Of a DNA stretch of 64,000 bases, positions 1 through 64,000 are shown one piece after another (within the stretch, counting starts at the first letter, position 1; each line of letters starts with the position of its first letter). The notes beneath the pieces are model-generated. The model was given only the letters and a program-made list of their open reading frames with translations, searched no databases and was not told where the DNA came from. Where the stretch lies: positions 1,485,001-1,549,000 of the forward strand of contig NZ_CP097562.1 in the NCBI RefSeq assembly GCF_000487995.2, in the 5' to 3' direction. A program made the position numbers and the translations under genes. The stretch comes from Mucispirillum schaedleri ASF457. GTDB lineage: Bacteria > Chrysiogenota > Deferribacteres > Deferribacterales > Mucispirillaceae.

Positions 1-330
1 ATTTGCTTCATCATAAATGCCTTCCACAATAACTTCTACTTCTTCTTGAAAAGCATCAGGCACTATGCCTTTATATTCTACCTTAATGAAACTGTCATCA
101 TTTTTATCTTTCATATCAAAAGCTAAATCAAGCTGGGCTTTTGTAACAGTGCCGCTCATAACAGTGCCGCTTACTTTTATGCCCTTGTCTTGAAATTTTG
201 CAGGGTTATTAACTATTTCAGAAACTTCTGCATCATGCAGTGAATGGTTTGCAAAACCGCTTGCTAATAAATAGGTTAATGCTCCAACTACTACAAGACC
301 AACTGCAATAAGTTTTTTTCTGCTGTTCAT
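1..330 (-). CDS. ccmE: Cytochrome c maturation protein CcmE (heme chaperone), C-terminus beyond window
   Basis: CcmE is a membrane-anchored periplasmic chaperone that carries heme to apocytochrome c. The reading frame is open from an ATG at 328-330 to the window edge (110 codons). The start has an AAGGGG ribosome-binding site just upstream. Residues about 6-27 form one hydrophobic signal anchor, followed by a short linker and an OB-fold-like beta domain. Phrases such as 'KFQDKGIKVSGTV' and 'VEYKGIVPDAFQE' match the family pattern (IRVGGLV..., V.Y.G..PD.F.E). The heme-binding histidine of the family lies beyond the part that is visible. The divergent neighbour is ccdA, another cytochrome c maturation gene, which supports the call. 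Identification comes from pattern recognition only. Confidence 0.85.
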   Translation of the reverse strand, partial: MNSRKKLIAVGLVVVGALTYLLASGFANHSLHDAEVSEIVNNPAKFQDKGIKVSGTVMSGTVTKAQLDLAFDMKDKNDDSFIKVEYKGIVPDAFQEEVEVIVEGIYDEAN

Positions 331-507
331 AAATACCCCTTATTTTCTATGATATTAATTTATATCAAAAAGTTTTATTATTAAATTCAAAAAAAAATTA
401 ACTACACAATATCTACAACTTTTCATTGTATTATAATGAAAATCTATATATTGCCTACACAATCTGTTACTATAATGTTAATGCGTAATATATAAACGGA
501 GGATATA

Positions 508-1263
508 TTGTTTGTATCAGAAATACCATCAATGTTTGCATCATTTATTGCAGGCATTTTAACATTTTTATCACCCTGCATTTTTCCACTGCTGCCGGGA
601 TATATATCATTTATGTCTGGGGAAAGTTTAGAAAACTTAAAAACAGATACTGCAGACAGCAGCAGATTTTCTCCAAGATTTAAAGCATTTTTAGGTGCAC
701 TTTTCTTTGGGCTTGGGTTCACTATTGTTTTTGTGGCTCTTGGTGCTACTGCCACATCTTTTGGCAGGGTATTAAACAGCTATCAGACACTGCTTTCGCA
801 GATAGCAGGGGTTATTGTGATTATTTTTGGACTGCATATGATAGGTGTTTTTAAGATAAAGTTTTTAATGAAAACATCAAAAATTAACTATGAAAAAAAA
901 TCATTTCCGTTTTTTTTAAATGCATTTTTTTTAGGGATAGCTTTTGTGCTGGGCTGGACGCCATGTGTGGGTCCTATTCTTGCAGGCATACTGGCTGTTG
1001 CATCGCAGGAATCATCAGTTACTCAAGGCATGCTGCTTTTGTTTGTTTATTCACTTGGGCTGTGGATTCCTTTTCTTGTGGCAGCATTAGCAGTAAATGA
1101 AGTAATCAGTGCTGTCCGAAAAGCTGGCAGATACCTTATATGGGTGGAAAGAATAGCGGGAGCACTGCTTATTATAATAGGACTGCTGCTTTTAACAAAT
1201 AAAATGACTGCTCTTACTGTCTGGTTTACAAAAGTTTTTTCTTTTCTGCCAGTTGTTGGATAA
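508..1263 (+). CDS. ccdA: Cytochrome c biogenesis protein CcdA (thiol-disulfide transporter)
   Basis: CcdA moves reducing power across the inner membrane to periplasmic thioredoxin-like proteins that keep apocytochrome c cysteines reduced. The 251-residue protein has about six membrane segments and both family cysteine motifs: 'LSPCIFPLLPGY' near residue 22 and 'GWTPCVGPIL' near residue 153. Length is normal for short CcdA proteins. The start is TTG at 508, chosen because a perfect GGAGG (498-502) sits five bases upstream. A TATAAT at 471-476 is a plausible -10 box. It is divergent from ccmE. Confidence 0.92.
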   Translation: MFVSEIPSMFASFIAGILTFLSPCIFPLLPGYISFMSGESLENLKTDTADSSRFSPRFKAFLGALFFGLGFTIVFVALGATATSFGRVLNSYQTLLSQIAGVIVIIFGLHMIGVFKIKFLMKTSKINYEKKSFPFFLNAFFLGIAFVLGWTPCVGPILAGILAVASQESSVTQGMLLLFVYSLGLWIPFLVAALAVNEVISAVRKAGRYLIWVERIAGALLIIIGLLLLTNKMTALTVWFTKVFSFLPVVG

Positions 1264-1343
1264 TATTTTTTATAATTTGAATTTACCAAAAAAACTTAAA
1301 TAAAGCTATATAATGAATATAGCAAGATAATTAAGTCCATAAG

Positions 1344-1460
1344 GTCATACTGAGAGTGATAATGCGAAGTATCTAAAAATATAGATAATTTAAATATATT
1401 ATACATTACTGCAATATATGTAATTTAGATTTTTCGCCTTAAAATCAGGCTCAAAATGAC
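1344..1460 (-). repeat. Dispersed palindromic element, family A copy 1 (near full length)
   Basis: This is an intergenic copy of an element of about 115 bp whose ends are inverted repeats. In the reference orientation it starts GTCATTTTGAGCCTGA and ends TAGGCTCAGCATGAC. The next internal blocks (GGCGAAAAATCTAAA and the reverse complement of TTTAGATACTTCGCC) also pair, and an AT-rich middle around GCAGTAATGTATAATATATTTAAA is shared between copies. Copy 1 lies in the inverted orientation. A second, shorter inverted repeat with related ends follows at 1480-1524 (GTCAATCCTGAG ... ATATGAC). The rest of the 1264-1545 gap holds nothing I can recognise. Confidence 0.8.
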
Positions 1461-1545
1461 TGTAACTTGAAAAATGTATGTCAATCCTGAGACTGCTCCT
1501 GTGTCTTACTGAGCCTTATATGACAATATTTTTGTTAAAGTCCAT

Positions 1546-3441
1546 CTATTTTACTTTTCTTTCAGTAAATTCTACTTTAAATTTTTCCATAATCTCTATA
1601 GATATATCAAACTCTTCAAGCAGTTTTTTAATTAAGCTGCCTAAAACAGAGTAAAGCTCTTTATATTTTAAAAGCAGCAGAACATCTCTTTCAGGGCTGT
1701 CACTTTGCTTATGTTTAATGCTGTTTATATCCTGCACTACTTTTATATAAATTGACTGCACATAGTGCATTAAAATTAAATAGAAATCATTTGTAGCAAA
1801 CTTCTGGACAGTATCTTCTACTATTTTCATATTAGCTTTATATGCAGTATAGTCTTCCCCTTTTGGTGCAACATCTGTGCATCTAAGTATTTCTTCAACT
1901 ACAGCACATTTCTCTAAACTTTCGTTACATATATCAATAGTTTTATTACAGAAATCTTTAGCATGATAAAGTTTTTTTAATGTTTCTTTAATCTGCCTTT
2001 CTTTTTCTTTATGTTTTATCTGTTTTAAATGTTTTTTAATTTCAGAAGTAGTATTAATATCTTCTTTTATATACTTATCAATAGCTTCTTTAAATGTCAT
2101 AATTTGAGTGCCATGTATTTTTGCACCACCTTCTGTTGCATTAATAGCTGTCCCTTGATATGTGGCAATATCTCTTTCATAATGCAGCAGAAACTGCTTA
2201 TAAACTGGTCTTGTTTTAACTCTTTCCTGATAATTGCCTTCTACTTCAATAAGGTCTTTTTCTGTTAATTTATCGCTGCCGTAATGGAAACCTGCTGCAT
2301 GGGTAACTAAATCATCAGTAATAGCTAAATCCTGCCCTATCATAATTATAGGGTCACATCCTAAATATTCCAGCACTTTAAAAGCCATATTACCTGCTGA
2401 TGGTCCAATATCCAATATGCCTTTTTTAATATCAAGCCATTCAAATGTTGCAAACTTACGAAAAACAATAATTTTTTCGCCGGGAAAATTTGCATAAGTT
2501 TCAGGCACAACAACAGGACATGCTGCTAAATATGAATCTTTTACATCTTCTTCTGTTAAGCCTTCAAAAAGATAAGATGTTGCAATAACACGCTCTAAAC
2601 TTGTAACAAAATGAGCAGGGGGCAGATTATGATGTTTTAAAATTTTTACACTTCCATCTGCTGCACATATTACAGCTTTCTCTCTTAATCCTTCTAATAA
2701 TTTAACATTTTTATCAAGAGATGGACCAGAAGCAACAACGATACCCGGTTTCCCTTTAAATACATCTTTCAAATCAGCAATACCTGTATAATCAATAATA
2801 GTAGGAATGTTTCTTAATGTAAATTTTATACCTAAAAGGCTGTCGTATGGGTCATTTCCATAAAGCAGAAGAACCTGATTTATTGCTTCTTTAACCATTT
2901 GCAGAGAATTAAGATAGTAATCTTTATTTACTGCAAAAGATACTGGCTGCTCTATGACATTTATGGCTTTTAAAAAATACATATTAGCAGTCATATTAAA
3001 AAAATTAAATATTACAGGGTATGACATTCTTATATCTTCACATCCTGCAAAAAAAACATTTGAACTGTTTATTAAATCTAGACAATTATGTGTGCTGAAT
3101 ACTGTTTTTAAAAGTTCAGGGTCTCTTTCAATAATTAATAATCTTGCTCTTGGACACTGCCTTATATACTCACAAGCTTCATAAGAAAGCCCAAAACCTA
3201 AAAATACTGCCAAATCAGGAACATTTAATTTCCTTTGTTTTATGTCCTGCTCAGCAACACGATATGGATCTATATTATTATAAAAATTTTTATTAAATTT
3301 TATATCAATAAGAGAAGGAAGTTTATCTTTTCTTTGAGATGGTGCAACTACATATCTGCCAGTAAGCTGTGTATTATCAATAATTTGAGCTAGTCGTGGG
3401 TTGCGTTTTGCAAGTGCTTCTATATTTTTCTTATAAAGCAT
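1546..3441 (-). CDS. Motility-associated factor (Maf) glycosyltransferase, DUF115/MptE-like
   Basis: Maf proteins transfer nonulosonic acids such as pseudaminic acid onto flagellin in the cytoplasm. The 631-residue protein has the DUF115 (6-hydroxymethylpterin pyrophosphokinase-like) core around residues 200-400, with the hallmark 'VVASGPSLDKN' and, later, 'DIGPSAGNMAF' and 'IMIGQDLA'. The C-terminal 150 residues are helical and lysine/glutamate-rich. The start at 3441 has AGGAG eight bases upstream. It is the last gene of the pse operon, 11 bp after pseI, which points to pseudaminic acid as the donor sugar. Campylobacter and Helicobacter carry several maf paralogues; only one is in this window. 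The family call is sure; the acceptor is inferred. Confidence 0.85.
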   Translation of the reverse strand: MLYKKNIEALAKRNPRLAQIIDNTQLTGRYVVAPSQRKDKLPSLIDIKFNKNFYNNIDPYRVAEQDIKQRKLNVPDLAVFLGFGLSYEACEYIRQCPRARLLIIERDPELLKTVFSTHNCLDLINSSNVFFAGCEDIRMSYPVIFNFFNMTANMYFLKAINVIEQPVSFAVNKDYYLNSLQMVKEAINQVLLLYGNDPYDSLLGIKFTLRNIPTIIDYTGIADLKDVFKGKPGIVVASGPSLDKNVKLLEGLREKAVICAADGSVKILKHHNLPPAHFVTSLERVIATSYLFEGLTEEDVKDSYLAACPVVVPETYANFPGEKIIVFRKFATFEWLDIKKGILDIGPSAGNMAFKVLEYLGCDPIIMIGQDLAITDDLVTHAAGFHYGSDKLTEKDLIEVEGNYQERVKTRPVYKQFLLHYERDIATYQGTAINATEGGAKIHGTQIMTFKEAIDKYIKEDINTTSEIKKHLKQIKHKEKERQIKETLKKLYHAKDFCNKTIDICNESLEKCAVVEEILRCTDVAPKGEDYTAYKANMKIVEDTVQKFATNDFYLILMHYVQSIYIKVVQDINSIKHKQSDSPERDVLLLLKYKELYSVLGSLIKKLLEEFDISIEIMEKFKVEFTERKVK

Positions 3442-3451
3442 ATTGTTCTCC

Positions 3452-4489
3452 TTAATCTATTAATTCATTTTTCAAAGGTGTATTTGCTTTTATATCTTTA
3501 CCTGCTTTTCTGCCTAATATTTCATTATAATATTTTGGACTTATTCCTAAATTAGGACGAAATGAGCCAATATTTTCAGAAGTAAATTTTTCCCCTTTCT
3601 TTATATCTTTTATAACATAAAGGCTTCGCATAAAATGCCTGTTTTTCTGCACTGCCTTATTTATGGTATAATCTATATATCCAAGAGATTTTTCTGCTGT
3701 TCTTATATCATCTACAAAATGCTTAAATTCTTTTTCATCAAGAGAAAATGCAGCATCTGGAGAGTTGATTGATTTATCAAGTATAAAATGCTTTTCAATC
3801 ACTTTTGCACCGAGTGCTGCGGCTGTTACAGCTGTAATATTGCCTAATGTATGGTCAGAAAGCCCTGTAATGCAGTTAAAATCTTCACTGATTTTTTTTA
3901 TCATTAAAAGATTTGCATCTTCCACAGGGGCAGGATAGCTGCTTGTGCATTTTAAAAGTATTATATCATTATTGCCAGCTTTTCTGCATACATTAACTGC
4001 ATCTTCTATTTCCTGATATGATGCAACACCTGTTGACATTATTACAGGTTTATTTTTTTTAGCAGTATATTCTATTAAAGGCAAATCATTTATTTCAAAT
4101 GATGCTATTTTATATGCAGGCATATTTAATTCTTCTAAAAAATCTACTGCCACTTTATCAAAAGGGGAAGAAAACAGTATAAGCCCTGACTTTTCAGCAG
4201 TTTCTTTTAATGTTTTATGCCACTGCCATGGTGTGTGTGCTTTATCATAAAGCTGATAATATGTTAAACCGTCCCATAATGAGCCTGATTTTATAATAAA
4301 ATTCTCGTCATTAGAATTAAGTGTAATAGTATCTGCCCTGTAAGTTTGCAGTTTCACAGCGTCTGCTCCGGCACGGGCTGCTGCTTCAATAGTTTTAACA
4401 GCTAAATCAAGGCTGCCGTTATGGTTTGCAGAAAGCTCTGCTATAATAAATGTTTTGTCTTTTCCTATTTCAAAATCTGCTATTTTCAT
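3452..4489 (-). CDS. pseI: Pseudaminic acid synthase PseI (NeuB family)
   Basis: PseI condenses a 6-deoxy-2,4-diacetamido sugar with phosphoenolpyruvate to make pseudaminic acid. The 345-residue protein has the NeuB TIM barrel (residues about 15-260: 'IIAELSANHNGS', 'KLQTYRADTITL', 'SFEINDLPLIEY', 'GLSDHTLGN') and a C-terminal SAF (antifreeze-like) domain from about 285. 'ELSANHNGSLDLA' and the KLQTY.AD segment are typical of PseI rather than legionaminic or sialic acid synthases. Its ATG overlaps the pseH stop by four bases (ATGA), so the two are translationally coupled. Neighbouring pseB/C/H genes support the substrate. Confidence 0.9.
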   Translation of the reverse strand: MKIADFEIGKDKTFIIAELSANHNGSLDLAVKTIEAAARAGADAVKLQTYRADTITLNSNDENFIIKSGSLWDGLTYYQLYDKAHTPWQWHKTLKETAEKSGLILFSSPFDKVAVDFLEELNMPAYKIASFEINDLPLIEYTAKKNKPVIMSTGVASYQEIEDAVNVCRKAGNNDIILLKCTSSYPAPVEDANLLMIKKISEDFNCITGLSDHTLGNITAVTAAALGAKVIEKHFILDKSINSPDAAFSLDEKEFKHFVDDIRTAEKSLGYIDYTINKAVQKNRHFMRSLYVIKDIKKGEKFTSENIGSFRPNLGISPKYYNEILGRKAGKDIKANTPLKNELID

Positions 4490-4959
4490 CTTTTGCCATA
4501 TTTATTTAACTTTAATATATATTCTATTACTTCATCATCTCTTTTATTTTCAGTAAAACCGCATTGTGTTATGCAGTGTATGGAAATTAAATTTGTTTTA
4601 AATACTTTCATTATTAATAATTCTAGGTTTAATGTAATAGCAGCATATTCACAAGCCTTATTTATAAGCAGTTTTCCTATACCTGTTTTTTTTGTAAAAG
4701 GATTTTTATAATACCCTAGATTTGCCGTTCTGTTATGTATATCAGTAAATCCAACAACTCCCACAGGCTCATTATCAAGAACTGCTAAAAAATATTTCTT
4801 TGTAATATCTTCATTTAATGATTTAATGAACTCTCTATGCTCAATAATTGATATTTCATTTCTATTAAATGAATTAGAGCGGACTATATCACTATTTCTC
4901 CATATATATATATCATTTATGTATGTTTCAGAAAGCATTTTAAAATCAATAAAATCCAT
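4486..4959 (-). CDS. pseH: UDP-4-amino-4,6-dideoxy-N-acetyl-altrosamine N-acetyltransferase PseH (GNAT)
   Basis: PseH acetylates the 4-amino group of the UDP-sugar made by PseC. The 157-residue protein is a single GNAT domain: an N-terminal strand-helix with 'IYIWRNSDIVRSNSF', a central 'FLAVLDNEPVGVVGFTDI' and an acetyl-CoA loop 'NPFTKKTGIGKLLI' near residue 88. 'WRNS..VR..' is the signature of the PseH-type subfamily. The ribosome-binding site is AAGGAA. A strong hairpin (4983-5018) lies immediately upstream, separating it from the short ORF before it. Position between the cytidylyltransferase and pseI is as in other pse operons. Confidence 0.85.
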   Translation of the reverse strand: MDFIDFKMLSETYINDIYIWRNSDIVRSNSFNRNEISIIEHREFIKSLNEDITKKYFLAVLDNEPVGVVGFTDIHNRTANLGYYKNPFTKKTGIGKLLINKACEYAAITLNLELLIMKVFKTNLISIHCITQCGFTENKRDDEVIEYILKLNKYGKR

Positions 4960-4982
4960 CTATTAATTTCCTTCTTATATTA

Positions 4983-5018
4983 TTAAGAAGAAAATTAATA
5001 TAATATATTTCTTCTTAA
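4983..5018 (-). promoter_or_regulatory. 11-bp-stem hairpin in the pse operon leader of pseH
   Basis: TTAAGAAGAAA (4983-4993) pairs perfectly with TTTCTTCTTAA (5008-5018) around a 14-base AT loop. It lies in the only sizeable gap of the pse operon, 24 bases before the pseH start. It has no GC core and only a weak U-run, so it may be an attenuator, an RNA-processing site or the end of the preceding short gene. The role is inferred; the inverted repeat is seen directly. Confidence 0.45.
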
Positions 5019-5064
5019 CTTGTTTATTTTATATACTGCTTTATACTTATCCAAAAATTTTGAA

Positions 5065-5250
5065 CTAAACCACTAAATAAATTTCTCTTTTCTGCAAAGG
5101 TGTAAGTCCACAGGCTGCATACCCCCCCCCATACATATAATTTATATTATTAATAGTTTTGGGTAATATCAATCTGTCGCAGCTTGTTTTTAGTGAAAGT
5201 ATTTTATAAATAAGCTGATTACTTTTTTTGCCTAAAAGATATATATTCAT
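5065..5250 (-). CDS. Short ORF of unknown function with an internal G9 tract, in the PseG position of the pse operon
   Basis: This 61-residue frame starts with an ATG that overlaps the stop of the upstream cytidylyltransferase (ATGA), so it looks like a genuine, coupled operon member. It reads about 40 residues of ordinary protein sequence, then passes through nine consecutive G (plus-strand C9 at 5122-5130, coding Gly-Gly-Gly) and stops 18 codons later. Adding one G gives a 75-residue product and removing one gives about 60 residues, so no phase opens a long frame. In pse operons this slot usually holds pseG (UDP-sugar hydrolase, about 270-350 residues). The remaining space is too short for that, and I cannot show that this sequence is homologous to PseG. 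It is a truncated or decayed gene, or a small phase-variable gene. Confidence 0.55.
   Translation of the reverse strand: MNIYLLGKKSNQLIYKILSLKTSCDRLILPKTINNINYMYGGGYAACGLTPLQKREIYLVV
5122..5130 (-). repeat. Homopolymeric G9 tract (C9 on the plus strand)
   Basis: Nine uninterrupted C on the plus strand lie within a coding frame of a surface-glycan operon in an AT-rich genome. Tracts of this type in Campylobacter and Helicobacter glycosylation genes change length by slipped-strand mispairing. Variation at this site is inferred, not shown. Confidence 0.85.
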
Positions 5251-6062
5251 TGGTTTCTCTCTAATAATTTAAAAGCATTATTCATACCATTTAATTTAAG
5301 CAGTTTTAATGCTTCTGCTATTTCTTCCTGCTCGTTTTTCCATACATATTTTTGATAAATTTGATTATTTAATATTTTAAGCCATTTGTTTTTCTCAAAA
5401 AGGTTTATAATATCTTTATAATTAAAATCACTGCCCAGCATAAAATAAACAATATTCATTAAAGCATAATCTTCATAAGTATCAACTGTAATGCGAATAT
5501 CAGAATAATCATGCCCGCTTTTCTCTAAAAAATCTATTTTTATATAACTGTCATTTTTTCTTGCATGCCATGTAACATGCTCTCTGACTTTTACATCTTT
5601 TTCTTCCCTGTCAGTTCTTTTTAAAGCAGCTAATGTTATTACTTCCGTATCAAGCCCGTGCGGAAATGTTCTTTTTTCTACATTTGATACATAATCAGCA
5701 GATGAATTTTCATGAATTTTTATACATTCTTTTATAACTTCATCATCAATGCACGGGCAGTCTGCTGTAATTCGCACAACTCGTTCTATACCATATTTTT
5801 CGCATGCTTTAATATAACGCATAAGCACATCGTCAAGGCTGCCCCTGAATACATCTGCACCATATTTTAAGGCTTCCTGCTCTGTTAAATCATCATCTTG
5901 ATTATCACTTGTTGCAAGAATAACATTATCACATACTTTTTTAGCACGCATTATTACTCTGCCAAGCATAGATATACCGCTTCCTGCAGGAAGCTCCATT
6001 AATATTTTATCTTTAAGTCTTGTTGAAGAACGCCTTGCTTGAATAACTATCCCTGTTTTCAT
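5247..6062 (-). CDS. SpsF/NeuA-type cytidylyltransferase, probable CMP-pseudaminic acid synthetase step
   Basis: This is a 271-residue CTP-transferase of the PF02348 class. It opens with the nucleotide-binding 'GIVIQARRSSTRLKDKIL' and continues with 'VILATSDNQDDD', 'VRITADCPCID' and 'FPHGLDTEVI', and has the C-terminal 'EIAEALKLLKLNGM' segment typical of SpsF-like proteins. It differs from classical PseF/NeuA, which begins with 'IPARGGSKR'. In many non-epsilonproteobacterial pse operons this SpsF-type gene takes the PseF position, so activation of pseudaminic acid with CTP is the likely role. The start at 6062 overlaps the pseC stop (TAATG). Confidence 0.75.
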   Translation of the reverse strand: MKTGIVIQARRSSTRLKDKILMELPAGSGISMLGRVIMRAKKVCDNVILATSDNQDDDLTEQEALKYGADVFRGSLDDVLMRYIKACEKYGIERVVRITADCPCIDDEVIKECIKIHENSSADYVSNVEKRTFPHGLDTEVITLAALKRTDREEKDVKVREHVTWHARKNDSYIKIDFLEKSGHDYSDIRITVDTYEDYALMNIVYFMLGSDFNYKDIINLFEKNKWLKILNNQIYQKYVWKNEQEEIAEALKLLKLNGMNNAFKLLERNQ

Positions 6063-7201
6063 TACAATACCTTTAATGCAGTGCTGATTTTATCTATTAC
6101 AAAATAAACTTCTTCGTTAGTTAAAAGTGGATAAACAGGCAGAGAAAGCTCCCGTCTGTAAAAATCATAGGCAAGCGGTGTTTCTTTATAATCATATCCT
6201 AATATTTCATAATAAGGGTGCTTATTTACAGGCATATAGTGGATTTGAGTAAATATATTATTTTCTTTTAAATAATAATATACTTTATCTCTTAACTCAT
6301 TAGTTTCAAAAAGCACTGGAAATAAATGATGAGAGTTAAGTCTGTCACTATATTTTTTCTGCATAGTTATTTTATTATTATCTTTAAAAGCATCATAATA
6401 TATATCTGCAATATCAAGCCGTCTTTTTATAAAATCATCTGCCCTTTTCAGCTGACTTATACCAAGAGCAGCTTGAATATCAGTCATTCTGTAATTATAT
6501 CCTAATAACTGCATTTCGTGATATGTGGGGCTGTCTGGAACATTTTTAAAATTTACTTTTTCCATACCATGACTGCGAAGTAAAATGCTTGTTTTATATA
6601 CTTCTTCATCATTTGTAAGTATTGCTCCGCCTTCTGCTGTTGTAATATGCTTTACAGGGTGAAAGCTGAAAACTGCTGCATTAGAATATTTGCAGCTGCC
6701 TGTTTTGCTGTTTTTATAACAGCTGCCAAGTGCATGACATGCATCTTCTACTATTTTAATATTATAGTTTTCAGCAGTTTTGCTAATCTCTTCCATATTG
6801 CATGTAAGCCCTGCATAGTGAATTGGCACAATAATTTTTGTATTTTTTGTAACAAGTGGATTTATTTTATATTCATCTATTAAAAAGTCATCAGGCTTTA
6901 TATCTGCAAACTTAACTTTTGCTTTTATATAAAGGGCAGCATTGCCTGTTGCAGCAAATGTATTAGCACATGTTATTATCTCATCATTTTCTTTTAACCC
7001 AAGAGCAGCATAAGCAATGTGTAAAGCAGCTGTGCCAGAAGATACTGCAACTGCATATTTTGCACCAGTATATTCTTTTAATGCTTTTTCAAAAGCAGGC
7101 ACATATTCGCCTTGAGTAATTGCAGAAGAATAAAGTGCTTTTACTACTATATCTTTATCTTCCTGACTGATTGTCTGCCTGCCATAGGTAATTTTTTCCA
7201 T
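6062..7201 (-). CDS. pseC: UDP-4-amino-4,6-dideoxy-N-acetyl-altrosamine transaminase PseC
   Basis: PseC is a PLP-dependent aminotransferase that puts an amino group on C4 of the PseB product. The protein belongs to the DegT/DnrJ/EryC1 family: 'YAVAVSSGTAALHIAY' near residue 50, 'IVEDACHALGSCY' and the PLP lysine motif 'VFSFHPVKHITTAEGGAI' near residue 180. I take the start at 7201 (one base after the pseB stop; product 379 residues, beginning MEKITYG). An in-frame ATG at 7219 inside pseB would add six residues. Confidence 0.9.
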   Translation of the reverse strand: MEKITYGRQTISQEDKDIVVKALYSSAITQGEYVPAFEKALKEYTGAKYAVAVSSGTAALHIAYAALGLKENDEIITCANTFAATGNAALYIKAKVKFADIKPDDFLIDEYKINPLVTKNTKIIVPIHYAGLTCNMEEISKTAENYNIKIVEDACHALGSCYKNSKTGSCKYSNAAVFSFHPVKHITTAEGGAILTNDEEVYKTSILLRSHGMEKVNFKNVPDSPTYHEMQLLGYNYRMTDIQAALGISQLKRADDFIKRRLDIADIYYDAFKDNNKITMQKKYSDRLNSHHLFPVLFETNELRDKVYYYLKENNIFTQIHYMPVNKHPYYEILGYDYKETPLAYDFYRRELSLPVYPLLTNEEVYFVIDKISTALKVL

Positions 7202-7202
7202 T

Positions 7203-8204
7203 TTATTTTGCCATTTCATTTATTTTTTCTTGAACATCTTGTGCTATTCTGCATAAAAATTCAGGGTTTATTTTTTCAGGATTATTATCGCTTGAATAAC
7301 AAAAATCATCAGGCAGAGATTTTCCATTTGTAGACTTTGATATTGTTTCCCAGTTTCTAAATTCAGGCATAATTCTATAATGGTCATCAAATTCCAAAGT
7401 GTGCCTTGCATCATCACTTGGTATCATTACTTCATGCATTTTTTCACCGGGTCTAATGCCTATATCTTCTATTTTACATTCTGGTGCGATTATTTTTGCA
7501 AAATCTTCCATAGTTGCAGATGGAATTTTAGGAACAAATATTTCCCCGCCTTCCATTTCGTGAAATGCTTTAATCACAAGATTTATTGCCTGTTCAATAG
7601 TTATCCAGAACCTTGTCATATATCTATTTGTTATGGTAATCACACCTTTTTTCTTCTGCTCTAAAAATAATGGCAGAACAGAGCCGCGGCTGCCAAGCAC
7701 ATTACCATATCTAACAACGCTGAATCTTGTAACTCTGCCGCCTGCATAAGCATTACCTGCTACAAAAAGTTTATCACTTGCAAGTTTTGTTGCACCATAC
7801 AGATTTATAGGGTTTGCAGCCTTATCTGTAGATAAAGCAACTACCTTTTTTATACCTGCATCAATAGCAGCTTCTATTACATTTTCAGCCCCTATTATAT
7901 TTGTTTTAATAGCTTCAAAAGGGTTATATTCTGCTGCAACCACTTGTTTAGAAGCTGCTGCATGAACTATATAATCTACACCGTAAAATGCACGGTTTAA
8001 CCTATCCCTGTCTCTTACATCACCAATAAAAAAACGAAGATTAGCTATATTTTTATATTTTCTTTCCATTTCATACTGTTTAAATTCATCTCTGGAAAAA
8101 ATAATTATCTTATTTGGTTTATATTTTTCAGCAACAAATTTTACAAACTGCTTGCCAAAAGTCCCTGTTCCGCCAGTAATTAAAATATTTTTTCCATCAA
8201 ACAT
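7203..8204 (-). CDS. pseB: UDP-N-acetylglucosamine 4,6-dehydratase (inverting) PseB
   Basis: PseB performs the first step of pseudaminic acid synthesis, dehydration and C5 inversion of UDP-GlcNAc. The protein is a short-chain dehydrogenase/reductase: NAD(P) motif 'ITGGTGTFGKQF' at the N-terminus, 'FSRDEFKQYEM' (typical of PseB/FlaA1), 'HAAASKQV' and the 'NLYGATKLASDKL' catalytic YxxxK-like segment. The start at 8204 (333 residues) is preferred to the upstream TTG at 8216 because GGAG lies six bases before it. It is the first gene of the pse operon and follows rel by 15 bp. Confidence 0.92.
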   Translation of the reverse strand: MFDGKNILITGGTGTFGKQFVKFVAEKYKPNKIIIFSRDEFKQYEMERKYKNIANLRFFIGDVRDRDRLNRAFYGVDYIVHAAASKQVVAAEYNPFEAIKTNIIGAENVIEAAIDAGIKKVVALSTDKAANPINLYGATKLASDKLFVAGNAYAGGRVTRFSVVRYGNVLGSRGSVLPLFLEQKKKGVITITNRYMTRFWITIEQAINLVIKAFHEMEGGEIFVPKIPSATMEDFAKIIAPECKIEDIGIRPGEKMHEVMIPSDDARHTLEFDDHYRIMPEFRNWETISKSTNGKSLPDDFCYSSDNNPEKINPEFLCRIAQDVQEKINEMAK

Positions 8205-8219
8205 ATAAATCTCCAAAAA

Positions 8220-10361
8220 TTAACTTTGTTTTACTGAAATAACATGCTTATTGCTGCATATTTTTTCAGAAAGCATATCTGACTGCTTTTTATTTTTAAC
8301 CATTACAACAAATTCCATTTTTGCTGTGCCGTCACCATAGTTTTTTATATTCATTTCATGAATATTTAAGCCCATATCTTTTATGATAGTGGATATTTCA
8401 ACAAATACACCAGATATATCTTCAAGTATCGCTTTATATTTAACAGGCATACTCAGCTTATCAGAGTTATCCCATTCAACATCAACTATCCTGTCTTTAT
8501 TTTCTTCCAGTCTTGTAATATTTGGACAGTCTGCTTTATGGACAATTATTCCCCTGCCTGTAGAAACATAGCCTTTAATAGCATCTCCCGGCAAAGGCGA
8601 GCAGCATTTAGCAGTTTTAATCATCATATTATCTACACCGCTTATCTTAAATGGCTCTAGTTTCCTGTTAATAACCTGCTTTACAACATCTATTTCTTCT
8701 TCTCTTATATCAGGTAAAAAAAGATGTAGCAATTTCCTTGCCGAAATTTGACCAAACCCAACATGAGTGATTAATTCATCAAGACTATGCACTGAAAATT
8801 TATCAAGGGCTTTTTTCAAATCCTGCTTATCTGAAATGATTTCTTCAAAATCAAGTCCAGAATGTTTAAACTCTTTATTTAAAATCTCTCTGCCTGTTAA
8901 AATAGCTTTTTCTGTATCTTTTTTCCGTAAAAAAGCACTAATTCTTGAATAAGCTCTGTTAGTTTTTACAATATTCAGCCAGTCTTTTCTAGGCTCCTGA
9001 GTTTGTGATGTTAAAATCTCTACTTTATCACCACTGTTTAATTTTACCTTTAATGGTGCTATTCTGCCATTGATTTTTGCACCAACACAAGTATGACCAA
9101 CCTGCGAATGTATTGCATAGGCAAAGTCAATAGGTGTAGAATCCACAGGAAGCTCTACCACATGGCCGTGTGGTGTAAAAACAAATATCTGCTCCCTGAA
9201 TACATCTTCTTTAATAGCATTAACAAACTCTGTAGGTGATTTTTCTTTATTATTATCTTCTAATGCATGCCTTAACCATGCAAACTGTTTATCTTCTTTA
9301 GGGTTAAATATACGACCTTCTTTATATGCCCAGTGAGCTGCTACCCCTTCTTCTGCTATTTTATGCATTTGTCTTGTGCGGATTTGAAACTCTACCATCA
9401 TACCACCCGGACCCATAACAGTAGTATGTATTGACTGATACATATTTGCTTTTGGATTTGCAATATAGTCTTTTATTCGGTGCGGTATAGGTGTCCATAA
9501 AGAATGAATAATACCAAGAGAAGAATAACAGTCTGATTTTGTATTAACAATAACACGAAGTGCAAGCAAATCAAAAATATCTTCAAATGATGTGCCTTTT
9601 TTAATCATTTTAGAATATATACTGTAAAAATGTTTTGGTCTGCCAGATATTTCCCCTTCAATATTTGCTTTTTGCAGAGCAAGAGAAATAATATCTTTAA
9701 CTTCACTTAAATATTCTTCCCGCTCACCCCGTTTCATTTTTACTTTATGGTGTATTTCATAATACATTTCAGGGTTTAATATGCGGAATGCTCTATCTTC
9801 TAACTCCCATTTTATCCATGCAATACCAAGCCTGTCTGCAAGTGGAGCATAAATATCCATAGTTTCTCTTGCAATGCGTTTCTGTTTATCTTCTCTCAGG
9901 CTTTCAATAGTTCGCATATTATGCAGTCTGTCTGCCAGCTTAATAATAATAACTCTTATATCATCACTCATAGATATAAGCATTTTTCTAAAAGATTCTG
10001 CCTGTTTTTCTTCTTTTGACTGGAATGGAATTTTGCTGATTTTTGATACTGCATCTACTAAAAATGCAACAGATAAGCCAAACATTTCTTCTATCACTTC
10101 ATAAGTAGTATCAGTATCTTCAATAGTGTCATGCAGAAGCCCTGCAATAATACAGTCAATATCCATTTTCATTTCAGCAAGAATGTAGGCAACATTTAAC
10201 GGGTGGGAAAGATATGCCTCACCGCTCTGCCTAATCTGCCCCCTGTGCTGCTGGGCTGCATAAACATAAGCAATATTTAATTTATCTATCTGGGCTTCAG
10301 GATTATTGCTTACAACTTTATCCTGAATATCCATAAGTCTGATTGTTTTTTGAATACTCAT
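8220..10361 (-). CDS. rel: RelA/SpoT homologue, bifunctional (p)ppGpp synthetase/hydrolase
   Basis: This protein makes and breaks the alarmone (p)ppGpp. It has about 713 residues and full long-RSH architecture: an HD hydrolase domain with intact 'LLHDTIEDT' and 'KLADRLHNMRT' (residues about 50-200); a synthetase domain around 'DLLALRVIV' and 'DYIANPKANMYQSIHT'; a TGS domain ('FVFTPHGHVVELPVDSTPIDFAYAIH', cited here as two blocks around residue 395); a helical/zinc-finger-like region with 'AKCCSPLPGD'; and a C-terminal ACT domain. Because the HD residues are present it should hydrolyse as well as synthesise. The start is the ATG at 10361; a TTG lies two codons upstream. Confidence 0.93.
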   Translation of the reverse strand: MSIQKTIRLMDIQDKVVSNNPEAQIDKLNIAYVYAAQQHRGQIRQSGEAYLSHPLNVAYILAEMKMDIDCIIAGLLHDTIEDTDTTYEVIEEMFGLSVAFLVDAVSKISKIPFQSKEEKQAESFRKMLISMSDDIRVIIIKLADRLHNMRTIESLREDKQKRIARETMDIYAPLADRLGIAWIKWELEDRAFRILNPEMYYEIHHKVKMKRGEREEYLSEVKDIISLALQKANIEGEISGRPKHFYSIYSKMIKKGTSFEDIFDLLALRVIVNTKSDCYSSLGIIHSLWTPIPHRIKDYIANPKANMYQSIHTTVMGPGGMMVEFQIRTRQMHKIAEEGVAAHWAYKEGRIFNPKEDKQFAWLRHALEDNNKEKSPTEFVNAIKEDVFREQIFVFTPHGHVVELPVDSTPIDFAYAIHSQVGHTCVGAKINGRIAPLKVKLNSGDKVEILTSQTQEPRKDWLNIVKTNRAYSRISAFLRKKDTEKAILTGREILNKEFKHSGLDFEEIISDKQDLKKALDKFSVHSLDELITHVGFGQISARKLLHLFLPDIREEEIDVVKQVINRKLEPFKISGVDNMMIKTAKCCSPLPGDAIKGYVSTGRGIIVHKADCPNITRLEENKDRIVDVEWDNSDKLSMPVKYKAILEDISGVFVEISTIIKDMGLNIHEMNIKNYGDGTAKMEFVVMVKNKKQSDMLSEKICSNKHVISVKQS

Positions 10362-10508
10362 TAGCAAATACCATAAAAAATAATATGTATTATAAAATGG
10401 AATGATATAAGTATCAAGTAATTTTACAAAATTTATTTGCTTTTCTGTTTTTTAAAATATAAAATATATAAAAGATTTGATAGTGTATTACAGATATATA
10501 CTTTTGTA

Positions 10509-12284
10509 TTAATCAGATTTTTTTATATCTTTTAAGTTAAGCTGTATAACTTTTGTATTTTTCCATGTATTATGAACAAGAGAAAAAAGAATATCAAATT
10601 TATCATTTTCTGCCATTAATGACTTATATTCTTTCATATTATAGCCTATTGCTTCAAAAATAAGCCCATTTTTTTCAAAAACACATTTTAAATGGTTAAA
10701 ATTCTTGCCAACAAATGTTTCTACCTGATATTTAAAAACTTTTTTCATAAAAAATACAGGCTCTTTATTGCCCTGACCATAAGGCTCTAATTTTTCAAGC
10801 CACTGCATTACTTCATTTGTTATATCTTTTGAATCTATTTCTGCATCAATATATATTTCTGGTATAAAATCTTCTTCTTTTAAGGAAGTTTTTACTACTT
10901 CATTAAACCTGTTTCTAAATTCTTCAAGATTTTTCTTTTCAAGTTTAACTCCAGCAGCATATTTATGACCCCCAAAAGATATTAATATATCTGATAAGCT
11001 GCTTAACCCATCATATAGATGAAATCCCGGTATACTTCTTGCTGAGCCTTTATATACTCCATTATCTTCTGTTAAAATAACTGTCGGTTTAAAGTATTTA
11101 TCTACTACCCGCGATGCTACTATCCCTATAACACCCGGATGCCAGTTATCAGAAGCGATTACAAGACCTGACTGAAGCTCTGCATATTGGTTTTTCTCTA
11201 TTAAATCATAAGTCTGCTGCAAAATGTCTCTTTCTATCATCTGCCTGTATTTATTTTCATTATCAAGCTCTAATGCCAGCTGTTTAGCTTCACTTCTGTT
11301 TTGAGTAACAAGCAGTTTAAAACTTTTCTCTGAACTTGCCATTCTACCCATAGCATTAATACGCGGAGCAAGCTGAAAGCCTATATTTGATGTTTTCATT
11401 TTTTTAGATGCTGATAAATTTTCAACTGTTTTTTTAAGCTCATCTATCCCTATACGGACATTTTCCCCGCTCATAAGCTCTAAACCATGGCGGACAAATA
11501 TCCTGTTTTCATCAACAAGGGGCATAACATCTGCTATTGTGCCAAGAGTAACAATATCTAAAAGGTTTCTTATATTTGGCACTTCCTGCTTAAAAAAATC
11601 ATATTTTTTAAGCACAAACCTTAATGCCATGACAGTTTTGAAAGCTACACCTACTCCAGCTAATGTTTTATTAGGATAAGTATCGTCTTCACGCATAGGG
11701 TTTATGATAGCATAAGCTGCAACAGGCAGTTCTTTTGATGGCTGGTGGTGGTCTGTAATAATAATATCCATTCCATGTATAGATGCTTCAAGCACTTCTT
11801 GGACAGCACTTATGCCGCAGTCTACTGTAATAATAAGGTTTGTTTTCCTTGCAGCTATTTCTTTTACAGCTTCCTTATTAAGCCCATAGCCTTCTTCTAA
11901 TCTGTTTGGAATATAGTAAGATACATTTGCACCACACTGCATTAAAAATATATATAATAAAGCTGTGGCAGTAATGCCGTCTACATCATAATCGCCATAA
12001 ATACATATTCGTTCATGATTCATAACAGCTTTTGCAATACGCTCTGCTGCCTTTTCCATATCACTTATTTCAAAAGGATTTCTTAAAGATTTTAAAGAGC
12101 CGTTAAAAAAGTTTTCAATATCATCTGGAGATGATATTCCTTTTTTCAGCATTAATTCTGCAACAGGCTTTGGCATATTATGTTTGTATGCAGTTTCTTC
12201 AATTAGATTTTTATCAACAGAATTATATATCCATTTGTATTTTATACTTTTAAAGTTACTATTCATTTTAATATGATATATCAT
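10509..12284 (-). CDS. recJ: Single-stranded-DNA-specific exonuclease RecJ
   Basis: RecJ is a 5'-3' single-strand exonuclease used in recombination and mismatch repair. The 591-residue protein has the DHH phosphoesterase motifs: 'ICIYGDYDVDGITAT' near residue 95, 'IITVDCGIS', 'IITDHHQPS' (DHH) near residue 185, and the DHHA1 'SFGGHKYAAGV' near residue 435, followed by an OB domain. Length is normal for RecJ. The start is uncertain: ATG at 12284 or six codons downstream at 12266, and neither has a clear ribosome-binding site. It is divergent from the biotin operon. Confidence 0.93.
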   Translation of the reverse strand: MIYHIKMNSNFKSIKYKWIYNSVDKNLIEETAYKHNMPKPVAELMLKKGISSPDDIENFFNGSLKSLRNPFEISDMEKAAERIAKAVMNHERICIYGDYDVDGITATALLYIFLMQCGANVSYYIPNRLEEGYGLNKEAVKEIAARKTNLIITVDCGISAVQEVLEASIHGMDIIITDHHQPSKELPVAAYAIINPMREDDTYPNKTLAGVGVAFKTVMALRFVLKKYDFFKQEVPNIRNLLDIVTLGTIADVMPLVDENRIFVRHGLELMSGENVRIGIDELKKTVENLSASKKMKTSNIGFQLAPRINAMGRMASSEKSFKLLVTQNRSEAKQLALELDNENKYRQMIERDILQQTYDLIEKNQYAELQSGLVIASDNWHPGVIGIVASRVVDKYFKPTVILTEDNGVYKGSARSIPGFHLYDGLSSLSDILISFGGHKYAAGVKLEKKNLEEFRNRFNEVVKTSLKEEDFIPEIYIDAEIDSKDITNEVMQWLEKLEPYGQGNKEPVFFMKKVFKYQVETFVGKNFNHLKCVFEKNGLIFEAIGYNMKEYKSLMAENDKFDILFSLVHNTWKNTKVIQLNLKDIKKSD

Positions 12285-12384
12285 TTTTATAAAAATATAC
12301 AGTATAATTTATTGATTTATCAATATTTTTCCAAAATTGGCTGCTGAATATATATTTTACTTTGTTATTTCATAAATATTGTTC

Positions 12385-12420
12385 TATTATCAACTAATAA
12401 AATAAAAATAGTTGACAATA
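12385..12420 (+). promoter_or_regulatory. BirA-type biotin operator
   Basis: TATTATCAACTA (12385-12396) and TAGTTGACAATA (12409-12420) form an inverted repeat with 11 of 12 positions matching. The core half-sites TTATCAAC and GTTGACAA are 16 bases apart. This fits the known BirA operator layout (TTGTnAAC, 14-16 bases, GTTnACAA). The right half covers the -35 box of the promoter, and the first gene of the operon encodes a BirA with a DNA-binding domain. Repression when biotin is plentiful is inferred. Confidence 0.75.
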
Positions 12421-12439
12421 ATATTTTTGTGTGTATTAT
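12412..12439 (+). promoter_or_regulatory. Promoter of the birA-bioYBDA operon
   Basis: A perfect -35 TTGACA (12412-12417) and -10 TATTAT (12434-12439) are separated by 16 bases. The ATG of birA follows at 12457, giving a short leader. The -35 lies inside the operator, so repressor binding would block polymerase. Confidence 0.65.
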
Positions 12440-12456
12440 TATTGAAGTGGTGGAAA

Positions 12457-13416
12457 ATGAATTTAAAGGAAAAAATATTTAATCTTCTAAACGAAAAAAA
12501 TACAGAATTTATTTCTGGTCAATATTTGGCAGAAGTTTTTAATGTAAGCCGTAATGCTGTATGGAAAGCAGTAAACAGTCTTAGAAAAGACGGGTGCAAT
12601 ATTTATGCTGTTCAGAATAAAGGCTATACACTAGACAGTGGCGGCATATTTACTGGGGAAATTATTAAGTCATATATGCAGCTGCCTGTAAAAATAGAAT
12701 ATATACCTAATGTTACTTCTACAAATGATATTATTATGGAATACGGCAGACAGGGTGCAGAAGAATTTATAACAGTTGTTGCAGACAGCCAAAGCAACGG
12801 CAGAGGAAGAAAGGGAAGAATATTTTATTCACCTGATAATGCTGGCACTTATTTTTCCATACTTTTAAGACCAAATGTTCATTTTTCTGAAAGTTTATAT
12901 ATTACAACAGCAGCAGCTGCTGCTGTTACAGAAGCCATTAAGCAGCTTTATAATATGGATACACAAATAAAATGGGTAAATGATATATTTTATAATGGCA
13001 AAAAAATATGCGGCATACTAACAGAAGCCCATCTTGATATGGAAAGCGGCACTGTTGACTATGCTGCTCTTGGTATAGGCATTAATGTTTTTGAGCCAAA
13101 AGAAAGCTACCATAAAGATATAAAAAATATTGCAGGAGCAGCTTTTTCCCGCAGTTTGTTTGATAATAAAATAAGATGTGAAATTACTGCAAAAGTCATA
13201 GAAATATTTTATGAATACTATAAAAATCTTTCTGATATGACATTTCTAAACACTTATAAATCAAGGTCTTTTTTAACTGGGAAAAATATAACTGTTGAAA
13301 AAGATGGTATTATGCAGAAAGCATTTGTAAAAGGTATTGATGATAAATGCAGGCTTTCTGTGCTTTTTGAAAATGGCATAGAAGAAAATCTTTTATCTTG
13401 CGAGGTAAGTTTATGA
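12457..13416 (+). CDS. birA: Biotin-[acetyl-CoA-carboxylase] ligase / biotin operon repressor BirA
   Basis: BirA attaches biotin to carboxylase carrier domains and, with its N-terminal DNA-binding domain, represses biotin genes. The 319-residue protein has a winged HTH at residues 1-65 ('VSRNAVWKAVNSLRKDG'), the biotinyl-AMP loop 'SNGRGRKGRIFYSP', 'IKWVNDIFYNGKKICGIL', and a short C-terminal SH3-like domain. Start 12457 is chosen over the longer frame at 12412, because it follows a GGTGG ribosome-binding site and gives a normal HTH N-terminus. It is the first gene of the bio operon; its stop overlaps the bioY start (ATGA). Confidence 0.93.
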   Translation: MNLKEKIFNLLNEKNTEFISGQYLAEVFNVSRNAVWKAVNSLRKDGCNIYAVQNKGYTLDSGGIFTGEIIKSYMQLPVKIEYIPNVTSTNDIIMEYGRQGAEEFITVVADSQSNGRGRKGRIFYSPDNAGTYFSILLRPNVHFSESLYITTAAAAAVTEAIKQLYNMDTQIKWVNDIFYNGKKICGILTEAHLDMESGTVDYAALGIGINVFEPKESYHKDIKNIAGAAFSRSLFDNKIRCEITAKVIEIFYEYYKNLSDMTFLNTYKSRSFLTGKNITVEKDGIMQKAFVKGIDDKCRLSVLFENGIEENLLSCEVSL

Positions 13417-13973
13417 CACAAAATAACACACGGTATGCAGCTTATACTGGCCTGTTTACTACATTAATTATACTTGGAGCATTTATTAAAATTCCAGTTC
13501 CTGTTATCCCTTTTACACTGCAGTTTTTATTTGTTTCGCTTGCTGGTCTTTTACTGGGTGCAAAATACGGCGGATTAAGTGTGTTTATATATGCAGCACT
13601 TGGGCTTGCAGGACTTCCAGTATTCACAGCAGGAGGCGGCATTACTTATGTTGTTTTTCCTACTTTTGGCTATATTATAGGTTTTATTTTTTCTGCATTT
13701 GTAACAGGCATAATATCAACTAAAATGCAGCCGAATACAAAAAACTATATGTTTGCTTCTTTCTGCGGGCTTATTATTTTACATATTATTGGCATCCCTT
13801 ACTATTATATTATTTCCCATTATGTAATACAAAATTCGTTAACTTTTAAAGAGATATTTCTTTTCTGCTTTGTATATACTGTGCCGGGCGATTTACTTTT
13901 ATGTCTTTTATCTGCCCGTATAGCTTTAAAATTAAAACCATTTATAAATAAAGGCAATGATGATGGTAAATAA
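13413..13973 (+). CDS. bioY: Biotin transporter BioY
   Basis: BioY is the substrate-binding membrane component of biotin uptake (ECF type or stand-alone). The 186-residue protein has about six membrane helices and the family pattern 'IKIPVPVIPFTLQFLFVSLAGLLLG' (shown by residues about 27-51), then 'GLPVFTAGGGI' and 'PTFGYIIGF'. GAGG precedes the start by seven bases. It sits between birA and bioB, so import and synthesis of biotin share one control. No energising EcfAT genes are in the window. Confidence 0.92.
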   Translation: MTQNNTRYAAYTGLFTTLIILGAFIKIPVPVIPFTLQFLFVSLAGLLLGAKYGGLSVFIYAALGLAGLPVFTAGGGITYVVFPTFGYIIGFIFSAFVTGIISTKMQPNTKNYMFASFCGLIILHIIGIPYYYIISHYVIQNSLTFKEIFLFCFVYTVPGDLLLCLLSARIALKLKPFINKGNDDGK

Positions 13974-14925
13974 AATAAAAAACAAAATTTTATCAGAGGA
14001 AAAAATAACTTATGGTGAAGCTCTTTCATTAGCTGATGCTCCCATAAATCAGCTGATAAGTGCAGCAGATGAAATTAGAAAGCATTTTTGCGGCAATATT
14101 TTTGATATATGCTCAATTATAAATGCAAAAAGTGGAAGATGCAGTGAAGACTGTAAATTTTGTGCACAGTCTGCCCATTATAAAACAAATATTAATGAGT
14201 ATCCTATACTTGATAAGGATGAAATTATAAAAAATGCTTTATATATGGCTGAAAAAGGTGTGCTGCGTTTTTCTATTGTAACATCAGGCAAAGCATTAAC
14301 TGATAAAGATGTGAATATATTAGCAGAAACTATAAAAGAGATTAAATCAAAATCAAATATTTCAATATGTGCTTCTCTTGGACTGCTTTCAGACGAAAAC
14401 TTTAAGAAATTAAAAGATGCAGGGCTTGAAAGAGTGCATAATAACCTTGAAACTTCTAAAAACTTTTTTCCAAAAGTCTGCTCTACCCATACTTTTGATG
14501 ATAAAGTAAATGCTTTAAAAGCTGCATTAAAATCCAACCTTTCTGTATGCAGCGGCGGTATTATAGGGCTTGGAGAAAGTATGCAGGATAGAATTGATTT
14601 AGCTTTTTCACTTGAAAAATTAAATATAAAATCTGTGCCTTTAAATATACTTTCCCCTGTAAAAGGCACGCCTTTTGAAAACAATAAGCCATTAAGCGAA
14701 GAAGAAATATTAAAAACTACAGCCATATTTCGTTTTATTATTCCTGATGCTTTTATCCGCCTTGCTGGTGGCAGGTCTATTTTAAAAGATAAAGGCAAAA
14801 AAGCATTTTTATCTGGTGCAAATGCTGCAATTACTGGCGATATGCTTACAACCTGCGGTATATCTGTTGATACTGATATGCAGATTATAAAAGAAACTGG
14901 ATATATTGTAGAGCTGATAAATTGA
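13957..14925 (+). CDS. bioB: Biotin synthase BioB
   Basis: BioB is the radical SAM enzyme that inserts sulfur into dethiobiotin. The 322-residue protein carries the [4Fe-4S] motif in 'SGRCSEDCKFCAQSAHY' (CxxxCxxC, near residue 54), 'VTSGKALTDKD', 'HNLETS', 'CSGGIIGLGES' and 'LNILSPVKGTPF'. The arginine-containing 'FIRLAGGR' near the C-terminus matches the auxiliary cluster region. There are three successive ATG codons at the start (13957, 13960, 13963), and the frame overlaps the end of bioY by 17 bases. Confidence 0.95.
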   Translation: MMMVNKIKNKILSEEKITYGEALSLADAPINQLISAADEIRKHFCGNIFDICSIINAKSGRCSEDCKFCAQSAHYKTNINEYPILDKDEIIKNALYMAEKGVLRFSIVTSGKALTDKDVNILAETIKEIKSKSNISICASLGLLSDENFKKLKDAGLERVHNNLETSKNFFPKVCSTHTFDDKVNALKAALKSNLSVCSGGIIGLGESMQDRIDLAFSLEKLNIKSVPLNILSPVKGTPFENNKPLSEEEILKTTAIFRFIIPDAFIRLAGGRSILKDKGKKAFLSGANAAITGDMLTTCGISVDTDMQIIKETGYIVELIN

Positions 14926-15593
14926 GTAAATCTATATTTATAACAGGCACAGGGACAGATATAGGCAAAACTTATGTTTCTGCTCTGATTATGAAAAAAA
15001 TGATAAATGAAAATATGAATGCCTGTTATTTTAAACCAGTTTTAAGCGGTGCTGAAAGAAGACAGGGCAGAATATATGCAGGGGATATTGAATATGTTAA
15101 AGAAATAAGCGGATTAAATGAAGATACTAAAAATATGGGCTCTTTTATTTATGAATATCCTGCATCGCCTCATCTTGCTGCAAAACTTGAAAATAAGCCA
15201 TTTAATATGGAAAAAGTAGTAAACAGCTATAATAAATTATCAGAAAAATATGACTATATTTTAATAGAAGGTGCAGGTGGCATTTTTTGCCCATTTACTG
15301 ATGATTATAAGCCTATTTATACAAAGGAAATTATAAAATCTCTTAATACTTCCTGTATTTTAGTTTCAAATACAGGACTTGGAGCAATAAATAATGCAAT
15401 GCTTTCTGTATACTATATGAGAGATAAAAAGATAGATATAAAAGGCATAATATTTAATGACTATAAGGACAGTCTTATAGAGCAGGAAAATATAAAATTT
15501 ATTACAGAAAATTCAAAGCTCAGGCTGCTTGCAGTAGTAAACCATAAAGACAATAATATTAATATTGATTTAAAAAACATATTTGGAGAATAA
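14922..15593 (+). CDS. bioD: Dethiobiotin synthetase BioD
   Basis: BioD closes the ureido ring of biotin using ATP and CO2. The 223-residue protein begins with the P-loop 'FITGTGTDIGKTYVSAL' and has 'YFKPVLSG', 'YPASPHLAA' and 'ILIEGAGGIFCPF', all typical of BioD. The start is TTG at 14922 and overlaps the bioB stop by four bases. The last codons contain GGAG, which is the ribosome-binding site for bioA. Confidence 0.93.
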   Translation: MSKSIFITGTGTDIGKTYVSALIMKKMINENMNACYFKPVLSGAERRQGRIYAGDIEYVKEISGLNEDTKNMGSFIYEYPASPHLAAKLENKPFNMEKVVNSYNKLSEKYDYILIEGAGGIFCPFTDDYKPIYTKEIIKSLNTSCILVSNTGLGAINNAMLSVYYMRDKKIDIKGIIFNDYKDSLIEQENIKFITENSKLRLLAVVNHKDNNINIDLKNIFGE

Positions 15594-15594
15594 T

Positions 15595-16950
15595 ATGGCA
15601 CAATATACATCCCTTGAAGAAAAGGACTTAAAATATATATGGCATCCCTGCTCTCAAATGAAAGATTATGAAAGCCTTGCACCAATGATTATAGAAAAGG
15701 GCAAAGGTATTTATTTGTATGATATATATGGAAAAGAATATATTGATATAATAAGCTCATGGTGGTGTAATCTTTTAGGTCACTGTAATGAAAAAATAAG
15801 CAGTGCAGTTAAAGAGCAGCTTGATAAGCTGGAACATGTAATATTTGCAAATTTTTCTCACACTGGTGCAATTAATCTAAGTGAAAAATTAGTTAATATT
15901 GCACCTCGTGGTTTAAATAAATGCAATTTTTCTGACAACGGCTCTGCTGCTGTTGAAAGTGCATTAAAAATGAGCTTTCAGTATCAATATCAAAGCGGTC
16001 ATCCAGAAAAAAGAAAATTTATGTGTTTAAGTGAAGGCTATCATGGTGAAACCATTGGTGCATTATCTGTTGGTGCCCTTGATTTATATGCTAAAATTTA
16101 TGAGCCTATTTTAATAGATTCCATAAGAATTACTGCACCAGACTGTTACAGATGCCCTTTTAATAAGCATAGAGATACATGCAGCACAGAATGTTTTATA
16201 TATGCAGAAGCAGCATTTGAAAAATATGGAATGGAAACTTGTGCTATTATTTTAGAGCCACTTTTACAGGGCAGTGCAGGTATGAGAATATATCCAAAAG
16301 AGTATCTTGTAAAATTAAGAGATATTTGCAATAAATATGGTGTTATTTTAATAGCTGATGAAATAGCCACTGGATTTGGAAGAACTGGCAGAATGTTTGC
16401 CTTTGACCATGCAGGTATAAGCCCTGATATTATGTGTATATCTAAAGGTTTAACAGGCGGATATATGCCTATGTCTATTACTATGACAACAGATGAAATA
16501 TATTATGCTTTTTATGATGATTATAATAAAGGTAAAGCCTTTATGCACTCTCACACATACAGTGGCAACCCATTAGGATGTGCAGCAGCAAATGCAGTGC
16601 TTGATATTTTAGAGCAGGATAAAATAATAGAAAAAGCACAAATCACGGCAGAATACCTTAACAGAAAAATGGTGGAAAGATTTAAAGACCATAAAAATAT
16701 TGGAGAAATACGCCATATTGGTCTTATTAATGCTATGGAGCTTGTGGAAGATAAAAACACTAAAAAGCCTTTTAATGCAGAAAAACGAATAGGATACCAG
16801 ATATATAAAAAAGCACTTGCAAATGGCTTAATATTAAGACCACTTGGAAATGTGCTGTATTTTAACCCTGCCTTAATTATTACAGAAGAACAGCTTGATA
16901 CTGCCATAGATATTGCCTATAATGCACTAATAAGTATTCTTGGAGAATAA
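15595..16950 (+). CDS. bioA: Adenosylmethionine-8-amino-7-oxononanoate aminotransferase BioA
   Basis: BioA converts KAPA to DAPA with SAM as amino donor. The 451-residue class III aminotransferase begins 'YIWHPCSQMKDYE', has 'ISSWWCNLLGH', 'SDNGSAAVESALKMS', the aspartate motif 'LIADEIATGFGRTG', the PLP lysine in 'MCISKGLTGGYMPMS', and 'HSHTYSGNPLGCAAA'. The start at 15595 follows GGAGAA; it is one base after the bioD stop. No bioF or bioC/bioH is seen in this operon, so the earlier steps must lie elsewhere or be missing. Confidence 0.95.
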   Translation: MAQYTSLEEKDLKYIWHPCSQMKDYESLAPMIIEKGKGIYLYDIYGKEYIDIISSWWCNLLGHCNEKISSAVKEQLDKLEHVIFANFSHTGAINLSEKLVNIAPRGLNKCNFSDNGSAAVESALKMSFQYQYQSGHPEKRKFMCLSEGYHGETIGALSVGALDLYAKIYEPILIDSIRITAPDCYRCPFNKHRDTCSTECFIYAEAAFEKYGMETCAIILEPLLQGSAGMRIYPKEYLVKLRDICNKYGVILIADEIATGFGRTGRMFAFDHAGISPDIMCISKGLTGGYMPMSITMTTDEIYYAFYDDYNKGKAFMHSHTYSGNPLGCAAANAVLDILEQDKIIEKAQITAEYLNRKMVERFKDHKNIGEIRHIGLINAMELVEDKNTKKPFNAEKRIGYQIYKKALANGLILRPLGNVLYFNPALIITEEQLDTAIDIAYNALISILGE

Positions 16951-16951
16951 A

Positions 16952-17113
16952 ATGCAAAAGTGCAGTAATAATGCAGATAAGAAAACAGATAAAAATAAGG
17001 ATAAAAAATCCAGTAAAACTGTAATCTGTGATGGTTTTTCCTGCAAAGTAATAAATGATAATAAAAATCTTAAAATCAGCAAAAATATAATGATAGATTT
17101 AAATATTAAATGA
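16952..17113 (+). CDS. Small lysine-rich ORF at the end of the biotin operon
   Basis: This 53-codon frame starts one base after the bioA stop, with the same GGAGAATAA ribosome-binding context that bioA itself uses. The product is very lysine- and aspartate-rich in its first half (about residues 9-23) and has cysteines at 4, 26 and 31, including a 'CDGFSC' pair. I recognise no family. Tight coupling argues that it is translated; its length and low complexity argue for caution. Confidence 0.4.
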   Translation: MQKCSNNADKKTDKNKDKKSSKTVICDGFSCKVINDNKNLKISKNIMIDLNIK

Positions 17114-17117
17114 TTTT

Positions 17118-17270
17118 ATAGATACTTCGCCTTTCAGGCTCAGGACGAGCCATCTGAAAGTAAGCGATAGCCGAACTTGTTTCGGCAGAGTGTAATTTAA
17201 AAAATACAGGGATGTATTTTTTAATAAAAGATAAATTTATTTACTTCGCATGAATACTCAGTAAGACACA
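17118..17270. repeat. Diverged dispersed-repeat material with internal hairpins (possible terminator)
   Basis: The stretch opens with TAGATACTTCGCC-TTTCAGGCTCAG, the end block of repeat family A. It ends with ACTCAGTAAGACACA, whose reverse complement also occurs at about 1499-1513 next to family A copy 1. Inside are GCCGAA...TTCGGC (17170-17186) and a perfect palindrome TTAAAAAATACA-GGGA-TGTATTTTTTAA (17197-17224), which could end transcription of the bio operon from one side and the kor operon from the other. Confidence 0.55.
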
Positions 17271-17316
17271 AAGACTATAAAACTATACAATATGCAAAAA
17301 TCTATGTCAAATTACC

Positions 17317-17613
17317 TTATATTACTGCTTCACCTTTTGCCTGCAGCTCTTTTGCATATACTTCTATTTCTCTGCATATTTCATAGTCATATAAATTTTT
17401 TAAATCTTCTGCTGATTTTGTCCCCATTATTAAATCAAACATATCATTATCATACATTTTTGTAAGCAGCTCATTTAATCTGATTAATTTTTCGTCGCTG
17501 TAACTATCTTTTACTTTTTCTGCAATAAATTTTTTCATTAATACTTCATTTTCAAGTATTGCTCTTCTTGCACATTGAAAATATGCCTTTTTATAAAGCG
17601 GGTTTTCACTCAT
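17317..17613 (-). CDS. SdhE-like FAD assembly factor (succinate dehydrogenase assembly factor 2 family)
   Basis: This is a 98-residue helical protein with 'CARRAILENEVLMKKF' near residue 14, close to the SdhE pattern RRGMLELDLLL..F, followed by 'LNELLTKMYDNDMFDLIMG', which matches the family's L..LL...D.DL..WL.G. SdhE-type proteins promote covalent FAD attachment to succinate dehydrogenase/fumarate reductase flavoproteins. It starts five bases after korC, whose final codons contain its AGGAG site, so it is the fifth gene of the kor operon. The exact RGxxE motif reads RAILE, so the call is probable, not certain. Confidence 0.55.
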   Translation of the reverse strand: MSENPLYKKAYFQCARRAILENEVLMKKFIAEKVKDSYSDEKLIRLNELLTKMYDNDMFDLIMGTKSAEDLKNLYDYEICREIEVYAKELQAKGEAVI

Positions 17614-17618
17614 TTAAA

Positions 17619-18164
17619 TTATTCTCCTAATGCTTTTTTTGCCAGTTCTATACCTATATTGTATGCTTTTTTGTTATTTTCAGCAGCACGAGCTGGAAAG
17701 TTATCAATAATAACATCTAAAAGATACTCATGTTTTACAATAGAGCATATTTCATTTACTACTCCAAGAACAGCAATATTTGCAGATACTGAACTGCCTA
17801 ATTCTTTTGAAACTGTTGTAATTACTGGCACATTATATATTGTATATTTTGTATTATCATATTCATGCACCATTGAAGCATCTACAATTACTACTGCATC
17901 ATCTTTTAAATCAACTGCATATTTATTATAAGCTTCCTGTGTTAATGATATTACAATATCAGGATTTACTATTTTAGGATAATTTATTTCATCATCACTT
18001 ATGATTACTTCTGCTTTACTGGCACCGCCCCTTGCTTCTGGACCATAAGACTGGCTTTGCACTGCATTTTTACCGCCCTTTATAGCTGCAGCCTGAGCCA
18101 AAAGAATACCTGCTGTAATAATACCCTGACCACCAGAGCCTGAAAATCTAATATCGTATCTCAT
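17619..18164 (-). CDS. korC: 2-oxoacid:ferredoxin oxidoreductase, gamma subunit (KorC)
   Basis: Gamma subunit of an oxygen-sensitive 2-oxoacid:ferredoxin oxidoreductase, most likely for 2-oxoglutarate. The 181-residue protein starts 'RYDIRFSGSGGQGIITAGILLAQ' (family signature G.GGQG in the first 20 residues) and has 'SQSYGPEARGGASKAEVIIS'-type sequence near residue 40. Its start overlaps the korB stop (TAATG). It works with the other three subunits encoded immediately upstream. Confidence 0.92.
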   Translation of the reverse strand: MRYDIRFSGSGGQGIITAGILLAQAAAIKGGKNAVQSQSYGPEARGGASKAEVIISDDEINYPKIVNPDIVISLTQEAYNKYAVDLKDDAVVIVDASMVHEYDNTKYTIYNVPVITTVSKELGSSVSANIAVLGVVNEICSIVKHEYLLDVIIDNFPARAAENNKKAYNIGIELAKKALGE

Positions 18165-18991
18165 TATTTACCTCCATGCTCCAGAGTAAACCCAGTAACT
18201 TTATCATAATTTTCTACATATTCATCTTTGCTTGTATCATGGTGCAGAATGCCAGTAATAAATTTACCTTCTAGTTCTTCCGCACTCATATTTTCAGCCA
18301 TTTTTTTATTAACTGTATGTTCTTTCTGCCACAAGAGCATACTTGCAGGTGTTTTTTGGTTATTTTTTCTGCCAAATCCTGTTGGACAGCCTGTAATAAT
18401 CTCCACAACGGAAAGACCTTTATGCGAAAAAGCTTCTTTAAAAAGTTTTTCCATAGGCAGTGCATGGTAAGATGTGCTTCTGCCAACAAAGGTTGCTCCT
18501 GCTGCAATGGCAAGTTTACATAAATCAAAATCAGGCTCAAGCATACCAAAAGGTGCAGTAGATGCTTTTGCCCCAGCAGGAGTAGTTGGCGAATACTGAC
18601 CGCCAGTCATACCATAAATATTATTATTAAATATAATCACTGTCATATCTATATTTCTTCTGCATGCATGTATAAAGTGGTTGCCGCCAATAGCACTCAT
18701 ATCTCCATCGCCACCAAGAGCAACTATTTTTAAAGCTGGATTTGCAAGTTTTATACCTGTTGCAAAAGCTAAACTTCTGCCGTGAGTTGTATGCAGTGTA
18801 TTAAAATCAAGATAACCGGGCAGGCGGCTTGCACAGCCTATACCTGAAGCGATAACTGTTTCATCTTTACTCCAGCCCATAGAAGCTATTGCTCTAATCA
18901 TTGATTTCATTATAATCCCATATCCACAGCCGGGGCACCATATATGCGGCAGTCTGCCTTTTCTTATATATTCCTCATAATTATAAGCCAT
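18164..18991 (-). CDS. korB: 2-oxoacid:ferredoxin oxidoreductase, beta subunit (KorB)
   Basis: Thiamine-diphosphate-binding beta subunit. The 275-residue protein has the iron-sulfur/TPP entry motif 'HIWCPGCGYGIIMKS', 'ASGIGCASRLPGYLDF', 'HGRSLAFATGIKLA', the GDG motif in 'VALGGDGDMSAIGGNHF' and 'NNNIYGMTGGQYSPTTP'. The last is typical of 2-oxoglutarate-type enzymes. It overlaps korA by one base and korC by one base. Confidence 0.93.
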   Translation of the reverse strand: MAYNYEEYIRKGRLPHIWCPGCGYGIIMKSMIRAIASMGWSKDETVIASGIGCASRLPGYLDFNTLHTTHGRSLAFATGIKLANPALKIVALGGDGDMSAIGGNHFIHACRRNIDMTVIIFNNNIYGMTGGQYSPTTPAGAKASTAPFGMLEPDFDLCKLAIAAGATFVGRSTSYHALPMEKLFKEAFSHKGLSVVEIITGCPTGFGRKNNQKTPASMLLWQKEHTVNKKMAENMSAEELEGKFITGILHHDTSKDEYVENYDKVTGFTLEHGGK

Positions 18992-20118
18992 TACATCGCC
19001 TCCACTGCTTTTTTTATTTGTGCAGGTGAGACAGGCTCACTGTCTACCCTGTATATATGCTCCACTCTGCATTTACCATTTACTGCACGGCTAACTTCTC
19101 TTACAGTTTGACCAAGGCTTAATTCTGGAACTAAAAACCCTTTCACTTTTCCTGCATATTTAAGTATATCAATATCTGGAAACGGCCATATAGTTAATGG
19201 TTTTAAAAGTCCTGCTTTTATACCTTTTTTTCTTAAATTAAGCACTGCATCTTTTGAAGCACGAGCAGAACTTCCAAAAGCAAAAATAATATATTCTGCA
19301 TCATCACAGTGAAAATGTTCTGTTAATACTATATCATCATAATTTTTTTCTACTTTTGATAAAAGTCTTTCTTCCTGTATACCTATTAATTTAGAGCTGT
19401 TTGTTGGAAAGCCGTATTCATCATGATTAAGCCCTGTAACATGGTAGCGGTAACACGAGCCAAATGGTGCAAGTGGTGAAACAGGCTGGCTGTTATCATA
19501 AGGCTTGTAATCTTCTGCACTGCATACTGGTTTTAATCTATCTATTATTTCAAGCTCGCCTTTTGCAGGTATTTCTATAGCTTCTCTCATATGCCCTATA
19601 ATCTCATCTGATAAAATAATTACAGGCATGCGATATTTTTCTGCTAAATTAAATGCTCTGACTGTCTGGCTGAACTGCTCATAAACTGTTGATGGTGTAA
19701 GAGCAATACATGGATGGTCCCCATGAGTTCCCCAGCGAGCCTGCATAATATCTGCCTGTCCAGGACCTGTTGGAGTGCCTGTTGACGGTCCGCCACGCAT
19801 AACATTTAAAACAACACATGGCACTTCTGCCATATATCCATATCCTAAATTTTCTAATTTTAATGACATACCAGGACCGCTTGTAGCAGTAAGTGATTTA
19901 GCACCAGCAAGGGAAGCTCCAATAACTGCTGCCATTGCACTAATTTCATCTTCCATTTGTATAAACCTGCCACCATGAGATGGAAGCCATGCAGCAAGAC
20001 GCTCTGCAACTTCTGTTGACGGAGTAATAGGATAGCCTGCAAAAAATTTACACCCTGCATATAATGCACCTAATGCAACAGCATCGTTGCCTTGTAAAAA
20101 TTTACGCTCTTTTTCCAT
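18991..20118 (-). CDS. korA: 2-oxoacid:ferredoxin oxidoreductase, alpha subunit (KorA)
   Basis: Alpha subunit carrying the transketolase pyrimidine-binding and C-terminal domains. The 375-residue protein shows 'GNDAVALGALYAGCKFFAGYPITPSTE' (residues about 9-35), 'QMEDEISAMAAVIGASLAGAKS', 'TSGPGMSLKLENLGY' and 'RGGPSTGTPTGPGQADIM', all diagnostic. GAGG inside the end of korD serves as its ribosome-binding site. The complex links the TCA cycle (oxidative or reductive) to reduced ferredoxin; direction cannot be read from sequence. Confidence 0.94.
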   Translation of the reverse strand: MEKERKFLQGNDAVALGALYAGCKFFAGYPITPSTEVAERLAAWLPSHGGRFIQMEDEISAMAAVIGASLAGAKSLTATSGPGMSLKLENLGYGYMAEVPCVVLNVMRGGPSTGTPTGPGQADIMQARWGTHGDHPCIALTPSTVYEQFSQTVRAFNLAEKYRMPVIILSDEIIGHMREAIEIPAKGELEIIDRLKPVCSAEDYKPYDNSQPVSPLAPFGSCYRYHVTGLNHDEYGFPTNSSKLIGIQEERLLSKVEKNYDDIVLTEHFHCDDAEYIIFAFGSSARASKDAVLNLRKKGIKAGLLKPLTIWPFPDIDILKYAGKVKGFLVPELSLGQTVREVSRAVNGKCRVEHIYRVDSEPVSPAQIKKAVEAM

Positions 20119-20119
20119 A

Positions 20120-20311
20120 CTATAACCTCGTAACTTCTATTGCAAAATCAGGACATCTTAACTCACACTGCATACATGCTGTGCATTTTTCTATATCTGC
20201 AATATGCACTTTAAAATCCTGCATATCAAGCACCTGTGCAGGACAAAGCACAACGCATATTTCGCAGCCTTTGCACCTTTCTTTATATATTTTTATTTCA
20301 CTTTTTGCCAT
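20120..20311 (-). CDS. korD: 2-oxoacid:ferredoxin oxidoreductase, delta (ferredoxin-like) subunit (KorD)
   Basis: This 63-residue protein has two [4Fe-4S] motifs, 'CKGCEICVVLCP' and 'CTACMQCELRCP', and so transfers electrons for the complex. It is first in the operon; ribosome-binding site GAGG. A good promoter lies 40-70 bases upstream. Confidence 0.92.
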   Translation of the reverse strand: MAKSEIKIYKERCKGCEICVVLCPAQVLDMQDFKVHIADIEKCTACMQCELRCPDFAIEVTRL

Positions 20312-20352
20312 AGCACAACCTCATATTTTAAATATAAATATGCTTATCTGAT

Positions 20353-20380
20353 ATTATAATCTTTTTTTAATTTTTGTAAA
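20353..20380 (-). promoter_or_regulatory. Promoter of the korDABC operon
   Basis: On the minus strand, TTTACA (20380-20375) and TATAAT (20358-20353) are 16 bases apart, 42 bases before the korD start. A perfect DnaA-box-like TTATCCACA lies just upstream of the -35 (20396-20388). Confidence 0.65.
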
Positions 20381-20435
20381 GTAAGTATGTGGATAAAAAA
20401 CTATAAAAATGAGTAACTTATTATACAAAAAAATA

Positions 20436-21287
20436 CTACTTCTTTCTTTCAATTACAGCTTTAATATCAAGTGGTAACGCATGAAAAAAAGCTGATGATA
20501 CTATCACATCTGCCTCTGATGCTGCATATTCTTTTATATTGCCTTTATTTATACCACCAGCTGCAAGTATAAGCATTTTAGGATTTATGCTGTTTCTTTC
20601 TTTTACAATATTTTTTATTTCATCAGGACTTAATTTATCAAGCTGCAGACCGTCAATAAAATCATAGTGAAGAGCTTTTAAGCTGTCCTGCATATTTTCT
20701 GTTTCTAATATTATCTTTTTTTCCACCATTTTATGATTTGATGATTTTATTACTCTTTCTATATTATCAAATCCGCCAATAAATTCTATATGCTGCTTAA
20801 AGATAAGCACAGTTTCTGAAAGTCCTAATCTATGAGCAGAAACACCACCTGCCTGAAATGCAAGAGTTACAAGCTCCCTTGAAAGCGGCATAGATTTCCT
20901 TGTAGCTGCAAGTATTATATTTTGATTCACTGAATGAGCAATGTCCACCATTTCCCTGCAAAGAGTTGCAATACCTGAAAGATATTCTAATGTATTCAAA
21001 GATACTTTCCAGCCAGTATGCAGTGCTTCAGCTTTCCCTTTTGCTTTTAAAATAAGACTTCCTGTAGAAAGTTTTTCTCCGTCTTTAACTTCTGATAATA
21101 TTTCACATCCTAGTTTTGTGAAAATTTTTCCTGCCAGCCCTGCTCCAGCTATTACACCTTCGCTTCTTGTATAAAAAGAAATAGTACCATTTTCTTCACC
21201 AATGCCAAGCATTTCTGTAGTAATATCAGAATAAGGTACATCTTCCTTTATTATTTTATCTATTATTTCATCAGTAATATATAACAT
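20436..21287 (-). CDS. modD: ModD, NadC-like protein of molybdate metabolism
   Basis: This is a 283-residue homologue of quinolinate phosphoribosyltransferase. The opening 'MLYITDEIIDKIIKEDVPYSD' (residues 1-21, shown here only as landmark MLYITDE...EDVPYSD), 'LHTGWKVSLNTLEYLSGIAT', 'AATRKSMPLSRELV', 'GGVSAHRLGLSETVLIF' and 'LILAAGGINKGNI' match ModD, a paralogue usually found with molybdate transport genes. The biochemical role of ModD is unsettled. No modABC genes are next to it here. NadC proper is the alternative, but the HR.GLSE and start pattern favour ModD. Confidence 0.78.
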   Translation of the reverse strand: MLYITDEIIDKIIKEDVPYSDITTEMLGIGEENGTISFYTRSEGVIAGAGLAGKIFTKLGCEILSEVKDGEKLSTGSLILKAKGKAEALHTGWKVSLNTLEYLSGIATLCREMVDIAHSVNQNIILAATRKSMPLSRELVTLAFQAGGVSAHRLGLSETVLIFKQHIEFIGGFDNIERVIKSSNHKMVEKKIILETENMQDSLKALHYDFIDGLQLDKLSPDEIKNIVKERNSINPKMLILAAGGINKGNIKEYAASEADVIVSSAFFHALPLDIKAVIERKK

Positions 21288-21418
21288 ATTATATTATGCT
21301 CCCTTTATGCTTTACAGCTATAAAACTTATTATGTTTTTACAATCATATATAAAAATATCTAATAATTCAATTAAGAAAAAATAATATTATCCGATAATA
21401 TGTATGGAGGATGATACT

Positions 21419-21652
21419 ATGAGTAATTTGGCACATTATTTGCAAAACAGTCTTCATGATGAAAACATTATGGAGCGAGCTATGAATGAGATTATGAGAA
21501 AAGAATACAATATTTCAAATGATATTGAAATATCTTATTCACTTATTAATACAGCACAGCAGACACTTTCTGATTTAGATAAATCAATTGATGAACTTTC
21601 TATGCTTGTAGAAAATCTTCGCCATCAGTCATTAAAATTAACCAAAGACTAA
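21419..21652 (+). CDS. Small helical protein of unknown function
   Basis: This is a 77-residue protein, rich in Glu/Asn/Leu, predicted to be all-helical with a heptad-like stretch from about residue 40 ('LINTAQQTLSDLDKSIDEL'). No family recognised. The start at 21419 is chosen because GGAGG (21406-21410) lies eight bases upstream; the in-frame ATG at 21404 overlaps that site. It is a single gene or first of two with the next one. Confidence 0.6.
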   Translation: MSNLAHYLQNSLHDENIMERAMNEIMRKEYNISNDIEISYSLINTAQQTLSDLDKSIDELSMLVENLRHQSLKLTKD

Positions 21653-21823
21653 TATGCAGGCTGTAATTTTTGCCTGTATAGCTGATATTTTTATATACAT
21701 TTGTTTTTAATTTAGCAAGATTAGTGTATATAATCATAATAATCCTATGTATAGTTTTTTATTTACTTTTTATCTGCTTTAATATAAAAATAATTCATAG
21801 ATATTTATATGGTATGGTGTGTT

Positions 21824-22720
21824 ATGACCCTAAGCAAAAAGAAAATAATTATATTTGTAGTATCTATTTTAATCTGTTTAATAATAATTGCTCCTATAAC
21901 TGCATATTTTATTGCAAATGCTAATGCAAAATCAAAAGTTGCATCATTTACAAAATCAATACAGGGCGTATGCTCTATCAATTATGGGGATGTTTCATAT
22001 AATATATTAAACAGACACTTAAAAATATCAGATATTCTTATTTCATGCTATGATGAAAAGGCTTTTTTTATTAAAGAAACAGAGTTTAATCATATTGTTT
22101 CAGGCATACCGGTTCCACTAAATGTTCAGGCTGATTTAAAAGGCGGCACTGCATATACTGCTGCAAAAGTTTTTAAGCAGTATGGAGAGTATGCATCTAA
22201 ATTAGGGTATAACAATGTAAACTTTCAAGGACGCATATCATATACACTAGGCAAAGTATCTAAGGAATTTAAAATAGTTACCTTTAATATCAATGCAGAT
22301 AATATTGGTTTTTTCCAAGGTCAAATGAAAGTCCCTAATGTTTATGATAATGATTTAAGAGTTATATATAATAATATTTTAAATAACAGTCCTGCATCAT
22401 TTGCACTTGATTTTAGTGATAAAGGCTTAAAAAACACTGTAATATCAAAATTTGTGCAGATTTCAGAATTTGATAATAATACAATCAATGAGAAAATAAA
22501 AAATGCTTTTTATAAAAGAGCAGTAGATAGTGATAACAGAACAAAAGAAAACTATACACAGCTGGAAAAATTTCTTATAAGCAGTAATACAATATCCATA
22601 AATTTATTAGAAAATAGTAATAAATCAATATTGGAAACTATTAACTCTTTTGATATTACAGGGTATAGAAAAATGCTTAATTCTATAAAAAATGCAGAAG
22701 TAGAGTTATTTACAAAATAA
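21824..22720 (+). CDS. Membrane-anchored protein of unknown function
   Basis: This is a 298-residue protein with a short cytoplasmic KKK, one hydrophobic segment (about residues 6-28) and an extracytoplasmic domain of beta-strand character. The stretches 'INYGDVSYNILNRHLKISDI' and 'NVQADLKGG' recall the repeating strands of DUF945/AsmA-like proteins, but I cannot assign it. There is no strong ribosome-binding site; start could be 21809 (five residues longer). Confidence 0.55.
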   Translation: MTLSKKKIIIFVVSILICLIIIAPITAYFIANANAKSKVASFTKSIQGVCSINYGDVSYNILNRHLKISDILISCYDEKAFFIKETEFNHIVSGIPVPLNVQADLKGGTAYTAAKVFKQYGEYASKLGYNNVNFQGRISYTLGKVSKEFKIVTFNINADNIGFFQGQMKVPNVYDNDLRVIYNNILNNSPASFALDFSDKGLKNTVISKFVQISEFDNNTINEKIKNAFYKRAVDSDNRTKENYTQLEKFLISSNTISINLLENSNKSILETINSFDITGYRKMLNSIKNAEVELFTK

Positions 22721-22850
22721 AAATATGTTTTTAGATATTTCGTTATAAATCAAGCTTAGTGTGATTTTATGAACTTTAAATTATCTACTATATTTATTAT
22801 GGGTATATATGTATTTCAAACCTTGAACTTACTCAAAAATTTCACATTTA

Positions 22851-22938
22851 AGTGATTTTGAGCCTGACTTTAAAGGCAAAAAATCTAAATTATATATATT
22901 GCAGTAATGTATAATCTACTTAAACTATCTATTTTTTT
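22851..22938 (+). repeat. Dispersed palindromic element, family A copy 2 (left half and middle)
   Basis: It begins GTGATTTTGAGCCTGA, continues through AAGGCAAAAAATCTAAA and the conserved TATATATTGCAGTAATGTATAAT middle, then stops before the right inverted end. It lies in the gap between two convergent unknown genes. The rest of the 22721-22999 gap holds nothing else I can name. Confidence 0.7.
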
Positions 22939-22999
22939 AAGTAAGTCCATATAAAAGCAGGAAATAATTACAGAATAATTATTAAAATTTATAATAAAG

Positions 23000-23308
23000 T
23001 TACACAGTCATATCAAATCTTCTAGCTGCCTGAGCCATAGCAGAATAAGCACTGCCAGTCTTTAACGGTTTATGATAATTAAGATTTGGCTTTGGTGACC
23101 ATTGACCATTTTTATTAAATCTGTTAATAGCAGCTATTGTTTCAGATTCCATTTCTATTCTTTTATTTACTGCCATTTTAGAAAGCTTAATACTTTCACT
23201 AAAATAATCTCTGCGTGCTTTTGCAACAGCTAAATTTTTATTGACATAATCTCTTGGACGAGGATTAGAAGTTATAACGGCTCTAAGCCCGATTGTTTCG
23301 ATACTCAT
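23000..23308 (-). CDS. Conserved-looking small protein of unknown function
   Basis: This is a 102-residue, basic protein (many Arg/Lys/Asn), no signal peptide or membrane segment. It begins MSIETIGLRAV and has a helical stretch 'ESIKLSKMAVNKRIEMESE' in the middle. A good AGGAG site precedes the ATG at 23308. I do not recognise the family. Convergent with the preceding unknown gene and divergent from the ankyrin lipoprotein. Confidence 0.6.
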   Translation of the reverse strand: MSIETIGLRAVITSNPRPRDYVNKNLAVAKARRDYFSESIKLSKMAVNKRIEMESETIAAINRFNKNGQWSPKPNLNYHKPLKTGSAYSAMAQAARRFDMTV

Positions 23309-23552
23309 ATTTCGCTCCTAATATGATAAAAAAATATACAAATATACCGCCGTTTTTCTGCTGATATATAATATCCTGCATAAGATAATTCTCGTGCAAA
23401 AATCACCTTATATATAATAATGTATATTAATTATTAGTTTTATACAAGTAGTTCTTGAATTTTATATAAGATTTTATTAAAATTGTTTAAATTTATTTAA
23501 TGGCATATTTCTTGCTTTACTATTTATATTATTCAGTAAGGAGCTTATGAGC

Positions 23553-25543
23553 ATGCGCAGAATATTAATTATACTTGCAGTAATTTTAACAGCATTAGGC
23601 TGTGCTAATAAAAATAACATATTTAAAGACCCTTCTACTCAGAAAATTGCTTCTAAGGAAACTTTTTTATATAAAATCAATAAAAAAGAAGTAAATCTGC
23701 CTGTTTTTTTCAGACTTCCACAGGATAAAAAAATATTCCATTAACTTTTGAAAAAATCGGCTCATCTTCTGTGCCTGTAATACTGAATAATGATATTAAC
23801 GGCTGGAATGCTTTCAGCAGCAAGGCTCTTTCATCAAATGGTGATGATTTTGGTATCATTATAGATTTTGCTGGTGGCGGTGTATATGAGATGCCGCAGG
23901 ATGATGTTAAAACCTATTTAAGTAAATTTGCTCCACAGGATGCTTTTATTATAAAAGAGCTGATTCCAAGTAAAAATAATAAAGGCTTTACTAAAATGAT
24001 AGCAGTTGATGCATCAGCTTTATATAATAAAGAAGAATTAAATCATCTTGTCCTGCTTAATGATTTAGATTTAGCCAACCAGTCACAAAATATGTATTCC
24101 TATCAATCTGAAATAAGAGAAACACCAAAAGTAGATGGTGATAAAACATTTAATAAAATAAATAAAAATGCTGTTGTGTTAGACAAACCGTTAATCACTG
24201 CTGCTACAAATGGGCAGTATGACAGGCTTTTAAAACTTTTAGAGAATAATGCAAACATTAATGAATTAAATCCTGAAACTCTTGATAATGCGTTGATTGC
24301 TGCTATTGGCAACGGTGATGAAGATATTGCAAACCTTTTACTTGATAAAGGAATAAATGCAAAACATAAAAATAAAAACAACCAGTCTGCCTTACATATT
24401 GCATCAAATTTTGGTCTTTATAATACAGTAAACAGGCTTTTAAAAACAGGACTTCCTGTTAACGACAGAGATAATGGCGGCAATACTCCATTAATGTATG
24501 CAGCTGCTTCGCCAAATACTTATGTTACTGACTTATTAATAGATAATGGTGCAAAACTAGAAGACAGAAACAGTGACGGAGAAACACCGCTTCTTATAGC
24601 TGCAAGAGCAGGCAACACAAAAACAGTTGATAATTTAATGAAAAAAGGTGCAAATCCATCCGTAGTTGATAATAAAGGCAATGGTGCAGTTATGAAAGCT
24701 GCTGTAGAAAATAATAAATATACTCTGCAAAATCTTTTATCAAAAGGGTTAAACCCTGATTTAAAAAACAGGAAAGGTTATACTCCGCTTATGATGACAG
24801 TGCAGCAGGGAAATACTGATATTACAAATGACCTTTTGAAAGCAGGTGCAGATATTAATGCAAAAGACCCTATAGGTAATACTCCACTTATGACTGCCAC
24901 ATTATCTGGGGATACTCCAATGGTGAGAGAGCTTTTAAAACATAAACCGAATATTCAAGTTAAAAATAAAGAAGATAAAAATGCTTTTGATTTAGCACGC
25001 GATAACGGATTTGCTCAACTTCAAAGAATACTGGGGCAGAATATGAAAACTTTTGATGATGCTTCTATTGCATTATTTGATAAAGCTGCAAAAAATGATA
25101 CAGACGGTGCAGTTTATGCTATAAAAATGGGAGCAAATCCAAATGCAAGGGATAAAAACACAGGAAATACTCCACTTTTTACAGCTGTTGCAAATAACTA
25201 CCTTTACTTAACTCAAAGTTTAATTGCAAACGGTGCTGATGTAAATATTAGAAATAATCTTGGCAATATACCATTAATTATTGCAGTTACTTCTGCAGAT
25301 ACTGCTATGGTTGATACACTAATAAAAGCAAAATCAGATGTAAATGCTGCAAATAAAAATGGAGATACTGCTCTTATATGGGCAACTAAATTAAAAAATA
25401 TTGATATGGTCCGTCTGCTTTTAACTGCTGGAGCTGACCCAAACAAAAAAAATAATGACGGAGTTTCCCCTTATTTAATAGCATATAATGAAAACTCTGA
25501 TGATATTTTAGGGCTTTTACAGGCAGCAGGCGGCTATAAATAA
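23553..25543 (+). pseudogene. Ankyrin-repeat lipoprotein, split by a -1 frameshift at an A7 run
   Basis: Two frames, 23553-23744 and 23771-25543, join into one protein if the A7 run at 23727-23733 is read as A8: '...LPQDKKNIPLTFEK...' then flows into the downstream frame. The first part has a lipoprotein signal (RRILIILAVILTALGC, lipobox LTALGC). The second part holds about a dozen ankyrin repeats ('GNTPLMYAAA', 'GETPLLIAARAGN', 'GYTPLMMTVQQGN', 'GDTALIWATK'). The full product would be about 660 residues and lie on the periplasmic face of a membrane, binding unknown protein partners. An AGGAG site precedes the start; 23547 is an alternative start. It may be a real inactivation, a slippage-controlled gene or a sequencing error. 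Confidence 0.8.
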
Positions 25544-25560
25544 AACATCTAAACTAAATA

Positions 25561-25596
25561 GTTCTGCTCTAAATAAAGGGAGCAGAACATATTTTT
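25561..25596 (+). terminator. Intrinsic terminator after the ankyrin gene
   Basis: GTTCTGCTC (25561-25569) pairs perfectly with GAGCAGAAC (25580-25588), followed by a U-rich tail ATATTTTTG. Confidence 0.75.
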
Positions 25597-25737
25597 GAAT
25601 CTATTTTTTATTTCTTTATTATCAATAATTTATATTTAATAACTTTATTTTTTTTGCTTGCTTTTATATTTTTATGATTACAAATTAAAAAACTTATGCT
25701 ATTGTATTTAACATACTTAAAAAAGGAGTATGTTACA

Positions 25738-26151
25738 TTGTTTAACAGATTATTTAATTTCAGAGCAAAACGGTTGGGACATATTTCAATAAAAGCTAAA
25801 ATGTGCGTTTTACCACTTGTCTCTTATGATGATAAAACAGAAACTCTTGATTATGGTCAGTGCTTTACCATTGATGTTATAAGTATGTCTTTAAACTCTA
25901 TGACTGTCCGCCATAATGATGTGCTAAAAAAAGGTAATATTTTAGAATTTAGAACAAAACATGCACTTGAAGGTAAAGAGTGCCTTAAATGTATGAATTT
26001 TCAAACACTGCCTGAAACTCCATCTTTCAGCTCTTTTATAGGTAAAGTAATATGGCGAAGCAGTGGAGAAGCTGGCATTAATATTATTATGATGAGAGAG
26101 CAGGATAAAACTGCTATCTTAAAAATGATGGCAAACAAATCAAAAAAATAA
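25738..26151 (+). CDS. PilZ-like domain protein (tentative)
   Basis: This is a 137-residue soluble protein. The N-terminal 'FRAKRLGHISIKAKMCVLPL' has the spaced arginines and strand expected at the start of a PilZ (c-di-GMP-binding) domain, and 'FTIDVISMSLNSM' resembles the following DxSxxG strand in degenerate form. The start is taken as TTG at 25738, nine bases after GGAG; no in-frame ATG is well placed. If it is PilZ, the c-di-GMP contact residues are only partly conserved. Confidence 0.45.
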   Translation: MFNRLFNFRAKRLGHISIKAKMCVLPLVSYDDKTETLDYGQCFTIDVISMSLNSMTVRHNDVLKKGNILEFRTKHALEGKECLKCMNFQTLPETPSFSSFIGKVIWRSSGEAGINIIMMREQDKTAILKMMANKSKK

Positions 26152-26157
26152 TTTATA

Positions 26158-26457
26158 CTATCCTACACTCTTCATAACAAATGAAAGCACAAGCATAATA
26201 AATAATACTGCCCCCATAAGTGCTGCTTTATATCTTGCTTTTAACATACAGCCTGTTATAAAAAGCAGTGTCCATATAAATGGAGAAATACATACAATAA
26301 TCGCAGAAATAAAAAACAACTGTTCACTTTTAGCAGATATAAACTTTATATCAAAATATTCAAATATATTTATACAAAAAGAAAACAGTATCATAAAAAG
26401 TATGAAATAAAACATATATTTCATACAAAGTGCTATAATATTTCTTACATCAGTCAA
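26158..26457 (-). CDS. DUF1634-like small membrane protein
   Basis: This is a 99-residue protein with three hydrophobic segments; the last two, 'FFISAIIVCISPFIWTLLFI' and 'ALMGAVLFIMLVLSFVM', follow the DUF1634 pattern (LI.TP..R...., then Y..I..VL.ILLLS). DUF1634 genes commonly follow TauE/SafE-type permease genes, as here, where the frames overlap by eight bases. Function unknown; probably an accessory subunit of the permease. Confidence 0.6.
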   Translation of the reverse strand: MTDVRNIIALCMKYMFYFILFMILFSFCINIFEYFDIKFISAKSEQLFFISAIIVCISPFIWTLLFITGCMLKARYKAALMGAVLFIMLVLSFVMKSVG

Positions 26458-27283
26458 GCAAACTCACTCCCTCATAAAGCATTTGAAAAGCTACTAATAA
26501 AAGCAGAGCTATCAAAAGATATGATACTTTCTTATCTGTTATTTTAGAAAAATAGCGCATACTTATTGTTGTGCCTGCATATATACCTAATATTATAGAG
26601 CATACAACTTTTACATCAACATATCCTGCCTGCATATATACAATACTGCCTGCTGCTGCAGTAAAACCTATTATAAAAGAGCTTGTTGCAGTTGCAGCTT
26701 TTATTGGTATATCTGAAATTAAGTTCATTCCGGGTATAATCATCGCACCACCACCTGCACCGCTTAAACCTGAAAATACCCCAGAAAAAACACTGAATAA
26801 AAAGTTATATCCTGTTTTTACAGGGTTGTATTTAACAATATCCCCTGTTGCTTTGTCTTTATATTCACCATAAAAAAAACTTTTATTTTTAATATCTGCA
26901 ATGCTGTGATTTTTAGAGCCTTTTTTCATTTTAATATATGTAAGATATGCCATAATAAACTGGATAACTCCAAGTATTATCATAACTGCACTTTGTGGAA
27001 GATGAACTGCCGTTTTACTGCCTATTAAAGCACCTGCAACTGATGCAATAGACAATGCTATGCCTAAATTTAAGTTTGTTGCACCTGTTTTTAAATAAAC
27101 TGCTGATGTGGACATACTGTTTGCTGTAATTACTACAAGTGAAACTGCAATGGCATTATGCACAGGCATATCAAACAAAAAAGTAAGAACAGGCACCATA
27201 ACTATGCCGCCGCCTATTCCTAAAATAGCACCTAATATACCAACAATAACCCCAAGCAGTAGTAAAAGAAATGTTGTAATCAT
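26450..27283 (-). CDS. TSUP family (TauE/SafE) anion permease
   Basis: This is a 277-residue inner-membrane protein with about eight helices in two homologous halves, each with the glycine-rich family motif: 'LGIGGGIVMVPVLTFLF' near residue 20 and 'SGAGGGAMIIPGMNLI' near residue 170. The family exports or imports sulfite, sulfonates or similar organosulfur anions; the substrate cannot be read from sequence. A short hydrophilic loop (about residues 115-150) separates the halves. It forms an operon with the DUF1634-like gene. Confidence 0.85.
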   Translation of the reverse strand: MITTFLLLLLGVIVGILGAILGIGGGIVMVPVLTFLFDMPVHNAIAVSLVVITANSMSTSAVYLKTGATNLNLGIALSIASVAGALIGSKTAVHLPQSAVMIILGVIQFIMAYLTYIKMKKGSKNHSIADIKNKSFFYGEYKDKATGDIVKYNPVKTGYNFLFSVFSGVFSGLSGAGGGAMIIPGMNLISDIPIKAATATSSFIIGFTAAAGSIVYMQAGYVDVKVVCSIILGIYAGTTISMRYFSKITDKKVSYLLIALLLLVAFQMLYEGVSLLD

Positions 27284-27398
27284 TTTATTTATTCTCTGAC
27301 TGCAATATTGTTACAATAGCTGTGTTAAATATATACATATAAGAATATCCTCTTTATACATTTTGATAAATCATTCATTAGATATACCTTTTTTATAC

Positions 27399-27527
27399 CT
27401 ATTCCCCTTTTGATTTGCATTTTTCATAATAGTAAGCAGCAAGCCTTTTAAGTGTAGGCATATAACTTTTTATATTAAACAAAAATTTTTTGCTAATATC
27501 AAGCTGTTTTTTGTTTCCTGCATTTTT
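27399..27527 (-). pseudogene. C-terminal coding remnant, unknown protein
   Basis: A stop-free run of 42 codons ends in TAG with protein-like composition ('FNIKSYMPTLKRLAAYYYEK'). It has no plausible start, because an in-frame TAG lies just upstream. It looks like the tail of a decayed gene. The rest of the 27284-27615 gap is AT-rich with nothing recognisable. Confidence 0.3.
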
Positions 27528-27615
27528 CTATATGTCATAAATTTTTTTAAAAAAGAATAGCTGATAATGTTATTTTTTCTTGATAAATTATTTTCTTAAT
27601 ATATAATCATAGCTT

Positions 27616-28542
27616 ATGAAAAAAATAGTATTTATGGGGACACCTGATATTGCAGTCCCATCATTAAAAGCATTAGTTGAAAATGGATTTGATATTCCAT
27701 TAGTAATTACTCAGCCAGATAAACCAAAAGGCAGAGGACAGGCAGTGCAGTTCCCACCTGTAAAAGAGTATGCATTAACTGCTGGTTTAGAAGTATATCA
27801 GCCTGAAAAAATCAAGAATAATACTGAAGTTATGGAGAAACTTAAAAGTATATCACCAGATTTTTTTGCTGTTGTAGCTTATGGAAAAATACTGCCGCAG
27901 GTTGTGCTTGATATTCCTAAAACTGCTCCAATTAATGTGCATTTTTCACTTCTTCCAAAATACAGAGGTCCTGCTCCTGTAAACTGGGCAATTATGAATG
28001 GGGAAGAAGAAACTGGTGTTGATACTATGCTTATGGATGCAGGTATGGATACTGGTGATATTCTTTTAACTGCGAAAACTCACATACTTAAAAAAAATGC
28101 AGGGGAGCTTGCAGATGAACTTGCAGTTACTGGTGCAGAACTTCTTATAAAAACATTAAATGAATTTGACAGCATTATACCAGTTAAACAGGATAATAAC
28201 AAAGCTGTAAAAGCACCTATGATGAGTAAAGAAATGGGGCTTATTGACTGGTCAAATAATGCAGTAAATATAGAGAGAATGGTTAGAGCATTCACTCCAT
28301 GGCCTGCAAGCTATTCTATGCTTGATAATAAAAAAGTAAAAATATTTAAAAGCGAAGTTGCTGAAATATGCCATAATGCAGTTGCAGGCACTGTTATAGA
28401 TATAGAAAAAGACAGCTTTACTATTGCATGCGGAAATAATGCTTTAAAAATATTTGAGCTGCAGCTTGAAGGGAAAAAAAGAATGGATACTAAAAGCTTT
28501 TTAGCTGGTTATAAGTTAGAAAAAGGCAGTGTATTAGGTTAA
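27616..28542 (+). CDS. fmt: Methionyl-tRNA formyltransferase
   Basis: Fmt formylates initiator Met-tRNA. The 308-residue protein has 'IVFMGTPDIAVPSLKALV', 'TQPDKPKGRGQ', the catalytic 'NVHFSLLPKYRGPAPVNWAI' region (SLLPKYRG), 'MDAGMDTGDIL' and 'RAFTPWPASYSML', with a normal C-terminal OB fold. No def gene is adjacent, unlike the common def-fmt pair. No strong ribosome-binding site is visible before the ATG. Confidence 0.95.
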   Translation: MKKIVFMGTPDIAVPSLKALVENGFDIPLVITQPDKPKGRGQAVQFPPVKEYALTAGLEVYQPEKIKNNTEVMEKLKSISPDFFAVVAYGKILPQVVLDIPKTAPINVHFSLLPKYRGPAPVNWAIMNGEEETGVDTMLMDAGMDTGDILLTAKTHILKKNAGELADELAVTGAELLIKTLNEFDSIIPVKQDNNKAVKAPMMSKEMGLIDWSNNAVNIERMVRAFTPWPASYSMLDNKKVKIFKSEVAEICHNAVAGTVIDIEKDSFTIACGNNALKIFELQLEGKKRMDTKSFLAGYKLEKGSVLG

Positions 28543-28556
28543 GATAATTATATCTT

Positions 28557-28665
28557 ACTGAGCCTGAAAGGCAAAGTATCTAAAAAGATAATTTAAATAT
28601 ATTATGTGCTGCTGAAAAATATATAATTTAGATTTTTGCCTTTAAAATCAGGCTCTAAATAACTG
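28557..28665 (-). repeat. Dispersed palindromic element, family A copy 3 (near full length, inverted)
   Basis: It starts ACTGAGCCTGAAAGGCAAAGTATCTAAA and ends TTTAGATTTTTGCC...AATCAGGCTC, so it has the two paired end blocks and a diverged AT middle. It lies directly after fmt and could also act as its terminator. The rest of the gap to 28912 shows only AT-rich sequence. Confidence 0.75.
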
Positions 28666-28912
28666 CAATAAAAATTTTAGTTAAACTATATGCTGTTTTT
28701 AGCACAAGCAAAAAATCTAAAATATTAATGCTTAAATAAATAATCTTTTGTTACTGCATTAATATTTAACATTATCATTATTTTATATTTTTGTAAAAAT
28801 TATGTATGATATATGAAATAATATTGCATATAAAGTTTTATTCAATATATTTCTAGCTATATCAGAAGTGGCTTACACTTATGAATATATTAAACTATGT
28901 AAAGGAAATAAA

Positions 28913-29794
28913 ATGACAACAGTAAACACTTTAAAAACAGTTTTTTTAATTACCTTAATGACTGTATTATTAGTATTTATAGGTAATCTGATTGGTGGCA
29001 GAACAGGTATGATTATAGCACTTGTTTTTGCAGTAGGTATGAATTTTTTCTCATACTGGTTTAGTGATAAAATTGTCCTTAAAATGTATAAAGCTGAAGA
29101 AGTAAATGAAGCATCTAATCCTAGATTATACAGAATAGTCAGAAATCTTGCTACTCGTGCAGGACTTCCTATGCCAAAAGTATACATTATTATGAACGGC
29201 ACACCTAATGCATTTGCCACAGGCAGAAACAAAAACCATGCAGCAGTTGCTGTTACAAATACATTAATGAATATGCTGGATGATGATGAACTAGCTGGTG
29301 TTATAGGTCATGAACTTGCTCATATTTATGGTAAAGATATTTTAATAGGCACTATTGTTGCAATGATGGCAGGGACAATTATGACTATTGTTGATATTTT
29401 CCAATGGTCTATGATATTAGGCGGTGGAAATAGTGATAATGAAGACGGTAACCCACTTGGCTTTATAGGCTCTATTGCTATGATAATACTTGCTCCACTT
29501 GCAGCAACATTAATACAAATGGCAGTTTCCCGCTCAAGAGAATATATTGCAGACCAGCGTGGAGCAGAGTTCTGTGGTAACCCTAAAGCACTTGCATCTG
29601 CTTTACATAAAATAGCATACGGAATAGAAATGCATCCAATGGCAGAAGCTAAACCAGCAACTGCACACATGTTTATTGCAAATCCATTTGCCGGACAGAA
29701 AATGATGAGCTTATTTTCTACTCACCCACCAATAGATGATAGAATAAATAAACTTGTTACTATGGCAAATTCCAGAAGCGGCAGAGCATACTAA
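28913..29794 (+). CDS. htpX: Membrane zinc metalloprotease HtpX
   Basis: HtpX is an M48 inner-membrane protease for quality control of membrane proteins. The 293-residue protein has two N-terminal membrane helices, the zinc motif HELAH at residues 133-137 ('VIGHELAHIYGKDIL'), further helices around 145-190, and the third zinc ligand region 'SREYIADQRGAEFC'. Start 28913 (GGAAA upstream) is preferred to an in-frame codon at 28868. A clear terminator follows. Confidence 0.94.
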   Translation: MTTVNTLKTVFLITLMTVLLVFIGNLIGGRTGMIIALVFAVGMNFFSYWFSDKIVLKMYKAEEVNEASNPRLYRIVRNLATRAGLPMPKVYIIMNGTPNAFATGRNKNHAAVAVTNTLMNMLDDDELAGVIGHELAHIYGKDILIGTIVAMMAGTIMTIVDIFQWSMILGGGNSDNEDGNPLGFIGSIAMIILAPLAATLIQMAVSRSREYIADQRGAEFCGNPKALASALHKIAYGIEMHPMAEAKPATAHMFIANPFAGQKMMSLFSTHPPIDDRINKLVTMANSRSGRAY

Positions 29795-29815
29795 TTTATA
29801 AATAAAAACTTAATC

Positions 29816-29842
29816 AGCGGGCTTAAAAAACCCGCTTTTTTT
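29816..29842 (+). terminator. Intrinsic terminator of htpX
   Basis: AGCGGG (29816-29821) pairs with CCCGCT (29831-29836), followed by a run of T. Confidence 0.85.
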
Positions 29843-29886
29843 ATATATTATTCTAATGTTGGACTTACTAAAAATTTGGTATGGCA

Positions 29887-29967
29887 GTCATTTTAAGCCT
29901 GATTTTCAAGGCAAAAAATCTAAATTATATATAACAGCAGTGTATAATATATTTAAATTATATGTTA
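29887..29967 (+). repeat. Dispersed palindromic element, family A copy 4 (left part)
   Basis: GTCATTTTAAGCCTGA, AAGGCAAAAAATCTAAA and the AT middle are present; the right inverted end is missing. It ends about 70 bases before the next gene and may have brought in upstream AT-rich sequence. Confidence 0.7.
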
Positions 29968-30036
29968 TTTATAATAATACTTGAAGATTATAAGTATCTT
30001 ATTTATATTATTTTTATGCATTTAATGGAAAATGAT

Positions 30037-31521
30037 ATGAAAAAATTATTTGTTATGCTGCTTTTTCTAATATTACCTGGCTGTGCTGATGATGAAGTAA
30101 ATAATTCCGCTGCTACCCCTATTGTTTCAGAAAATCCACTTGTATTAGGTATTAATCAGGTAAATTATAACAAAAGTAAAACTTTTAATACTCTTATTTA
30201 TCATGTGCAGGCAAATGCTGATGATAATGATTATATAATAAAAAACAGTTACAGTATTTTTGCAAATGAAAAGCATGTGCAGTATATAAAACCAGCACAC
30301 CATATTCTTCCTAAAACATTTGATGTGGGAAACAGTATAAAAGAAAAGATAAATGACATTAATAAGAATTTACAGCAGTTTACTTATGATAATAACATTA
30401 TGCCAATAAATCAAAACAGCAGCATTTTAAAGCGAACTATACCACAGATTATAAAAATTGGAACAAAATGGGAGAATATTAACCTTTTAAATGTAAATAA
30501 TAACACATTTTCTACAATTAATGCAACTTGTATAGCTGTATCTAAATATGCCTATTTTTTCCTGCAGGATGGACTTAGTAATTTAACTGATGAGCAAATT
30601 AATGCAGTTACAACTGCTTTTGATAAAGATTATGCTATAATACACAAATATTATGGAGAAGAAACAGATACTGATGGCAATGGAAAAGTTTCATTTTTAA
30701 TTGCAGATTTTCCACAATATTTATTAGGCTTTTTCTATACTGCTGATAAATACAGGTTAAAAGATTTACCTGATAATATTAAATCTAACGAAGCAGATGT
30801 GCTTTATGTAAACCATTATTATTTCAGAGATAATAACTGGGTAGATAATGAGATTAATTTAAAAGCTACTTTTATACATGAATTTCAGCACATGGTGCTT
30901 TTTGACAGCAGAAGCAGACATAATTTGAACCCTAACCTTAATACATGGCTGAATGAAGGGCTTTCTATGCTTTCAGAATATTATGGCGGATATGCTGCAC
31001 CACATTACCGCTATATAAGCAGCTATTTTGATAAAAAACAGGGTATATCATTAATAACTAATAATTCATCACAAGATTACGGCTTAAGCTGTCTTTTTAT
31101 GAGATATTTGCAAATAAGATTTGGTGATGATGTTATTAAAAAAATATATTTATCCAAATATACTGGAATGAAAGCTGTAGAAGAAGCAGTGAATATGAAT
31201 TTTAATGAACTGTTTTTAGATTTTACAAAAATGATTTTAGTTACCGGCAGAAATATAACAACAGATACAAGATATAATATAAAAGAATTTAATTATCCAG
31301 AAGACAGTGACGGTTATAATAAAAACGGCTTTAATCTTGCTTCACTTATTGATGAAGTTTATTCATATAACAGGCAGGACAGTCACTTTATTACATATTC
31401 AGGCTATAATAATAAACAGATTAGTATGTATGGATTTGTAATAACTAAATGGAATGGTAATATTGATAATATTACATTATCAGGCAGTGACGGTATTGCA
31501 GGAATGTATGCTGCATGGTAA
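30037..31521 (+). CDS. Lipoprotein zinc metallopeptidase, M30-like
   Basis: This is a 494-residue exported lipoprotein: signal 'KKLFVMLLFLILPGC' with the lipid-bearing cysteine near residue 17. The zinc motif is HEFQH (residues 281-285), followed by 'LNTWLNEGLSMLSEYYGG', the spacing expected for peptidase family M30 (hyicolysin type), where the Glu of NEG is the third ligand. A calcium-loop-like 'DTDGNGKVSFL' precedes it near residue 208. It likely degrades extracellular protein or peptide at the cell surface; substrate unknown. The start at 30037 (GGAAAA upstream) replaces a longer frame from 29962 that runs into the repeat. Confidence 0.75.
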   Translation: MKKLFVMLLFLILPGCADDEVNNSAATPIVSENPLVLGINQVNYNKSKTFNTLIYHVQANADDNDYIIKNSYSIFANEKHVQYIKPAHHILPKTFDVGNSIKEKINDINKNLQQFTYDNNIMPINQNSSILKRTIPQIIKIGTKWENINLLNVNNNTFSTINATCIAVSKYAYFFLQDGLSNLTDEQINAVTTAFDKDYAIIHKYYGEETDTDGNGKVSFLIADFPQYLLGFFYTADKYRLKDLPDNIKSNEADVLYVNHYYFRDNNWVDNEINLKATFIHEFQHMVLFDSRSRHNLNPNLNTWLNEGLSMLSEYYGGYAAPHYRYISSYFDKKQGISLITNNSSQDYGLSCLFMRYLQIRFGDDVIKKIYLSKYTGMKAVEEAVNMNFNELFLDFTKMILVTGRNITTDTRYNIKEFNYPEDSDGYNKNGFNLASLIDEVYSYNRQDSHFITYSGYNNKQISMYGFVITKWNGNIDNITLSGSDGIAGMYAAW

Positions 31522-31602
31522 ATGATAAACATGCCAAAAAATTATGCATTTGACAAACTATACAAAATATATGATAATAAAGAAAAAATAATGGAGAAAG
31601 AT

Positions 31603-32346
31603 ATGAAAGTTAATAAAGAATGGCTTGAAGTTTATAATAAAAAGAAATCTATAATGTGTCCAGAAAACTCTCTTGAAAAATATTTCACAGATAGAAAAAT
31701 AGCAGGCTGCAAAATAGATACTTTGGAGCTTGGAAATATAAAAATAACTTCCGGCGAAATTGTTGCCTGCGACCCAACTGCATGCCTTGATAATGGAGTA
31801 AGCCCGTTTTTTGATACTTTTCCAAAGGGAGAGTTCCCTGTTACTGCATCAATAGTAGTTGATGAAGAAGAAGAGATGGCAAGCCCTATTGCTCTTGTCC
31901 GCATAAAATTTACAGACAATGTCCCTGTTTCATATAGAGAAGCATTATATGGTGATGAAGATTTGTCAGAAATAGAAAATCAAGGTGACTTTTTTGGTAT
32001 AATAGTTGACACTGGTCTTGCCTGTTTTATTGACAGGGATGGTTATAATGTATTAGCAGAAGAGCTTACAAAAAGAGAAGAAGCTGATGAAGATTTTGAT
32101 GCTTATACAGATATTTATTCCATTGAGCTTGAAAAAAGTGCAAAAAAGCATCCAAAATATCAGTATCCAGATGGCGACTGGGTAAATTATAGTATAAACG
32201 AAAAAAATAATGCAGTGCTTTTTTCTTCCCCTTATGGCGAAGGCTACTATCCTGTATATGTGGCAGAAGATAAAGACGGAAATATATGCCAGCTTGTAAT
32301 TCAGTTTATTGATGTAGAACTTAGCGATGACGAAGATGATGAATAG
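31603..32346 (+). CDS. DUF4241 domain protein
   Basis: This is a 247-residue soluble, very acidic protein. The central region 'ITSGEIVACDPTACLDNG', 'FPKGEFPVTASIVVDEEEE' and 'PVSYREALYG' matches the DUF4241 layout (G.l...DP......vp.G.YPV.). DUF4241 function is unknown. The C-terminus is rich in Asp/Glu (VELSDDEDDE). The start at 31603 has GGAG five bases upstream; longer in-frame options exist at 31591 and 31522. It follows the metallopeptidase with no gap when the longest frame is used, so the two may be cotranscribed. Confidence 0.65.
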   Translation: MKVNKEWLEVYNKKKSIMCPENSLEKYFTDRKIAGCKIDTLELGNIKITSGEIVACDPTACLDNGVSPFFDTFPKGEFPVTASIVVDEEEEMASPIALVRIKFTDNVPVSYREALYGDEDLSEIENQGDFFGIIVDTGLACFIDRDGYNVLAEELTKREEADEDFDAYTDIYSIELEKSAKKHPKYQYPDGDWVNYSINEKNNAVLFSSPYGEGYYPVYVAEDKDGNICQLVIQFIDVELSDDEDDE

Positions 32347-32383
32347 TTAAATATATTTTATACAGTATAATATACATCTGCTT

Positions 32384-32421
32384 ATATCCCTTGCTATCAT
32401 ATATCAGGGGATATTTTTTTT
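32384..32421 (+). terminator. Intrinsic terminator
   Basis: ATATCCC (32384-32390) pairs with GGGATAT (32408-32414), followed by eight T. It closes the metallopeptidase/DUF4241 unit. Confidence 0.75.
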
Positions 32422-32472
32422 ATGCAGAATGCAGATAAAATATATGACTTATCCAAAAATTTTGTCATATAA

Positions 32473-32589
32473 GTCATTTTGAGCCTGCTTTTACAGGCGA
32501 AAAATCTAAATTATATATATTGCAGTAATGTGTAATATATTTAAAATATCTATCATTTTTAGATACTTCGCCTTTGGCTCAGCATGACA
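32473..32589 (+). repeat. Dispersed palindromic element, family A copy 5 (full length, type copy), with a G9 tract at its end
   Basis: This copy shows the whole element: GTCATTTTGAGCCTGC, GGCGAAAAATCTAAA, the GCAGTAATGTGTAATATATTT middle, then TTTAGATACTTCGCC-TTTGGCTCAGCATGAC. The two ends pair over more than 30 bases with few mismatches. Directly after it come nine G (32590-32598) and a further AGCAGGCTCAAAATGGCTG, a second copy of the end block. Confidence 0.85.
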
Positions 32590-32718
32590 GGGGGGGGGAG
32601 AGCAGGCTCAAAATGGCTGTAAAATGAAGGTTATATACATAAAAAAAATCATATAAAATATACTGCTTAAAAAATAAGCAGCATGGTAAAGGGCTTGTTA
32701 AATCAGAAAAAACAATCT

Positions 32719-32905
32719 TTATCAACAGAAGTTATCCACAGCTTAACCACAATATAATTTTAAAAAAAAGCTTGACAAAAGATTTGCCTTATATATCAAT
32801 ACTTTTCTATAAACTATTGATATATAATGATAAAAATATATATCCTTGAATTATCAATAGTTTCAACAAGTATTACAGCAAAAAGTTATCCACAGGTTAT
32901 CCACA
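32719..32905 (+). other. DnaA-box cluster around an AT-rich tract (candidate replication-control or origin-like site)
   Basis: There are three perfect TTATCCACA boxes (32732-32740, 32886-32894, 32897-32905) and two near matches (TTATCAACA 32719-32727, TTAACCACA 32743-32751), all in the same orientation; adjacent boxes start 11 or 13 bases apart. Between the two groups is about 130 bases of AT-rich DNA with nested inverted repeats built on TATCAATA: ATATATCAATA (32791-32801) with TATTGATATAT (32815-32825), and AAACTATTGATA (32811-32822) with TATCAATAGTTT (32852-32863). A TTGACA at 32773-32778 may be a -35 box. No dnaA, dnaN or gyrB is in the window, so an origin is possible but unproven. The 32347-33037 gap contains this and the repeat, but no gene. 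Confidence 0.6.
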
Positions 32906-33037
32906 AAAAAATATAAGCAAATGTAACAGCAGTTCATTAGCTTTTATTTATAAATATTTAATAATAAATATAAAAGAATAAAATTATTTACTTAATTTTT
33001 ATTGCATTTTGCCGAAAATAATATATTATGGCTTTAT

Positions 33038-33268
33038 ATGGTAAAGATTAGAGAATATAAAAGCAGAAAAGCTGCAGATAGTGCATCATCATATTTAATG
33101 TCAAAAGGTATTCCTGCAGTAATTAAAGGATATGTAGTCGTTCCAAAGGCTTTAGAACATTTAAAAGACAGCATGGTAGAGTTAACTGTGCCAGAGCATT
33201 TATTTGATAAAGCAGCAGCATACTTATCTGAATATGAAAGCAGAATTGAAAATAACCACAAAAAATAA
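33038..33268 (+). CDS. DUF2007-like small protein (putative signal-transducing protein family)
   Basis: This is a 76-residue protein, 'KIREYKSRKAADSASSYL' then 'GIPAVIKGYVVVPKALEHL' and 'VELTVPEHLFDKAAAYL', which follows the DUF2007 alpha-beta pattern (position of L/A-rich helix, then G-I-P-A-xI-x-G, then V.V...D...A...L). Function unknown. Start taken at 33038; an upstream TTG at 33002 would add 12 residues with no better ribosome site. It is followed 12 bases later by the NlpC/P60 lipoprotein gene. Confidence 0.6.
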   Translation: MVKIREYKSRKAADSASSYLMSKGIPAVIKGYVVVPKALEHLKDSMVELTVPEHLFDKAAAYLSEYESRIENNHKK

Positions 33269-33279
33269 CTGGAGGTTAT

Positions 33280-34554
33280 ATGAGAAAAAAGATATTATTA
33301 GTCGCAGCATTTATTTTAATCTCAATGATACTTTCCTGTTCCAACACATCAGTTGGTAAAAGCAAGTTTTCACCTTATTATTTTTATACAGATACAAACA
33401 AATATTTATTTGAAATCAGCCGCTATGAATTAAGCAAGCTGGTTACATTTGACAGGCTTACATATAAAGGCTCATATCTAGATAACAGAGCAATGACTAA
33501 AGAAGACTTAGAAAATATAAAAGATAATAGAAATGTAAGCAATATACCATCTATTGTAGTGCCGCAGGTAGGCTTTACCACTGAAAGCCTTAATATGCGT
33601 CTTTATCCTACACACCATACAATACACAGGGGTAATGAAAAATTTGATTCTAATCAGTATACAAGAATAAGTGCCTTTGCACCAGTGTTTGTGCTGCATA
33701 AATCAAAAGACAAAGAATTTTACTATATTATGACAGAGTTTATGCGTGGCTGGGTGCCTGTTTCAAAAATTAAAATATATTCTCAGGTTGCTTTTTCTGG
33801 TATTCAGCAGATGCCTTTTATAAGAGTAATAAAAGATAATATAACAATAGGCAGTGTGAAATATGGTATTGGTGATAAAGTGCCGCTTCTTTCTCAGGAT
33901 GATGATAAAGCAGTAGTTTTAACTCCTGATGGCAGCTATACAGCAGTATTAAAAGACGGCTCATTTGTTATAGGCAATGCAGTATATGATGAAGAACTAA
34001 TGAAATCTATGGCAGAAAGCCAGCTTAATAATCCTTATGACTGGGGCGGAAAAGCAGGGTTTAGAGACTGCTCTGCTTATGTTCGTGACTTATGGCGTGT
34101 TTTTGGTGCAGATATTCCAAGAAGTTCAGGGCTGCAAAAACTTGTAGGCAAAAAACTAATAGATGCTCCAAAAAGTGAAGAAGAATTTTATGCAGTTCTT
34201 CGCAATGCTAAGCCATACAGAACATTAATATTTTTTAAAGGTCATGTGATAATGTATGGCGGCATGGAAAATGACGACTATATAATTTATCATGCAGTAA
34301 ACAGCCTTGTAAATGATAAGGGTAAAAAAGTGCTGATTGCAAAGGTAGCAAAAAACAAACTTCGTGAAGAGCGATTTATAAATATATGGAAAAGGGTAAT
34401 ACGAGTATCAGAAATATCTCCACTTATTTCACCAGAGCTGCCAAAAGAGCCTGAACTAATTGAGATAACTAATATTATGGATAAAATCTCAAAAATAGGC
34501 TCTTATGAAAAAGAAATGGCAGAGCAAAATATACAAAATAAAATTAAAAAATAA
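33280..34554 (+). CDS. SH3-domain NlpC/P60 peptidoglycan endopeptidase lipoprotein
   Basis: This is a 424-residue lipoprotein: signal with 'ISMILSC' lipobox. Residues about 95-240 contain SH3-like strands ('ESLNMRLYPTHH', 'EFMRGWVPVSKIKIY'), then an NlpC/P60 cysteine peptidase domain: 'PYDWGGKAGFRDCSAYVRDLW' around the nucleophile Cys264, 'KGHVIMYGG' with His322, and 'IIYHAVN' with His338. This resembles the YkfC-type enzymes that cut gamma-D-Glu-diaminopimelate bonds in peptidoglycan peptides. GGAGG precedes the ATG. Likely periplasmic cell-wall recycling or remodelling. Confidence 0.85.
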   Translation: MRKKILLVAAFILISMILSCSNTSVGKSKFSPYYFYTDTNKYLFEISRYELSKLVTFDRLTYKGSYLDNRAMTKEDLENIKDNRNVSNIPSIVVPQVGFTTESLNMRLYPTHHTIHRGNEKFDSNQYTRISAFAPVFVLHKSKDKEFYYIMTEFMRGWVPVSKIKIYSQVAFSGIQQMPFIRVIKDNITIGSVKYGIGDKVPLLSQDDDKAVVLTPDGSYTAVLKDGSFVIGNAVYDEELMKSMAESQLNNPYDWGGKAGFRDCSAYVRDLWRVFGADIPRSSGLQKLVGKKLIDAPKSEEEFYAVLRNAKPYRTLIFFKGHVIMYGGMENDDYIIYHAVNSLVNDKGKKVLIAKVAKNKLREERFINIWKRVIRVSEISPLISPELPKEPELIEITNIMDKISKIGSYEKEMAEQNIQNKIKK

Positions 34555-34568
34555 TATACAGGCTGACA

Positions 34569-35510
34569 TTATACTGTGGTATAGTATTTATCAGAGTTAT
34601 AATATTCAGCCTTTATTTTGTTTGCTTTTATTAAATTATCTATATGTTCTTTTATTTCGCTTTCACTTTTGCCAAAAACACCACTCATATCAAGCAAAGT
34701 GCATGGACGCATTTTAAGAAGTGCAGGTATTAAATCATCTAAATCAAGAGAAGCAGATGTTTTATATATATTTTTAAAGCCGCCTGTTACTTCTGCTGAA
34801 ATATTGTGTTTTAAAAATAATTTTGCAGTTTCAAGTAAAAATTCATCACTTACAGGGCAGGCAGTGTTATATGCAGGTGGTCTGTGAATTGTTCCAATCT
34901 GCACTTTACTGCATTTAATGTTTTTTAATACTTTTATAAGACTTTCAATATGCTCTTTGCTGTCATTTACATTTTTGCAGAAAAGTATTTCTATAAAAAG
35001 TTTTCCATTATATTCTTTAGAAAATTTTTCAAGTCCTGCAATAATATTTACAGTATCAACAGATTTTTCTGGCAGATTAACTGCTTTAAATATATTGTCA
35101 ATAACTGCATCCAGACTTGGAACAACTATATCAAACTTTAAAAGGCTCATAAACACTTCATTTATATGAATAGTTGTAGTATTTGTAAGAATTGCACAAG
35201 GTTTATTTGTAATTTCTTTAATGCCTGTAATAATATTATCAAGCTCAGAATTAAGTGTAGGCTCACCTGCACCTGTTACTGTGATAACATCGCATAAATC
35301 ATCAAATTTATCAAAATTTTCTTTAAATTCTTTTAATATATCTTCAGCTTTATAATATGCCTTTCTCCGCATTGTAGTCGTTTTTGTCCTGCCTGCTTCA
35401 CAGTAAAGGCAGTCAAGAGAGCATATTTTTGCAGGCACTATATTTATGCCTAATGACCTGCCTAGTCTTCTTGATGGTGCTGGACCAAATAAATATTTTA
35501 ATTCACTCAT
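34569..35510 (-). CDS. Radical SAM protein (COG0731-like), function unknown
   Basis: This is a 313-residue radical SAM enzyme: 'FGPAPSRRLGRSLGIN' at the N-terminus, cluster motif 'CSLDCLYCEAG' (CxxxCxxC) near residue 31, then 'VTVTGAGEPTLNSEL' (GGE-like). The C-terminal 70 residues have a winged-helix look. Similar stand-alone proteins are annotated only as radical SAM or Fe-S oxidoreductase; some relatives act on tRNA. No neighbour suggests a substrate. Confidence 0.8.
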   Translation of the reverse strand: MSELKYLFGPAPSRRLGRSLGINIVPAKICSLDCLYCEAGRTKTTTMRRKAYYKAEDILKEFKENFDKFDDLCDVITVTGAGEPTLNSELDNIITGIKEITNKPCAILTNTTTIHINEVFMSLLKFDIVVPSLDAVIDNIFKAVNLPEKSVDTVNIIAGLEKFSKEYNGKLFIEILFCKNVNDSKEHIESLIKVLKNIKCSKVQIGTIHRPPAYNTACPVSDEFLLETAKLFLKHNISAEVTGGFKNIYKTSASLDLDDLIPALLKMRPCTLLDMSGVFGKSESEIKEHIDNLIKANKIKAEYYNSDKYYTTV

Positions 35511-35519
35511 ATATCACCT

Positions 35520-35550
35520 TAAAAAGCAAAAACCTGCTTTAAACAGCAGG
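35520..35550 (-). terminator. Intrinsic terminator, minus strand
   Basis: Read on the minus strand, CCTGCT (35550-35545) pairs with AGCAGG (35538-35533), followed by TTTTTGCTTTTT. It lies just upstream of the radical SAM gene and would end transcription coming from the IS or beyond. Confidence 0.55.
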
Positions 35551-35670
35551 CAGTTTTATAATACAGGCTGCAGCTAAACTTGCAGACATATCTAAATGCT
35601 GTCAAAGTATAATATATTAAATATAATATTATGCAATAAAATAATACTTCTGAAATTAATAGTCAATAAT

Positions 35671-35694
35671 CATAAAATACCTTTATTTAGAAAA
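35671..35694. repeat. Target-site duplication, left side of IS copy 1
   Basis: CATAAAATACC...TTTAGAAAA (24 bases) is repeated exactly at 36791-36814 on the other side of the IS; two further T may belong to either the target or the IS end, so 24-26 bp. Confidence 0.85.
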
Positions 35695-35746
35695 TTCTTA
35701 ACTAACAGGACAAATGTTACATTTTTAATAAAAAATAAATCTTAAA

Positions 35747-36685
35747 TTAATATAAATCAAGCAATAATTTATTTTCAATAACAATCTCATATGGAGATTT
35801 AAAATTTAAGCATGTTTTAGCAGTATTATTATATCTATCTTCATGCTTTTTAAGAGCCTTAATTAATTCATCTTTGGAATAGAATTTATTATTTGCATAT
35901 AAAATTTTTCCATCCTCTCTATGACTTCTTTCCACCTTTCCATTCTGCCAAGGTGAATAAGGTCTTATTCGTTTAATAGTATATCCTTTCTTTTCAGCTG
36001 TCTCTTCAAAATAGCTTTTCTTGTTTGTAACTTCCTTATCATTTACAAACTCATAGCCATTATCCACTTGAATTGTTTTTAGTGGAAAGCCAAATTTATT
36101 TTCCAGTTCGTCTAAAAACTTACCTGTTTCAAATGTGCTTTTTTCTTCTACTATTTCTAATACTCTCATTCTGCTGTATTCATCTATCGCTGTTATCTGA
36201 TAATATTTTTTACCATAGCTGGAAAACATTATACATTCCTGTGGAACATATTTTATATCTATCTGAACCTTGTCGCCTATATACTGACCTGTTATTGGTT
36301 CATATCTTGTATAGCTCTTTTTTGACTTGTTTAATGACTTTAAGCCTTTCTTCCTTATCTGCATACACATACTGCCAAAACTACGATTATAACCAATTTC
36401 TAGAAGTCTGACATATACCTCCGCATTACCATACAAACCATGCTCGGCATATGTGTTAAATATTAAATCAAGCTCTTCTTTACTATGCTTATTTGGACTG
36501 GTTCTTGGTCTACGACTTTTAAAAGATAAACTCTGAACTGTTCCATCATATTTCTTTAAATGCCTGTATACAAACATACGGTTCACTTGATATTTGCGGG
36601 CTGCTTTCGTTGCTCCTTTTTTTAATGCATACTCACATAACCGTTGACGAAATCGCATTTCTTCTGTTATTATCACTTTATTCAT
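35747..36685 (-). CDS. IS481-like DDE transposase
   Basis: This is a 312-residue transposase: N-terminal HTH ('YALKKGATKAARKYQVNRMF'), then an rve integrase core with 'DKVQIDIKYVPQE' (first Asp), 'IQVDNGYEFVN' (second Asp) and 'PWQNGKVERSHRED' (Glu). The protein differs from copy 2 at three positions (V/I in R-LEIVEE, N/S in ELE-KFGF, K/Q in LK-HEDR). It appears intact. The ribosome-binding site AAGAGG is inside the leader hairpin. Confidence 0.93.
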   Translation of the reverse strand: MNKVIITEEMRFRQRLCEYALKKGATKAARKYQVNRMFVYRHLKKYDGTVQSLSFKSRRPRTSPNKHSKEELDLIFNTYAEHGLYGNAEVYVRLLEIGYNRSFGSMCMQIRKKGLKSLNKSKKSYTRYEPITGQYIGDKVQIDIKYVPQECIMFSSYGKKYYQITAIDEYSRMRVLEIVEEKSTFETGKFLDELENKFGFPLKTIQVDNGYEFVNDKEVTNKKSYFEETAEKKGYTIKRIRPYSPWQNGKVERSHREDGKILYANNKFYSKDELIKALKKHEDRYNNTAKTCLNFKSPYEIVIENKLLLDLY

Positions 36686-36689
36686 TGTG

Positions 36690-36747
36690 ATACCTCTTAG
36701 TTTAGTTTAGTTTTTTGCTTAATTTTATACTATATACTAAGAGGTAT
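36690..36747 (-). promoter_or_regulatory. Leader hairpin that hides the transposase ribosome-binding site
   Basis: ATACCTCTTAG (36690-36700) is the exact reverse complement of CTAAGAGGTAT (36737-36747). On the minus strand the second arm contains AAGAGG just before the transposase ATG, so a transcript that enters from outside would fold and mask it. The same structure exists in copy 2. The regulatory role is inferred from IS elements with comparable leader structures. Confidence 0.6.
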
Positions 36748-36790
36748 TTTGTTGTACTTATTTTTGTAACATATGTCTTATACTCTTACA

Positions 36791-36814
36791 CATAAAATAC
36801 CTTTATTTAGAAAA
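36791..36814. repeat. Target-site duplication, right side of IS copy 1
   Basis: Exact copy of 35671-35694. Confidence 0.85.
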
Positions 36815-36855
36815 TTTCTTTTAAGTATTTTTATATACTGCCGATTAATCTATGT

Positions 36856-37212
36856 ATGGAAAATAATGGTAAATTAGTAAATAAAATACTGAAAGATTTT
36901 TTAAAAGGTGAAGCAGAGACTACTGATATGCGTATAATATCTATACGCCATTTTTTATCTGCTCTAAATAATGCTGTTGATAAATATATTGCTGAAAACT
37001 ATGACGAAAAAAACAGCGAAGACAAAAAGAAGCTTGCAGCAATGCTTGATGACATGGCAGAAATATACCGTAATGAGATTTCTGATTTGCTTGTAAAAAG
37101 AGGTAAGCTGCAGCATTATTTAGAAATATTTAATGATGAGTATAAACCAGATGCCAAAACTAATAAACAGTTTACAAAGGTAAAAGAAAGCCAGTCTAAT
37201 TATATAAATTAA
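36856..37212 (+). CDS. Helical protein of unknown function
   Basis: This is a 118-residue soluble, charged protein, mostly helical; 'NSEDKKKLAAMLDDMAEIY' could form a coiled coil. No family recognised. IS copy 1 ends about 65 bases upstream, so its original promoter may have been moved or replaced. Convergent with the HPt gene. Confidence 0.55.
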   Translation: MENNGKLVNKILKDFLKGEAETTDMRIISIRHFLSALNNAVDKYIAENYDEKNSEDKKKLAAMLDDMAEIYRNEISDLLVKRGKLQHYLEIFNDEYKPDAKTNKQFTKVKESQSNYIN

Positions 37213-37222
37213 AACAGTTTTT

Positions 37223-37582
37223 TTATAAGCCGTAATCAGCTTTTACTGAATCAAACCATTCTTCAATAGACTGCTTTTCTGTGCCAAGTTGTTCAAATGC
37301 AGCTTTGTAGTCAAAATCTAAATCGTTTCTTGCATGCTGCTCTAAATCTTCACAAAGTTTTCTAAAATATTCAAAACCAAGATTAGCTGATGAGCCTTTT
37401 AATTTATGGCCTATTTTGTGGATAGCAGACCTGTCATCAGCTGCAACAGCTTCTGCAAATGCAGGAAATTCATCATTTACAGATGAAACAAATATACCAA
37501 TAAGAGAAGCAATAATTGTTTCATCTATACCGCCCCCTAGAAACTCCACTATTTTTTTAATATCATATTTTAATTCATTCAT
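37223..37582 (-). CDS. Histidine phosphotransfer (HPt) domain protein
   Basis: This is a stand-alone 119-residue HPt protein. The family motif HxLKGxSxxLG appears as 'GHKLKGSSANLGF', with the phosphorylated residue probably His59. It would relay phosphate between a hybrid sensor kinase and a response regulator; neither partner is encoded nearby. The preceding helix 'VNDEFPAFAEAVAADD' fits the HPt four-helix bundle. Confidence 0.85.
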   Translation of the reverse strand: MNELKYDIKKIVEFLGGGIDETIIASLIGIFVSSVNDEFPAFAEAVAADDRSAIHKIGHKLKGSSANLGFEYFRKLCEDLEQHARNDLDFDYKAAFEQLGTEKQSIEEWFDSVKADYGL

Positions 37583-37804
37583 AAATATTTTTTATCATTG
37601 TCAAATAAATTAATCAAGAAAAAAGTTAATGAAATATCAAAAAAGATTTACATTTGTAACAATTTATTATTAAGCCACAGACAGTGTTATTTAATGCCTG
37701 CAATAATGGTGTAGAAAATGTGTTAAATCAGTAATAGTTATTAAAAAATATAAGTTAGTAGTAGACAAACATTAATATTAAAATTAATATATGAAAGGTG
37801 ATAT

Positions 37805-38401
37805 ATGGAAAATCTTGGCAAATTGATAACAACTGCTAGAAAGTTAAACAATATTGGCAGGTGGGCAAATGAGTTTTTACATCAAAGGTCATCAGTTGCA
37901 GAACATTCTTTTTCTGTTGCACAGATTGCCCAGCTTTTAGGGATAATTGAAGAAGAAAATGGCAGACAGATTGACTGGAAAAGGCTTTATAGAAAAGCCC
38001 TAAACCATGATATACCAGAAGCTGTTATGGGTGATGTAATAAGCACTACTAAAAATTCTAATGCAGAAGTAAAAAAAGCATTAAGCATTGTAGAAGAAAC
38101 TTTGGTAGAAGAAAACCTGCTTAATTCTATCTCTGAGCCTTATAAATCTATATACAGAGAAATTATTTTTGACGGAAAAGATGACAGTATTGAAGGTCTT
38201 ATTTTGACAGCAGCTGATAATTTAGATGCCTTAATTGAATGTATTCAGGAAATTAAACTTTCAAATTGTGAGCCATTTCTTGAAAAATATACATATATCC
38301 TTGATAAAATAAAAAGCATAGACTTATATTCTGCTGGCTATTTCGCTCAGCATATTCTGCCATATATTACAAATAACTGTGATGCTTTAAAAGATAAGTA
38401 A
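37805..38401 (+). CDS. HD-domain phosphohydrolase, YfbR-like 5'-deoxynucleotidase (probable)
   Basis: This is a 198-residue HD protein: 'NIGRWANEFLHQRSSVAEHSFSVAQIA' (residues about 15-41) and 'ALNHDIPEAVMGDVI' give the H...HD...D metal ligands of the HD_3/YfbR family, whose E. coli member removes phosphate from deoxynucleoside monophosphates. 'ILTAADNLDALIE' supplies the last Asp. Ribosome-binding site AAAGG, good spacing. Substrate is inferred from the family. Confidence 0.75.
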   Translation: MENLGKLITTARKLNNIGRWANEFLHQRSSVAEHSFSVAQIAQLLGIIEEENGRQIDWKRLYRKALNHDIPEAVMGDVISTTKNSNAEVKKALSIVEETLVEENLLNSISEPYKSIYREIIFDGKDDSIEGLILTAADNLDALIECIQEIKLSNCEPFLEKYTYILDKIKSIDLYSAGYFAQHILPYITNNCDALKDK

Positions 38402-38650
38402 ATATTTCAACTGAAATTATTTTTAAGACTGTATTTTTATTTTAAGAAAATATTAATATTCTTATGCATTTTTTACATAAAATCCAGCTTATTATATTTT
38501 CTGCTTTTCTGCATCAAAATATTTACAATTTAATATAAATATATTATTTTAAATGTTTGAAATACTATTTTAATATATAAGAATAACTTTTAAGTTAAAA
38601 ATTTACTGACTTTTTCAGTATTTTAAACTATGATAAATAAAGGAGTTTTT

Positions 38651-39136
38651 ATGAAAAAAATATTATTACCACTTTTGTTTATTTTATTGCTTTCTGTCAT
38701 GTCTGGATGCAATAAAAATCAAAATACAAGTTCAGTATCCAGTATGGAAATACTTAATACTGAAAGTTTTAAATCAGTTTTGCAGGAACATAACGGTAAA
38801 GTTGTGCTTGTAAACTTTTTTGGCTCATGGTGCCCGCCTTGTAAAGCAGAAACTCCTGATTTTGTTCAAGTTTATGAAAAATATAAAGATAAAAGCAAGT
38901 TTGTAATTATTGGTATTGCTGTTGATAAAAACCAGTCAGATGCACTTAAATTTGTTAAAGATTTTGGCATTACCTATCCTGTCTATCAGGCAGACAACAG
39001 TCTTCTTGCATATTTTCAAATAAATCCTATACCTACATCATTTGTGTTTGATAAAGATGGCAGTTTATTAGACAGTATGGTAGGGTATATAAGTAAAGAT
39101 ATAGTTGAACAAATAGCACAATATGGGGGAGAATAG
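38651..39136 (+). CDS. TlpA/ResA-like thioredoxin lipoprotein
   Basis: This is a 161-residue lipoprotein (lipobox 'SVMSGC') with a TlpA-type thioredoxin fold: 'VLVNFFGSWCPPCKAETPDF' has the active-site WCPPC, then 'IGIAVDKNQSDALKFV' and cis-Pro 'PIPTSFVFDKDG'. It probably reduces periplasmic disulfides, for example in apocytochrome c, in line with ccdA/ccmE elsewhere in the window. Start 38651 follows AAAGGAG; stop is two bases before the pyrophosphatase gene. Confidence 0.9.
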   Translation: MKKILLPLLFILLLSVMSGCNKNQNTSSVSSMEILNTESFKSVLQEHNGKVVLVNFFGSWCPPCKAETPDFVQVYEKYKDKSKFVIIGIAVDKNQSDALKFVKDFGITYPVYQADNSLLAYFQINPIPTSFVFDKDGSLLDSMVGYISKDIVEQIAQYGGE

Positions 39137-39138
39137 CT

Positions 39139-40779
39139 ATGAATAAAGTGTTTATCTGCGGTCATAAAAATCCAGATACTGATTCAGTTGCATCAGCTGC
39201 TTGCTATGCTTATTTAAAATCACAGATTAATAAAGAATATGAGTTTGTGCCTATAAGGTGCGGCACAGTTAATGACCAGACAAAATTTATATTCCAGAAA
39301 GCAGAAGCAGCACTGCCTGCATATATGAAAGATATATATCCAAAAGTCATAGACAGTATGACTACAAATGTTGTTACTGCAGAAGAAAATGACCCACTCT
39401 CAAAATTTTTAAGAATTTTAAGAGAAAAAAATCTCCGTTTTATACCTGTAATAAATAAAGAAAATGTATATGAGGGTATGCTTGGAGTAAACGATGTAAC
39501 AGAGCTTTTTTTAAGAGATGACAGGGCAGCAAAACCAGTATTTTCTTTAAGAGCAGATTCTCTTCGCCGCTCACTTAGGGGCACAGTGCTGAATGTTGGT
39601 GAATTAGAAGAATTTTCTGCATCAGTTGTTGTTGCAACAATGGCCTATGATGATTTTCACAAGCATGTATCAAATGTTTCTAATGAAGAAAACACTCTTT
39701 TAATTACAGGTAACAGGCAGGATATTCTGCAGGATGCATTTACAAAAAAATATCCTGCTGTTATTATTGTTGGACTTAATGAAGAAGCATGTAAACAGCT
39801 TGATTTTGGCAATTATAAAGGCTGGGTGTTTTATTCTCCATTTGATTCATCTCAAACTATACGCTGTGTAGAAATGGCTACCCCTATTGGTAAACTTTTA
39901 AATAAAGTAGAGCCATGTGCACCTTATGATTATATAGACAGTGTAGCAGAAGCAATCAGTAAATCAGCTACAAAAAGCCTGCCTGTTGTATCAGATGGTA
40001 AATTAATTGGTGTTATTACTGGCACAGATATTTTAAAACGCAAAAGAGCTAAACTTATTATGATGGACCATAATGAAGCTACTCAGGCGATAGACGGCAT
40101 TGAAACAGCAGAACTTATGGAAATAGTAGACCACCACAGGCTTGGCACTATAAAAACAAGCAGTCCTGTTACATTTTATGCAAAACCTGTTGGCAGCACA
40201 TGCACACTTGTTTATCAGCTTTTTAAAACATACAAAGTTGATATTCCTAGAAAATATGCACTTCTTCTGCTTGGTGGAATGCTCAGCGATACAGTTATTA
40301 TGAAATCGCCAACAACAACACAGGATGATATTAATGCTATTAATGATTTAGCATCATTATGTGAAGTAGATGCAAAAGAATATGGTGTAGAGATATTCTC
40401 AGCAACAGATTCTCTTACTTCCCGCTCTGCAAAAGATATTATAGGCACAGATTTTAAAATATTTGAAGAATACGGCATTCGTTTTGGTATAAGTCAGGCA
40501 GAGACAGTAACATTAACTCAGCTTGGAGAAGTAAAAGACAAATTGAAAAATGAATTATCCAACATAAAGGAAAATAATAAACTTGACTGGATGATGCTGC
40601 TTGTTACAGACATTATTAAAGAAGAAAGTCAGCTTTTAACAACAGGCTTTGCTCCAGCTGAACAGATATTAGGCTATAAAAAATTAGAGGATAAACTGTT
40701 CTTTCTTCCGGGTGTCCTTTCAAGAAAAAAACAGCTTCTGCCAGAAGTATCAAGAATATTAGAAGAAATCAGCAAATAA
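39139..40779 (+). CDS. ppaC: Manganese-dependent inorganic pyrophosphatase with CBS and DRTGG regulatory domains
   Basis: A family II pyrophosphatase that hydrolyses PPi. The 546-residue protein has the DHH N-terminal motif 'CGHKNPDTDSVASA', a CBS pair interrupted by a DRTGG domain (residues about 70-300; 'VVTAEENDPLSKFL', 'SLPVVSDGKLIGVITGTDIL'), then 'IVDHHRLG' and 'GSTCTLVYQLF' in the catalytic half, and the C-terminal DHHA2 domain with 'LPGVLSRKKQLLP'. Adenine nucleotides regulate such CBS enzymes. It follows the TlpA-like gene closely and ends at a strong terminator. Confidence 0.93.
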   Translation: MNKVFICGHKNPDTDSVASAACYAYLKSQINKEYEFVPIRCGTVNDQTKFIFQKAEAALPAYMKDIYPKVIDSMTTNVVTAEENDPLSKFLRILREKNLRFIPVINKENVYEGMLGVNDVTELFLRDDRAAKPVFSLRADSLRRSLRGTVLNVGELEEFSASVVVATMAYDDFHKHVSNVSNEENTLLITGNRQDILQDAFTKKYPAVIIVGLNEEACKQLDFGNYKGWVFYSPFDSSQTIRCVEMATPIGKLLNKVEPCAPYDYIDSVAEAISKSATKSLPVVSDGKLIGVITGTDILKRKRAKLIMMDHNEATQAIDGIETAELMEIVDHHRLGTIKTSSPVTFYAKPVGSTCTLVYQLFKTYKVDIPRKYALLLLGGMLSDTVIMKSPTTTQDDINAINDLASLCEVDAKEYGVEIFSATDSLTSRSAKDIIGTDFKIFEEYGIRFGISQAETVTLTQLGEVKDKLKNELSNIKENNKLDWMMLLVTDIIKEESQLLTTGFAPAEQILGYKKLEDKLFFLPGVLSRKKQLLPEVSRILEEISK

Positions 40780-40789
40780 ATACTAGATA

Positions 40790-40813
40790 AAGGGAGCTTT
40801 TGCTCCCTTTTTT
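40790..40813 (+). terminator. Intrinsic terminator of the pyrophosphatase gene
   Basis: AAGGGAGC (40790-40797) and GCTCCCTT (40802-40809) form a perfect 8-bp stem with loop TTTT, followed by T. The next frame's first ATG abuts it directly. Confidence 0.9.
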
Positions 40814-41797
40814 ATGTGGAAGGACTTAGAGAATATTTATAAAGAGATATTCGCTGTAACTTATGGTGCTCCAATGGATGAGCTATTTACACGCTACATG
40901 TATTATAAAAGAGCTAAACAAAAAATTAGCAATACAACAGTTGAAGGATTACGCAAATTTTATGAAAAAAACAACTATGAACTATTATGCAGTGAAGATA
41001 CTTTTAATGATTTAGAATTTTTAGCTGATTTTTGGTTAAAGATATACAGACAAGATGATTGTTTTTCTAAGAGAATATTACAAAAATTATTTGTTTTAAA
41101 ATACTCCCCTAATAGTATGTGGACATATTTAGTTACAACTTATTTTTTTAAATATAAAAATAAAAATAATGAATTAGATGAGAAAGATTTTTGTTTCTTT
41201 TTAGATAAAATAATTGCATTTATTTTTGGTTATTCATTAATAAAACCAGGAATAAGTGCATTAAAAATTCCAGTATTTGCTGAATTAGTAAATATTATAA
41301 ATAATAGTCAAATTGATTTTAAAAGACATAGAATTAATAAAGAATTAATTGCTCAAATGTTTGCTGACTATAATACATTTACTAATAATAGACCAATTAC
41401 TAAATCAATGCTTGCATGGTGGGCATTTTATCAGAAAGAGCAAAAAATATTTGATTCAGATAAAAGTTTTCATATAGAGCATATTTATGCTAAAAAAAGG
41501 TATGATATAGATGGTGATTTACAGAATAAAAAGAATATTGAACTAATTGGTAATAAAATATTACTTGAAAATTATGTAAATATTAGAGCCGCAGATTATA
41601 GATTTAAAGAAAAAAAAATATATTATCAAGGGTATACTACTAATGATGGGGTACAAAAGGAAGGTACTGGAATTGAAGAATTTCAAATATTAATGACTAA
41701 AGAAGATTTTAATGAAAAAGATATTATTGATAGAACAGATGAAATTAGAGATTCTTTTATAAATTATTTAGAAAAAATGAATCTAATAGAAAGTTAA
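40814..41797 (+). pseudogene. Truncated GmrSD-type (DUF262/DUF1524) restriction endonuclease, C-terminal part
   Basis: The 327-residue frame corresponds to the middle and C-terminal parts of DUF262-DUF1524 proteins, type IV enzymes that cut modified DNA. It starts with 'MDELFTRYMYYKRAK...TTVEGLRKFYEK', familiar from the helical linker, and ends in a DUF1524 HNH-like nuclease domain: 'FHIEHIYAKKRY', 'IELIGNKILLENYVNI' and 'YRFKEKKIYY'. The N-terminal DUF262 NTP-dependent domain is absent. No ribosome-binding site or promoter is possible because a terminator touches the ATG. It is AT-richer than its neighbours. A deletion fused it behind ppaC; probably inactive. Confidence 0.7.
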
Positions 41798-41812
41798 TTT
41801 ATATACATTATC

Positions 41813-41853
41813 TAATCTATGGGTAAATTTTTGAAAACTTTACCCATAGATTA
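41813..41853 (+). repeat. Palindromic element, family B copy 1
   Basis: TAATCTATGGGTAAA (41813-41827) and TTTACCCATAGATTA (41839-41853) are perfect inverted repeats. The shared tail AGTTTGGTG...TTTTACCCATT runs on to 41890. Copies 2 and 3 flank the decayed region and the chemoreceptor. It lies between the converging restriction remnant and the fic gene and may also stop transcription. Confidence 0.8.
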
Positions 41854-41891
41854 AGTTTGGTGTGTAAAAATCAGCAGATTTTACCCATTAC

Positions 41892-42962
41892 TTATGTATT
41901 AGATAATATATTAGCTAATGTTTCATTTATATAATATACATTATTGCCTAATTTATGTTTAGATAAAATATTATATTCACATAATTCGTTTAAATATTTA
42001 GCTGATGTTCTTCTAGTAATATTTAAATATTCTTCTATAAATGCAATTTTTGTATATGGCATATAAAAAAGAGCATTTATAAGTTCCTGAGAATAGTAAT
42101 TGAGTTTTAATTCATCTCTTATTTTATGTTTTACTTCCATCATTGTTTTTGATATTTTCTCAACAATACTGATAGTATGGCATGAAGTTTCATAAACTGC
42201 ATCAAGCATAAATAATATATATGGTTCATAATCATTTGTTTTTGTAACATAATCAATTTTACTGTAATATTCCTGCTTATTTTCTATAATATATTTACTT
42301 AAATATAAAACTGGACTGTCTAAAAGTTTTTTTAAAGTTAAGTATAGCACATTGATAATACGACCAGTTCTGCCATTACCGTCAAAAAAAGGATGAATTT
42401 TTTCAAACTGATAATGAATTATTGCCATTTTAATAAGATTATCAAGTTCTGGATATAAAGCATCATTATTAATAAAGTTTTCTAAGTCAGCAAATAATAT
42501 TTCTATTTCCTGTTTTGTTTGTGGTGGTTCATAAATAACTTTACCTGTTGCAGCATTTAATATTTTAGTTCCACTTTGACTTCTAATTCCAGCATTATTT
42601 CTTTCAAGTATAGACTGAATTTCACATATTCCATTTATTGTTAAAAGCTCAGTATTTTTAATAATATCATAGCCACTGTATAGTGCTTCTACATAATTTT
42701 CTACTTCTTTTGCTGCAATATGTTGTGATTTATCAAAAATAAACTGTTTATAAAGTTCATCATGTGTTGTAATAATATTTTCAATAGCAGAGCTGTCTTT
42801 AGCTTCCTGTAAAAATATGAAGTTAATCAATATTTTTTCATTAGGAATTGTTTTCACAATACCTTTAAGCTCTGCAAGCTTTTTATTTGCAATATTAACT
42901 TTTTTTAATATGGATACTGTTTCCATATTATCTGTAATATTTATTTTATCCAAATGATACAC
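41892..42962 (-). CDS. Fic family protein with N-terminal inhibitory motif and C-terminal winged helix
   Basis: This is a 356-residue Fic protein, usually an AMP-transferase that modifies target proteins. The catalytic loop 'HPFFDGNGRTGR' starts near residue 190 and is intact. An inhibitory helix of the form S-xxx-E-N is present at residues 57-62 ('SSAIEN'), so activity would be self-controlled in cis. The C-terminal 60 residues ('YTKIAFIEEYLNITRRTSAK') look like a winged helix, as in many Fic/DOC family proteins that may regulate their own gene. It lies between two family B palindromes, next to an IS, and has the look of an acquired gene. Confidence 0.88.
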   Translation of the reverse strand: MYHLDKINITDNMETVSILKKVNIANKKLAELKGIVKTIPNEKILINFIFLQEAKDSSAIENIITTHDELYKQFIFDKSQHIAAKEVENYVEALYSGYDIIKNTELLTINGICEIQSILERNNAGIRSQSGTKILNAATGKVIYEPPQTKQEIEILFADLENFINNDALYPELDNLIKMAIIHYQFEKIHPFFDGNGRTGRIINVLYLTLKKLLDSPVLYLSKYIIENKQEYYSKIDYVTKTNDYEPYILFMLDAVYETSCHTISIVEKISKTMMEVKHKIRDELKLNYYSQELINALFYMPYTKIAFIEEYLNITRRTSAKYLNELCEYNILSKHKLGNNVYYINETLANILSNT

Positions 42963-43000
42963 CTTAATATAATTTTAATTATATATAAGCAATCAAAAAA

Positions 43001-43034
43001 ATCAATAGATAATGGGTAAATTTTTTAAAATTTT
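43001..43034 (+). repeat. Palindromic element, family B copy 2, left part (split by IS copy 2)
   Basis: ATCAATAGATAATGGGTAAA-TTTTTTAAAATTT lies here and the other arm (TTTTACACATTGATTAAG) at 44151-44168. The IS inserted in this palindrome and duplicated 24-26 bases of it (43010-43033 and 44130-44153). Confidence 0.75.
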
Positions 43035-44129
43035 TCTTAACTAACAGGACATATGTTACATTTTTAATAAAAAATAAATCTTAATTTAATATAAATCAAG
43101 CAATAATTTATTTTCAATAACAATCTCATATGGAGATTTAAAATTTAAGCATGTTTTAGCAGTATTATTATATCTATCTTCATGCTGTTTAAGAGCCTTA
43201 ATTAATTCATCTTTGGAATAGAATTTATTATTTGCATATAAAATTTTTCCATCCTCTCTATGACTTCTTTCCACCTTTCCATTCTGCCAAGGTGAATAAG
43301 GTCTTATTCGTTTAATAGTATATCCTTTCTTTTCAGCTGTCTCTTCAAAATAGCTTTTCTTGTTTGTAACTTCCTTATCATTTACAAACTCATAGCCATT
43401 ATCCACTTGAATTGTTTTTAGTGGAAAGCCAAATTTACTTTCCAGTTCGTCTAAAAACTTACCTGTTTCAAATGTGCTTTTTTCTTCTACTATTTCTAAT
43501 ATTCTCATTCTGCTGTATTCATCTATCGCTGTTATCTGATAATATTTTTTACCATAGCTGGAAAACATTATACATTCCTGTGGAACATATTTTATATCTA
43601 TCTGAACCTTGTCGCCTATATACTGACCTGTTATTGGTTCATATCTTGTATAGCTCTTTTTTGACTTGTTTAATGACTTTAAGCCTTTCTTCCTTATCTG
43701 CATACACATACTGCCAAAACTACGATTATAACCAATTTCTAGAAGTCTGACATATACCTCCGCATTACCATACAAACCATGTTCGGCATATGTGTTAAAT
43801 ATTAAATCAAGCTCTTCTTTACTATGCTTATTTGGACTGGTTCTTGGTCTACGACTTTTAAAAGATAAACTCTGAACTGTTCCATCATATTTCTTTAAAT
43901 GCCTGTATACAAACATACGGTTCACTTGATATTTGCGGGCTGCTTTCGTTGCTCCTTTTTTTAATGCATACTCACATAACCGTTGACGAAATCGCATTTC
44001 TTCTGTTATTATCACTTTATTCATTGTTATACCTCTTAGTTTAGTTTAGTTTTTTGCTTAATTTTATACTATATACTAAGAGGTATTTTGTTATACTTAT
44101 TTTTGTAACATATGTCTTATACTCTTACA
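43034..44129 (-). mobile_element. IS481-like insertion sequence, copy 2 (about 1096 bp)
   Basis: Same ends, length and leader hairpin as copy 1 (ATACCTCTTAG and CTAAGAGGTAT upstream of the transposase). The flanking direct repeat TAATGGGTAAATTTT...AAATTT is 24 bases (26 with ambiguous ends). It sits in a family B palindrome upstream of fic, and could separate fic from its promoter. Confidence 0.9.
43086..44024 (-). CDS. IS481-like DDE transposase (copy 2)
   Basis: 312 residues, identical to the copy at 35747-36685 except for three substitutions. All catalytic residues (QIDIKY, QVDNGYE, GKVERSH) are present, so it should be active. Confidence 0.93.
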   Translation of the reverse strand: MNKVIITEEMRFRQRLCEYALKKGATKAARKYQVNRMFVYRHLKKYDGTVQSLSFKSRRPRTSPNKHSKEELDLIFNTYAEHGLYGNAEVYVRLLEIGYNRSFGSMCMQIRKKGLKSLNKSKKSYTRYEPITGQYIGDKVQIDIKYVPQECIMFSSYGKKYYQITAIDEYSRMRILEIVEEKSTFETGKFLDELESKFGFPLKTIQVDNGYEFVNDKEVTNKKSYFEETAEKKGYTIKRIRPYSPWQNGKVERSHREDGKILYANNKFYSKDELIKALKQHEDRYNNTAKTCLNFKSPYEIVIENKLLLDLY

Positions 44130-44848
44130 TAATGGGTAAATTTTTTAAAATTTTACACATTGATTAAGTTTAGTGAGTAAAAAAAGCAAATTTTGACTTA
44201 TCTAAAAATTTTATATTAAAGTCATTTTGAGCCTGATTTTAAAGGCTAAACATATTACATTAATATATTACATCAGCTATACTTATAATAATATCTGGTT
44301 AAAGAAATATAATCATTATAAAGTCTTGAAGATAATGCCCCAAAATATTTAAGTTGTAATCACTGCATAAGTATCTACTATGAATGAAAATGAATAATCT
44401 ATATGATAAGTTATAGTTAAAATTGCAAACTTTTTAGAACACTGTCTTTTTAAATAACACATGCAAAATATATATAGTATATATTACAGTATGATACTTT
44501 TAAAGATGAAATGGCAGCTGATTTATTGAGAAATAGTAATGCAGTCATAAATTATAAGCATAGAAAAATATTTTAATAAAAAACAGCTATTGAAAAATTA
44601 AATTATTTATGACATAATGCAATAATTAAGATATTTTTAATATTATTACAGAATATTATAAAACAAAAAAATAGAAAATCAGGTAAAGCACCAAGAGCAG
44701 ATACAGTGCAGAATGTATATATAAAGGCTTGTTGAATGCTGTTAATCAGCATTACATTAGCACTTGTTAAATAATTTCAAAATATATTATGAATATGGCT
44801 GCTTATTATAAAGCTGGCATATTTATATTAAAATAAAGAGGTTGTTTT
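44130..44848 (+). other. Gene-poor region with repeat fragments and decayed coding traces
   Basis: From left: the duplicated target and right arm of family B copy 2 (to about 44190); a 30-bp fragment of repeat family A, GTCATTTTGAGCCTGA...AAAGGCTAAA (44221-44250); then AT-rich DNA with short open traces. One trace, 44487-44576 plus, reads 'TFKDEMAADLLRNSNAV' and stops; another, around 44661-44735, reads 'SGKAPRADTVQNVYIKAC' and stops. Neither has a start. They look like remains of lost genes; I cannot identify them. GAGG before 44849 is the chemoreceptor's ribosome-binding site. Confidence 0.5.
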
Positions 44849-46798
44849 ATGGATGTGAAAAAAAGAATAGTAATATCTCTATCATTAATTATTGCAATAT
44901 GTGTTGTTTTATTATCATTAATCAATTATTTCTTAATGAAGAGAGATACTTTGTATTTGCTAGAACACTCTCAAAATGCAACAGTAAAAAATGGCATAAT
45001 CATTCTTGAAAACTTTGCCAATGAAAAAATAGGGATAATAAAAGGTCTTTCCGAAATTATAAAAACAATGCCTGAAAACGATATTGATAAAATGACAGAA
45101 TATTTGTATGCTGCAAAACAACAGGGTGATTTTGGGCTTGTATTTACAGGAAATACAAATGGCAGAATGATTCGCTCTAACGGCAAACATGCTACTCCTG
45201 ATACAGGATATGATCCTAGAACAAAAGACTGGTATATTGATGCTGAAACAAATATGAAATCTGGAGCAACAGCACCTTATGTTACAGCAACAGGCGGGAA
45301 GAATGCCATAGCATTTTATAACCCTATATTAGAAAACGGCTTTAAAGGCTCTGTAGCAGGATTTGTTACTCTGGATTATATTCAAAATGCCATATTAAGT
45401 ATAGAAGTTGAAAAAGGCGGAAGAGTATGGGTATTTGACGAAAAAGACAGAGTTGTAATCCATGATATAGAAAATCTTATTATGAAAGAAAATGCAAGTG
45501 CAAAATTTATTAATAACAAAATAAAAAGCAATAATAACAGCGAAAACTTAATTAAATATGTAAATACAAGAAATGAAAAATTTGTAGCTTCATGTGCAGT
45601 TTCTCCTACTTTAAGATGGACTTTATGTGTATCTTTGCCTGAAAATATATACTATGAACCTGTAAACAGACAGTTAAAAATTTCCATAATTTTAGGGATA
45701 ACTTTTATTTTGATAGGCGTTATACTTATGTATCTTCTTGTTACAATTACTCTTAAACCTTTAACACATATAAAAAATGGACTGGAAAACTTTTTTCTTT
45801 TTCTTAATTTTGAAAAAAATCATGTAGATAAAATACAAGTAAAAAATAATAAAGATGAATTTGGTATTATGGCATATCTTATTAATCACGAAGTTGAGCT
45901 TATTGTAGAGAACAATAATAAAAACAATGAAATGGTTAAAGAAGCTATTACTATATTTAATGAAATTAAACAAGGTTTTCTTGATAAAACTATTCAAATA
46001 CAGCCTTCCAACCCTCTTTTAAAGGAATTTGTAAGCCTTGTTAATGAAACGATATTATCTTTAAAAGGTAAAATAGGTGCAGATATTAATCATATTGATA
46101 ATGTTATACAAACTTTTGCACAAGTTGATTTTACACCTAGATTTAATCCTGCACAGTCCAATTTAGAAGTAGCTTTAAATAAAGTTGCTGATGAAGTTTC
46201 AGAAATGTTACGGGATAATGTTAATGTAGCAAACACATTAGAAGAGAAAGCAGAATTATTAAAAGATAATATGAATAAATTAACAATTGGCTCTAATGCT
46301 CAATATAATTCACTATCTGCAAGTGTTTCTGCAATGGAAGAGATAGATGAAGCTATGGCAGAAATTAATGATAAAGCACAAAATATGATACAGCAGAGCG
46401 ATGCGATAAAAAATGTAATAACTATTATCCATGATATAGCAGACCAAACTAATTTACTTGCATTAAATGCTTCTATTGAGGCAGCAAGAGCAGGAGAGCA
46501 GGGAAGAGGGTTTGCAGTTGTTGCAGATGAAGTGCGAAAGCTTGCAGAAAAAACATCTCAGTCATTATCTGAAATAGAAAAAAATACAAATTCACTTATT
46601 TTATCTGTAAATGAAATGTGCAGCAGTATTACAGAGCAGGTTTCTAGTATAGACTCAGTAAGTAGTACTTTCAGTGAATTAAATGAACTGACAAAAACAA
46701 ATGCAGACATTGCTAATCAAACAGACGAAATAGCGAATACTGTTCATACTAATGCAAAAACTATTTTTGAAGTTGTTTCAAAAGGAAAATTTCAATAA
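44849..46798 (+). CDS. Methyl-accepting chemotaxis protein with dCache-type sensor
   Basis: This is a 649-residue receptor: N-terminal membrane helix (residues about 8-28), a periplasmic double-Cache ligand domain (about 35-270; '[15 protein letters not shown]' and '[19 protein letters not shown]' are typical), a second membrane helix (about 275-298), a HAMP-like linker, and the cytoplasmic signalling hairpin with '[20 protein letters not shown]' tip (near residue 545) and '[20 protein letters not shown]'. It passes attractant or repellent signals to CheA/CheW. dCache receptors often bind amino acids or organic acids; ligand unknown. The gene is bracketed by family B palindromes. Confidence 0.93.
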
Positions 46799-46801
46799 CA
46801 A

Positions 46802-46843
46802 TAATCAATGGGTAAATTTTTTAAAAATTTTACCCATTGATTA
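46802..46843 (+). repeat. Palindromic element, family B copy 3
   Basis: TAATCAATGGGTAAA (46802-46816) and TTTACCCATTGATTA (46829-46843) are perfect inverted repeats, followed by the shared tail AGTTTAGTGGGTAA. It comes three bases after the chemoreceptor stop and may serve as its terminator. Confidence 0.8.
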
Positions 46844-46897
46844 AGTTTAGTGGGTAAGAAACAGCATATTTGGAATTAGCCAAAATTTTGTATATCA

Positions 46898-47016
46898 GTC
46901 ATTTTAAGTCTGATTTTTAAAGGCGAAAAATCTAAATTATATATATTTAAAGCAGCATATAATATATTTAAAATATCCAGCATCTTAGTTGCTTCGCTTT
47001 TTAGGCTCAGCATGAC
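46898..47016 (+). repeat. Dispersed palindromic element, family A copy 7 (full length)
   Basis: GTCATTTTAAGTCTGA, GGCGAAAAATCTAAA, AT middle, then TTAGTTGCTTCGC-TTTTTAGGCTCAGCATGAC. As in copy 5, the right end is followed by AG-G-rich sequence and AGCAGGCTAA. The remaining part of the 46799-47146 gap has nothing else. Confidence 0.8.
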
Positions 47017-47146
47017 AGAGGTGGGGTGGAAGCAGGCTAAGTATGAATTTATGGATTTTAAATTCTTTTGCAATATTCATTATGAGTAAAGCTATAATTT
47101 AAACTTAACTTGCCCTTTAATAGATTTTCACATCAAAAATTCTTAA

Positions 47147-48088
47147 TTACTTTTGCAGTTTTTTAAGACCTTCCCTTATGCGTGATGAGTTGCATTTTCC
47201 ATGGTCATTATCTGTATGACTGCATGGCTCTGGGTGGATTGTAATATCTGCACCTGAAATTTCTTTTGATATGGCATTTTCTATTACATCTGTGATTTGA
47301 TGCACTTCATCAAGAGTTAGTTTTCTGCATAATGTTAAGTGCATATCTATAAAAATTTCATTGCCTGCACTTCTTGTGCGGAGTCTGTGAAAATCAAGAT
47401 GATAGCTGCCAAAGCTGTCTAATACTTTTAACAGTTTATTATATGCTTCTTCTTCAATACGAGAATCAAGCAGCTGTTTTGAAACCTGAACACTTAATTT
47501 AATAGCTGAAAAAATAATATATATTGCAACCAAAGCTGCAACAATAGAGTCTATTACTGTCCAGCCTGTAAGTTTGATAATAAAGAGAGCTGCTAAAATG
47601 CCAATATTTGTGTATAAATCTATGGAATAGTGCATTGCATCAGCTTCTAAAACTGATGATTTTTCTTTTTTTGCCACATATCTTAAATAAATTGTTAAAA
47701 ATATAGTTGCTGCAATAGATATACCCATTACAACAAAACCTGCACTTGATACTTCAGGGTGTTTATTGTGTATAAACTTATCCCATGCAGAAAGCAGAAT
47801 AAAAAGTCCTGATACAAAAATTATTATTGACTGAATAAAAGTTGCCATAGCTTCATATTTGCCATGACCATACTGGTGCCCTGTATCTGCAGGCTCTTCC
47901 GCTTTTTTTATAGCAATAAAGTTAAAAAATGATGCAGCAATATCTAAAATAGAATCTACTGCAGAAGAAAGAATAGATAATGAACCAGTCAAAAAACCAA
48001 CTGCTGCTTTTGACACTGCAAGACAAAATGCTACACTCATAGCTACTTTTGCAGCTTTCGTTTTATTTCCCTTAAAAGTTTCTGCCAT
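47147..48088 (-). CDS. Cation diffusion facilitator (FieF/CzcD-like) metal exporter
   Basis: This is a 313-residue CDF transporter, six membrane helices plus a cytoplasmic C-terminal metal-binding domain. Metal-site motifs: 'SAVDSILDIAASF' (Asp-x3-Asp in helix 2), 'GHQYGHGKYEAMA' after it, and 'DAMHYSIDLYTNIG' (His-x3-Asp in helix 5), the pattern of zinc/iron exporters. The start 48088 (AGGAAA upstream) lies inside the end of the DUF2232 gene. It ends with a Cys/His-rich tail ('HPEPCSHTDNDHGKCN'). Confidence 0.9.
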   Translation of the reverse strand: MAETFKGNKTKAAKVAMSVAFCLAVSKAAVGFLTGSLSILSSAVDSILDIAASFFNFIAIKKAEEPADTGHQYGHGKYEAMATFIQSIIIFVSGLFILLSAWDKFIHNKHPEVSSAGFVVMGISIAATIFLTIYLRYVAKKEKSSVLEADAMHYSIDLYTNIGILAALFIIKLTGWTVIDSIVAALVAIYIIFSAIKLSVQVSKQLLDSRIEEEAYNKLLKVLDSFGSYHLDFHRLRTRSAGNEIFIDMHLTLCRKLTLDEVHQITDVIENAISKEISGADITIHPEPCSHTDNDHGKCNSSRIREGLKKLQK

Positions 48089-49109
48089 TATCATTTTCCT
48101 TTTTATCTGTATTAGAGCTGTCTTTTTCAAGCCATTTTGGCTTAAACCAAATGCTGAATATTCCTATTAAAACTATAATAGAAGCTACAACAGTAAAATA
48201 AAGAAATATAAATAAAAAAAGTAATGACCTTATAAAAATTGAAACTTGAAATTTATCAAATGCTTTGTTTACTACCTGCAGACCTTGGAAAAAATATAAT
48301 AATGCAAATAAAGCAATTACATTATATGATACATATTTTAATCCTTCATTTTGTGCAAGTATTAAAAAACCGCCTAAAATTAATATCCATACTAAATTAT
48401 CAGGAAGTCTGAATTCTCTAATTATAAAAGCATTATCTTTGAAAACTGGCTTCATTCTGTCGCACATGTATGTTATCAAAACAAATACAGAAGAAATTGC
48501 GGCAGGTATCATATAAACAGTCTGTTTTGCAACTGTTTCTTTATTTAATATAAGATATGAAAGCATATCTGCATAATAATCTGATATCTGCATTGTTTCT
48601 TTCATTTTGATTAATGTGTCAATAATGCTTGTCTGTATAATATTTGCAACTGCTGCAACTGCACCGTTTCTTATATCTGCAAAAAATATTAGTAATGCAC
48701 CAGTTAATAATGCAGGCACTGCTGCAGAAATCACTACTGGTATATATAAAGGTTTGTTACTTTTTCTATTTTTATAAAGAAAAAAGACAGGAATAAAAAT
48801 TGCAGCAATATATAAAGGCATCCACCATATTTTAAGGTTTGCACTGTTTAATAAAAGCCCAGTTTTTTCTATCATGCTTCCAGCACTTGGAAGTATAAAA
48901 AATAATGCTGTAAAAAGTATATATATTATAAAAGATATAATATCTGATTTTCTGTTTCTTTCACTGGATTCAAGATATGCAAGGAAAGCTACGCCTGCAG
49001 CAATATATAAGAATATACCAAAAACTGCAAAATAAGTTTTTGATGATATTTGTATCATATAAAATGTTAAAAAACTTAAAACAGGGTAAAGCTGAATTGA
49101 TTTATTCAT
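48072..49109 (-). CDS. DUF2232 (YybS-like) membrane protein
   Basis: This is a 345-residue protein with about eight hydrophobic segments. Its place after rpsF-ssb-rpsR and its pattern ('FRLPDNLVWILILGGFLILA', then 'NVIALFALLYFFQGLQVV') match DUF2232, which often sits before rplI in this ribosomal operon. Function unknown. Start taken at the ATG 49109; 49121 (TTG) is an alternative. In place of rplI, a metal exporter follows. Confidence 0.75.
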   Translation of the reverse strand: MNKSIQLYPVLSFLTFYMIQISSKTYFAVFGIFLYIAAGVAFLAYLESSERNRKSDIISFIIYILFTALFFILPSAGSMIEKTGLLLNSANLKIWWMPLYIAAIFIPVFFLYKNRKSNKPLYIPVVISAAVPALLTGALLIFFADIRNGAVAAVANIIQTSIIDTLIKMKETMQISDYYADMLSYLILNKETVAKQTVYMIPAAISSVFVLITYMCDRMKPVFKDNAFIIREFRLPDNLVWILILGGFLILAQNEGLKYVSYNVIALFALLYFFQGLQVVNKAFDKFQVSIFIRSLLFLFIFLYFTVVASIIVLIGIFSIWFKPKWLEKDSSNTDKKENDNGRNF

Positions 49110-49170
49110 TGACTGCCACAATATATATTAATTAAGCTGGCTTAATGCCAGCTCATATATTACAAAATAA

Positions 49171-49401
49171 TTATTTATTAAGAGTAAACGGAACAAGTGC
49201 AATAATTCTTGCAGTTTTAACTGCAGCAGCTAAGTTCCTTTGGTGTTTTGCACAAGTGCCAGTTAACCTTCTAGGCATAATTTTACCTCTTTCTGTGATA
49301 AACTGGCGTAAAAGTTTTGCATCTTTATAATCAATATCTATTTTGTCTACACAAAAACGGCAGACTTTTTTCTTTTGAAATCTTTTTTTAATAACAGCCA
49401 T
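49171..49401 (-). CDS. rpsR: 30S ribosomal protein bS18
   Basis: 76 residues; '[18 protein letters not shown]', '[20 protein letters not shown]' and '[20 protein letters not shown]' are diagnostic. The paired cysteines (CRFC plus TGTCAKH) indicate the zinc-binding form of bS18. Gene order rpsF-ssb-rpsR is standard. Confidence 0.97.
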
Positions 49402-49430
49402 AACTATCCTCCGTTGTATTTAAGCTAAAT

Positions 49431-49844
49431 TTAAAAAGGGACATCTTCGTCACGAATCATACTATCATCAGCAGGCATTTTCAAATCATCTTTATCTACC
49501 ATGCTTTCATCAAAATCCGTTCTGTCTTTGCGTCCTCCCATCATTTGGAAAGACTCAACTATGACTTCATGTTTACTGCGTTTTTGACCTTCCTGCTCCC
49601 ACTGTCTGAAAGATAACCTGCCTTCAACTAAAAGTGGTGTGCCTTTTGTAACATACATACCAATAGTTTCTGCCTGTTTGCCATAAACTACAATATCTAT
49701 AAACATCACTTCTTCTTTATCTTTATATCTGCGGTTAGTAGCAAGCCCTGTTGTTGCAACAACAGTTGCACTGCCGGGCAGGTTTCGCACATCTGGTGTT
49801 CTTGTAACATTACCTAATAAAACTACTTTATTGTAAGAAGCCAT
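49431..49844 (-). CDS. ssb: Single-stranded DNA-binding protein
   Basis: 137 residues: OB fold from 'YNKVVLLGNVTRTPDVR' through 'FIDIVVYGKQAETIGMYV' and 'LLVEGRLSFRQWEQEGQKR', then an acidic tail ending DEDVPF, the tip that recruits partner proteins. It lies in the ribosomal operon between rpsF and rpsR. Confidence 0.96.
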   Translation of the reverse strand: MASYNKVVLLGNVTRTPDVRNLPGSATVVATTGLATNRRYKDKEEVMFIDIVVYGKQAETIGMYVTKGTPLLVEGRLSFRQWEQEGQKRSKHEVIVESFQMMGGRKDRTDFDESMVDKDDLKMPADDSMIRDEDVPF

Positions 49845-49864
49845 AATTTACTCCCTGATAGAAA

Positions 49865-50305
49865 CTACTTTTCTTCGTTTTCAGTAACTTCAACAATATC
49901 TTCTGACGGTATACCATCAGTATCTTCTTCATTTTCATTTCTTGGTTTACCTGACTTTTCAGCAGCAGGTCGTTCTTTACGAACTGGCTCTTTGCGTGGG
50001 TTTTGTTTAAACCTTTTTTCATCAAGCATAACGATAACATAACGAATGATATTTTCATTAAACTGAAAGCGTTTTTCTAACTCATCATTAGTGTAGTTAG
50101 TATTTGCTGTAAATTGGATTAAAACATAATAGCCTTCATTATGTTTTTCAATAGGATAAGCAAGTGTCTGCCTGCCCCATACATCTACTTTCACAATTTC
50201 GCCACCGTGAGAAGTGATGTTTTCTTTGTAAAACTCAATGTGTTTTTCATGCTCTTCAGCTGATAATTCTGGCTTCAGAATAAAAATTGTCTCATATGTC
50301 CTCAT
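49865..50305 (-). CDS. rpsF: 30S ribosomal protein bS6, with acidic C-terminal extension
   Basis: 146 residues; 'MRTYETIFILKPELSAEE' and 'WGRQTLAYPIEKHNEGYYVL' are typical of bS6, and 'NENIIRYVIVMLDEKRF' completes the core near residue 100. The remaining 45 residues are a Lys/Glu/Pro-rich tail, longer than in most species. Start 50305 is set by GGAGG five bases upstream; the frame runs open further to 50356 without a reason to use it. Confidence 0.95.
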   Translation of the reverse strand: MRTYETIFILKPELSAEEHEKHIEFYKENITSHGGEIVKVDVWGRQTLAYPIEKHNEGYYVLIQFTANTNYTNDELEKRFQFNENIIRYVIVMLDEKRFKQNPRKEPVRKERPAAEKSGKPRNENEEDTDGIPSEDIVEVTENEEK

Positions 50306-50483
50306 CAGGACCTCCCTTTCGGTTTTTAGCCACAGGTATATATCATCCTGCAGCAAGAGTGAACTGTATTTTTATCAATTTATTATAATATAGTCAAGTA
50401 AAAATAGCAGTAAATGTGTAATTTTTTTAAATATTTTATGTTTTGCTTGTTTTATTTTCTTTTTTGCTTATAACTATATTATT

Positions 50484-51383
50484 ATGGAAGAAAAAGACTA
50501 TATCAATGATATAGATAATGAAAGAGCTGATGCAGCATGTGCAAGGCTTTCTGAAAAAAGCAGGTCCCTTATTATAAGTCTTTTTGAAAAAGGTCTTATT
50601 TTAGTTAATGATAAACCTGTTAAAAAATCAGCTAAACTTAAAGTCGGGGATAAAATACATATCACATTTCCTAATGAAGAACTGCCCAGCTTAACACCGC
50701 AAAATATACCCTTTGATATTATATTAAATAAGGAAAACTATGCAGTTATAAATAAACCTGCGGGCTTAACAGTGCATCCTGCTCCGGGAAATTATGATAA
50801 TACTCTTGTAAATGCTCTGCTTTATACATTTGTTATAGAAGATGATGATAATGATTTCCGCCCCGGCATTGTTCACCGTCTTGATAAAGATACATCTGGG
50901 CTTATGATAATAGCTAAAAATGCAGAATATAGAATGAAGCTTTCAGAGCTTTTTTTAAATAGAAATATTACTAAAAAATACCTTGCATTATGTCATGGAA
51001 CACCTGCATTTTTAGAAAAAAAGATAGAAGCCCCTATTGGCAGAGATAAATACAACAGGCAGAAAATGGCTGTAAGGGATGATGGCAAAACAGCTGTCAG
51101 CCATTTTAAAGTATTAGAAAAATATAAAAGAGCCTTTTTAGCAGAAGTTACTATTTTTACAGGCAGAACACATCAAATCAGAGTTCATGCTGCAAATATG
51201 GGTCATTCATTGATAGGTGACTGTTTATATGGCGGAAGAGAGTTTTACGGATTTAAACGGCAGGCACTTCATTCTGCATTTTTAGAATTTAAGGAGCCAG
51301 ATACAAACGAGCTTATTTCTATATCTTTACAACTGCCAGAAGATATGGTATTCTTGCAGAGAAATTTAAAGCAGGAGAGTTAA
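50484..51383 (+). CDS. rluD: RluA-family 23S rRNA pseudouridine synthase (RluD-like)
   Basis: This is a 299-residue protein with N-terminal S4 domain ('LIISLFEKGLILVNDKPVKKS') and pseudouridine synthase domain: 'VINKPAGLTVHPAPGN', catalytic 'GIVHRLDKDTSGLMIIAKN' (Asp in HRLDKDTSG), 'RTHQIRVHAANMGHSLIGD' and 'RQALHSAFLEF'. The S4 plus HRLDKDTSG combination is typical of RluD. RluD versus RluC specificity cannot be settled by eye. Confidence 0.87.
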   Translation: MEEKDYINDIDNERADAACARLSEKSRSLIISLFEKGLILVNDKPVKKSAKLKVGDKIHITFPNEELPSLTPQNIPFDIILNKENYAVINKPAGLTVHPAPGNYDNTLVNALLYTFVIEDDDNDFRPGIVHRLDKDTSGLMIIAKNAEYRMKLSELFLNRNITKKYLALCHGTPAFLEKKIEAPIGRDKYNRQKMAVRDDGKTAVSHFKVLEKYKRAFLAEVTIFTGRTHQIRVHAANMGHSLIGDCLYGGREFYGFKRQALHSAFLEFKEPDTNELISISLQLPEDMVFLQRNLKQES

Positions 51384-51384
51384 T

Positions 51385-52122
51385 ATGGATAAACTTCATG
51401 CAGGTATTGATGAATACTTATCAGGTGATTTACATAAAGCTGTTACTCTATTAACTGAGCATATAGATGAGAATGGTTATGATATTGCTGCTGCATATTA
51501 CCATATTGGGCTTTGTTACAGTGATTTAAACCAGATGACACCTGCATGCCAGAACTTTGCAAAAGCAGCAGAAATTGCACCTGATAAATCAATGTATCTT
51601 TATAAACTCGGGCTTTCATATTTCCGCCTTATGGCTCTTGACAAGGCTGCTGCTGCCCTTAAAAAAACAATAGATTTAAACCCAGAGCATCAGCGTTCAA
51701 GATTTTTATTAGGTCAGGTATATTTTCAGCAGGGGCTTATGAATGAAGCAGAAGCAACTTTTTCTGATGTGCTTGCAAAAAGTCCTGATTTTGCGGATGC
51801 TTTTTATCACAGAGCTTTAGCAAGATACCAGCTCTCAAAAGATAATGAAGCATTAAATGATTTACATAAGTCAATAGAAATAAATCCAGATTATAATGAA
51901 GCACTGCTTGAAGCTGCTAAAATTAATTTTGAAAATTCTAATTTTGAGCAGGCGGCTCTAGACTGCAAAAAAATATATGAAAAAGGATACAGAAATTTCT
52001 CTTTTATAAAATATTATTTAACAATACTTTTAAAAGCCTGTAAAAAAGATGAGTTTGAAAACTTAAAGGCAGAAGCATCTATACTTTTCCCTAACAATAT
52101 GGATATTGAAAATATACAATAG
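51385..52122 (+). CDS. Tetratricopeptide (TPR) repeat protein
   Basis: This is a 245-residue protein of about six TPR units: 'AAYYHIGLCYSDLNQMTPAC', 'YLYKLGLSYFRLMALDKAA', 'RFLLGQVYFQQGLMNEAE', 'AFYHRALARYQLSKDNEAL'. No signal peptide, so cytoplasmic protein-protein adaptor. It begins one base after the rluD stop and is followed 14 bases later by the AI-2E family permease, so these three form an operon. Confidence 0.85.
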   Translation: MDKLHAGIDEYLSGDLHKAVTLLTEHIDENGYDIAAAYYHIGLCYSDLNQMTPACQNFAKAAEIAPDKSMYLYKLGLSYFRLMALDKAAAALKKTIDLNPEHQRSRFLLGQVYFQQGLMNEAEATFSDVLAKSPDFADAFYHRALARYQLSKDNEALNDLHKSIEINPDYNEALLEAAKINFENSNFEQAALDCKKIYEKGYRNFSFIKYYLTILLKACKKDEFENLKAEASILFPNNMDIENIQ

Positions 52123-52136
52123 TAATGGAGCAGTAG

Positions 52137-53246
52137 ATGAAATTTAATGAAATTGATTTTAATCTAAGAAACATAATTATATTTACATCAGCAATAGTAA
52201 TGCTTTTGCTGCTTTATGCTACAAGAGATATAATTTTATTATTTATTGTATCAGTTTTAATTTCCTATCTTTTAAATCCACTTGTAGAAATATTTGTCCG
52301 TATGCATATACCAAGGTTTTTAAGTGTGCTTTTGCTTGTAATTATACTGCTGCTTATGATTATAGTGCTTGTTGCTGTAATGGTGCCTGCTATGATAAAA
52401 GATATTACATATATGATTACCCATACACCACAGTATATTAATAACATTTTTATATGGCTTGAAGATACTTTGGCTAAATATAATATCCAGTCATCATTTG
52501 ATTTAGAAACAAGTAAAAACTATGTTACTGAAAGGTTTGGGGTTATATCAAAATATATTTTAAACACTCTTTCAACTGCTGCAGTTTCTGTTAAAAATAT
52601 TGCAGGTGTTTTAGTGAATATATTTGTTATGCCAGTTCTTGTTTTCTTTTTGCTTACAGATTTTCCTGATTTTAAAACTTATACAAATAAACTTGTTGAG
52701 AGATTTAATATGCAAAAAATAGTTGAACATTTATCACAATTTGAAGCCTTAATAGGTAAATATTTTAGAGGAATGTTCCTTGTAGGGCTTATACTTTCAT
52801 GTCTTTATGGATTAGTCCTTTTGATTGTAGGAGTAAAAGGCTGGCTTTTCTTTGGCATGCTTACAGGCTTTGGAGCTATGATACCTTATGTTGGTTTTAC
52901 AATAGGTTTAGTAAGCTCAGTTATTGCAGCAATATATACATTCCATGATTTTATGCACCCACTTTATACTGTTATAGGTTTCATTATAGTGCAGGTGCTT
53001 GAAAGTATGGTTATCACTCCAAAAATAGTGGGTGACAGTTTAGGAATAAGCCCTGTCGTAGTTATCGTAGGATTAATGGTAGGTGGTGCGTTAGCTGGAT
53101 TTTTAGGTATGATTATTGCTCTGCCTATTGCTGCATTTATTAAAATTTTAATAGATACTTATATTTTTAAAAAGCCTATGCCGCAGGTGCAGAATAAATC
53201 TGCAAAAAAAGAAGAAAAGAATATTAAATTAGAAGAAAATAAATAA
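52137..53246 (+). CDS. AI-2E family transporter (PF01594)
   Basis: This is a 369-residue inner-membrane protein, seven or eight helices. 'ISYLLNPLVEIFVRMHIPR' near residue 42, 'YFRGMFLVGLILSCLYGLVL', 'GFGAMIPYVGFTIGLV' and 'VLESMVITPKIVGDSLGISP' are family landmarks. Members include the putative AI-2 exporter TqsA and sodium/proton antiporters, so substrate is open. The C-terminal 25 residues are lysine/glutamate-rich. Confidence 0.88.
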   Translation: MKFNEIDFNLRNIIIFTSAIVMLLLLYATRDIILLFIVSVLISYLLNPLVEIFVRMHIPRFLSVLLLVIILLLMIIVLVAVMVPAMIKDITYMITHTPQYINNIFIWLEDTLAKYNIQSSFDLETSKNYVTERFGVISKYILNTLSTAAVSVKNIAGVLVNIFVMPVLVFFLLTDFPDFKTYTNKLVERFNMQKIVEHLSQFEALIGKYFRGMFLVGLILSCLYGLVLLIVGVKGWLFFGMLTGFGAMIPYVGFTIGLVSSVIAAIYTFHDFMHPLYTVIGFIIVQVLESMVITPKIVGDSLGISPVVVIVGLMVGGALAGFLGMIIALPIAAFIKILIDTYIFKKPMPQVQNKSAKKEEKNIKLEENK

Positions 53247-53250
53247 TAAC

Positions 53251-53275
53251 AGCTGGTTTTTATAACCAGCTTTAT
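53251..53275 (+). terminator. Probable intrinsic terminator
   Basis: AGCTGGTT (53251-53258) pairs with AACCAGCT (53264-53271); the tail TTTA is short. It ends the rluD-TPR-permease operon. Confidence 0.65.
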
Positions 53276-53438
53276 CGCCATAATATATTAATAATACATA
53301 ATTTTTATTATGTTAAATCAAATCAATACAGGTTTAAGTGCAGCATTCTGTTTCATTTTATAATTATTTTCTTGCATAAACTATAATATTGTTCTATAAT
53401 CATATTGTATCATATATCTATATCTGATGGAGTTGTGT

Positions 53439-54221
53439 ATGTATAAGCCTAATGTAAATTCTATCCAATCAGTCCAGCATGCCCTGCAGCTGTTTGAAGT
53501 ATTTAGAACAAACTATGATAAAGATGAGTTTGGTGTTACAGAGCTTTCTAAAACTTTAGGGCTGCATAAAAATAATGTATTCCGTTTGCTTGCCACATTA
53601 TCATCCTGCGGATATATTGAGCAAAATCCTGCCACAGAAAATTACAGGCTTGGTATAGGTATATTTAATCTGGGGCAGAAATTTATTAATAAATTAGGGT
53701 TTCTGCGGCTTGCTCGTCCATTTATGGAGAAAATAGTTTCAGAAATTGGCGAATCCTGCTATATTGGCATACTTCGTGAAGGCAATGTTATTTATCTTGA
53801 TTTAGTGGAAGCTGACCACCCTGTCCGCATTGTATCCCGTGTTGGTAAAGATGTCCCTGCATACTGCACTTCCATTGGTAAAGTCCAGCTTGCTTTTTCT
53901 GGAGAAGATGAGCTTAATAAAATATATCTTGGTGCAAGACTTAAAAGATATACAGACTATACTATTACATCGCTTCCTGAATTAAAAAAACATTTAAAAG
54001 AAGTTAATGCAAATGAATATGCAATAGATAATCAGGAATTTGAAAAAAATGTGTGCTGTATTGCTGTGCCTATAAAGGATTATCTTGGCATACCTGTTGC
54101 GGCTATAAGTGTTGCAGGTCCATGTTACAGAATGAGCCATGACAGGCTTATTAATGATATACTTCCTATTGAAAAAAAATATGCAAAAGAAATATCTAAA
54201 CGGTTAGGGTATCAAAATTAA
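53439..54221 (+). CDS. IclR-family transcriptional regulator
   Basis: This is a 260-residue regulator: N-terminal winged HTH (residues about 8-68: 'VQHALQLFEVFRTNYDKDEF', 'VTELSKTLGLHKNNVFRLLATL') and a C-terminal effector-binding IclR domain with 'YCTSIGKVQLAF' and 'CCIAVPIKDYLGIPVAAISVAG'. Effector and target genes unknown; the coupled downstream gene is one candidate. The start 53439 has GGAG six bases upstream; ATG at 53427 overlaps that site. Confidence 0.92.
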   Translation: MYKPNVNSIQSVQHALQLFEVFRTNYDKDEFGVTELSKTLGLHKNNVFRLLATLSSCGYIEQNPATENYRLGIGIFNLGQKFINKLGFLRLARPFMEKIVSEIGESCYIGILREGNVIYLDLVEADHPVRIVSRVGKDVPAYCTSIGKVQLAFSGEDELNKIYLGARLKRYTDYTITSLPELKKHLKEVNANEYAIDNQEFEKNVCCIAVPIKDYLGIPVAAISVAGPCYRMSHDRLINDILPIEKKYAKEISKRLGYQN

Positions 54222-54691
54222 TGAGCAAAAAAGAAAGAATAGTTACTGATTACAATATTAAAACAGCAACTTTAAAATCTATGGATATTATCCGACTTGG
54301 ACTTGTGGATAATGGCATATCTTATATTGTTCCAGTAAATTTTGCTTATTATAATAATGCAATTTACTTTCATACTGGGTTAAAGGGCAGAAAAATACCG
54401 CTTTTAAAAAAGTCTGAAAAAATATCTTTTCAAGCTGACAGGTTTGACAGCCTGAAAACACATGATACCGCCTGCGGTCATTCGTCATATTTTGCATCAA
54501 TACATGGGGAAGGAATACCTGTATTTTTAGAAAGTAAAGAAGATAAATATTTTGGTCTTGATTTACTTATGGAAAAATATACAGGTAAAAAATGGAATGA
54601 TTTTTCTGAAAAAATACTTAATGTTACTAATGTTATCCGCATAGATATTACTAAACTTGAAGCAGTCATACATAAACCAAAAGATTTATAA
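54221..54691 (+). CDS. Pyridoxamine 5'-phosphate oxidase-like flavin-binding protein (NimA-type)
   Basis: This is a 156-residue split-barrel protein. 'IIRLGLVDNGISYIVPVNFAY', 'AIYFHTGLKGRKIPLLKK' and 'EKISFQADRF' match the family that includes NimA (5-nitroimidazole reductase). A flavin or heme cofactor is expected. The ATG overlaps the last base of the IclR stop, so it is translated with the regulator. Substrate unknown; the C-terminal 'VIRIDITKLEAV' strand is typical. Confidence 0.82.
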   Translation: MSKKERIVTDYNIKTATLKSMDIIRLGLVDNGISYIVPVNFAYYNNAIYFHTGLKGRKIPLLKKSEKISFQADRFDSLKTHDTACGHSSYFASIHGEGIPVFLESKEDKYFGLDLLMEKYTGKKWNDFSEKILNVTNVIRIDITKLEAVIHKPKDL

Positions 54692-54919
54692 CTGCTTTCT
54701 GCCTTCTTCAATAAATGTGACAAATTCTGTTAAAGTTATACCAAGACCATGAGATAATTTTTCAAGAACGGATAGTGATGGCGATGATGGATTTTTACTT
54801 TCCAGCTTTTGCAGATATTTATAATCAATATCTGACATTTCCGCCAGTTTTTCCTGCGTAAAACCTTTATTTTTTCTTAACTCCCTAAGCCTTTTTGCAA
54901 AAATATTATTTATATCCAT
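54686..54919 (-). CDS. Small HTH XRE-family regulator
   Basis: This is a 77-residue protein, almost entirely a Cro/CI-type HTH ('RLRELRKNKGFTQEKLAEMS' with recognition helix 'DIDYKYLQKLESKN'). Such small proteins are common in toxin-antitoxin and phage loci. It converges on the preceding gene with a 6-bp overlap and faces the palindrome ACCGT-N6-ACGGT and a tiny membrane-protein ORF. Start ATG 54919. Confidence 0.85.
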   Translation of the reverse strand: MDINNIFAKRLRELRKNKGFTQEKLAEMSDIDYKYLQKLESKNPSSPSLSVLEKLSHGLGITLTEFVTFIEEGRKQL

Positions 54920-54953
54920 TGACAAATATTAATTAAAATAGTATTATTCAAAC

Positions 54954-54969
54954 ACCGTGTATATACGGT
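54954..54969. promoter_or_regulatory. Inverted repeat, candidate operator for the XRE regulator
   Basis: ACCGT-GTATAT-ACGGT lies 35 bases upstream of the XRE start and 30 bases upstream of a divergent 26-codon ORF. Symmetric sites of this size are typical for small XRE dimers; binding is inferred. Confidence 0.4.
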
Positions 54970-54998
54970 TATATATTTTTAGATTACAGGTGCTTATA

Positions 54999-55079
54999 AT
55001 GCGATGGTATATTTTTATACTCACTGTTTTATTTATCTTTATAGGCTATGTAGTTTCAGTCTTAATTGAAGATATGTAA
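54999..55079 (+). CDS. Tiny single-pass membrane peptide ORF
   Basis: This is a 26-codon frame with AGG about nine bases upstream. The product is nearly all hydrophobic (residues 3-22: WYIFILTVLFIFIGYVVSVL) with a charged end (IEDM). This could be a type I-like toxin, a small regulatory membrane protein, or the remnant of a larger gene. Its place opposite an XRE regulator with an operator-like palindrome between them makes it worth testing. Confidence 0.35.
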   Translation: MRWYIFILTVLFIFIGYVVSVLIEDM

Positions 55080-55145
55080 ATAAATAATACATTTTCTATT
55101 CAATATAATATCTCAAATTTAATCATCAAATATGAAGTGTTATAA

Positions 55146-55325
55146 ATTTTAAACAATGGCAAACTAGATGGGTTTGTAAAAATATACTACGAAAGCGGCG
55201 CTTTAAATATAGAAGTGAATTATAAAAATGGTAAAGCTGTAAGTGCTAAATGTGCTAATGGCAGAACATTGAATAATGAAGAACTTTCTAACTGGAAGAA
55301 TGGTTTTAAAGCAATATGTGATTAG
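55146..55325 (+). pseudogene. C-terminal remnant of a YwqK/MORN-type repeat protein
   Basis: A stop-free 59-codon run has no start and ends in TAG. 'NNGKLDGFVKIYYESGAL' and 'IEVNYKNGKAVSAKC' form the N-G-K-x-x-G-x-x-K-x-Y-Y-x-x-G-x-L pattern of the MORN/YwqK repeats found in toxin-antitoxin-like and immunity proteins. An in-frame TAA blocks the 5' side. It looks like the last repeat of a lost gene. Confidence 0.5.
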
Positions 55326-55406
55326 TTAATAAACAGTAGAAGTTTTGATATTATTTTTTTATTGACAAATCAGTTCATACCCTTATATTACAAATAGGGA
55401 GAATAG

Positions 55407-55484
55407 ATGAGAGCTATTGATATTGCTAATTTTTTTATTGATTATAACAGTCATTGTGTAGATGAAACTATTACTCAATTTTAG
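55407..55484 (+). pseudogene. N-terminal remnant of a Panacea/DUF4065 (SocA-like) antitoxin
   Basis: AGGGAGA and ATG start a 25-codon frame 'MRAIDIANFFIDYNS...ETITQF', which matches the opening of DUF4065 antitoxins (M.A.DIA.YFI......ITNL.L). It then stops at TAG; the same frame continues with protein-like codons ('FNRMAENKFCQY') to about 55550. A -35 TTGACA (55363-55368) with a TATATT near 55384-55389 lies upstream. Promoter and ribosome site remain but the gene is broken. Confidence 0.45.
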
Positions 55485-55544
55485 GCTTTTAACAGGATGG
55501 CAGAAAATAAATTTTGCCAGTATGTAATTTCAGCTGATAAATTA

Positions 55545-56048
55545 TTATTTTTTAATCAGTATAAAAACAGCTGCATTTGCTTCAAATGAAACAAGTCTGC
55601 CATTTTCTTCTTTAAATGATAAAAGATTTTTTACACTATCAGGAAAATCATTTAGAAGCTTAACTATTTCATATTTCACTGTGTCATCTTTTGCCTGCTG
55701 TATTATATTATCAATATAAACAGTTTCTTTAAAATTGAGAAAACAGCTAAGTCTTGCATCATCCTTAATAAAATCAAGGATTTCATTAACAGTATAAAAT
55801 CGTCTGTGGTTATCATATATCTGTGCTGCTGCAGCATTAATATAAGCATCTTCATCATATACTATAGTTTCAGTAATAACAACTATACTATCCTGCTTAA
55901 TATCCTTAAAGAAATCATTTAAATATTCTTTTGGATTATCTTGAAATGATAGTTTATGTCTTAAAAAATATATATTATTTTTATTAATATTGTAGTCATT
56001 AATATACTTATCTACAATCTGCTTGTCTTTATTAAATAAGCTAAACAT
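55545..56048 (-). CDS. Unknown protein coupled to metX
   Basis: This is a 167-residue soluble protein. Its start overlaps the metX stop by eight bases, so it is part of the methionine operon. 'SIVVITETIVYDEDAYINAA' and 'HRRFYTVNEILDFIKDD' slightly resemble the second half of class I methyltransferases (a late strand, then a R.FYT..E... helix), but the SAM-binding front half is absent. MetW normally follows metX; this is not a recognisable MetW. Function unknown. Confidence 0.55.
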   Translation of the reverse strand: MFSLFNKDKQIVDKYINDYNINKNNIYFLRHKLSFQDNPKEYLNDFFKDIKQDSIVVITETIVYDEDAYINAAAAQIYDNHRRFYTVNEILDFIKDDARLSCFLNFKETVYIDNIIQQAKDDTVKYEIVKLLNDFPDSVKNLLSFKEENGRLVSFEANAAVFILIKK

Positions 56049-57174
56049 ACTTTTTTCTCCTTGCCTTTTCTAAAAATGAAAAAGTAACAGCAGATAAATC
56101 ATCAAACTCCAGTAGAAAAGCATCATGACCGTAGTCAGAATCTATTGTTACTCGCTCAACTTTATTATCATATTTTTTCATAATATCATACATTTCATCC
56201 ATTTGGTAGGCTGGAAATAAAAAATCTGTGGTAAAATCAATTAAAAGAGTATTAGCTTTCAGCCTTTTTAAAGCATCTTCATAAGAGCCGTATCCATAGG
56301 ATAAATCAAAAATATCCATAGCTTTTAAAATATATAAGTAGCTGTTTGCATCAAATCTTTCAGTAAATTTATATCCATTATATTTTAAATAGTTTTCTAC
56401 TTCATAGCTGCTGGAAAAATCAAATATAGAGTCCTGATACCCAAGCCGTCTGCCAAATTTAGCATTAAATGAAGCATCAGAAAGATAAGTAATATGGCCT
56501 GCCATTCTGGCTATTGCAAGCCCATCTTTTGGGGTTGTTTTGCCATAATAATTACCTTCATTCCAGTTTGGGTCTTTTGTGATTGCATATCTTGCAACAG
56601 TATTAAAAGCCATTGCCATAGGTGTTATTCTTCCTGCTGCAGAAATTATAACAGCATTTTCCACCATTTCAGGAAAAGTTATAGCCCATTCAAGCGACTG
56701 CATTCCGCCCATTGAGCCGCCTATAACACAGAAAAGTTTTTCAATATTCAGATAATTCAGCAGTTTTTTTTGTGCTTTTACCATATCTCTAATAGTAACG
56801 ACTGGGAATTTTAGGGCATATCTGCTGCCAGTATATGGGTCAATACTTGATGGACCTGTAGAGCCGTAGCAGCTGCCTAATATATTTGAGCATATAACAA
56901 AATACTTATCAGTATCAATTGTTTTACCTGCTCCAATCATTGCATCCCACCAGCCTGCAGAATTTTCGTTAGCAGATGAAAGCCCTGCAGCATGTGCAGA
57001 GCCTGTTAATGCATGGCATACAAGTATTACATTATCTTTATTATCATTTAGTGTGCCGTAAGTCTCATAGGCAATAGTAACAGGGGATAAAATTCTTCCA
57101 CTTTCTAAAAAAAATTCATCTTTAAATGTTACAGACTCTGTTTTTACTATTCCGATTGAGTTTTCTTTTTCCAT
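56041..57174 (-). CDS. metX: Homoserine O-acetyltransferase MetX
   Basis: MetX acetylates homoserine in methionine synthesis. The 377-residue alpha/beta hydrolase has 'ITYETYGTLN'-type sequence near residue 33, 'LVCHALTGSAHAAG', nucleophile elbow 'IGGSMGGMQSLEWAI' near residue 152, 'NTVARYAI', catalytic Asp in 'LLIDFTTDFLFP' and His in 'DSDYGHDAFLLE'. The start overlaps the metY stop (TAATG). It works with MetY. Confidence 0.93.
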   Translation of the reverse strand: MEKENSIGIVKTESVTFKDEFFLESGRILSPVTIAYETYGTLNDNKDNVILVCHALTGSAHAAGLSSANENSAGWWDAMIGAGKTIDTDKYFVICSNILGSCYGSTGPSSIDPYTGSRYALKFPVVTIRDMVKAQKKLLNYLNIEKLFCVIGGSMGGMQSLEWAITFPEMVENAVIISAAGRITPMAMAFNTVARYAITKDPNWNEGNYYGKTTPKDGLAIARMAGHITYLSDASFNAKFGRRLGYQDSIFDFSSSYEVENYLKYNGYKFTERFDANSYLYILKAMDIFDLSYGYGSYEDALKRLKANTLLIDFTTDFLFPAYQMDEMYDIMKKYDNKVERVTIDSDYGHDAFLLEFDDLSAVTFSFLEKARRKKYV

Positions 57175-58448
57175 TAATTTCCCAGAGCCTTATCAAAATC
57201 AGCTGTTATATCGTCTATATTTTCAATACCAACAGATACTCTTATTAAATCTGCAGTAACACCAGAAGAAGCAAGTTCCTGTTCAGACAGCTGTCTGTGT
57301 GTAGTGCTTGCAGGGTGAGTAACAATAGTTTTAATATCTCCAAGGTTTGAAACATGCAGTGCAAGAGAAACTTTTTCTATAAACTGTTTGCTTTTTTCAA
57401 ACCCGCCTTTTACACCAAAAGTTAAAAGTGAGCCGCCACCAAGAGTTAAAAATTTATCAGCATTTTTATGGTTTTTATTATCTTTTAAGCCGTTATAGTC
57501 AACCCATGCAACATTTTTATGATTTTGTAAAAATTTAGCAAGTTTTTTTGCATTTTCTACATGTCTTTCCATTCTAAGATGAAGTGTGCCTATACCCTGC
57601 TGAATAAGAAATGAGTTAAATGGGCTTATAGTGCCGCCTATATCTCTCATAGCACTTACTCTCATTTTTGCAGCAAAAGCAGCACTGCCAAAATGTTCTG
57701 TAAATATAAGTCCGTGATAGCTTTTATCAGGCGTTGTAAGCTCAGGAAATTTTCCGCTTGCTGCCCAGTCAAATTTACCGCTGTCTATAACAAGCCCGCC
57801 AAGCACAGCACCATGACCTGCTAAAAATTTAGTAGCCGAATGTATAACAATATCTGCTCCATAATTTACAGGTTTCACTAAATATGGAGTAGCACATGTG
57901 TTATCAACTACAAGCGGCACTTTATGCTTTGAAGCAAGTGCTGCAAACTTTTTAAAATTAGGCACAAACCCTTGCGGATTTGCTATTGATTCTATATATA
58001 TTGCTTTTGTATTATCATCTATCAGCTTTTCAAAATCATCAATATTATGCGGGTCAGCAAATCTTATTTCTATGCCAAACCTTGTAAACTGGTTTGCAAA
58101 AAGAGTATGTGTGCCGCCATAAAGCAGATTAGAAGCAACTATATTATCTCCGCATTTTGCCAAAGAAGCAATAGTCATAAATTCAGCAAACTGACCAGTA
58201 GCACATGCAACAGCAGCTACACCGCCTTCTAATGCAGCAGCAGTTTCTTCTAAGTGATTAGTAGTAGGGTTATTAAGCCTTGAATAAATATAGCCTGCAA
58301 CTGATAAATCAAAAAGGTTTGCAGCATGAGCAGAATCTTTAAACTGATATGCATTTGATAAGTATATGGCAGGGTTAGTAGCCCCTGTTTCATCTTTTTT
58401 ATATGTGCCGTGAACTGCAATAGTTTCAATGGACAGCTTTTTTTTCAT
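57174..58448 (-). CDS. metY: O-acetylhomoserine aminocarboxypropyltransferase (sulfhydrylase) MetY
   Basis: MetY makes homocysteine from O-acetylhomoserine and sulfide. The 424-residue PLP enzyme of the Cys/Met metabolism family has 'TIAVHGTYKKDETGA' at the start, 'YSRLNNPTTNHLEETAAALEGG', 'SNLLYGGTHTLF', 'VVDNTCATPYLVKPV' and the PLP lysine in 'HSATKFLAGHGAVLGG'. The length and 'GGSLLTFGVKGG' favour MetY over MetB/MetC. First gene of the operon, under the SAM riboswitch; GAGG precedes the ATG. Confidence 0.93.
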   Translation of the reverse strand: MKKKLSIETIAVHGTYKKDETGATNPAIYLSNAYQFKDSAHAANLFDLSVAGYIYSRLNNPTTNHLEETAAALEGGVAAVACATGQFAEFMTIASLAKCGDNIVASNLLYGGTHTLFANQFTRFGIEIRFADPHNIDDFEKLIDDNTKAIYIESIANPQGFVPNFKKFAALASKHKVPLVVDNTCATPYLVKPVNYGADIVIHSATKFLAGHGAVLGGLVIDSGKFDWAASGKFPELTTPDKSYHGLIFTEHFGSAAFAAKMRVSAMRDIGGTISPFNSFLIQQGIGTLHLRMERHVENAKKLAKFLQNHKNVAWVDYNGLKDNKNHKNADKFLTLGGGSLLTFGVKGGFEKSKQFIEKVSLALHVSNLGDIKTIVTHPASTTHRQLSEQELASSGVTADLIRVSVGIENIDDITADFDKALGN

Positions 58449-58532
58449 AAATATACCTCATAAGAATTATACTGCTTACCGTAAAAGGCTTTATTATAAA
58501 GGCAGGTAGAAAAGAACTAAATATAATAAGAA

Positions 58533-58640
58533 CTTATCTCTCTCCTAAATATGGAGCAAGAATTAGCACCATCTGCTGTTAAAGAAATAGCCGGTTGCTG
58601 CAGCTTCAAAGGGCCTGTCCCTCCACCGCTCACGATAAGG
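58533..58640 (-). ncRNA. SAM-I riboswitch (S-box) controlling metY-metX
   Basis: Read on the minus strand from 58640, the leader shows the S-box consensus: CTTATCGTGAGCGGTGGAGG, then GGACAGGCCC, TTTGAAGC, GCAGCAACCGGC, later GGTGCTAATTC, and closing AGAGATAAG pairing with CTTATC. Every conserved block is in order. It binds S-adenosylmethionine and switches off the methionine genes. No classical terminator stem is obvious downstream, so control may act on translation. Confidence 0.95.
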
Positions 58641-58648
58641 TATAGAAT

Positions 58649-58676
58649 AGTATAAGATAAAATGCTTATATGTCAA
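58649..58676 (-). promoter_or_regulatory. Promoter of the met operon
   Basis: On the minus strand, TTGACA (58676-58671) and TATACT (58654-58649) are 16 bases apart, nine bases before the riboswitch aptamer. Confidence 0.75.
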
Positions 58677-58754
58677 GTATTTTGTTACAATTATTAAATA
58701 TTGCAAAAAGATGAAAAATAATATAGATATAGTTAAAAAATTTAAAGGTGATGT

Positions 58755-59225
58755 ATGCGGACAATTTTAATTGCAGCAGTTATTGCAGTATTAGCGGGAA
58801 TAATTTATCAAAAAGTTATTGAAGAAAATATCAGCATGAAAGAGCTGGCAGGTTATGTATTTGGCACTGCATCTAAAATGATAGATGAAGCATCAAAAGC
58901 GGCGAGTGGAAAAGACTTAAATGGTGTGGAAAAAAGTATAAATGAAATAACAGCAAGTGCAGGTGCAATTTTGCAGGAAACAAGAGATAATTTTATAAAA
59001 GAAAAACTACCTGAAATGATAAATATAGATATGCAGGAAGTATTGCAGAATGTAACATGCGATAAAGCATTATTAATGTATAATGATTATATATCTGGCA
59101 GCAGTTCAGCTAAGGACGGCGAAGAAAATATTTATACAATGCTTAGCCTTATGCGGCAGAAAGGGCAGGATGATAAAGAATTAAAAAAATCTATCATAAG
59201 CCTTTTTTGTGATGATAAAAATTAA
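58755..59225 (+). CDS. Single-pass membrane protein of unknown function
   Basis: This is a 156-residue protein with an N-terminal hydrophobic segment (residues 3-18, 'TILIAAVIAVLAGIIY') and a helical, polar remainder. AAAGG precedes the start. No family recognised. It converges on the MFS gene with a four-base overlap. Confidence 0.6.
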   Translation: MRTILIAAVIAVLAGIIYQKVIEENISMKELAGYVFGTASKMIDEASKAASGKDLNGVEKSINEITASAGAILQETRDNFIKEKLPEMINIDMQEVLQNVTCDKALLMYNDYISGSSSAKDGEENIYTMLSLMRQKGQDDKELKKSIISLFCDDKN

Positions 59226-60499
59226 GCTGTTTTATCCAAATCCCTAATTATTGGTCGGATTTCTTTATTGATTTTTTTCATATTAAGAAAAAGATAAAAA
59301 GAAGCAAGCATCATTATAAAGCACCATATAAGCATAGTTGCCTGTGGTGGCATATGTTCCGTAATAGAGCCGGCTAGAAAACAGCCGATAGGTCCAAGCC
59401 CTAAATTAACAATAGTATATATACTTATAACTCTGCTTCTCATTTCTACTGATGATATAGTCTGAAAAAGTGTGTTTGCTGCTATAAAAGTTGCTACAAG
59501 CCCAAGCCCTGCAGGGATAACTGTAATCATAGAAAGAGCAGGGTATGGCGATATGGCAAACACAGCTAAACTTAAAGAGTATAAAAGGCTTACTTTAATC
59601 ACAGGTTTTGGCATAGCTTCAAGCCTCATAATTGATGCCACAGAGAAAGCACCTATTATTGCTCCAAATCCAAAAAGCCCCATTAAAAGCCCTAAAAGTC
59701 TTGAATTTCCGTGAAGAATATCTTTTGCAAATATTGGAAACATGACAGTATATGAATAAGAAAACAGACCAAAAACAGCCAAAAATATAAACATAGTTTT
59801 AAGTGCATAAAAGTTTTTAACATATTTTAAGCCGTCTGCTACATCTTTTATCATATTATGTTTTTTATTATCATGGGGCATTTCATTAAATTTTATGCGG
59901 TAAAGCACAAACAAAACAGGCAGGTATAGTATGGCTGTTAGTAAAAAACAAAGCCCTTCTCCCGCATAATATACAATAAAACCTGCAATAGATGGCCCTA
60001 TAAGCCGAGATAAATTAAATGTCATAGACTGCAAAGCAAGGGCACTTTTTAAAGTTTTTCTGCTTTTCACCATTAAAAGAATAGATGACTGCCTTGCAGG
60101 CATATCTATTGCTGAAACTATACCAAGATACAGGCTTAAAGCCATAATAAAATAATAGTTTATTATATTTGTAAAAACAAGCACTGCCATAATAACAGCA
60201 TGGAGCATTGTAAGAAACTGAGTAAGCATTAAAGTTTTTCTTTTATCATGCTGTTCAAGATATGCACCAGCTAAAAGCCCTACAATGAAAATAGGTGCAT
60301 TAGCTAAAAGCTCAATAAACCCTAGTTTTAAAGGGGATTCTGTCAGCCTGTAAACAAGCCATGAATTTGCAAGTTTCTGCACCCATACACCAGTCATAGC
60401 AGCAGACTGACCAGCAAGAAATATTGTGAAATCTTTTGATTTAAGGGCAGAAAATGTGTCTGGGTCCAGCCTGAAAGGAAGTCTTAAATGAAGGTGCAT
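59222..60499 (-). CDS. MFS transporter, MFS_3 (EntS-like) family
   Basis: This is a 425-residue permease with about 12 helices. 'FLAGQSAAMTGVWVQKLANSWLVYRLT' (residues about 28-54) and 'DMPARQSSILLMV' near residue 143 are hallmarks of MFS_3, a family of siderophore/drug exporters such as EntS. Substrate unknown. It overlaps nothing upstream; a small secreted-protein gene precedes it by one base. Confidence 0.86.
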   Translation of the reverse strand: MHLHLRLPFRLDPDTFSALKSKDFTIFLAGQSAAMTGVWVQKLANSWLVYRLTESPLKLGFIELLANAPIFIVGLLAGAYLEQHDKRKTLMLTQFLTMLHAVIMAVLVFTNIINYYFIMALSLYLGIVSAIDMPARQSSILLMVKSRKTLKSALALQSMTFNLSRLIGPSIAGFIVYYAGEGLCFLLTAILYLPVLFVLYRIKFNEMPHDNKKHNMIKDVADGLKYVKNFYALKTMFIFLAVFGLFSYSYTVMFPIFAKDILHGNSRLLGLLMGLFGFGAIIGAFSVASIMRLEAMPKPVIKVSLLYSLSLAVFAISPYPALSMITVIPAGLGLVATFIAANTLFQTISSVEMRSRVISIYTIVNLGLGPIGCFLAGSITEHMPPQATMLIWCFIMMLASFYLFLNMKKINKEIRPIIRDLDKTA

Positions 60500-60500
60500 A

Positions 60501-60785
60501 TTATTTATCTCTCATAATACATTTATTCATTCTATCAGGCTCTGGGCTGCATTTATAAAGTGAGCATTCATTTAGAGAGTATGATTTGTATTTTAATATA
60601 TCATATATTAAATATCTGCTGCTGTTGTTATTTTTATTCCCAGCTTGAATTAACTTCCAGTATTTTACTTCACTATTATTACACACTAATATACGGGAGC
60701 CATAAAGAGTGGCTTCATCAAGAGTAAGTGCAGAAATATTTAATGGCATAAGAGATAAAACCAGCAGTAAAATCAATTTATTCAT
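60501..60785 (-). CDS. Small secreted cysteine-containing protein of unknown function
   Basis: This is a 94-residue product with a signal peptide (NKLILLLVLSLMPLNISA, cleavage after ALT or A at about 19) and a mature part with five cysteines ('RILVCNNSEVKYW', 'NECSLYKCSPEPDRMNKCI'), so disulfide-bonded in the periplasm. Start at 60785 is set by the signal peptide; the frame is open 31 codons further upstream. One base before the MFS gene, so cotranscribed. Confidence 0.55.
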   Translation of the reverse strand: MNKLILLLVLSLMPLNISALTLDEATLYGSRILVCNNSEVKYWKLIQAGNKNNNSSRYLIYDILKYKSYSLNECSLYKCSPEPDRMNKCIMRDK

Positions 60786-61256
60786 AATAATAATATGATA
60801 TATATAAAAAACAAAATTATCAATAATATTATAATCATTTAGTGTAAAATCTAAAAACGATTGCAAGAGTTTAAGCATTGTTTTAAGTTCTCATAAAAAA
60901 TATCATTAGCCTAGAGCCTATGTTAATAATATTAGAAAGTGGCAGTGATATATTAATACTACTAATATGTATTGTTTTAACTATAATATATAACTAATTA
61001 CCATGTTGAAGTTATGCTTTCATTTATACTTGTTTATGCAGGTTATATTGTGCTGGCATTTTATAAGGAAAATTTTATATAAAGCAGAGTGAAAATTGTG
61101 TATATAAAATATGGAAAAAATATTTTATAGTTTTTATTGTGTATAAGTTTTAATAATCAGCCTTTAAGAATATTTAACTATTCTTAATTAGTGTGGCTTT
61201 ATATTTAATTATATCTTTTTCCTTGCACCTGATTAAATAAAGTATATAATAATGGT
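60786..61256. other. AT-rich intergenic region, no convincing gene
   Basis: There is a 22-codon hydrophobic frame at 61013-61081 plus (MLSFILVYAGYIVLAFYKEN...) without a clear ribosome-binding site; it could be a tiny membrane peptide or a coding remnant. Otherwise only AT-rich sequence and weak promoter-like motifs are visible. Confidence 0.4.
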
Positions 61257-61667
61257 ATGAGAAAAATTGTATATATATTATTTTTAGTTTTGTTATCAGT
61301 AAATTTGTATGCACAGAATATTGGTGGTCCTATTGTGCGAGGTGTGGAGCCAAAAGAGCCAGCAGTGCTTGGCGACCCAAAACTTTTAGACCCATTTAAT
61401 AATCCAGATGAAGTAGATGAGCCTTATATAGAAGACCCAGATATGACTAGAATGGAGCTGCCCTTTAAAGAGCCTGAAATATTATTTGACAGGGAGCTGC
61501 AGGATGAAATGCTTCAAAGATATTATGAAAAAGAGCCTGAAGCCCCCCTTTTATTTGAGCCAGATTTAAGGTATAAAGACCCAATGGCGAAAGAGCCTGA
61601 GCCTTTAATAGTTGTGCCTGATGAAAGAAATATTGGCAAGTGCCCTAAAGGGCTTAAATGCAATTAA
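61257..61667 (+). CDS. Exported proline- and acid-rich protein of unknown function
   Basis: This is a 136-residue product: signal peptide (RKIVYILFLVLLSVNLYA, cut before QNIGG), then a mature part in which Pro, Glu and Asp make up nearly half ('EPKEPAVLGDPKLLDP', 'DEPYIEDPDMTRMELPFKEPE'). The pattern suggests a disordered periplasmic protein, with two C-terminal cysteines (GKCPKGLKCN). No family known to me. Converges on marC with a four-base overlap. Confidence 0.6.
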   Translation: MRKIVYILFLVLLSVNLYAQNIGGPIVRGVEPKEPAVLGDPKLLDPFNNPDEVDEPYIEDPDMTRMELPFKEPEILFDRELQDEMLQRYYEKEPEAPLLFEPDLRYKDPMAKEPEPLIVVPDERNIGKCPKGLKCN

Positions 61668-62296
61668 TGTGCAGGGCTTATACCCAGCCCTATAAGCATC
61701 ATTTTAACACCCATTGCCACGATAAATACCTGCATAATTCGTGCTGTTACAAAAAGGACCAGTTTACCAAGCACTCTTTCTAAAAATGAAGTAAAGTAGA
61801 AAAGCACAGACATAAATAAGAATGCTGCAAATATTCCTGCAACAGTGTTTTTCATACCGCCTTCTGCTGCCATAACTACTAATGTAGACAGTGTTCCCGG
61901 ACCTATAAGCATTGGAAAAGCCATAGGGATAATAGAGCGTCTTATCAGCTCTTCTTCGCTCATATCCTGATATTGAGAAAAATCTTTTACAGTGCCCGGA
62001 AAAAGCAGATTTTTTATACCCATAACCACAAGGATAATTCCACCTGCAATTCTTAATTCATTAAGAGATATCCTGAACATATACTCCATTACAACAGGTC
62101 CTGCAAAAAGAAATATCATCACTATAACAAAAGCTGTAATAATGATATTTCTAAAAAGGTGCTGCCTTGTTTTTACAGGCATACCGTCAGTCATAGAAAT
62201 AAACTGCGGCAGGTTTCCAAAAGGATTCATAACTGCAATAATTGCAATAGCTGCTAAAAATACAGCATATATAGCTGATTCAATATTAGTAAACAT
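61664..62296 (-). CDS. MarC family integral membrane protein
   Basis: 210 residues, six helices. 'AVMNPFGNLPQFISMTDGM' near residue 22, 'LRIAGGIILVVMGIKNLLFP' and 'PMAFPMLIGPGTLSTLVVMA' are the MarC signature. Transport role uncertain; the once-proposed link to antibiotic resistance is not supported for the family. Confidence 0.9.
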   Translation of the reverse strand: MFTNIESAIYAVFLAAIAIIAVMNPFGNLPQFISMTDGMPVKTRQHLFRNIIITAFVIVMIFLFAGPVVMEYMFRISLNELRIAGGIILVVMGIKNLLFPGTVKDFSQYQDMSEEELIRRSIIPMAFPMLIGPGTLSTLVVMAAEGGMKNTVAGIFAAFLFMSVLFYFTSFLERVLGKLVLFVTARIMQVFIVAMGVKMMLIGLGISPAH

Positions 62297-62435
62297 AGTC
62301 TTTGCTGCCTTATAAAAAATATTTTATGCAATATATACTTTTTATAATTAATAGCAAGTAAAAATATATAATCAGCACCCTATTTTAATTTAAAACTAAA
62401 GAACTAATAAATCGGACCAAAAAGATATTTTTTAG

Positions 62436-62463
62436 TTGCAAATATGTAGAAATAATGTATACT
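62436..62463 (+). promoter_or_regulatory. Putative promoter upstream of the porin gene (long leader)
   Basis: TTGCAA (62436-62441) and TATACT (62458-62463) are 16 bases apart. If it serves the porin gene, the leader is about 270 bases. I see no other gene in the 62297-62739 gap. Confidence 0.4.
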
Positions 62464-62739
62464 ATTCAAATGAAGACATATTGAAGGGCAGCATTTTTAT
62501 TACTTTTGTATGATATATGTATATTATACAGTGGTATTTTTATCCTTTGCCAATCTTTATATTTAATTACCTTATGTATGAAATCAGCAGATAAAATTTG
62601 TTTAAAAAGCTGATAATAATAAATAACTCCTGTCTTAATAAGTATTATATTTATGAATATGAAATATGATGTATCTTTATTGATTTATATTTTATTTAAT
62701 ATTGATTAATAAGGCTAAAATATATAAAGGAGGTTTTAT

Positions 62740-64000
62740 ATGAGGTTTATGTCCACGGTATGCATTACAGCCTTGGTATCTGCCATTATGCTTCTTTCTG
62801 TCACAGAAAGTTATGCATATAAGGGAGATGAGTTTATCACACCAGACAGCTGGAACAGGCATATCACATCAAATGGTATAAAGTCAACAATGAACGGCAT
62901 ATCCTTTGGGGATACGGGTCTTCTGAAAATAGGCTTAACAACCCGTGCAAAATTAAGGTTCAGTGATGAGACAGACTTTCCAATTTATCAGTATGCCCGT
63001 CTTAGATTAAGCGGTGTTCAGGCAGGAGAAGGCGAGTTTGTGCTTAATCTTAATATGCGTGGAGCCTATGATGATACCCCAGCAATAGGCGACAGAACAT
63101 ACCACAGGTTTTACAGCGGCCTGTATGCGTCCCGCTCTTATAATGAATATACGAGAAGTGTTAAATCATTAGATGGCGATTTCAGGATATATCAAGGTAA
63201 CATAGAGCTTAAAAATGTTATTCCAATTACCGATATTTCTTTGGGCAGAATATATTTACAGCAGATAGACGGTTATAAAATAGATGGAGCTAATATTAAA
63301 TTAACCCCATCAGAATATTTTAATATAGGTGTATACTACGGTTTACCTGTGAGCTATTACAGTGATTTACAGACACAGGTAGTGGGAACAAATATAGAAA
63401 TCCCAGTAGCATCCAGCGGGACAAGTCTGAAATTAGCATACAGCTATTTTATGAAGCTCAACAGTGGGGGGGGGAATCCAGACACCCATGTAGCTAGAGC
63501 ACGGCTGGACCAGTCATTAAATTTTAATCCAATATCAGCATCCTTCTACGCAGAAGGAGACCTAATCGGCGAAGCCTTTGTATATGAAGTAGGTTTTGAT
63601 GCAGACATACATGCAAGCAAAACGGGCATATCAGCATATATCAATGGTCAAGCTACACATAATGAAAACCCAGTAAACACATATGTATCTTTATACGAAG
63701 GGATATTAAGCTCCAGCGAATATGTTATGGGCGGTTTTAAAATATCACAAGGTATAGTAGACAAACTTCTTTTAGGCATAGGCTATGAGGGCAGGTTTAA
63801 TTTCAGCACAGCTTATGGCGACCGAGATTACCACAGAGTATTTGCGAATTTAGACTTAGTGGGCTTAATTCATAGAAACAACTATCTGAGCTTAATAGTA
63901 GACTATTACAATGTTCCAGAGATAAAACATCAAAACGGCAATGAGAGAGTAGTAGGCGGCTTTAGAATGACACAGGTATTCCTTGAAAACTTAGAAGGCT
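62740..64000 (+). CDS. Outer-membrane beta-barrel (porin-like) protein with in-frame G9 tract, 3' end beyond window
   Basis: The frame is open for 420 codons to the window end. A perfect AAAGGAGG (62726-62733) precedes the ATG. The signal peptide is residues 1-26 (STVCITALVSAIMLLSVTESYA). The mature part is a run of alternating beta strands ('LRFSDETDFPIYQYARLRL', 'FVLNLNMRGAYDD', 'TSLKLAYSYFMKLN', 'GIGYEGRFNF'), as in outer-membrane barrels. Codons 243-245 are GGG GGG GGG (63466-63474). One G more or less leads to a stop within about 10 codons, so the gene is in the ON phase as written. Base use is GC-richer than most neighbours. No porin subfamily assigned. Confidence 0.78.
   Translation, partial: MRFMSTVCITALVSAIMLLSVTESYAYKGDEFITPDSWNRHITSNGIKSTMNGISFGDTGLLKIGLTTRAKLRFSDETDFPIYQYARLRLSGVQAGEGEFVLNLNMRGAYDDTPAIGDRTYHRFYSGLYASRSYNEYTRSVKSLDGDFRIYQGNIELKNVIPITDISLGRIYLQQIDGYKIDGANIKLTPSEYFNIGVYYGLPVSYYSDLQTQVVGTNIEIPVASSGTSLKLAYSYFMKLNSGGGNPDTHVARARLDQSLNFNPISASFYAEGDLIGEAFVYEVGFDADIHASKTGISAYINGQATHNENPVNTYVSLYEGILSSSEYVMGGFKISQGIVDKLLLGIGYEGRFNFSTAYGDRDYHRVFANLDLVGLIHRNNYLSLIVDYYNVPEIKHQNGNERVVGGFRMTQVFLENLEG
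63466..63474 (+). repeat. Homopolymeric G9 tract inside the porin-like gene
   Basis: Nine G, exactly in frame (three Gly codons), probably in a surface loop between predicted strands. A candidate slipped-strand switch. Confidence 0.85.

Follow-up and report, generated by a model that had tools for sequence, protein, structure and literature searches.

The window, the whole 64,000-nucleotide stretch of the Mucispirillum schaedleri ASF457 genome considered here, contains a pseudaminic acid (pse) operon on its minus strand. The operon comprises pseB (dehydratase, TIGR03589; 7203 to 8216), pseC (aminotransferase, TIGR03588; 6062 to 7219), a CMP-sugar cytidylyltransferase gene in the pseF position (PF02348; 5247 to 6062), a short open reading frame (ORF) of 61 codons (5065 to 5250), pseH (N-acetyltransferase, TIGR03585; 4486 to 4959), pseI (pseudaminic acid synthase, TIGR03586; 3452 to 4489), and, as its last gene, one for a maf/PseD-like flagellin modification protein with an MptE-like domain, recognized by a profile match (1546 to 3441). 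PseB, PseC, PseH, and PseI pass the NCBIfam equivalog cutoffs; the cytidylyltransferase is a CTP_transf_3 protein with no PseF equivalog match. The PseG hydrolase (TIGR03590) finds no match in any of ten Mucispirillum genomes, this one and nine congeners, and the PseG step may be carried out by another, unrecognized enzyme. Elsewhere in the genome, a G10 tract lies in an ATP-grasp gene (position 3040 of stretch L041). A further cytidylyltransferase gene lies close by (G000 1107079-1107804), and the two may mark another sugar cluster with its own switch.

The short ORF carries a run of nine G residues in codons 41 to 43 (5122 to 5130; C9 on the plus strand), and its ATG overlaps the TGA of the cytidylyltransferase gene, both as the preliminary description had reported. 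The product lengths given there (about 60, 61, and 75 residues) compare with 58 amino acids at G8, 61 at G9, and 75 at G10. The corresponding stop codons precede the start codon of pseH by 113, 105, and 64 nt, and none of the three overlaps pseH. The 64-kb window contains three G9 tracts, whereas dinucleotide shuffles predict 0.01, and the homopolymer at 5122 to 5130 is far longer than chance would produce.

The short ORF itself has no Pfam or NCBIfam match, and its origin is revealed by comparison with homologues. Its beginning (MNIYLLGKKSNQLIYKILS; 5194 to 5250, minus strand) corresponds to residues 1 to 19 of a formyltransferase, with a score against L027 to L030 that none of 500 shuffles reaches, and it follows the cytidylyltransferase gene just as the formyltransferase gene does in congeners. 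Directly downstream, the peptide LKTSCDRLI (5167 to 5193, minus strand) is identical at 8 of 9 positions to formyltransferase residues about 120 to 128 in the homologue alignment; its score against each of eight homologues is reached by at most 3 of 5,000 query shuffles. The junction of these two pieces implies that about 100 formyltransferase residues have been lost between them. Lost with them are the N-x-H and D motifs, which we take to be the catalytic motifs of the family and which are present in the congeners. MAFFT preferred to align the ORF contiguously to formyltransferase residues 1 to 47; that alignment is weaker than the deletion reading and inconsistent across homologues (p from 0 to 0.5). 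No clear homologue was found for the 36 bases that separate LKTSCDRLI from the tract, and orthology with the tracts of species G002 and G005 is at most tentative (best hint, p 0.028).

The end of the ORF has a different source. Its last 14 residues (GLTPLQKREIYLVV) and the bases that follow match the terminal 66 bp of an IS3-like element at 92%, as a diverged copy that comprises the transposase tail and the terminal repeat (5045 to 5110, minus strand). The element is present in about 14 genome copies, which are identical to each other over this stretch, and its transposase has integrase core domains. These comparisons show the short ORF to be a chimeric remnant instead of an intact small gene; the homologous enzymes of the congeners have about 190 residues or more. 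We also considered whether it might be a decayed pseG and rejected this reading, because PseG is recognized in no congener and the slot there holds a formyltransferase.

The slot directly after the cytidylyltransferase gene is occupied by a formyltransferase gene in 8 of 9 congeners, and in the ninth the assembly has a gap at this point; PF00551 was confirmed in the five formyltransferases tested. In the closest species, G009, contigs break exactly at the slot, on both sides of the region (L026 and L084). The formyltransferase stands without PseH in G003, G004, G006, and G007 (in G008 the contig ends inside the gene). In G001 and G002 it forms a fusion with a PseH domain, and in G005 a separate pseH comes after it. 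In G002, a G9 tract joins the formyltransferase and PseH domains in frame, giving a protein of 359 amino acids, and G8 or G10 would yield products of 197 or 190 amino acids that end after the formyltransferase. In G005, G9 ends the enzyme at 162 amino acids and G8 would give 197. By tract position, the switch that the preliminary description imagined thus appears to have a concrete form in these two sister species. Our literature search found no description of this arrangement.

The tract at the pse locus is one of 43 tracts of G9 to G11 in the single contig of 2,347,083 bp (2.35 Mb). Exact run lengths across the whole genome are bimodal (G6, 30; G7, 5; G8, 6; G9, 33; G10, 8; G11, 2). Placement was judged from the stretches around the tracts. 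ORFs contain 26 of the 43, 24 assigned by script together with those at 669011 and 991193, which fall 14 to 29 codons into open frames of more than 350 codons; the sequenced tract length leaves four of the tract-bearing ORFs out of frame. Eight more tracts separate a -35 box from a -10 box; the TTGACA is perfect in every case, the second box is TATAAT-like, and the spacing is 14 to 17 bp. Two (843007 and 2103557) lie at or just before start codons. The remaining seven, the tract at 5122 to 5130 among them, have no evident target. Most other tracts of the genome thus lie, by position, where a change in length would alter the expression or product of a functional gene. When orthologous tracts were compared between species (one genome per species), four differed by one G between M. 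schaedleri and G003 (585472, 991193, 1070453, and 1451584; 9/10, 9/10, 9/10, and 10/9). Most congeners have many tracts, with fewer in fragmented or incomplete assemblies; outside the family, most genera have few, and the relatives G036, G041, and G042 have many. Because run lengths are bimodal, tracts sit in ORFs, promoters, and starts, and lengths differ between species, we conclude that the 43 tracts are very probably a set of on/off switches and look like part of a genus-wide poly-G phase-variation repertoire. To this extent the view of the tract at 5122 to 5130 as a contingency tract of the Campylobacter and Helicobacter type finds support: it looks like one member of a genome-wide set that happens to lie in the pseudaminic acid operon.

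Several features of individual tracts deserve mention. The first quarter of the contig (G000:C1:617-585471) has no G9 tract apart from one at the very start of the contig. The eight promoter-spacer switch candidates are poly-C runs of 9 to 11 between TTGACA and TATAAT-like boxes, several of them upstream of lipoprotein genes. G10 tracts directly before or at a start codon (3008 in stretch L035 and 3058 in L059) could act as variable Shine-Dalgarno sequences. One gene family with Tat leaders has a G9 just after the leader in four members (608 in L031, 3044 in L038, 3054 in L040, and 2983 in L062), of which three are out of frame (OFF) and one is in frame; all three tested encode molybdopterin oxidoreductases, and phase-variable respiratory reductases would be unusual. 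An in-frame G9 (C on the coding strand; 2997 in L050) lies in a gene whose product is of the M66 peptidase/TagA type and has a ricin-B lectin domain.

Promoter-spacer homopolymers underlie phase variation of the Neisseria porA/opc type, which the eight Mucispirillum tracts between -35 and -10 boxes resemble. The tract at 5122 to 5130 is flanked by no adequate -35: a TATAAT adjoins it on the plus strand but, unlike in the eight true cases, no -35 box lies at a suitable distance, and we rejected a promoter-spacer reading for it.

Between the short ORF and pseH, folding prediction gives two mutually exclusive RNA hairpins (4962 to 5018, minus strand; z -4.75). One, at 5018 to 4983, competes with a second of 16 bp at 4999 to 4962, which is predicted to sequester the pseH Shine-Dalgarno sequence. 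This leader hairpin is the third strongest among 50 gene starts in the window. Species G005 has a different, unrelated predicted hairpin of 18 bp before pseH (z -4.16), which a ribosome would reach in only one of the three tract phases, G8. An effect of the tract on pseH translation or coupling is therefore possible in the model, and the persistence of the remnant at its site, with its ATGA overlap and the folded leader before pseH, might serve regulation.

We consider the most probable reading, with a probability of about 0.66, to be that the G9 is one of about 43 slippage-prone tracts and lies here in a decayed formyltransferase gene, where the local result is silent or modest. The pseudaminic acid N-formyltransferase gene would have lost about 100 central codons and gained the end of an IS3-like element. 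Slippage at 5122 to 5130 probably still occurs, moving the stop codon among three positions, and the product is presumably inactive in every frame, given the loss of the catalytic core. Locally, a change in length would most likely be silent or would modestly shift the point that ribosomes reach ahead of the pseH leader. In G005, the tract is a plausible switch of formyltransferase completeness and, in G002, of the fusion between the formyltransferase and the PseH acetyltransferase domain; formyl versus acetyl decoration may perhaps be what is switched in the sister species. A working sugar switch is more likely there than in M. schaedleri.

How much the tract does locally is where the alternatives part. 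The preliminary description saw a working phase-variable small protein whose altered C terminus modulates glycan synthesis. That view fits the location of the ORF in the pse operon, its ATGA overlap, and the placement of the tract inside the reading frame. However, the ORF is what a deletion left behind, it ends in a transposase tail and has no Pfam or NCBIfam match, and the congener homologues are full enzymes. With the catalytic core lost, the product of this ORF is unlikely to switch the sugar, and the claim that the product end is a meaningful glycan switch finds no support for this species; we regard a functional small protein as very improbable. Conversely, the tract may have no effect at all, as the fossil of an earlier switch or a passenger of the rearrangement. 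The loss of the enzyme core, the absence of any overlap between the three stops and pseH, and the six other tracts without an evident target are consistent with such a relic, but G9 is the modal length and shows no erosion, whereas a neutral poly-G would be expected to become interrupted in time. We find this quite doubtful.

It is also conceivable, though unlikely, that the short ORF serves as a leader ORF in which the tract tunes pseH translation through alternative pairings, 1:2 versus 2:3, the latter containing the pseH ribosome-binding site. In such a model, the G10 stop, 64 nt before pseH and beside the 5' arm of hairpin 1, would favor the sequestering fold. The dependence of the stop position on tract length, the strength of the hairpin with its two exclusive predicted folds, and the G8-restricted access to the G005 hairpin all point in this direction. 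However, the leader sequence is not conserved, the energies are predictions, and hairpins of such strength are not unusual in an AT-rich genome like this one, values of -15.7 kcal/mol or below occurring at 8 of the 50 gene starts. A broader proposal unites these elements: a genus-wide repertoire that includes one switch between two enzymes that may compete in acylating the pseudaminic acid precursor, with slippage choosing formyl or acetyl in the sister species, and with the tract-set stop of a leader ORF, the decayed formyltransferase gene, controlling pseH translation through exclusive hairpins in M. schaedleri. We assign this combination as a whole a low probability. Under the preferred reading of a slippage-prone tract in a decayed gene, the pse locus would illustrate how one species can be left with a switch whose gene has been lost, even though the switch persists in sister species, where it stands at a possible branch point between formyl and acetyl.

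Phase variation of this kind is known from other bacteria, and we found no report of it for this phylum; nor did we find a relevant paper on Mucispirillum phase variation or pseudaminic acid, and the main text of the published M. schaedleri genome analysis does not mention phase variation (PMC5285517). The phase-variable flagellin glycosylation genes of Campylobacter include maf1, maf7, and cj1295, and phase-variable genes with formyltransferase domains include lgrA of C. coli (G8-10) and CFT03427_1556 of C. fetus (G9-10) (PMC6321876). The likeness lies in poly-G runs of 8 to 11 in glycan modification genes, formyltransferases included (PMC6321876). In contrast, the bacteria studied here belong to another phylum, the gene in the window is a remnant, and the tracts of the sister species lie within the enzyme or where it is fused to PseH. 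The poly-G repertoire of Helicobacter canadensis, which includes C-terminal sequence switching, likewise places tracts in promoters as well as in ORFs, and others close to the ends of genes, where a change in length affects only the C terminus (PMC2823697), whereas the altered C terminus in Mucispirillum belongs to a truncated, chimeric ORF.

In a mouse-gut commensal that has been tied to inflammation in mouse models, there appear to be about 40 phase-variable loci that have not been described before, which seem to include glycan enzymes, lipoproteins, sensor proteins, and molybdenum reductases. If this is true, clonal cultures and gnotobiotic mice would contain mixed populations.

The two other G9 tracts of the window differ in setting. 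One (63466 to 63474) is in frame within a long ORF, with 242 codons before it and at least 175 after it, to the window end, and no Pfam match. The other (32590 to 32598) is intergenic and lies beside sequence that resembles window positions 1320 to 1510, apparently a dispersed repeat.

Follow-up and report, generated by a model that had tools for sequence, protein, structure and literature searches.

The last part of the window, by which we mean the whole 64,000-nucleotide stretch of Mucispirillum schaedleri ASF457 DNA that was analysed, holds the greater part of a gene for a predicted outer-membrane barrel protein, which continues for 260 bases beyond the window end (to genome position 1549260) and encodes 506 amino acids in full. 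The protein carries a signal peptide and ends in a C-terminal sequence resembling a beta-signal (...VEMWVNFIW), and its gene is the first of a stand-alone operon in the order barrel, five-haem cytochrome c and two-haem lipoprotein cytochrome (Table 1). It contains an in-frame tract of nine G residues (G9), which lies at exactly the codons given in the first-pass annotation; the strong ribosome-binding site claimed there was likewise found, with AAAGGAGG placed 6 nt before the ATG, and all other factual points of that annotation hold.

Table 1. Coordinates of the features discussed, in window positions unless a locus or the genome is named
Feature	Position	Strand	Basis and remarks
Putative outer-membrane barrel gene	62740..64000	+	ORF, signal peptide, family alignment; codons 1-420 inside window
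Shine-Dalgarno AAAGGAGG of barrel gene	62726..62733	+	Read directly; 6 nt to ATG
G9 tract	63466..63474	+	Codons 243-245 (GGG GGG GGG, in frame) from ATG 62740; proposed slippage switch
Five-haem cytochrome c	L090:4275-4790, outside window		171 aa, five CXXCH motifs; directly downstream of barrel
Two-haem lipoprotein cytochrome	L090:4814-5617, outside window		267 aa, lipobox, two CXXCH motifs
C9-C11 tracts in candidate promoters	Genome 863232, 1217453, 1327554, 1567066, 1791309, 1921193, 1933225, 1982876		Loci L077, L085, L087, L091, L037, L038, L039, L040

Searches with the barrel protein against Pfam, NCBIfam and the PDB returned no matching family or solved structure, and the label 'porin-like' used in the first-pass annotation is as such without support from these sources. 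Similarly, no homology to MtrB_PioB or to any other known conduit barrel emerged when 24 family members were compared with Pfam and a family profile with the PDB, and an AlphaFold model built from an alignment of four sequences reached a pLDDT of 27.8 and was not used as evidence. The 24 homologues aligned across the Deferribacterales are nevertheless alike in having a signal peptide, in being poor in cysteine and in ending with a beta-signal-like sequence, and every barrel gene examined on a sufficiently long contig, those of distant Deferribacterales included, adjoins a gene for a cytochrome with five to six haems. The signal peptide, the C-terminal signature and the gene neighbours point to a barrel fold, and the gene context to a role as an electron conduit. 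One mark of such conduits, a (here predicted) barrel gene beside that of a periplasmic multihaem cytochrome, is present at the locus; another, eight to ten haems in this cytochrome, is not, there being five CXXCH motifs. The generic surface porin originally suggested finds no support; the gene is a member of a family of barrels and cytochromes that is linked to DMSO-reductase-like enzymes.

As in contingency loci, a change of a single unit in the tract both shifts the reading frame and truncates the product. With G8 the gene would yield 250 amino acids, with G10 252, and with either G7 or G11 251, a stop lying about 8-10 codons 3' of the tract in every one of these variants, and the earlier expectation that slippage by +1 or -1 would bring a stop within about ten codons is thereby borne out. 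The barrel of the sister species G009, a protein 93% identical, has G9 at the same codons, and in this comparison (dS 0.63) the three GGG codons of the tract are all matched, but of the five GGG codons found at other shared glycines not one is. The barrels of G001, G002 and G005 have no tract at this first site (GGT GGT, or GAC AGC) and carry G9 some 90 codons 3' of it, at a site where other homologues have GGC GGT TTT or similar; the last of the three glycines there takes the place of Phe, Leu or Val, the substitutions being different from those at the first site. The four distinct stand-alone barrels group together in the tree with 100/100 support, and within this clade the two tract sites fall into sister clades. 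Since the tract is always present though relocated, and truncates the protein at either site, its retention and re-creation across species go beyond codon needs and are hard to explain by the needs of the protein. The first-pass annotation had held that homologues with mixed glycine codons, together with a strain-specific G9, would speak against a switch: tract-free homologues in which the glycine codons are mixed do exist (GGC GGA, GGT GGT), but G9 is not strain-specific. The barrel copies seen in five genomes (four distinct, those of G002 and G005 being 99.6% identical) all have G9 and are all ON, and phase switching of this gene is inferred.

The genome as a whole (2,347,083 bp, one contig) contains 43 runs of at least nine G, where a Markov model of first order, fitted to the window sequence, gives an expectation of about 0.4. 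There are 5, 6, 33, 8 and 2 runs of exactly 7, 8, 9, 10 and 11 G, for which the same model predicts 10.8, 1.8, 0.3, 0.05 and 0.008, and in the window there are six 8-mer G runs against 0.04 expected. Runs of G9 are thus commoner than those of G7 or G8, and this gap below G9 is a mark of tracts maintained by selection. Tracts exceeding chance length in or near genes, the length spectrum, truncation in both directions, retention in the sister species and re-creation elsewhere in the gene in three more genomes are together the behaviour of contingency tracts, and the 43 tracts support the genome-wide contingency strategy that had been proposed for this organism. Among same-genus genomes, eight of the nine have 13 to 43 tracts and the ninth, which is 57% complete, has 2; other genomes of the order mostly have 0-8, the exceptions being G011 (64), G037 (65) and G024 (18). 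A chance run of glycine codons was rejected as the origin of the tract on the evidence of codon usage, the Markov spectrum and the cross-species codon comparison, and loss of MutS was rejected as the cause of long tracts, mutS1 being present with a score above its cut-off.

The distribution along the chromosome is uneven. Its first quarter (genome 617-585471) contains no G run of seven or more, the 42 further tracts all lying elsewhere (P about 6e-6 if tracts were uniformly distributed); masking as the cause was rejected, as six 20-kb samples of this region contain no N. Two more G9 tracts of the window, at 5122-5130 (minus strand) and 32590-32598 (plus strand), lie outside ORFs of at least 100 aa and have no flanking promoter boxes of the TTGACA/TATAAT type.

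The same genome encodes four more barrels of the family, which are 57% identical to the stand-alone barrel and 97-99.8% identical to each other. Each belongs to an operon encoding a molybdopterin oxidoreductase, an Fe-S protein, a chaperone, the barrel and a five-haem cytochrome. The reductase, of 1.1-1.2 thousand codons, has a Tat signal and a lipobox, the Fe-S subunit is a four-cluster protein and the chaperone is NarJ/TorD-like. The best-matching families are DmsA/YnfE for the reductase, DmsB for the Fe-S subunit and TorD for the chaperone, with the curated cut-offs missed for TIGR02166 (DmsA/YnfE; 255.9 against 777.7 bits) and TIGR02951 (DmsB; 126.4 against 214.1 bits); the combination of Tat signal, Fe-S partner and TorD-like chaperone in one operon is that of DmsAB-type enzymes. 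While the five-haem cytochromes, like the barrels, hardly differ among the four operons (98-100% identical), identity among the catalytic subunits is only 35-50%, such that nearly the same conduit is paired with enzymes that have diverged. This contrast in identity (operons at L079, L080, L045 and L072/L005) has the appearance of gene conversion or of shuffled modules. Tandem barrel-cytochrome-reductase-FeS modules also occur, without G tracts, in the free-living Deferribacterales G041 (L187, L188; four copies) and G032 (L189; at least two copies). The tracts themselves are distributed over Mucispirillum and another genus of its family, represented by G011, where the 64 tracts of G9 or longer include some in reductase leaders and about ten barrel pieces were found; G011 is a second lineage that has this system. 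The stand-alone tract-bearing conduit was observed in five genomes of Mucispirillum.

Each of the four reductase operons of this genome (G000) has G9 in its first gene, just past the lipobox at about codon 47; in the stand-alone operon G9 lies in the barrel gene, which is likewise the first. This division holds across genomes: the barrel bears the tract in five of five stand-alone operons, and about 17 barrels in reductase operons have none, the tract being in the reductase gene instead. Reductase operons in which no tract was seen are G001:C39 and G008:C188, the latter on a short contig. Among the 21 tract-bearing reductase genes parsed in the genus, with tracts of G8 to G10, 8 have the frame intact (ON) and 13 have it shifted (OFF), which is near the one-third share of ON that a random frame would give; these lengths are those of the assembly consensus, in which a one-base error is possible, above all in long-read data. 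The 13 OFF copies are otherwise open as far as they were read. Three of the four G000 copies are OFF, and the view that OFF reductases are decaying pseudogenes was rejected, the frame in these three remaining open for 1089-1120 codons past the tract. Close orthologues differ in state: at 92% identity the gene is ON in G000 (G000_D) and OFF in G009 (G009_C151) and G006, and at 88% identity G10 is ON in G001 (G001_C139) where G9 is OFF in G003 (G003_C1) and G006. Such differences are direct evidence of tract-length switching between lineages, as distinct from switching within a population, and tract-length switching of the reductase genes is strongly supported. No support was found for the 'co-ordinated' switching of the first-pass annotation; the tracts slip independently, and of the four paralogous operons one is ON and three are OFF.

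As to mechanism, slipped-strand mispairing at the tract is the likeliest; it would cause reversible loss of the first protein encoded in each operon. With G9 the full 506-aa barrel would be made (ON), and after a one-base change translation would stop at about 250 aa, leaving no barrel (OFF); expression of the downstream cytochrome genes may then drop too, by polarity. In the stand-alone operon the OFF state would remove the barrel and with it, probably, the entire conduit, and in a reductase operon it would remove the terminal reductase. With each operon switchable at its first gene, a population would be expected to contain a mixture of extracellular (or outer-membrane) respiratory enzymes. 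By analogy with DmsEFAB, the barrel-cytochrome pair should carry electrons across the outer membrane. We consider it likely that the gene encodes the barrel of a porin-cytochrome-type electron conduit and that G9 is its slipped-strand contingency switch, and the best reading of the whole is a phase-variable extracellular-respiration system.

A phase-variable barrel could instead be a surface antigen or phage receptor, that is, an ordinary diffusion porin whose switching serves escape from immunity or phage and not respiration. Surface structures are the typical contingency genes, and other tracts of this genome lie in genes for glycosyltransferases, O-acyltransferases and a large Big_2 protein. 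However, the barrels of the four reductase operons are equally exposed and yet tract-free, the tract being found in the reductase gene, and the barrel is always accompanied by a multihaem cytochrome. A role as antigen only is made less likely by these equally exposed sister barrels without a tract, and we regard it as unlikely.

Two further possibilities leave the DNA unchanged or deny a switch altogether. A fixed G9 might tune expression by transcriptional or translational slippage, giving a constant mixture of full and truncated protein, and the modal length of G9 (33 of the 43 tracts) and its occurrence in all barrel copies seen would be in keeping with this. The range of G8 to G10 among reductase genes of close orthologues is not, and slippage could only reduce the output of a gene in which G9 is in frame, so that tuning of this kind appears improbable. 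Less probable still, to a degree that we give it very little weight, is that G9 merely encodes a Gly-Gly-Gly loop. Homologues often have Gly-Gly at this loop, but GGG makes up 12% of glycine codons here, the GGG codons of the tract are kept where others change, and other species have the tract at a different loop with no tri-Gly at this one.

Like the poly-G/C contingency loci of Neisseria, Campylobacter and Helicobacter, the system combines a long in-frame G tract with truncation by one base, and many tracts in surface and glycan genes. It differs from them in that a respiratory conduit gene and the genes for the catalytic subunits of DMSO-reductase-like enzymes bear tracts, and we found no published phase-variable respiratory reductases or conduits in the open-access literature that was searched. 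In the DmsEFAB system of Shewanella, of which several copies per genome are known, the barrel DmsF surrounds the cytochrome DmsE, with the reductase DmsAB outside (PMC9732548). Shared with DmsEFAB/MtrCAB are the outer-membrane barrel, the periplasmic multihaem cytochrome, the Tat-exported DmsA-like and DmsB-like subunits and the chaperone; unlike them, the putative barrel here, of about 505 aa, has no MtrB_PioB match, its cytochrome is shorter and has 5 haems and not 10 as in MtrA/DmsE, one kind of conduit stands alone and includes two-haem lipoprotein cytochromes, and G-tract switches are present. Porin-cytochrome (Pcc) clusters, described in Geobacter and reported in Denitrovibrio acetiphilus too (PMC4245776), likewise unite a barrel, a periplasmic cytochrome and an outer-membrane cytochrome in one cluster, but with 8- and 12-haem cytochromes in place of the 5- and 2-haem cytochromes found here, and the Pcc reports mention no tracts. 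In Mucispirillum schaedleri itself a reductase similar to DMSO, tetrathionate and TMAO reductases (AYGZv1_260003/260004) is induced in inflammation, in a paper that makes no mention of phase variation, tracts or porins (PMC5285517); it is possibly one of the reductase operons described here.

Tracts of this genome are also found in settings apart from respiration. Eight C9-C11 tracts (Table 1) lie between TTGACA and a TATAAT-like box, with five perfect at both boxes and spacers of 14-17, and are likely to mark phase-variable promoters, judging from the boxes. In Neisseria porA and opc the tract is similarly located between -35 and -10. Among the genes downstream of these eight are those for a GtrII-like glucosyltransferase, a TRL-like protein, an Mrr-like restriction gene and uvrB. 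A sulfatase-family gene (L043:6531-8552; genome 2207031-2209052) contains two in-frame G9 tracts, and further in-frame tracts (L082, L088, L084, L076, L081, L044 and L038) occur in genes for two MBOAT O-acyltransferases, glycosyltransferases of families 2 and 9, a histidine kinase, a chemotaxis receptor, an ATP-grasp protein and a 1012-aa Big_2 protein.

Phase variation is usually discussed as altering the surfaces that face immunity and phage. Here the device appears to govern the electron acceptors usable by a gut bacterium, the reductases being near the random one-third ON. On balance, Mucispirillum would maintain a set of extracellular respiratory reductases in which near-identical conduits serve diverged catalytic subunits, each reductase under random poly-G switching and the stand-alone conduit under a switch of its own, as bet-hedging over electron acceptors in the gut, a reading which we hold with somewhat less assurance than that concerning the barrel. 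The link to life in host mucus made in the first-pass annotation has nothing behind it beyond the known habitat of the genus. If the interpretation is correct, metabolic bet-hedging in a mouse commensal could be tested directly on isolates and reads that already exist, and one reference genome would misstate the respiratory capacity of the species. More generally, the findings suggest that small barrel-cytochrome conduits form a family, so far undescribed, that extends across the Deferribacterales.
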